Assembly (NCBI RefSeq): GCF_002532075.1
Contig: NZ_LYXE01000151.1
Span: forward strand, 1-33,301
Direction: 5' to 3'
Origin: Candidatus Chloroploca asiatica
GTDB lineage: Bacteria > Chloroflexota > Chloroflexia > Chloroflexales > Chloroflexaceae
Length of the DNA stretch: 33,301 bases
The translations under genes were made by a program, and so were the position numbers. Under the pieces are notes generated by a model, which had not been told where the DNA came from, searched no databases, and saw nothing but the letters and a program-made list of their open reading frames with translations. Of this stretch, positions 1 through 33,301 are shown piece by piece (the first letter of the stretch is position 1; each line of letters begins with the position of its first letter).

Positions 1-12922
<12,922 letters not shown>

Positions 12923-13010
12923 TTATTCAATCCGGTGAAGCGAAGGGGAGCATCCACCTCCCAAACCAGGGATGCCCACAACTCCGCCCCTTAACCAAGA
13001 TCAAACCCAG

Positions 13011-13071
13011 TTGGCGTCGCAGCACGTTATTGAAAATGTGGAGCAGTGATGTTTACGTGTACCGACGCCAA
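13011..13071 (-). promoter_or_regulatory. Long hairpin in the leader of the giant gene
   Basis: A nine-base inverted repeat (13011-13019 with 13063-13071) encloses a second five-base helix (13023-13027 with 13055-13059). A further stem of about nine pairs with one bulge lies nearer the start codon (about 12945-12976, GCATCC with GGATGC). Together they would fold in the 5' untranslated RNA of the minus-strand giant gene. I do not recognise a riboswitch class; a protein operator or an mRNA-stability element is equally possible. Confidence 0.35.
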
Positions 13072-13227
13072 TACTTCATCAGGCGCGGAGTTTTCTTGTT
13101 CAACACGGACATAAAAATGTCGTTAAAATTCATACACTCACAAAAAATCCAGTTACACTAGTGTACCCTACGTGTGTTACCATTCTATAACCAGCGATCA
13201 CTTATTGGGTTATCCCCAGGGCTTTTT

Positions 13228-13269
13228 GGGGAATTTTCCCCTTGACCACAATCTGCTATACGCTAGTAT
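13228..13269 (+). promoter_or_regulatory. Candidate sigma70-type promoter with adjoining dyad
   Basis: TTGACC at 13242-13247 and TAGTAT at 13264-13269 are 16 bases apart and could serve as -35 and -10 boxes reading toward the glycosyltransferase. Directly upstream, 13228-13241 is a dyad (GGGGAA, two bases, TTCCCC) suited to an operator. The transcript would have a leader of about 180 bases containing both hairpins at 13341-13420. This rests on consensus similarity only. Confidence 0.4.
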
Positions 13270-13340
13270 ACCACCGCACCAGGCGTGCGAACATTACAGA
13301 AGTATAAATTTGGTTCAAGGCCTGCGCTTTCTGGCGGGGG

Positions 13341-13367
13341 TTCGGGGGAGGCAAAGCCTCCCCCGAA
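13341..13367. repeat. Perfect 12-bp hairpin with 3-base loop
   Basis: Arms 13341-13352 and 13356-13367 are exact reverse complements around an AAA loop. A short A-run rather than a T-run follows on the plus strand, so it is not a classic terminator in that direction. It looks like a REP- or MITE-type palindrome. Confidence 0.8.
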
Positions 13368-13371
13368 AAAC

Positions 13372-13420
13372 TGCGGTTGTTCCGTGTTGGCGGCTTCGCC
13401 GCCAACACGGAACAACCGCA
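13372..13420. repeat. Perfect 23-bp hairpin with 3-base loop
   Basis: Arms 13372-13394 and 13398-13420 are exact reverse complements around a TTC loop. It lies four bases after the 12-bp hairpin and 32 bases before the glycosyltransferase start. No T-run follows. Such a perfect long stem suggests a recently inserted palindromic repeat or a folded mRNA leader. Confidence 0.85.
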
Positions 13421-13452
13421 ACGGGCTTTAGGGCCGCAGGCCAAAAAAACAT

Positions 13453-14121
13453 ATGAAAAAATACACCATCATCATCCCCACCCTCAACGAAGAAGCGATC
13501 ATTGCCGAGGCGGTGGAGGCTGCCGTCGGTCTTGGCCCCCAGGTTGAGGTTATCGTCGCCGATGGCGGCAGCCAGGATCGCACCGTTGCGTTCGCCGAAG
13601 CAGCCGGGGCAACCGTCGTCGCAGCCCCGCGAGGCCGTGGGCCGCAGTGCAACGCCGGTGCCGCTGCGGCGCATGGCGCGATCCTGATCTTTCTCCATGC
13701 CGATACGCGGCTGCCCGACGATGTCATCGGGTTGCTCGAGACCTGGTTTAGCGCACCGCGGGTGCAGATCGCCAAATTTCGGCTCAGTTTTGACATTGAT
13801 GACTTGGTACTCGATCTGGCCGCCAAGTGTATGTGGTACGATACGCGCCTGACGAGCTATGGCGACCAGGGCATCGTCATCCGTCGCACCTTCTTTGAGG
13901 CCCTGGGCGGCTTCCCCGCCTGGCCGCTCTTTGAAGACGTCCGGCTCTTTGAACGCGCCCGTGAGCGCACCTCCGTCGTCGTCCTACCGGCCAGGGTCGT
14001 CACCTCAGCGCGACGCTTCCAGGCCAACGGGGCCATCCCGCAACTCGTGCGTGACCTGGGGCTCTGGATCGAATATGTCGCGGGGGTCTCGCCGTTTGAG
14101 ATCGCCGCACGCTATAAATAG
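13453..14121 (+). CDS. Family 2 glycosyltransferase, arsenosugar/TIGR04283 type
   Basis: This 222-residue protein has a GT-A fold signature. An N-terminal strand and nucleotide loop IIPTLNEE lies at residues 7-14, VIVADGGSQDRT at 34-44, RGRGPQCNAGA at 60-70, and the DxD-like metal motif FLHADTRLP at 80-88. There is no signal peptide or membrane segment. The RGxGPQ-N-G pattern and short length match the group annotated as rSAM/selenodomain-associated transferase 2 (TIGR04283), whose members in arsenic loci are called arsenosugar-biosynthesis glycosyltransferases. The next gene, 12 bases downstream on the same strand, is an ArsR-ArsC fusion, which supports an arsenic-linked role. No radical SAM partner or arsenite methyltransferase is in the window, so the substrate is unproven. 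The ribosome site is weak; ATG 13453 is chosen because the first strand begins directly after it. Confidence 0.85.
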   Translation: MKKYTIIIPTLNEEAIIAEAVEAAVGLGPQVEVIVADGGSQDRTVAFAEAAGATVVAAPRGRGPQCNAGAAAAHGAILIFLHADTRLPDDVIGLLETWFSAPRVQIAKFRLSFDIDDLVLDLAAKCMWYDTRLTSYGDQGIVIRRTFFEALGGFPAWPLFEDVRLFERARERTSVVVLPARVVTSARRFQANGAIPQLVRDLGLWIEYVAGVSPFEIAARYK

Positions 14122-14133
14122 ACGGTTATTTTT

Positions 14134-14859
14134 ATGTCGTCTGCTCTCCCCGAACCGTTACGCCTACTCGCCGACGAGACGCGTTGGCGCCTCGTGGCCC
14201 TGTTGCGCCAGGGCGATTACCAGGTCGGCGAACTCGTGAGTCAGCTTGGCCTTTCGCAGAATCTCGTCTCGTACCATCTGGGGGTGCTCCGCCAGGGTGG
14301 ACTCGTGCTGGCCCATCGCAGCGACGCCGACGGGCGGGCCACCTACTATGGGCTCGATCTTGAGGCCCTCAAGGCGATCTATGCCGCGATCGGAACGCTG
14401 CTCGCTGTGCCTGGGCTCGGGATCGAGGCGCAGCTGCCCGCAGCGACCGTCTTCTTCTTTTGCACCGCCAACAGTGCCCGCTCGCAAATGGCGGAAGCGT
14501 GGATGCGCCATCTGAGTCGTGGGTGCATCACGGTACGCAGTGCCGGCACGCAGCCGACGCGGTTACACCCACTGACCGTTCAAGTCATGCACGAAGTCGG
14601 CCTCGACATTGGCTACCAGACGGCCAAGCACCTCGATAGCCTGGCCGACCTGCAACCCGACCTGATCGTCACCGTCTGCGACATTGCCCGCGAGCACTGC
14701 GTGCGCTGGGGCGAAGCAGTGCGCCAGATCCACTGGAGCGTCGCCGATCCGGTGCTGGTCACCGGCACGCCCGACGAACAGCGACACGCCTTTCGCACCG
14801 CCCGCGACGAACTCCGCTCGCGTGTCGAAGGGTTGCTCCACCTGCTACCAGGCGCATGA
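14134..14859 (+). CDS. ArsR-family regulator fused to thioredoxin-type arsenate reductase (ArsC/LMW-PTP)
   Basis: This is a 241-residue two-domain protein. Residues about 5-95 form an ArsR winged helix (LADETRWRLVALL, then VGELVSQLGLSQNLVSYHL, then the wing DADGRATYYGL). Residues 105-241 form a low-molecular-weight phosphatase/ArsC domain. The P-loop is C110-TANSA-R116-S, and a second cysteine pair is C182 and C189, seven residues apart as in the C82/C89 pair of thioredoxin-coupled ArsC. The DP catalytic motif is at D205-P206. The expected reaction is arsenate to arsenite with disulfide relay to thioredoxin. The HTH part contains no cysteine, so the classical ArsR arsenite site is absent and ligand sensing must differ. 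It follows the glycosyltransferase by 12 bases, probably as one operon. A pure protein-phosphatase role is less likely because the redox cysteine pair is kept. Confidence 0.88.
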   Translation: MSSALPEPLRLLADETRWRLVALLRQGDYQVGELVSQLGLSQNLVSYHLGVLRQGGLVLAHRSDADGRATYYGLDLEALKAIYAAIGTLLAVPGLGIEAQLPAATVFFFCTANSARSQMAEAWMRHLSRGCITVRSAGTQPTRLHPLTVQVMHEVGLDIGYQTAKHLDSLADLQPDLIVTVCDIAREHCVRWGEAVRQIHWSVADPVLVTGTPDEQRHAFRTARDELRSRVEGLLHLLPGA

Positions 14860-15423
14860 TCTCGTCCGTCACCGTGCGTTGGCCTTGGGACGCCCTCATC
14901 AAGACCGGTGAGGTCGCTCGGCGCGTTGGCATTGCCAAGAAGACCTCATCTAGCCGGCGAAGGTGGGCTTGACACGCGGTATAGGGCAATTGCATCATAC
15001 GAAACCGGATACAACAAGACGCGCTCTTTGGCCGCATGCATGTGCATGCACCCAGCGGCGCAAACGGCGCATCAACGCCGATCATCGGCGATCCTGGCAG
15101 CGAAGCGGGCACCCGCGAGGGGTGCCCCTACGGCCGGTTCGGTGTAGGGGCACCCCTGGCGGGTGCCCTGGCGGGGTGCCCCTACGGCCGGTTCGGTGTA
15201 GGGGCACCCCTGAGGGGTGCCCCTACGGCCGGTTCGGTGTAGGGGCACCCCTGGCGGGTGCCCTGGCGTGCACCCGCGAGGGGTGCCCCTACGGCCGGGT
15301 TCGGTGTACGGGCACCCCTGGCGGGCACCCGCGAGGGGTGCCCCTACGGCCGGGTTCGGTGTACGGGCACCCCTGGCGGGTGCCCTGGCGGGTGCCCTGG
15401 TCATGCTGCGCACAGCAACCCAA
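14860..15423. other. Convergent intergenic region with palindromic repeats
   Basis: The 564 bases lie between the ends of two convergent genes. Bases 14860-15105 hold nothing I can identify; ORFs there look like random reading of GC-rich DNA. The rest, 15110-15405, is the palindromic repeat array. The stems could terminate transcription from either side, but there is no T-run. Confidence 0.7.
15116..15400. repeat. Five tandem copies of a palindromic repeat of about 40-55 bp
   Basis: The units begin near 15116, 15173, 15212, 15278 and 15332. Each has a GGGGTGCCCCTA arm, a short GGCCGGTTC centre, a TAGGGGCACCCC (or TACGGGCACCCC) arm, and usually a GGCGGGTGCC tail. The first three copies share one version. 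The last two share two changes: an extra G in the centre and TAC for TAG in the arm. This implies stepwise duplication. Each unit would fold as a hairpin in RNA or single-stranded DNA. Confidence 0.85.
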
Positions 15424-16890
15424 TTACGACGCTGGCGCAAAGATACGGTAGTTGAGGCTCGCGAAGAGGCCATCCTCCTCTTCGAGTTGCCCCAGCAGGG
15501 CGAGATCGGCTTCCTGGAGGTGACGGTGCCGGGCGAGTTCGGCGAGTTGGCTGAAGCGCTGGAGATAGGTGCGCCAGCGGGCCGCCCAGCCCTCTTCGCC
15601 TGCGCCGGCACTCAAGAGCGCCGGCCAGTCGCTCGTCTGCGCAAGAAAGAGTTCGCGTGCCGCCTGGTTTAACAGGCGTTCGTGTTCAGCGACTGCATCG
15701 GGGAAGGCCAGCGCCAGTTCGACCATCGCCTCTTCAGCCCGATGGATCTCTTGCCAGTAGACCTCGGCGACCCCACCTTGCCACGCGCCGTGAACCCCCG
15801 CGGCCCAGGAACCCTCTTTGAGTAACCCCTGCACCCGTGGACGGTGGTTGCGCACATATGCGCCCGGCGTGGTCAGGCGCAGGCTTCCGTGCGTGGTGCT
15901 GAGCATCAACATCGCCTGGAGCCAGGTTGGGCCTTCGACCCAGCGGGTGCCGAGTTGCGCGGCATCGAGCAGGATGAGCCGCAAATCGTCGGCTCCGGCG
16001 CGGGCCTCTTCGGCCACAAGCAACTGGGTAAAATGAACCGCGTGGTTCTGGGCGCGCCGCAGGGCATGGTAAGGATCGTAGAGCGCCCCGCTGCGTGCGT
16101 GGTAGCCCGAAGGATCGTCAGGGTCACGGTAGAGCGGATCGCCCGGGTAGCCCAGGTCTTCGGACCAGATATGGCGGGCGAGATCTTCGTCAGGGAAGAG
16201 TGCCGCGACACGCCCTGGGATCACGTTGATTGGCGTGGGCGGTTGCTGCGCTACCAGGCTGCTGCGGTCGGCCACAACATACCGTAACCCGATCTCCGCC
16301 ATCATGCCTTCAAGCCCCGGACGCCAGCTGCATCCCGGTAGCCAGAGCCCGTCGAGCCGCCCGAGATGACGGGTCGTATGCAGCATGCCACACTCGATCT
16401 GCGCATGCACCGATTCTTCACGCCCCAGCAGCGGTAGGTAGGCATAACTTGCTGGACACGCCAGCGGTTCGATCACCCGCGCTACCGTCAGTTCACGTAG
16501 CCACGCAGGCAAGTGTCGGTTGAACCGCTCGGTAAACGCGCTGAGCCGCTGTTCGATCCACTCGACATAAAAACGCTCAAGGTAGGCGGCATGCGTGTCA
16601 CCCCGCGCCTCGGCCTCGGCCAGACTCGCCTCGCGTTGCGCAATTACCTTCTCCATCCAGAGCACAAAATGTTTCTGTACCAGCGGATCGGCAAGTTGCT
16701 CGAGCAAAAGCGGCGAACAGGCCAGGCCAACCTGGATCGGCAACCTGGTACTATGCAATTCCACCAGCATCTCGACAAAAGGCAAGAGGCTCTGCGCGAT
16801 CATGGCATGCAGGGCATCCTCACCCTCTGGCTGAGGCCCGGCATGGCGTACATAGGGCATATGAGCAATAAATAAAAAGGCAATCTGCAT
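15424..16890 (-). CDS. GH57-like (DUF1957) protein, probably catalytically inactive
   Basis: This 488-residue protein follows the GH57 glucan-branching-enzyme layout: AHMPYVRH at residues 9-16, ASYAYLPLLG at 147-156, LWLPGCSWRPG at 182-192, a ledLGYPGDPLYRD-like segment at 244-256, and LLDAAQLGTRWVEGP at 307-321. In active members the third motif reads WLPE-C/M, where Glu is the nucleophile; here it is Gly186. The first-motif HxH is reduced to IAH, the ATHG-type histidine of motif 2 is Tyr, and the FDxELFGHWW region keeps the Asp (D309) but loses the Glu and His. This points to a carbohydrate-binding pseudoenzyme rather than a branching enzyme. No signal peptide is seen. It starts five bases after the kinase stop, so the two are very likely co-transcribed. 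Confidence 0.82.
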   Translation of the reverse strand: MQIAFLFIAHMPYVRHAGPQPEGEDALHAMIAQSLLPFVEMLVELHSTRLPIQVGLACSPLLLEQLADPLVQKHFVLWMEKVIAQREASLAEAEARGDTHAAYLERFYVEWIEQRLSAFTERFNRHLPAWLRELTVARVIEPLACPASYAYLPLLGREESVHAQIECGMLHTTRHLGRLDGLWLPGCSWRPGLEGMMAEIGLRYVVADRSSLVAQQPPTPINVIPGRVAALFPDEDLARHIWSEDLGYPGDPLYRDPDDPSGYHARSGALYDPYHALRRAQNHAVHFTQLLVAEEARAGADDLRLILLDAAQLGTRWVEGPTWLQAMLMLSTTHGSLRLTTPGAYVRNHRPRVQGLLKEGSWAAGVHGAWQGGVAEVYWQEIHRAEEAMVELALAFPDAVAEHERLLNQAARELFLAQTSDWPALLSAGAGEEGWAARWRTYLQRFSQLAELARHRHLQEADLALLGQLEEEDGLFASLNYRIFAPAS

Positions 16891-16895
16891 GGCTT

Positions 16896-18839
16896 CTACG
16901 GATCTGGCAAAACCGTCACTTCAGGCACCACCTCGGTGGTTGGTGTCTTGGTAAGCAACGGATCTTCGGTTGGGGTCACCGTCAAGATAAATGTTGCCGT
17001 CGGCCCTCCGGTTGGCACAAGCCCCTCGGTAGGATTCGGCGCTTCCGTTGGGGGCGCTGATGGCGTCGGTGTATCTGTCGCTGGGTCAGACGCGGTCGGC
17101 GTGAGCGACGCGGTCGGCGTGGGTGACGCCGCAGTCGGCGTGGGCGACGCGGTCGGCGTGGGCGATGCGGTCGGTGTGGGCGACGCCGCAGTCGGCGTGG
17201 GCGATGCGGTCGGCGTTGGGCTCACCGAGGGTGTGGGCGACTCGGTTGGCGTGGGCGACTCGGTTGGCGTGGGTGACTCGGTTGGCGTCGGCGTGGCGGT
17301 GGGTGGCACCGTCGGCGTGGCGGTCGGCGGTGGAGTCACCGTTGGTTCGAGGGTTGGCGGCACCGGGGTCGGCGAACGCACCGGTGGCGGTGGCACCGGC
17401 GTTGCGGTTGGCACGGGAAGCGGGGTGGCCGACGGCGGCGGCGGGGCTTCGGTGGCGGTCGGAGTGATCACCGGGACGGCACTGCCTGCCAGGGGTGGCG
17501 CAGTTGCCGCTGGGGGCTCGGTCGGCGCGCTGGTGGCGGTGGCCGTTGGTGACGGAAAGAGGGGCGGGCGTCCATCCCCGGCAAAACCCCGAGCGGCAGC
17601 CATGATCACCAGGATCGTCCCGATCACAAGCAACGCCCCGATGAGGGTCATAGGAAGCACCCCCGAACGCGCACGTTCGGCTTCGGGCGCACGCATCCGC
17701 CCGGCGCGGGGTACGGCCCCGCTGCCTGGTGGGCGTGCCGAGGTGCGCGGAGGCACCCGGAGGCTCGGTGGCACCGCCTCGGCGCGGTCGGTTGGTTGAC
17801 CGGCACTGCTGGCGGGTTGCCGTGGCAAGGGTGGTGGTTCTGCCCGCGGCGGTGGCGCTACCGGTGGCGGCGCACTACTGGGTGTGGGAGGCCGCACATA
17901 GGCAGCGGGCGGCGGCAGAACGTCGAGTTGCGGCGGGTCTGGCGTACTCCCGATGGGATACGCGAGATCGGCTAGTTGCGCACGGGTGGCGAGTGGGATG
18001 CCGTAATAGACCAGCACCGACCGCAGGGCCTCAACCAGTTCACGCCCTGATGGATAACGCGCCTCGGGAGGTTTGGCGAGGGCGCGCGCCATGATCGCAT
18101 CAAACTCACCGGGCAGGTGCGCGGCAACGCTTGAGGGTGGCGGGGCCGGCAATTGGGCATGGGCGACAATCAACTGCGGAGGTGAACCCGAAAAGGGGAC
18201 CCGCCCCGTTAGCACCTCATAGGCCACCACCCCCAGCGCATAGAGATCGCTGCGACCATCGACCCGGCGGGCCTCAGCCTGTTCGGGCGACAGATACTCG
18301 GGGGTGCCCATAAAGATCCCCGTGCGTGTCAGGCGCTCGCCATCGGCCTCGCTCGTCTGCGCAATGCCAAAATCGGCCAGCAAGACCCGGCCTTCCCGGT
18401 CAACCAGGATATTGTGCGGCTTGATATCACGATGCACCGCACCCTGTGCATGCGCATAATCAAGCGCCAGGGCGACGGGTTCAAGCAGACTCACCGCATA
18501 ACCCGCGTCAAGCCGCGTACGCTCCTGGAGCACCGCAGCGAGACTCTGCCCATTGATATACTCCATCGCGATATAATGCAGGCCGTCCTCTTCGCCTACA
18601 TCATAGATGGTCACAATCGCAGGGTGGCGGAGACTCGCCGCCGTCGTCGCCTCACGCTCGAAGCGACGCACAAACTCGGTATCGAGGCTTAATTGGGCCG
18701 CCAGAACCTTCAGCGCAACCTGGCGCTGCAGCTGCGTGTCCAGGGCCAGATAGACCCGGGCCATGCCGCCGCGACCCAACTCGGCGCGGATCTCGTAGCG
18801 CCCTAGACGGCGCCCGATCAGACCGGTGACACTCTGCAC
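16896..18839 (-). CDS. Transmembrane Ser/Thr protein kinase (PknB type) with Pro/Thr-rich extracellular tail
   Basis: This 647-residue protein starts at GTG 18839. The kinase domain spans residues about 14-275: glycine loop LGRGGMARV (21-29), VALK with Lys44, catalytic HRDIKPHN (136-143), DFG at 156-158 and the activation segment MGTPEYLSPEQ (177-187). A Pro-rich juxtamembrane linker covers 300-395. One membrane segment (TLIGALLVIGTILVIMAAA) lies at about 398-416, and an extracellular tail of about 220 residues is built of PTPTxSPTP repeats. There are no PASTA or other sensor domains. The tail may be wall-spanning or O-glycosylated (inference). All catalytic residues are present. The gene is divergent from an FHA-winged-helix regulator and precedes the GH57-like gene by five bases. 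Confidence 0.93.
   Translation of the reverse strand: MQSVTGLIGRRLGRYEIRAELGRGGMARVYLALDTQLQRQVALKVLAAQLSLDTEFVRRFEREATTAASLRHPAIVTIYDVGEEDGLHYIAMEYINGQSLAAVLQERTRLDAGYAVSLLEPVALALDYAHAQGAVHRDIKPHNILVDREGRVLLADFGIAQTSEADGERLTRTGIFMGTPEYLSPEQAEARRVDGRSDLYALGVVAYEVLTGRVPFSGSPPQLIVAHAQLPAPPPSSVAAHLPGEFDAIMARALAKPPEARYPSGRELVEALRSVLVYYGIPLATRAQLADLAYPIGSTPDPPQLDVLPPPAAYVRPPTPSSAPPPVAPPPRAEPPPLPRQPASSAGQPTDRAEAVPPSLRVPPRTSARPPGSGAVPRAGRMRAPEAERARSGVLPMTLIGALLVIGTILVIMAAARGFAGDGRPPLFPSPTATATSAPTEPPAATAPPLAGSAVPVITPTATEAPPPPSATPLPVPTATPVPPPPVRSPTPVPPTLEPTVTPPPTATPTVPPTATPTPTESPTPTESPTPTESPTPSVSPTPTASPTPTAASPTPTASPTPTASPTPTAASPTPTASLTPTASDPATDTPTPSAPPTEAPNPTEGLVPTGGPTATFILTVTPTEDPLLTKTPTTEVVPEVTVLPDP
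17096..17295 (-). repeat. Low-complexity coding repeat (Ser-Pro-Thr-Pro-Thr)
   Basis: Short units of about 12-18 bases related to GTCGGCGTGGGC repeat on the plus strand and encode the TPTASPTP-type tail of the kinase. A three-unit GACTCGGTTGGCGTGG subset near 17238-17290 gives three identical PTPTES units. Slippage should make the tail length variable between strains. Confidence 0.85.
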
Positions 18840-18877
18840 AGGATGGTGCTCAACAGATAGTGTGGTATTTTTACCAG

Positions 18878-18895
18878 CCTGATGGTATAATCAGG
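18878..18895. promoter_or_regulatory. Dyad overlapping a TATAAT box in the divergent kinase/FHA promoter
   Basis: CCTGAT, six bases, ATCAGG form an 18-bp dyad. It contains TATAAT (18886-18891), a perfect -10 box for the plus-strand FHA gene; the minus strand reads TTATACC for the kinase. The whole divergent spacer is only 119 bp, so one regulator bound here could control both genes. A matching -35 box is weak. Confidence 0.5.
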
Positions 18896-18958
18896 CATAT
18901 TAGAGCGATTGTACCACATCGCACCTTTGGTTTCAAAGTTGTACAGAGGAACCCAGGC

Positions 18959-19612
18959 ATGGTCGCTGCGCCTGCGCCAAAATTGATCATCAAGCGCCAG
19001 GATGGTCACTATCGTGAACTCGATTGGGATCGCGAACAGTTGACGATCGGGCGTGATGGGGCCAATGATATTGTGATCGATCATCCTCTCGCCTCGCGAC
19101 GACACGCTCGTCTTGAGCAGACCGAGGATGCCTTTGTGCTCCGCGATCTTGAGAGTACCAATGGTACTTTTGTCAATCAAGAACGCATTGAAGGCCTTGT
19201 TCATCTACACAATCAGGATCAGATCTTTATTGCTGATACGATTATTATTTTTCACGACCCCGAAGCAACCGTCAAAGGGGTTGTCCCGCCCGAGTTGCTG
19301 CGTGCAGCGCGGGAAGAGGTGCGCGTTGATAGCCGCACCAAAGAGGTCTTTGTCAAGGGTCAGTTGGTGCAACCCCAGTTGACCGTGAAAGAGTTCCAGT
19401 TGCTCGAGTTGCTCTATCAACGTACGGGCCAGGTGATCAGCAAAGACGAAATCGCCCGCCAGGTCTGGGATTACGAAGTCTTTGACTACAATGCGATTGA
19501 TGCGCTGGTCTATCGGTTGCGCCAGCGGATCGAGCCCGATCCCGCGCATCCGCGCTATCTGGTGACCCAGCGTGGGTTTGGCTACAAACTTGTGACAACG
19601 CCCGAGGCATAA
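18959..19612 (+). CDS. FHA domain fused to OmpR-type winged-helix transcriptional regulator
   Basis: This 217-residue protein starts at ATG 18959, chosen for the AGAGGA ribosome site eight bases upstream (18945-18950). A longer in-frame ATG at 18860 lies before the -10 box and is unlikely. The FHA domain occupies residues about 8-100: core residues G31-R32, S46-R-R-H49 and STNGTFVN (66-73) make the phosphothreonine pocket. Residues 120-213 are a Trans_reg_C winged helix (LTVKEFQLLELL, GQVISKDEIARQVW, DALVYRLRQRI, RGFGYKLV). No receiver domain is present, so activity is probably set by phosphothreonine binding, as in EmbR-like regulators. It is divergent from a Ser/Thr kinase, its likely partner (inference). 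Confidence 0.9.
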   Translation: MVAAPAPKLIIKRQDGHYRELDWDREQLTIGRDGANDIVIDHPLASRRHARLEQTEDAFVLRDLESTNGTFVNQERIEGLVHLHNQDQIFIADTIIIFHDPEATVKGVVPPELLRAAREEVRVDSRTKEVFVKGQLVQPQLTVKEFQLLELLYQRTGQVISKDEIARQVWDYEVFDYNAIDALVYRLRQRIEPDPAHPRYLVTQRGFGYKLVTTPEA

Positions 19613-19636
19613 TTGCCCATCAGTACCATAGGTTCT

Positions 19637-20935
19637 ATGTCAGCACTTACCTTGAGCGCTCCGGCCAGCCTGCGCGGGATTGTGCATGTGCCTGGTGATA
19701 AGTCGATTTCGCATCGTGCGGTGCTCTTCAATGCCGTTGCCAACGGTGATGCGCGGATCACCAATTTCCTGGCGGGGGCCGATTGTCTGGCAACGATTAG
19801 GTGCATGCAGGCCCTCGGGGTCGATGTCCACCGTAATGAGACCGATGTTTTTGTGCGTGGGGTGGGCCTTCGAGGGTTGCGCGAGCCAGGTGATGTGCTC
19901 GATTGTGGCAACTCGGGGACGACGCTGCGCTTGCTGACGGGTTTGCTGGCCGGGATGCCGCTCTTTGCGGTGCTGACCGGCGATGCCTCGCTGCGTTCGC
20001 GCCCTCAGCGTCGCATCGTGACCCCGCTGCGCGAGCTCGGGGTGACGATTGATGGGCGCCTTGACGGTGATCGAGCCCCCCTCATGGTACGTGGGGGCGC
20101 ACTGCAAGGGGGCACCTATGCGCTCCCCGTCGCTTCGGCGCAGGTCAAGTCGGCACTGTTGCTCGCCGCACTCGGTGGTACGGGGCCGTTGACCCTGACG
20201 GGCAAGATCGCGTCACGGGATCACACCGAACGGATGCTTCAGGCGATGGGCCTTGATCTGAACGTTGCCGATGATGAATTGGTCTTGCATCCGCCCACGC
20301 ATCCTGTCTTTCCCTATCCCCTCTCGTTGCGCGTGCCCGGCGATCCTTCATCAGCGGCCTTCTGGTGGGTCGCCGCCGCGATCCATCCCGATGCCGAATT
20401 GCTCACTCCTGGCGTCTGTCTGAATCCGACGCGCACCGGGGCGCTCGAGGTGTTGCAAGCGATGGGGGCCGAGGTGACGATTACGAATGAGCGGATCGAA
20501 GGGAGTGAGCCGGTTGGCGATGTGCTGGTGCAGTCGTCGCATCTGCGCGGCACGACGATCAGTGGTGCGCTTATTCCACGCCTGATTGATGAAATTCCGG
20601 TGCTGGCTGTGGCGGCGGCCTGCGCCGAGGGCGATACCGTCATTCGTGATGCCGGTGAGTTGCGCGCCAAAGAGAGCGACCGGATTGCGACCGTGGTGGC
20701 CGGTTTGCAGGCCCTCGGGGTGACGGTTGAACCAACTGATGATGGCATGGGGATCGTTGGCCTCGGGCGTCCTGCGCTGCAGGGCGCAACGCTGGCGACC
20801 CACGGCGATCATCGCCTCGCCATGGCCTGGGCCGTCGCCTCCCTCGTGGCTGAAGGCGACGTGAGCGTTGATAATCCGGCGTGTGCCGATGTGAGCTATC
20901 CCGCCTTCTGGGAGACCCTCGCGAGTCTTGGCTGA
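19637..20935 (+). CDS. aroA: 3-phosphoshikimate 1-carboxyvinyltransferase (EPSP synthase)
   Basis: This cytoplasmic 432-residue enzyme joins shikimate-3-phosphate and phosphoenolpyruvate in the chorismate pathway. Diagnostic motifs are VPGDKSISHRA (18-28, Lys22), LDCGNSGTTLRLL (88-100), GDASLRSRPQRR (115-126), ASAQVKSALLLA (167-178), LIDEIPVLA (316-324, catalytic Asp318), ESDRIATVV (346-354) and GDHRLAMA (390-397). The glycine of NSGTT is kept, as in ordinary glyphosate-sensitive enzymes. ATG 19637 is preferred because family members begin a few residues before the first strand; an in-frame TTG at 19613, five bases after a GAGG, is possible and would add eight residues. It follows the FHA gene by 24 bases and may be read from the same promoter. 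Confidence 0.96.
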   Translation: MSALTLSAPASLRGIVHVPGDKSISHRAVLFNAVANGDARITNFLAGADCLATIRCMQALGVDVHRNETDVFVRGVGLRGLREPGDVLDCGNSGTTLRLLTGLLAGMPLFAVLTGDASLRSRPQRRIVTPLRELGVTIDGRLDGDRAPLMVRGGALQGGTYALPVASAQVKSALLLAALGGTGPLTLTGKIASRDHTERMLQAMGLDLNVADDELVLHPPTHPVFPYPLSLRVPGDPSSAAFWWVAAAIHPDAELLTPGVCLNPTRTGALEVLQAMGAEVTITNERIEGSEPVGDVLVQSSHLRGTTISGALIPRLIDEIPVLAVAAACAEGDTVIRDAGELRAKESDRIATVVAGLQALGVTVEPTDDGMGIVGLGRPALQGATLATHGDHRLAMAWAVASLVAEGDVSVDNPACADVSYPAFWETLASLG

Positions 20936-20969
20936 GTCGGCTGTGAAGAAGGGCATAGGTACCATAGCG

Positions 20970-21545
20970 ATGAGTAAACGCTATACGTTCACGATTGAGA
21001 TTTATACCTCTGCGCTCGTTATTACGGGGAGTTATGACTTGCCCCTTTATCGTCGGGTGAGCGATGCGCTCAATAGTCGTCTGCATCGCTATATTGTGCT
21101 GCGTGATGCAACGATCGCGCCGGCTGATCGGGTGCAACATGTCCAGCAGGTGCCCCAGATCCTGGTTGACTGGAGTGATGCGTTGCTCGTTGCGTCTATC
21201 AGTGAGCCCGATCCGCCCCCCGATTTCAAACATGCTCAGCCGCCGCGCAATACGCAGCCGATGATGTTTTTTACGCCGCTCTTTGCGCTACGGGCCGATT
21301 TCTATAAGCGGACTGACCGCGAGTTGATCGAAATGCTGAGTGAGATGAACGATGATTTTGTGCCTCTCCGCAATATTACGATCTATCCTCATCATAGCGG
21401 CGCTCCGGTGACGCGGAGTTTTGGTTGCCTCAATCGTCACCATATTCAGGTGCTCTATCCGCTTGGCACGGCGATGCCCAATGCGCCCGTGCCTTCATCT
21501 GAGGCCCCAGTTCACGATGTTCAAGCCCAGGATGCAAACATCTGA
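20970..21545 (+). CDS. Conserved-looking hypothetical protein
   Basis: This 191-residue protein is not recognised. The first 50 residues (FTIEIYTSALVITGSYDLP, then RRVSDALNSRLHRYIVLRDA) look like a small beta-rich domain in which a strand pair is followed by a helix and a ligand-type L-R-D-A segment. The remainder is hydrophilic with a Pro-rich stretch (ISEPDPPPDFKHAQPPR) and no signal peptide or membrane segment. ATG 20970 is chosen over a TTG at 20928, which overlaps the end of aroA. It lies 34 bases after aroA on the same strand, so it is probably in the same operon. Codon use matches its neighbours. Confidence 0.75.
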   Translation: MSKRYTFTIEIYTSALVITGSYDLPLYRRVSDALNSRLHRYIVLRDATIAPADRVQHVQQVPQILVDWSDALLVASISEPDPPPDFKHAQPPRNTQPMMFFTPLFALRADFYKRTDRELIEMLSEMNDDFVPLRNITIYPHHSGAPVTRSFGCLNRHHIQVLYPLGTAMPNAPVPSSEAPVHDVQAQDANI

Positions 21546-21559
21546 CCTTCCACCTTTTA

Positions 21560-21770
21560 CCCATCGGAGGTTTCTCCAATGGAACCCACAAGGCTTCGTT
21601 GGACATGTGCATGAAAGCCGGGTCCACCGGCCCGCGCCGGACGTGTGCCTTTGCACGTAGCACGATTGTGCCAGAAGAAGCCGTTTGACGCAACCCAATG
21701 CGCGAAAGCGGCGAAAGCAGGGGCGTTCCTCCCACCGCTGGAAGCGGGTGGGTTTCCCGCCCTGAAGGGT
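21560..21770 (+). mobile_element. Probable right-end remnant of an IS200/IS605 (TnpB/IS1341-type) element
   Basis: Bases 21719-21763 have the layout typical of tnpB-associated right ends: GGGCGTTCCTCCC, an inner stem (21731-21738 with 21744-21752), GGGTTTCC and a closing CGCCC. The preceding 150 bases give only short broken frames, which fits the eroded 3' end of a tnpB gene, but I cannot align them with certainty. The remnant stops 16 bases before the galE start, so it may now supply part of the galE leader. Confidence 0.5.
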
Positions 21771-21778
21771 AAACATCT

Positions 21779-22765
21779 ATGAAGATTCTTGTGACAGGCG
21801 GAGCCGGATATATCGGCTCAATGACGACGGCTGAGTTGCTCGCGGCAGGCCACCAGGTGGTGGTGCTCGATAATCTCTATCAGGGCCATCGGGCCGCTGT
21901 TCCACCCGAGGCAATCTTTGTGCAGGCCGATCTTGCTGATCGCGCCGCCCTGGCTCGCCTCTTTGCTGACCATCCCGACATTGATGGCATTATGCACTTC
22001 GCCTCGTATACGCTCGTCGGCGAAAGCATGGATAAACCGTTGCTCTACCTGCGGGATAATCTGGTCAATGCGGCGAATCTGCTTGAATATGCCGTTGAGT
22101 CGGGCGTGCGGCGCTTTATTCTCTCTTCCACTGCCAACCTCTTTGATGATCCGGCCAGGATGCCGATTGATGAGCACGAGCGCATTGTGCCTGGTTCGCC
22201 CTATGGCGAGTCCAAGTTTTTTATCGAGCGACTGCTCGCGTGGTTTGAGCGCATCTATGGCTTGCGCTACTGTTGCCTCCGCTATTTCAATGCAAGCGGT
22301 GATACGCCCAACCGTGGCGAAGATCACGATCCCGAAACCCACCTGATCCCGCTGGTGCTGCAGGTTGCGCTTGGTCAGCGCCCCCATATTACCGTCTTTG
22401 GCGACGATTATCCGACCCCCGACGGCACGTGTGTCCGTGATTATATCCATGTTATCGATCTCGCCCAGGCCCATATTCTGGCGATGGAGTCGCTCGATCA
22501 ATTTGGCTCACAGGTCTATAATCTTGGCAATGGCAGTGGCTTCAGTGTCCTCGAGGTGATCGAGACGGCCCGCAAGGTCACCGGCCATCCGATCCCTCAT
22601 GTGATTGGGCCGCGGCGTGCCGGTGATCCGGCAACCCTGGTCGCCTCGTCAACGACGATCCGTGAGAAACTCGGGTGGCAACCCCGCTATCCTGACCTCG
22701 AGGCGATCATTGCCAGTGCCTGGGAATGGCATCGGACGCATCCACATGGCTATGCCGGGGAATGA
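21779..22765 (+). CDS. galE: UDP-glucose 4-epimerase
   Basis: This 328-residue extended short-chain dehydrogenase interconverts UDP-glucose and UDP-galactose using bound NAD. It has the Rossmann loop TGGAGYIG (6-13), Asp31 for the adenosine ribose, catalytic Ser-Ser-Thr at 116-118 and the YGESK pair Tyr142/Lys146. The family segments RYFNASG and [15 protein letters not shown] follow, and length is normal. An AAGGG ribosome site lies about ten bases before the ATG. It supplies activated galactose for exopolysaccharide or glycan synthesis. The probable IS200/IS605 remnant lies immediately upstream and a strong hairpin follows 35 bases after the stop. Confidence 0.94.
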
Positions 22766-22800
22766 AACTGAAGCATGAAAGCGGGTATAGGGGAGTATCG

Positions 22801-22850
22801 GAGTGCCGACTTCAGTCGGCCTCCGGTTCAGCCGACTGAAGCCGGCACTC
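22801..22850. repeat. 20-bp inverted repeat after galE
   Basis: Arms 22801-22820 and 22831-22850 pair over 20 bases with a single G-U/mismatch and a ten-base loop. No T-run follows, so it is a REP-like palindrome that may act as an mRNA 3' stabiliser or weak terminator between galE and the kinase. Confidence 0.8.
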
Positions 22851-22877
22851 CCGGAAGTAGTTCTTCATAACCATCTC

Positions 22878-24854
22878 ATGGTATCAGTACCTCATCAAAC
22901 GCGACTCGGCAACTTTCACATGGTGCGCATCATTGGGCGTGGTGCGTCTAGTGAAGTCTGGATGGCGCGCCACGTCCAGATCCATGATCACGTCATGGCG
23001 GTCAAGTTGCTGATGTCGCACGAACCCGAGTTGATCGAACGCTTTCAGCGCGAAGCACACATTGCCGCTCGGCTGCACCATCCCCATATTGTCCAGTTCT
23101 ATGACTTCGGTCAGACGCCGCCTCTCTTCTATGCCGTGATGGAATATATCCAGGGTTTATCGCTGCGCGAGGTGATCGAGCGTCGTGGGGCGTTGCCGTT
23201 GACCGAGGCGGTGCATATCTTCAAGCAGATCGCTGGGGCGCTTGATTATGCCCATAGTCTGCGCATTGTCCATCGCGATGTTTCCCCCGGCAATATCCTG
23301 ATCGAAGAGACAACTCGGCGCGCGGTGCTCACCGATTTTGGCATTGCTCGGGATGCGATCCATCCCATCACGGTTTCGAATGCGATCATGGGTACGCCCT
23401 ATTACCTCTCACCTGAACATCTTGATTCAGCGACGAGGGTTACGCATCTTTCTGATCTTTTTTGTCTGGGAATTATCTTCTATCAGTTGCTCTGTGGGCA
23501 GGTGCCCTGGGTTCAAAGCGGGCGTAATCCTGAGCAACCCGATTTTAATACGTTGATCCCGCTCAGCGAACGGGGCATCGAGGGCATTCCCCGTGGGATG
23601 GACGAGGTGCTGGGCACGCTGCTGGCCCATGATCCGACGCAGCGCTTCGGTTCGGGTAGTGCGGCGGTGCATGCCTTAGAGCAACTGCTCAAGCGCCACG
23701 AGACCGAGACGCAGGTCTTGAATATTGGTATGCTTCCCGCCGAGAGCCTGGTTGAGCTTGAGGCGAGCGGCGTGGAACCAAATGTGGTCGAGCAGGTGCT
23801 GGGGAACGAGTTGAAGCGACCGGTGCTTGAACGTGCCCACCGCCGTGCCAACGAGTTGATGAATGAAGTGGTGGTCAAGGCGCTGCTCGATCACTGGTCG
23901 GCCCAGGATCGCCTGCGCGGTCGCCCGCTGCTTGGCCGTCTCGCCCGGATGCACCGCATTGCCAGCCACAATGTCTATTTCTATCAACTGCAGGTGCTCT
24001 ATGAACGCCGGGTGGCTGGTGAGGATGAAGAAGAGCCGGACCTGGTCGGCGAAGCCTTTCCGCTCGAACGCGAAATCGAACGGTGGAAGGTGACGCTCGA
24101 TGCACCGCAGACCTTTGCCGACCACGCCGGCGAACGCCGTACCCTCCCTGGTTCGACCCGCGTCATCAATTGCCCAAACTGCAAAAGCCGGGGGTTGCTG
24201 GTGTGCAAGCGTTGCCAGGGCAAACAGCGCATCTATATCCCACGTCCGACGACAACCCCATCCTCGGCGCAGGGCACGGCTGCGGGATCCTCGGCGTCAG
24301 GTACTGGCACGACAACCACCCCCGAGCCGCAACAGATCCTGATCTCGTGTCCTGACTGTGATGGCCGTGGGAGCCTCACCTGTCCGCAGTGCGAGGGTGC
24401 GACACGTCTGATCCAGCGCAAGACCTTTCATTGGAGCCGGAACGCACGCCGTTTTGATGCCCAGGATGATCTGCCCCTGGTTGATGAAACCTGGCTGGCC
24501 CGTACCTGCCAGGCCGAACCGATCTATCAGCAACGTCAGGCTGGCGGCTTCCATTCTACGTGGCAACTGATCGAGCCGGTGGCTGAAATCATGCATCAGG
24601 CTGAAGCACAACTCGATACCGACACCCGCATCGTGCTCAGCGAGTTGAGCATTAGCCTCATCCCCGTGACTGACGTGCTCTTTGATCTCGGCAACACCGA
24701 CGAAGATAGCCTCTACCGCCTCTCAATCTATGGCTTCGAAAACCTCATTCCCCCCGACTGGCGCTTTTTCAACTGGGAACGGGTGATCTACCTCCTTTTC
24801 ATTGTTATTTTGGTGCTGCTCATGGGGGTTTTTGCCTTTTTTGCGCTGATCTAG
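22878..24854 (+). CDS. Ser/Thr protein kinase with DnaJ-type zinc domain and C-terminal membrane anchor
   Basis: This 658-residue protein has a kinase domain at residues about 10-275: IIGRGASSEVW, MAVKLL with the ATP lysine, HRDVSPGN as catalytic loop, DFG in LTDFGIA, and MGTPYYLSPEH. The usual HRDxKP lysine is Ser here, a variant seen in some bacterial kinases. Residues 280-430 are helical and charged. Four CxxC pairs (C432/435, C443/446, C491/494, C502/505), in DnaJ-like CxxCxGxG spacing, should bind two zinc ions. A Gly/Ser/Thr/Pro-rich insert splits them. The last 23 residues (VIYLLFIVILVLLMGVFAFF) form a tail anchor with the kinase in the cytoplasm. ATG 22878 is chosen because the upstream GTG at 22803 lies inside the palindrome. 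Confidence 0.9.
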   Translation: MVSVPHQTRLGNFHMVRIIGRGASSEVWMARHVQIHDHVMAVKLLMSHEPELIERFQREAHIAARLHHPHIVQFYDFGQTPPLFYAVMEYIQGLSLREVIERRGALPLTEAVHIFKQIAGALDYAHSLRIVHRDVSPGNILIEETTRRAVLTDFGIARDAIHPITVSNAIMGTPYYLSPEHLDSATRVTHLSDLFCLGIIFYQLLCGQVPWVQSGRNPEQPDFNTLIPLSERGIEGIPRGMDEVLGTLLAHDPTQRFGSGSAAVHALEQLLKRHETETQVLNIGMLPAESLVELEASGVEPNVVEQVLGNELKRPVLERAHRRANELMNEVVVKALLDHWSAQDRLRGRPLLGRLARMHRIASHNVYFYQLQVLYERRVAGEDEEEPDLVGEAFPLEREIERWKVTLDAPQTFADHAGERRTLPGSTRVINCPNCKSRGLLVCKRCQGKQRIYIPRPTTTPSSAQGTAAGSSASGTGTTTTPEPQQILISCPDCDGRGSLTCPQCEGATRLIQRKTFHWSRNARRFDAQDDLPLVDETWLARTCQAEPIYQQRQAGGFHSTWQLIEPVAEIMHQAEAQLDTDTRIVLSELSISLIPVTDVLFDLGNTDEDSLYRLSIYGFENLIPPDWRFFNWERVIYLLFIVILVLLMGVFAFFALI

Positions 24855-24856
24855 GC

Positions 24857-25213
24857 GCAATAGCTTGCCAAGAAGCTCACGCGAAAGCGCGAAGGCGCGA
24901 AGGGGTCGCGCACGACGCGCAAAGCTGTGCGCCGTTGCGCCTTTGCGTCAAAAGAACCGCCTGATGGGCACGGTCTTGGATCTAGGCGCAATACTTTGCC
25001 AAGAAGCTCACGCGAAGGCGCGAAGGCGCGAAGGGGTCGCGCACCGACGCGCAAACCTTTGCGCCTTTGCGTCAAAAAAACCACCTGATAGGCACGGTCG
25101 TGGGGCGAGGTCATGGGTGTGCTCTCATTCGGTGATGCGTGGGTTCATCAGTCTGGGTGATCGCCGCGACGGTGAACCCACTGGCTTCGGCGAGGGTCGC
25201 TGTTGAGCAGGCG
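24857..25213. repeat. Interspersed repeat block, copy A (two tandem units plus tail)
   Basis: Two tandem units (24857-24971 and 24972-25090) each contain AAGCTCACGCGAA-type and TTTGCGCCTTTGCGTCAAA-type elements. They are followed by a unique tail running to 25213. The same block recurs at 29296-29657 in the same orientation; from 24972 onward the two match almost base for base apart from one eight-base gap and scattered changes. It appears non-coding. Confidence 0.9.
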
Positions 25214-25440
25214 AAATTTAATTCCGTCAACGGCAGCGCGGCACCCGTTGATCGTGGCGTCATGCTGGCACAGCATCTGGAGAACCCAGCGTGGTATACT
25301 ACGCTTGGTGCGGAGCATACACCGCTCGGTCTGAGGGAGCATCCATCATAGATTACGCTCCACGCTTCTGCGTTCGGCAGTTGCGGTTATCCGTGTCACG
25401 GCAGGCGCGTTGCGTGGCCCGTTCTGATGAGGAGGTCGTC
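25214..25440 (+). promoter_or_regulatory. Leader with extended -10 candidate upstream of the reductase gene
   Basis: TGGTATACT at 25292-25300 fits an extended -10 box and sits within an imperfect hairpin (25286-25308). The predicted leader is about 130 bases. A strong ribosome site, AGGAGG at 25430-25435, precedes GTG 25441 by five bases and fixes that start. No gene is seen between the repeat block and this start. Confidence 0.4.
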
Positions 25441-26127
25441 GTGCGCTTGATCATCGGTGGTGTTTTTCAGTCGCTGGACGGCGTGATGCAGGCTCCTGGT
25501 CGGCCCGAAGAAGATCGTGCGGGTGCCTTTGACCTCGGAGGCTGGGTGGGAGCGTTTACTGATGCGCAGACCCGCGATGCCGTGTTCGCGTACCTGCTCG
25601 ACGCACCATATGCCCTCTTGCTCGGGCGCAAGACCTATGACATCTTCGCCGCATATTGGCCGTTCATGCCCGCCGACAACGCCATCGCGGCACGCTTCAA
25701 TGCCACCACGAAGTATGTACTCACCCGCAGTGATACCCCGCTCGCATGGGCCAATAGTCATACCCTGACCAGTATCGACGCCATTGCACACGTGAAGGCA
25801 ACCGCTGGCCCTGATCTCTTGATCCAGGGCAGCTCGACGCTGTATCCTCCGTTGTTTCGAGCGGGCCTCATTGATCGGCTGCATCTCCAAACTTTCCCCA
25901 TTGTGCTTGGCCGCGGCAAGCGGCTCTTCGGCGCAGGGACACCTGCGGGCGGCATGCGCCTGGTTCACAGCACCGTCTCATCCACCGGTGTCGTGATCGC
26001 CACGTATGAGCCCACCGGCCATCTGCCCACCATATCGCCTGAACCTCCGAACCCCAGCGATGCAGAGATCGCACGCCGTGAACGAATGAATCAGCTTCCT
26101 CTTGAATATTTTGCGGAAAACCTGTAA
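25441..26127 (+). CDS. Dihydrofolate reductase-like (RibD C-terminal domain) protein
   Basis: This is a 228-residue protein. The start GTG 25441 is set by the AGGAGG site at 25430-25435; an ATG upstream at 25291 would fall on the promoter candidate. Family features are the N-terminal strand with SLDGVMQAPG (11-20), LLLGRKTYDIFAAYWP, TKYVLTRS, a central LLIQGSSTLYPPLFRAGLIDR nucleotide-binding region (trimmed) and FPIVLGRGKRLFG. It probably reduces a pterin, flavin precursor or other substrate with NADPH; the true substrate is unknown for most of this family. The last 40 residues are a charged Pro-rich extension. It is the first gene inside the direct-repeat-bounded segment and is separated from the ATPase gene by 67 bases. 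Confidence 0.88.
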   Translation: MRLIIGGVFQSLDGVMQAPGRPEEDRAGAFDLGGWVGAFTDAQTRDAVFAYLLDAPYALLLGRKTYDIFAAYWPFMPADNAIAARFNATTKYVLTRSDTPLAWANSHTLTSIDAIAHVKATAGPDLLIQGSSTLYPPLFRAGLIDRLHLQTFPIVLGRGKRLFGAGTPAGGMRLVHSTVSSTGVVIATYEPTGHLPTISPEPPNPSDAEIARRERMNQLPLEYFAENL

Positions 26128-26194
26128 AATTGACCTGAGGAAGTTGTACCGCGTTCCATCTGCTTGAATCCTCGCACACATAGAGGAGTGGTTG

Positions 26195-27523
26195 ATGCTC
26201 GTTGAATTTCGGGTGACGAATTTTCGTTCCTTCAAAGAGACCCAAATATTTAGCCTAATTGCCGGCAGTGATCGTTCATTGCCGGAAAATACTATTCATA
26301 GTGAAGCGCTTGGGAAACTACGCCTCAATCGCAGCGCTGTTGTCTATGGTGCGAACGCCTCAGGCAAAAGCAATCTGATTGCCGCATTGGAGTTTGTGCG
26401 CCGGTTTGTCCTGAACTCGGTAACACGCCGGACAGTGCGCGAAACCCGCGAGGGTGAGAGCAAGGCTTTGGTGCCGGTCGTGCCGTTTCTTCTCCATCAA
26501 GCAACCCGCGAGGCACCAAGCGAGTTTGAGCTCGTGTTTATTCAAAAAGATGTGCGCTATCAGTACGGCTTTCAGGTTGATCGCCAACGTGTACACAAGG
26601 AATGGCTGATCGCTTTTCCGCATGGTCAACCACAGCGCTGGTTCGAACGTACCTTGAAAGAAGATGGCGAATATGTATGGACATTTCGCTCGAAACAGTT
26701 CCGTGGCGAAAAACAACTGATTACCGACGTAACTCGCGCCGATGCACTTTATCTCTCGGTGGGATCGAACTTTCGGCTCGATCAACTGATCGATGTCTCG
26801 CGCTGGTTCAATCGGCTGCGGTTTTACGTTCCACCGACGAGCTTGCGTGCAGGAATGTCAATCACTGCGGCACGTGCATCTCGTCATCCGGCCTTTCATC
26901 AGCGTGTGCGTGAGTTGCTCACCTTCGCCGATGTCGGCATTGTCGACTTTACCGTTGAAGAGGTTGTCACGGAGATTTCGCCTCAACGTTCACTCTTTCC
27001 CGAAGATGATCGTTCAAGCGCTCAATCGAGGCGCTATGAAGTGCTCCTTGCCCATCAGGGTGCGCCTTTTGAAGAACCGGCGTTGCTGCCGCTACAGGAA
27101 GAGTCACGCGGTACACAACAACTCTTCGAACTGGCAGCGCGTTTGATCGATGCCCTCGATGAAGGCAGTCTGTTGATCATTGATGAACTCGATAGCAGTT
27201 TGCACCCAATCCTCACGCGCAAACTGGTCGAAATGTTTCATGATCCACAGATTAACCAGAACAACGCCCAGTTGATCTTCAACACGCACGATGTTTCGTT
27301 GCTTGATCGCACCCTGTTCCGGCGCGATCAGATCTGGTTTACCGAGAAAGATCGGGCTGGAGCAACCCAACTCTACTCATTGCTGGAATTTAGCCCACGC
27401 AAAGAAGAAGCGCTGGCAAAGAACTATTTGCAAGGCCGTTATGGGGCGATCCCCTTCATCGAAGATCTTGGAGAGTGGTGGGCTGCAGATGCCGAAACCG
27501 AAACAACCGAAATCGAAGACTAA
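26195..27523 (+). CDS. RloA/AbiLi-like AAA ATPase
   Basis: This 442-residue protein starts at ATG 26195, six bases after AGAGGAG. It has an ABC/SMC-like ATPase head of the AAA15/AAA21 type: N-terminal FRVTNFRSF, Walker A GANASGKS (52-59), a long insert, signature region EESRGTQQLFEL (302-313), Walker B SLLIIDELDSSLHP (325-338) and H-loop FNTHD with His365. All nucleotide-handling residues are present. The gene overlaps the downstream rloB-like gene by 35 bases in another frame, which indicates translational coupling. The pair matches RloA-RloB and the lactococcal abortive-infection system AbiL (established for the family). In that model the ATPase senses infection and controls the Toprim partner (inference here). 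No restriction-modification gene is nearby. Confidence 0.9.
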   Translation: MLVEFRVTNFRSFKETQIFSLIAGSDRSLPENTIHSEALGKLRLNRSAVVYGANASGKSNLIAALEFVRRFVLNSVTRRTVRETREGESKALVPVVPFLLHQATREAPSEFELVFIQKDVRYQYGFQVDRQRVHKEWLIAFPHGQPQRWFERTLKEDGEYVWTFRSKQFRGEKQLITDVTRADALYLSVGSNFRLDQLIDVSRWFNRLRFYVPPTSLRAGMSITAARASRHPAFHQRVRELLTFADVGIVDFTVEEVVTEISPQRSLFPEDDRSSAQSRRYEVLLAHQGAPFEEPALLPLQEESRGTQQLFELAARLIDALDEGSLLIIDELDSSLHPILTRKLVEMFHDPQINQNNAQLIFNTHDVSLLDRTLFRRDQIWFTEKDRAGATQLYSLLEFSPRKEEALAKNYLQGRYGAIPFIEDLGEWWAADAETETTEIED

Positions 27524-28178
27524 AACGACCGATCGCGCCCTCATCGGGCTCGATGCACTGGCTCGTCGTCCGGGAACCAAGATCCACCGTCCGGTATTAA
27601 TTGTCTGTGAAGGAAAGAAGACTGAACAGATCTATCTCAATGCACTCCGACAGTATTACCGCCTGTCCACGATTGATCTTCACATTCACGGCGAAGGGGC
27701 CGGCCCGTTGGAGGTTGTGGAGCGCGCACTTGAATTGATGGCCGAGCGCCGGAAGATCGTGCGAAAAGAGCGAGACCTGCGACCCTACGCTGAGATCTGG
27801 TGCGTCTTCGACCGCGAGGCAGCAAACGAACCGGTAGGCTATCGTGAAGCATTGCAACTGGCTGCCCAACACAACATTGCCCTGGCGGTTTCGAACCCAG
27901 CATTCGAATACTGGTACTTGTTGCACTTTGTCGAAACAAGCCGCGCCTTCCAAAACGCCGATGAGGTAAAGGCTGAACTATGCAAACCGAACTGTCTGCC
28001 GGGCTATCAGAAGCAGAAGAATGTCTTCAATCTAATCCACGAGCGCACCGACACGGCCCATGATCGCGCCGAGCGACTCTATGAACGCCATCCCGACCGC
28101 GAGCGCGATCCGCATCCCAACCCGAGCACCCTCATCTATCGCCTTGTCGCCGGGATCATCGCGATGGCGCGCTTTTGA
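27489..28178 (+). CDS. RloB/AbiLii-like Toprim-fold effector
   Basis: This 229-residue protein has a Lys-rich basic N-terminus (PKPKQPKSKTKTTDRA), then a Toprim-like core: VLIVCEGKKTEQIYL (36-50) with the first acidic residue Glu41, and IWCVFDRE (103-110), where Asp108 and Glu110 form a D-x-E in place of the usual D-x-D. The segment SNPAFEYWYLLHF (135-147) is a hallmark of RloB proteins. The start ATG 27489 lies inside the ATPase gene, giving a 35-base overlap. The family is expected to cut or otherwise inactivate nucleic acid as the effector of an abortive defence. A hairpin follows the stop. Confidence 0.9.
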   Translation: MPKPKQPKSKTKTTDRALIGLDALARRPGTKIHRPVLIVCEGKKTEQIYLNALRQYYRLSTIDLHIHGEGAGPLEVVERALELMAERRKIVRKERDLRPYAEIWCVFDREAANEPVGYREALQLAAQHNIALAVSNPAFEYWYLLHFVETSRAFQNADEVKAELCKPNCLPGYQKQKNVFNLIHERTDTAHDRAERLYERHPDRERDPHPNPSTLIYRLVAGIIAMARF

Positions 28179-28187
28179 TGAAGACAA

Positions 28188-28222
28188 GGCTCGTAGGCAC
28201 TTGACCGCTTGTGCCCTACAAG
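28188..28222 (+). terminator. Hairpin after the RloB-like gene
   Basis: About eleven pairs form between 28188-28198 and 28211-28222 with one bulge, starting ten bases after the rloB-like stop. There is no T-run, so it may be only a stabilising stem. The next genes are convergent, which makes a terminator here plausible. Confidence 0.35.
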
Positions 28223-28291
28223 GAGAACATGACGTGCTTACGGAACCGGTTTATTCCCGAGATAGAGCAGATGATCGACGGCCTTGTTCGA

Positions 28292-28786
28292 TCAAAGATC
28301 AGAATTCTCTTGCAAGAATCGATCAAAATCAAGCTCGCCCGGTGATTGCCCATAGCCCGTCAGGAGCGCTGCGGCTTCGCTGCGATGCTGAATGCCATGA
28401 GTCACGACGTGGACGATGGTCTGCCATACCTTCGGACCACGCTGTGGATCATCACCATACCCTTGATTGATGTGGTCTTCGCTCAATTCGTCTACGTACG
28501 CAAACCAGGCAGCTTGTTCGAGTTGCCAACGGTGCTTCAGCGCCGCCACATCGCCAAAATCGTCGGCCTGCAGGATCGCATCCCCGTCTTGAGCTTGCAA
28601 TACCATGCGCCAGCCGTACTCGGTATCGAGCGTATGCACGAGCATACCGCGCACACTCCCCCAGCCAGAATCCGGGGTGTGTTCGCGGGTAAACTCGTCC
28701 GCTGAAATACGCTCGCATGCGGCAAGGATGCGGTTGTTTGCCCAAAAATTGAAGTGGATCAACGTAGCGATTTCGCTCTTGTTCAT
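28292..28786 (-). CDS. DinB/YfiT-like metal-binding four-helix protein
   Basis: This is a 164-residue protein of normal family length. The metal triad is visible: His51 in MLVHTLDTEYGWRM, and His130 and His134 in HVVTHGIQHRSEAAALLTGYG (trimmed). The N-terminal helix HFNFWANNRIL is typical of DinB. Members bind a divalent metal and several act as thiol-dependent S-transferases; others are linked to damage response, so the reaction is not fixed. Its ATG overlaps the stop of the upstream DUF1905 gene by four bases (ATGA), so the two are translationally coupled. It is convergent with the rloAB-like genes. Confidence 0.92.
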   Translation of the reverse strand: MNKSEIATLIHFNFWANNRILAACERISADEFTREHTPDSGWGSVRGMLVHTLDTEYGWRMVLQAQDGDAILQADDFGDVAALKHRWQLEQAAWFAYVDELSEDHINQGYGDDPQRGPKVWQTIVHVVTHGIQHRSEAAALLTGYGQSPGELDFDRFLQENSDL

Positions 28787-29088
28787 TGCCGGCCCTCCTT
28801 CTTGTTCGAGCCGCTCAACCGCGCCGCTGCGAATGACAATTTCACGGTCACCTCGGCACCGGGTTCAATGCCGCTGGCGCGTAACCATGCCGCTGCCAAA
28901 CGAAGGAAATAGTCCTTTCCCAATGCGCCCAGAGTGCCCTGAACCGCAACATCATTAATTGTTCCTGAAACAGGATACCGTGGTCTCACTCCCCAGACTT
29001 CGCAGGGAGAGAAGGGAATTGCGACAAACGTAAAACGTCCTTCTTGCTGCACCTTTGCAAGAAATACCTGATCGCCGGTATCGCTCAT
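28783..29088 (-). CDS. DUF1905 domain protein
   Basis: This 101-residue protein consists of one DUF1905 beta-barrel: FTFVAIPFSPCEVWGVRPRY, then PVSGTINDVAVQGTLGALG, then DYFLRLAAAWLRASGIEPG and VTVKL. Start ATG 29088 is chosen because the domain begins a few residues later; a longer frame from 29220 adds a repeat-free but unrelated-looking N-terminus. Biochemical function of the family is not established. The gene ends in a four-base overlap with dinB-like ATG, so they form a two-gene operon. Confidence 0.87.
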   Translation of the reverse strand: MSDTGDQVFLAKVQQEGRFTFVAIPFSPCEVWGVRPRYPVSGTINDVAVQGTLGALGKDYFLRLAAAWLRASGIEPGAEVTVKLSFAAARLSGSNKKEGRQ

Positions 29089-29295
29089 CTTGGTGTGCCT
29101 TTCGTTGAGATCTTTAAGAACATGCGGATGAGAGCTTGCCATAAACGCCGAACGCCCGCATTGTAAACCAAGACGACGGTTCAGCGATACCGGCACGCGC
29201 AAACTGCGAGGACTCGCCATAAAGTGCCGGGTCTGGGGGCTTTTTTACGATGCTTTTTTGACGCAAAGGTGCGTTTGGAAATGCATCACACCTTC

Positions 29296-29657
29296 GCACC
29301 TCACAGAAGCTCACGCGAAGGCGCGAAGGCGCGAAGGGTTAAGCTCACCGACGCGAAAAGCTTTGCGCCGTTGCGCCGTTGCGTCAAAACAGCCGCCTTC
29401 TTGGCAAGGTCTTGGATCTAGGCGCAATACTTTGCCAAGAAGCTCACGCGAAGGCGCGAAGGCGCGAAGGGGCCGCGCACCGACGCGAAAAGCTTTGCGC
29501 CGTTGCGCCTTTGCGTCAAAAGAATCGCCTGATGGGCACGGTCGTGGGGCGAGGTTATGGGTGTGCTCTCGTTCGGTGATGCGTGGGTTCATCAGTCTGG
29601 GTGATCGCCGCGACGGTAAACCCACTGGCTTCGGCGAGGGTCGCTGTTGAGCAGGCG
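29296..29657. repeat. Interspersed repeat block, copy B
   Basis: This is the same structure and orientation as the block at 24857-25213: a first unit 29296-29407, a second 29408-29530, and the shared tail to 29657. After the end of the tail the two loci become unrelated at once. With copy A it brackets about 4.1 kb holding five genes. Confidence 0.9.
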
Positions 29658-30050
29658 GTCAAGCTCGTTTGAAACATGCCTTACGTTCTGAACAGCCGCC
29701 CCAACTGCTCGAACCCCACCGCGTCCGCCGACCCGGCGACGAAAGCGACATGGCAGCGCAGCGGTGGCAGTCCCAAGCCTGCGGCCAGCGCTCGTTGGCG
29801 GCACGGCGGCGCTGCTCGTCTCGTTGGATGCAGCGCCCAGTGAGGCCAACGGCGAGCAGCGCACCAACGCTGGCAACGGACGCGAATGCGCTCTGCGCTT
29901 TACCGCTTTGCGCTCAAACGGTGACGATCGCAGCGACGCGCTGAGTCGCTTGGGGTGAGCGGTGGCAGGGGCAGACGGGTTGGCGAGACATACGGACGCT
30001 TTCACCGCATTCAAGCGTCGTTTCACGCGCCCATCTGAAAACGTGTGGGT
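29658..30050. other. About 390 bp without a recognisable gene
   Basis: Several overlapping ORFs exist on both strands, but their translations are Arg/Ala-rich and show no domain, no ribosome site and no consistent codon bias. The stretch may be decayed coding DNA or part of a larger repeat family. I see no promoter or terminator that I can support. Confidence 0.6.
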
Positions 30051-30335
30051 TTACGCCTGGCATACGCAATCCGTCATGGCTTGTTCGCTCAACGACCTTC
30101 CTATTCTATCATCACGAGAGCCAAAAAGGGTTACGGTACGCAACGTGTACACGGCTGATGCAACGTCATTCAGATCGTCCGCAGATGACGCAGCGGTGAT
30201 CGCGGCATTGACTTTAGACTGAAAGTGGAAAACCTTCCACGAGAGCCAACTGCGGGCAGGATGCTCGTCCAGGTCGCCCAGGGGGCGCAGGGTATAGTCT
30301 GCGGGCGTGGGAACATCTGGAATCGGCAGGCTCAT
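30051..30335 (-). CDS. Small hypothetical protein
   Basis: This 94-residue frame begins 27 bases after the M28 peptidase stop on the same strand. The composition is protein-like, with helices around SWLSWKVFHFQSKVNAAITAA and DDLNDVASAVYTLRTV (trimmed). There is no signal peptide, no membrane segment and no recognised domain. The ribosome site (AAGATAAG just upstream) is poor. It could be a genuine operon member or chance; I lean slightly to real because of its position. Confidence 0.42.
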   Translation of the reverse strand: MSLPIPDVPTPADYTLRPLGDLDEHPARSWLSWKVFHFQSKVNAAITAASSADDLNDVASAVYTLRTVTLFGSRDDRIGRSLSEQAMTDCVCQA

Positions 30336-30362
30336 CTTATCTTAGTCGGGTTCAAATAATCA

Positions 30363-31520
30363 TTACGCTTTCGCCACGATGATTTGTATCAGCCGCTCGA
30401 CCAGCGCGACAGCTTCTTCGAGCTTATCCGCGCTCATGACATCAATCGTATCTGCGGTCGAATGCGCCAGGCCGCGTGCGCCGACCGAACTGAGCGCCAC
30501 AGCTGGGATGCCGCGAAATGAAAAGGTCGAGTGGTTGCTTTCCGGCCACGGCTCGACCCACTGCACGCCGGGGAACTCTGCGGCCACGTGCCGGATGGCC
30601 TGTTCCATCTCCTCCGGCGTAGCAATCGCGGTGAGGCTGTTGGCTGCCAGCATTGCGCCGATACCGTCCATATTTATTGCACAGCGGATGGATGGAAAAT
30701 AGGCTTCACCGCGCCGAACGTATTCATCGTCGCCGATCGGCAGGTATTCCTCGCTGTTGAAGGCGACAAATTCCAGGTCGACACCTGCCTCCCCTTTCGA
30801 GATCCGTTCGGCTAGCGCGAGCAGAGCCGCCGCGCCCCCGCCGTTATCGCTGGCGCCGGGGGTATTGATTTTGGTGTCGAAGTGGGCGCACACGACGATG
30901 CGTTTTTCAAAAACCCCGTGCGTTCTCGCCACAATATTCTGCGCCATGGCCGGGATCCTGCGCGCTGCAATGCACAGGTGCGCCGCCGAATCTGCGTTTT
31001 GCATAAGCCGCCGCGCCACTGCTGGGGGAACAGTAGCGGCGGGCAGGTCGAGTTCCCAGTCTTCGGTCAGATGGCCATAGTAAGCAGTAGAAGTTGGCGG
31101 GGCGAGCAATGCGGCGGGTTGAATCTGCTCTAGCAGTTGGATAATGTGGTCGTCGCGTTCATCCTTCAGGAACCAGGATTTGGCCGAGAGCGGGGCGCGG
31201 GCCAGGTCGCCATAGAGCAAGAGAATTTTCCCGTGCGCCGAAACCGCTTCCAGTTGCGCAATCGTTCCGGCAGAGATCACCGGCGCGGTGACATCACAGG
31301 GCAGCGAAAAGGCATTTGCGGCGGCATCCAGTTGCTCGCCTTCCTGTTCCAACCGAATGAAATCCTGCTCCCAGGCGGTGCAGGCATAGGGTTGTTCTTC
31401 CACGTCCAAACCGGCGGCGCGGAAGGTTGCTCGGATGTAATCGGCGGCCTGCTGGTTGGCAGGTGAACCGACCGGGCGCGGCCCCAGGCCGATGAGGGTA
31501 TGTACATGTCTGTCAAGCAT
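30363..31520 (-). CDS. M28-family zinc aminopeptidase
   Basis: This is a 385-residue protein. Start ATG 31520 is fixed by GAGGAGG (complement of 31527-31533) seven bases upstream; a GTG at 31535 overlaps that site. An N-terminal helix pair (LIGLGPRPVGSPANQQAADYIR, trimmed) is followed by a PA-like inserted domain at about 75-185. The catalytic part has CAHFDTK with His213 and Asp215, SDNGGGAAALL with the bridging Asp225, NSEEYLP with Glu257 (base) and Glu258, NMDGIG with Asp285, and AHSTADT with His353. All five zinc ligands and the general base are present. No signal peptide is seen, so a cytoplasmic peptidase is likely. The broken GNAT gene ends 29 bases upstream on the same strand. Confidence 0.92.
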   Translation of the reverse strand: MLDRHVHTLIGLGPRPVGSPANQQAADYIRATFRAAGLDVEEQPYACTAWEQDFIRLEQEGEQLDAAANAFSLPCDVTAPVISAGTIAQLEAVSAHGKILLLYGDLARAPLSAKSWFLKDERDDHIIQLLEQIQPAALLAPPTSTAYYGHLTEDWELDLPAATVPPAVARRLMQNADSAAHLCIAARRIPAMAQNIVARTHGVFEKRIVVCAHFDTKINTPGASDNGGGAAALLALAERISKGEAGVDLEFVAFNSEEYLPIGDDEYVRRGEAYFPSIRCAINMDGIGAMLAANSLTAIATPEEMEQAIRHVAAEFPGVQWVEPWPESNHSTFSFRGIPAVALSSVGARGLAHSTADTIDVMSADKLEEAVALVERLIQIIVAKA

Positions 31521-31549
31521 CTCAAGCCTCCTCACTGCCGAAGATCAAT

Positions 31550-31871
31550 TCAGAACTTTGTCATCAATTGGCTGCGGCAGAAACTTTTACTGGCAAACCA
31601 ATTTTTATCAGTGCGCTCAGCTAGTTCACATACGGCATACTCGATGAAACCCAGCGATGCATCCAACACCCCGGATGCTTCTGCATAGGAGCCAGCCGCG
31701 CAGACCGTGGGACACGGCGCAGGCCCTCGGCCATAAGCGCCTTGCCCAAGCCTGTGCGTTGATGTTCAGGATGCGTTCCGACCGGCTCGAAGGCGACGGT
31801 ACGGGTCGCCTCATCATACCAAAGGGTGCAGAAGGCGGCAAACGCGATGTGTCCCAGCGCGGTTTTGTGTG
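31550..31871 (-). pseudogene. Truncated and frameshifted GNAT acetyltransferase
   Basis: One frame reads FAAFCTLWYDEATRTVAFEP, then VGTHPEHQRTGLGKALMAEG, the acetyl-CoA-binding motif A of GNAT enzymes. Near 31690 the similarity moves to another frame (YAEASGVLDASLGFIEY, then VCELAERTDKNW) and runs to TGA at 31552-31550. The N-terminal half is missing; instead the DNA at 31872-31892 is a short copy of the GCGAAGGCGCG repeat. So the gene has lost its 5' part and suffered a frame-breaking deletion. The stop lies 29 bases before the M28 start, suggesting a former operon. Confidence 0.75.
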
Positions 31872-31981
31872 ACGCAAAGGCGCGAAGGCGCGTCTGTCCG
31901 CCCACACAATTGTGCCTGAAAGCTGTATACTCGAAGATGAAACGAGCGACCTCGGCGATGTTCGGTGAAGGAGCGACGGCG

Positions 31982-32635
31982 ATGCGATCTCTTAGCAAGC
32001 TGTTCCAGTATAATCAGGTATGGGCAGATTCAATCTCTGCCCGCGATCCGGCGTTTTTCGCGAAGCTTGCGCAACAGCAGGCACCCAACTATGTCTGGAT
32101 CGGCTGCTCAGACAGCCGCGTTCCCGCCAATGAGATTGTCGGCTTGATGCCCGGCGAGCTCTTTGTCCACCGCAATGTTGCCAATCTGGTCATTCACACC
32201 GATCTGAACTGCCTGTCGGTGCTCCAGTACGCGGTTGAGGTGCTGCGCGTCGAGCACGTGATCATCTGCGGACACTACGGCTGCGGCGGCGTTCGTGCGG
32301 CCCTGAGCAACAAACGGCTTGGCCTGATCGACAACTGGCTCCGCCATGTCCAGGATGTGATGAAGAAGCACGCGCTGCTGCTGGACAGCCTGCCGAGCGA
32401 TCAGCAGCGCCTGGATAAGCTCTGTGAGCTCAACGTCATCGAGCAGGTCTCCAATGTAGCGCAAACCACGGTGATCCAGAGCGCGTGGGATCGCGGGCAA
32501 GACCTAGAGATCCACGGCTGGATCTACCGCATTTCCGACGGTTTGCTGCACGACCTGGCAGTATGTGCGAAGAGCCGGCATGAGCTGGACGAGAATTATG
32601 TGCGTGCCTGCTCGCGCTACAGCCTGTTGGGTTAG
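31982..32635 (+). CDS. can: Beta-class carbonic anhydrase
   Basis: This 217-residue zinc enzyme catalyses reversible hydration of CO2 to bicarbonate in the cytoplasm. The zinc ligands are Cys42, His98 and Cys101 (GCSDSRV at 41-47, CGHYGCGG at 96-103), with the Asp44-Arg46 dyad. Numbering and sequence follow E. coli Can closely over most of the length, for example GELFVHRNVANLVIHTDLNC and the stretch KLCELNVIEQV. ATG 31982 is chosen for GAAGGAG at 31967-31973, eight bases upstream; an earlier in-frame ATG at 31826 would read through the broken GNAT gene. Such high similarity to a gammaproteobacterial enzyme suggests horizontal transfer, though the family is widely conserved. It could supply bicarbonate for carbon fixation or carboxylases. 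Confidence 0.95.
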   Translation: MRSLSKLFQYNQVWADSISARDPAFFAKLAQQQAPNYVWIGCSDSRVPANEIVGLMPGELFVHRNVANLVIHTDLNCLSVLQYAVEVLRVEHVIICGHYGCGGVRAALSNKRLGLIDNWLRHVQDVMKKHALLLDSLPSDQQRLDKLCELNVIEQVSNVAQTTVIQSAWDRGQDLEIHGWIYRISDGLLHDLAVCAKSRHELDENYVRACSRYSLLG

Positions 32636-32703
32636 TTCACAGACGATTGAGCGGCTGGTGCTCACCGTCGGCACGGTCAATTTCTAACCTCAAGACCTCC
32701 ATA

Positions 32704-32763
32704 CGCAGCTGTGCGCCGTTGCGCCTTTGCGTCAACACAACCGCCTTCTTGGCAAGGTCTTGG
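32704..32763. repeat. Partial copy of the interspersed repeat
   Basis: The TGCGCCGTTGCGCCTTTGCG core plus the CCGCCTTCTTGGCAAGGTCTT tail (trimmed) matches 29365-29415. Only the second half of a unit is present, just before the end of the sortase gene. A still shorter piece lies at 31872-31892. Confidence 0.85.
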
Positions 32764-32765
32764 GC

Positions 32766-33301
32766 TTACCGCACTGGTTCCGCAATGGTGATCAAGCGGT
32801 GCGTCATTTCGACGCTGCCATCCACGATCACCTTCTCGCCGATGCACGAAATCATCGTGACCATCTCGCGCCCCTGGGGCAGCATGTACTGGACTTCTTC
32901 GGGGCGTGCCCAGACCTGGCGCGTGACGGTATAGTCATAGCTACTGCCGTCGCGCCCATAGAGCGTGAGCCGGGATCCGATGCTCAGTTCTTGGAGGCGG
33001 GCGAAGGGCGCCGGGATGTGCGGCGTTGCGCGAAAACGCAAGACATGCCCCCAGAGGACGATATTCTCGCCCTGCCCCGGTGTTGCGCTGGTCTGATACC
33101 AGGCAATCTCGTGGTCAAGCACGATGGGTACGCGATTTCGATCCAGGCCCACCGGAAAGAGTTCGCGATCAAGCCCGATCGCTGGAATGATGAGCCGTCC
33201 CGGAGGCGTCGTTGAGGCTCCGGCGGAGGCCGGGTGCTTTTGCGGGTGCAGCGTCATGAGAACGTGGTCTGTTTTGCTGTGCAGGATTGGGGGCGGGGTA
33301 T
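32766..33301 (-). CDS. Sortase, N-terminus beyond the right edge
   Basis: The frame is open to the window edge, so the true start and membrane anchor are probably outside; an internal ATG lies at 33257. The sortase barrel begins at PPGRLIIPAIGLD. Counting from that ATG, the catalytic residues are His71 in VLWGHVLRF, Cys138 in TMISCIGEK and Arg154 in HRLITIAEP, the complete His-Cys-Arg triad. The CxxG-type motif resembles class E/F-like sortases of Chloroflexota and actinobacteria. Sortases link secreted proteins to the cell surface or to each other at LPxTG-like signals. The giant repeat protein at the left of the window is a conceivable substrate, but its C-terminus cannot be seen. Confidence 0.88.
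   Translation of the reverse strand, partial: TPPPILHSKTDHVLMTLHPQKHPASAGASTTPPGRLIIPAIGLDRELFPVGLDRNRVPIVLDHEIAWYQTSATPGQGENIVLWGHVLRFRATPHIPAPFARLQELSIGSRLTLYGRDGSSYDYTVTRQVWARPEEVQYMLPQGREMVTMISCIGEKVIVDGSVEMTHRLITIAEPVR

Follow-up and report, generated by a model that had tools for sequence, protein, structure and literature searches.

The 33,301-nucleotide stretch of Candidatus Chloroploca asiatica DNA analysed here (contig NZ_LYXE01000151.1, positions 1–33,301; hereafter the window) encodes a glycoside hydrolase family 57 (GH57) protein that has the fold of an alpha-glucan branching enzyme, lacks the catalytic nucleophile and very likely carries out no GH57 chemistry. Its ancestor would have been a GH57 branching enzyme. 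Since the catalytic Glu has been lost and the gene lies directly behind a Ser/Thr kinase gene, the protein is probably a regulator rather than an enzyme in this filamentous green phototroph. Gene order makes it likely that it works with this kinase, and we tentatively propose that it is a cytosolic, non-enzymatic partner of the membrane-bound kinase, perhaps one that reports alpha-glucan status. The gene and three diagnostic codons are:

15424–16890, minus strand: GH57 branching-enzyme-like pseudoenzyme of 488 amino acids, with a GH57 barrel and a BE_C domain (Pfam, PDB and model)
16867–16869, minus strand: Ile8 codon, in place of the acid-polarising His10 of TK1436 (HMMER alignment)
16333–16335, minus strand: Gly186 codon (GGA), at the position of the catalytic nucleophile Glu (HMMER and MAFFT alignments)
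15964–15966, minus strand: Asp309 codon, the proton donor, which is kept (D354 of TK1436; HMMER alignment)

An earlier note on this DNA had described the frame as intact and full length, and it indeed runs unbroken from an ATG start through all 488 residues. The translation matches the Pfam families PF03065 (Glyco_hydro_57, 6.1e-13) and PF09210 (BE_C, 1.1e-22), both above their cut-offs. The closest solved structures by sequence are 5wu7 (P. horikoshii), 3n8t (TK1436), 1ufa and 3p0b (both TT1467) and 2b5d (T. maritima AmyC), with E-values from 6e-50 to 3.2e-38. The PDB titles of the first four name branching enzymes or TT1467, and AmyC has been identified as a branching enzyme (PMC6616209). 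The structural modelling that the note had proposed as a check bears out its claim that the fold is kept: an AlphaFold2 model (41 aligned sequences) reached a mean pLDDT of 93.0 and a pTM of 0.92, and Foldseek matched it to GH57 branching enzymes with TM scores of 0.88–0.90 by query. VIA-align superposed 464 residues of the model on 1ufa (Z 44.7, rmsd 1.9) and gave Z scores of 44.5, 42.8, 41.6 and 41.2 for the other four branching-enzyme entries; the next GH57 group followed at 31.0, and the sequence search ranks the groups alike. Thus, Pfam and the model place the whole branching-enzyme fold, BE_C domain included, in the window protein. Its scores fall below the cut-offs of the NCBIfam equivalog models NF041566 (202.5 of 920 bits) and NF041133 (196.4 of 1000 bits), which were built for particular clades.

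HMMER alignments to 5wu7 and 3n8t place Gly186 on the catalytic Glu of the WLPEC motif, and the placement is the same in MAFFT alignments that include 40 and, in a second round, 63 relatives. The replacement of the WLPE Glu by Gly186 is thereby confirmed, and the alignment suggested as a check puts no Glu at the nucleophile position. The further claim, that other GH57 motif residues are lost, stood in part. Among the 17 active-site and groove residues of TK1436 listed in Table 1 of PMC6616209 and transferred here by HMMER alignment, ten are changed (E183, H10, W28, W22, F24, F285, W361, F470, R261 and Y233) and seven are kept (D354, H12, W270, W407, W416, S466 and D467), the latter including the proton donor Asp309, on which the note is silent. 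The catalytic-loop Y233 corresponds to a deletion in the window protein, and W28 has no TT1467 equivalent in the same table. The protein also retains the WxEG, GYPGDP and SDW motifs and the residues Trp242, Trp362, Trp370 and Ser420-Asp421. Furthermore, of the 144 positions that do not vary among 16 canonical branching enzymes of the class, it keeps 76; all 16 of these enzymes have His where the window protein has Ile8. The stretches that we assign to the five conserved regions of GH57 align as well; on this assignment, taken from the logo text and not by the procedure of PMC6037648, position 23 is Gln312 (not Leu) and position 35 is Ala424 (not Phe). In sum of likeness, the protein shares with TK1436, TT1467, 5wu7 and AmyC the whole-length fold, the BE_C domain, the proton-donor Asp, the second His and the SDW motif, but at 26–31% identity it differs from them in lacking the nucleophile Glu, the polarising His and the catalytic-loop Tyr. 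No retaining chemistry is expected, because Gly186 replaces the nucleophile and Ile8 the acid-polarising His; from these residues we firmly infer that the normal retaining reaction has been lost.

Loss of the nucleophile Glu recurs in the order. The named relatives are Candidatus Chloroploca mongolica and Candidatus Chloroploca sp. Khr17 (97–98% identity), from a scan of named genomes that yielded only four loci; genomes G001 and G002 belong to the window's genus. A search of relatives found a match in 43 of 61 genomes, with 14 of the 37 genomes of the window's family (f1, the window's own genome counted) having none. A class-wide search with a 41-sequence profile matched 129 of 158 genomes, many of these matches being canonical enzymes or weak hits to other GH57 proteins. 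In a phylum sample, 76 of 400 genomes matched at 1e-10; among the matches listed, near-full-length single ones were confined to the window's order, and those outside it were mostly split in two around a stretch where the canonical enzymes carry an insert. A maximum-likelihood tree of 64 proteins, built with column 186 excluded, groups the 47 short proteins of the order in one clade (SH-aLRT 100) and leaves the 17 canonical-type enzymes outside it. A more careful tree of the 47 short proteins with five canonical rows recovers the same split (100/100). Because of a warning about long branches that meet, we place no weight on the branching order of families f2 and f3. For these comparisons we took 4 of the 8 f3 genomes with a copy (leaving out G041, G050, G055 and the partial G057) and 12 of the 14 f4 genomes (leaving out fragments in G048 and G071), and also set aside a 104-residue fragment in G052; the canonical rows are a minority of the canonical enzymes of the class.

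All 27 f1 copies, from nine genera, lack the nucleophile Glu (25 have Gly, one Ala and one Asn), and all 27 have lost the acid-polarising His and Arg261. The proton donor is gone from three of them (G010, G062 and G020), two of which have Asn at that position and the third His. With the nucleophile absent throughout and the donor lost in three copies, GH57 catalysis is not preserved family-wide. The family holds 95 of its 488 positions invariant across the 27 sequences. His10, Trp317, Glu319 and Asp421 are among them, and Trp370 is kept in 25. Trp362 is missing from seven copies and Trp242 from three. Positions such as Trp189, Trp439 and Asn480 are fixed in f1 and fixed for a different residue in the canonical enzymes. 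Elsewhere in the clade, the nucleophile is absent from 4 of 4 f2 copies, 1 of the 4 f3 copies taken and 2 of the 12 f4 copies taken. Three f3 rows have Glu within an altered motif (WSAE), which makes retention there less sure. The fewest changes of the Glu number three with canonical enzymes in the tree and two within the 47-row clade, allowing regain; if regain is impossible, our own count gives four losses (f1, f2, G044 and the pair G045 and G069). A mirror case comes from genome G087, where locus L094 (1648–3369, minus strand) encodes a branching-enzyme-type GH57 protein that keeps the Glu and has Ala at the proton-donor position; it stands outside the 16 canonical rows because of that Ala.

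The gene is under strong purifying selection, at a level like that of its probable housekeeping neighbour aroA. Among the three Chloroploca genomes, its dN/dS (NG86) is 0.042, 0.066 and 0.078, compared to 0.062–0.082 for aroA, 0.040–0.052 for galE and 0.016–0.034 for the kinase domain; four wider pairs gave 0.064–0.192. These values agree with the view in the earlier note that selection has retained the fold. Together with the missing Glu in 27 of 27 copies, they identify the window protein as a maintained pseudoenzyme and lead us to reject chance, a sequencing error or a pseudogene as the explanation.

Proteins of this kind are already known, as they have been published as an in silico group. 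These GBE-like proteins are GH57 relatives of branching enzymes in which one catalytic residue or both are missing; they number 60 sequences in Table 1 of PMC6037648, all bacterial and of length 520, and the available text gives them no function. The window protein is likewise nearest to branching enzymes within GH57, by sequence and by Z score, and has one catalytic residue changed (Glu substituted, Asp kept). Linkage to a kinase gene is a feature of the window's family that the available text of PMC6037648 does not mention, and the string 'Chloroflex' is absent from the main text. The new part is the gene context: a conserved upstream kinase, an FHA regulator and a separate GlgE-TreS/Mak-GlgB branching route. 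The genes upstream of the pseudoenzyme are:

16896–18839, minus strand: Ser/Thr (Hanks) protein kinase of 647 amino acids (Pfam Pkinase, 1.4e-46)
18860–19612, plus strand: regulator with an FHA domain and an OmpR-type winged helix (Pfam FHA, 4.7e-21; Trans_reg_C, 4.5e-22)
19613–20935, plus strand: aroA, 3-phosphoshikimate 1-carboxyvinyltransferase, a conserved and probably housekeeping neighbour (TIGR01356, 409.3 bits, cut-off 287.25)
20928–21545, plus strand: DUF6812 protein, a conserved neighbour (PF20660, 1.5e-11)
21779–22765, plus strand: galE, UDP-glucose 4-epimerase, a conserved neighbour (TIGR01179, 394.3 bits, cut-off 262.3)

Five bases separate the kinase stop codon from the ATG of the GH57-like gene. 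A hydropathy script divides the kinase into the kinase domain, one predicted transmembrane segment within residues 391–422 and a Pro/Thr/Ser-rich tail of 222 residues (65% P+T+S); Pfam matches are to kinase families only, with no sensor domain. The regulator has its FHA domain at the N-terminus, its winged helix at the C-terminus and no further domain by Pfam, and its true start is probably further in, because relatives align from about residue 30. The product of 19613–20935 exceeds the aroA cut-off and scores only 43.6 bits against the murA cut-off of 392.7, which identifies it as aroA and not MurA; we therefore base no reading of the neighbourhood as a cell-wall sugar operon on it. Beyond galE lies a second Ser/Thr kinase gene (22803–24854) whose C-terminal part weakly matches Cys-rich domains; related kinases also come after galE in L105, L108, L110 and L115.

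In 22 of the 27 f1 loci, and in 22 of the 23 that could be tested, the gene immediately upstream encodes the kinase and is read from the same strand. Four of the other five loci are on contigs that end 1 to 872 bases upstream of the GH57-like gene, and in the fifth (G035) no kinase was seen within 2512 bases upstream. The FHA regulator gene is divergent from the kinase gene in 18 of the 22 loci and was not seen in G012, G027, G032 and G006. We also took the FHA locus for 12 of the 14 f1 genomes without the GH57-like gene. In four of these 12 (G009, G011, G015 and G024), other genes come after an intact kinase gene. Within the family, the GH57-like gene thus accompanies the kinase, but the kinase can do without the GH57-like gene, and an obligate partnership is rejected in this one direction. 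As for the rest, G017 has kinase matches in two frames, the contigs of G031, G018 and G008 end within or near the kinase gene, G005 has no kinase in 632 upstream bases, and G019, G016 and G026 have none beside the FHA gene. In the other three families of the order, none of 14 GBE-like loci has this kinase as the neighbour. Upstream of the GBE-like gene in four f4 loci lies a gene for an APH-type phosphotransferase, identified by Pfam in L028. In four f3 loci (L035, L036, L038 and L040), the flanking genes encode a membrane protein with DUF2270 and a phosphatase of the PP2C type, both identified by Pfam in L035; the genomes of these four loci contain, in addition, a longer GH57 frame of canonical type.

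The genome of the window encodes a GH13 GlgB (876 bits, cut-off 464) in a cluster with GlgE, TreS/maltokinase (Mak), a GH57-DUF3536 protein and TreY, on a different contig from the window (G000:C89). Because this GlgE/GlgB cluster is in the same genome, branching need not depend on the window protein. Genome G029 likewise has GlgE, TreS/maltokinase, GlgB and GH57-DUF3536 in one stretch. The GH57-DUF3536 proteins within such clusters have 812–814 amino acids (L101, 11908–14352; L102, 12157–14595), and the L101 copy has no NCBIfam match at 1e-10. At a threshold of 1e-60, GlgA had no match in any of the three Chloroploca genomes, nor in the eight g9 genomes (a further genus); it is present in G030, G023 and G013 of the window's family.

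GlgA is present in each of the ten f4 genomes whose copy keeps both Glu and Asp, and GH13 GlgB has no match in any of them. The sole candidate branching enzyme seen in these ten is the GBE-like protein, with its polarising His missing. Four such copies (L028, L030, L031 and L058), each with Glu and Asp and without the His, are possibly the real branching enzymes of their genomes. Across the 47 GBE-like rows, the Glu is lost in 27 with GH13 GlgB and in 7 without it, and kept in 13 without GlgB and in none with it. A tie between Glu loss and the arrival of GH13 GlgB is a suggestion only. As a driver of the loss, GlgB arrival is unsupported once kinship is considered (5 independent pairs, with the trait changing in the same direction in 0.8 of them on average; sign test p = 1). 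Counter-cases are G037 (99% complete), with neither Glu nor GlgB, and G052, G083, G086 and G089, each with GH13 GlgB and a canonical GH57 enzyme that has its Glu.

This distribution bears on whether the gene is a relic on its way out, a branching enzyme displaced by GH13 GlgB. All 27 GBE-like rows from GlgB genomes lack the Glu, all 13 Glu-keepers are in GlgB-free genomes, and 14 of the 37 f1 genomes have no match, all of which would speak for a relic. The family copies are open frames without internal stops, however, and dN/dS of 0.04–0.19 across seven pairs makes decay hard to hold; we consider it very improbable. A changed chemistry would suit the retained Asp309 and WxEG, GYPGDP and SDW motifs. 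Glycosidases without a nucleophile can pair a general acid with an external nucleophile, and Asp309 could serve as such an acid with phosphate or a second sugar. The proton-donor position has nonetheless become Asn or His in three f1 members, and the polarising His and Arg261 are gone from all 27, so that a surviving enzyme of this type is quite improbable.

Non-catalytic roles other than the one proposed also deserve weighing. The protein could help glycogen metabolism as a granule scaffold or as a regulatory subunit of GlgB, GlgE or the other GH57 protein, with the kinase linkage reflecting co-regulation only. Derivation from a branching enzyme and the retained Trp242, Trp362, Trp370 and Ser420-Asp421 are consistent with such a helper, which resembles the plant beta-amylases BAM9 and BAM4: neither has measurable activity, yet both regulate the breakdown of starch (PMC8774843). 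The comparison is one of working principle only, between relatives of glucan-active enzymes turned regulators: BAM4 and BAM9 are eukaryotic, have no kinase operon and are not of the window protein's group. They belong to GH14, an unrelated fold family. The gene is, moreover, apart from the glycogen cluster, ten of the 17 groove residues are lost, and Trp362 and Trp242 are missing from seven and three f1 members, respectively; a glycogen helper therefore seems unlikely. The eroded groove, the kinase linkage and family-specific invariant residues such as Trp189, Trp439 and Asn480 would suit a protein that serves purely as a protein-protein adaptor or as a substrate of the kinase, its fold kept for scaffolding and its former glucan groove no longer a sugar-binding site. 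That His10, Trp317, Glu319 and Asp421 are invariant in f1, and Trp370 nearly so, exceeds the needs of a disused groove, and we hold this reading, too, to be unlikely.

The reading that we favour is the kinase partner. The strongest clue to function is the adjoining kinase gene, which the earlier note, in suggesting glycan or glycogen sensing, left unmentioned. The GH57-like protein would be a regulator or a substrate of the kinase, with binding dependent on a ligand for which alpha-glucan in the remains of the groove is the candidate. The kinase could then act on the divergently encoded FHA-winged-helix regulator or on enzymes of the GlgE route. Physical partnership, signalling direction, ligand and output are all inferred. 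The glucan part is weakened by the replacement of ten of the 17 groove residues and helped by the retained Trp residues and fold, so putative glucan reading is a guess. The neighbours of the FHA gene count against the proposed role, as aroA, DUF6812 and galE offer no clear signalling output. So do the four f1 loci where the kinase occurs without the GH57-like gene and the 14 GBE-like loci of the other families, where this kinase is not the neighbour. In the fullest version of the proposal, a branching enzyme displaced by the GlgE/GlgB route would now serve the membrane Ser/Thr kinase as its alpha-glucan receptor in the cytosol, with feedback on the GlgE route or the FHA factor. This version is decidedly unlikely; if true, these phototrophs would have a kinase pathway that senses stored carbon through a dead enzyme.

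Parallels to parts of this scheme exist in actinobacteria. The Ser/Thr kinase PknB exerts negative control over GlgE in actinomycetes; a recent review calls the control of this phosphorylation unclear, and a link to the FHA protein GarA was sought and not found (PMC11046441). Ser/Thr kinases also act on an OmpR-like regulator (PknH-EmbR) and on GarA (PMC6213207). Like PknH-EmbR, the window has a kinase gene beside one for an FHA and OmpR-type DNA-binding protein, a likeness of genes alone. No GH57-like partner of PknB-GlgE, PknH-EmbR or GarA is described in the available text of these two papers (PMC11046441, PMC6213207), and 'Chloroflex' and 'pseudoenzyme' do not occur in that of PMC11046441. 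Judged by title and the start of the abstract, none of the papers listed in searches of an open-licence library concerns a kinase paired with a GH57-like protein. Dead glucan-active enzymes are known as regulators in plants, and the bacterial GH57 'like' groups are described without function in the sources available. In the present GBE-like case, the signalling gene next door is conserved, Glu and Asp survive in a sister lineage, and the genome has a clear alternative for branching. Two purified proteins would suffice to test both the making of this pseudoenzyme and its possible glucan input to the kinase.

Just downstream of the GH57-like gene, the region 13453–14859 holds an arsenic-related pair: a TIGR04283 arsenosugar-type glycosyltransferase gene (221.7 bits, cut-off 182), then a fusion of ArsR with a low-molecular-weight phosphatase. 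Between the fusion gene and the stop codon of the GH57-like gene sits a GC-rich tandem repeat (15105–15380) with a period of 55, about 5 copies and 71% matches. Farther along the window, an AAA_21 ATPase (AbiEii-like in its Pfam name) adjoins a RibD_C protein (26192–27523 and 25291–26127).
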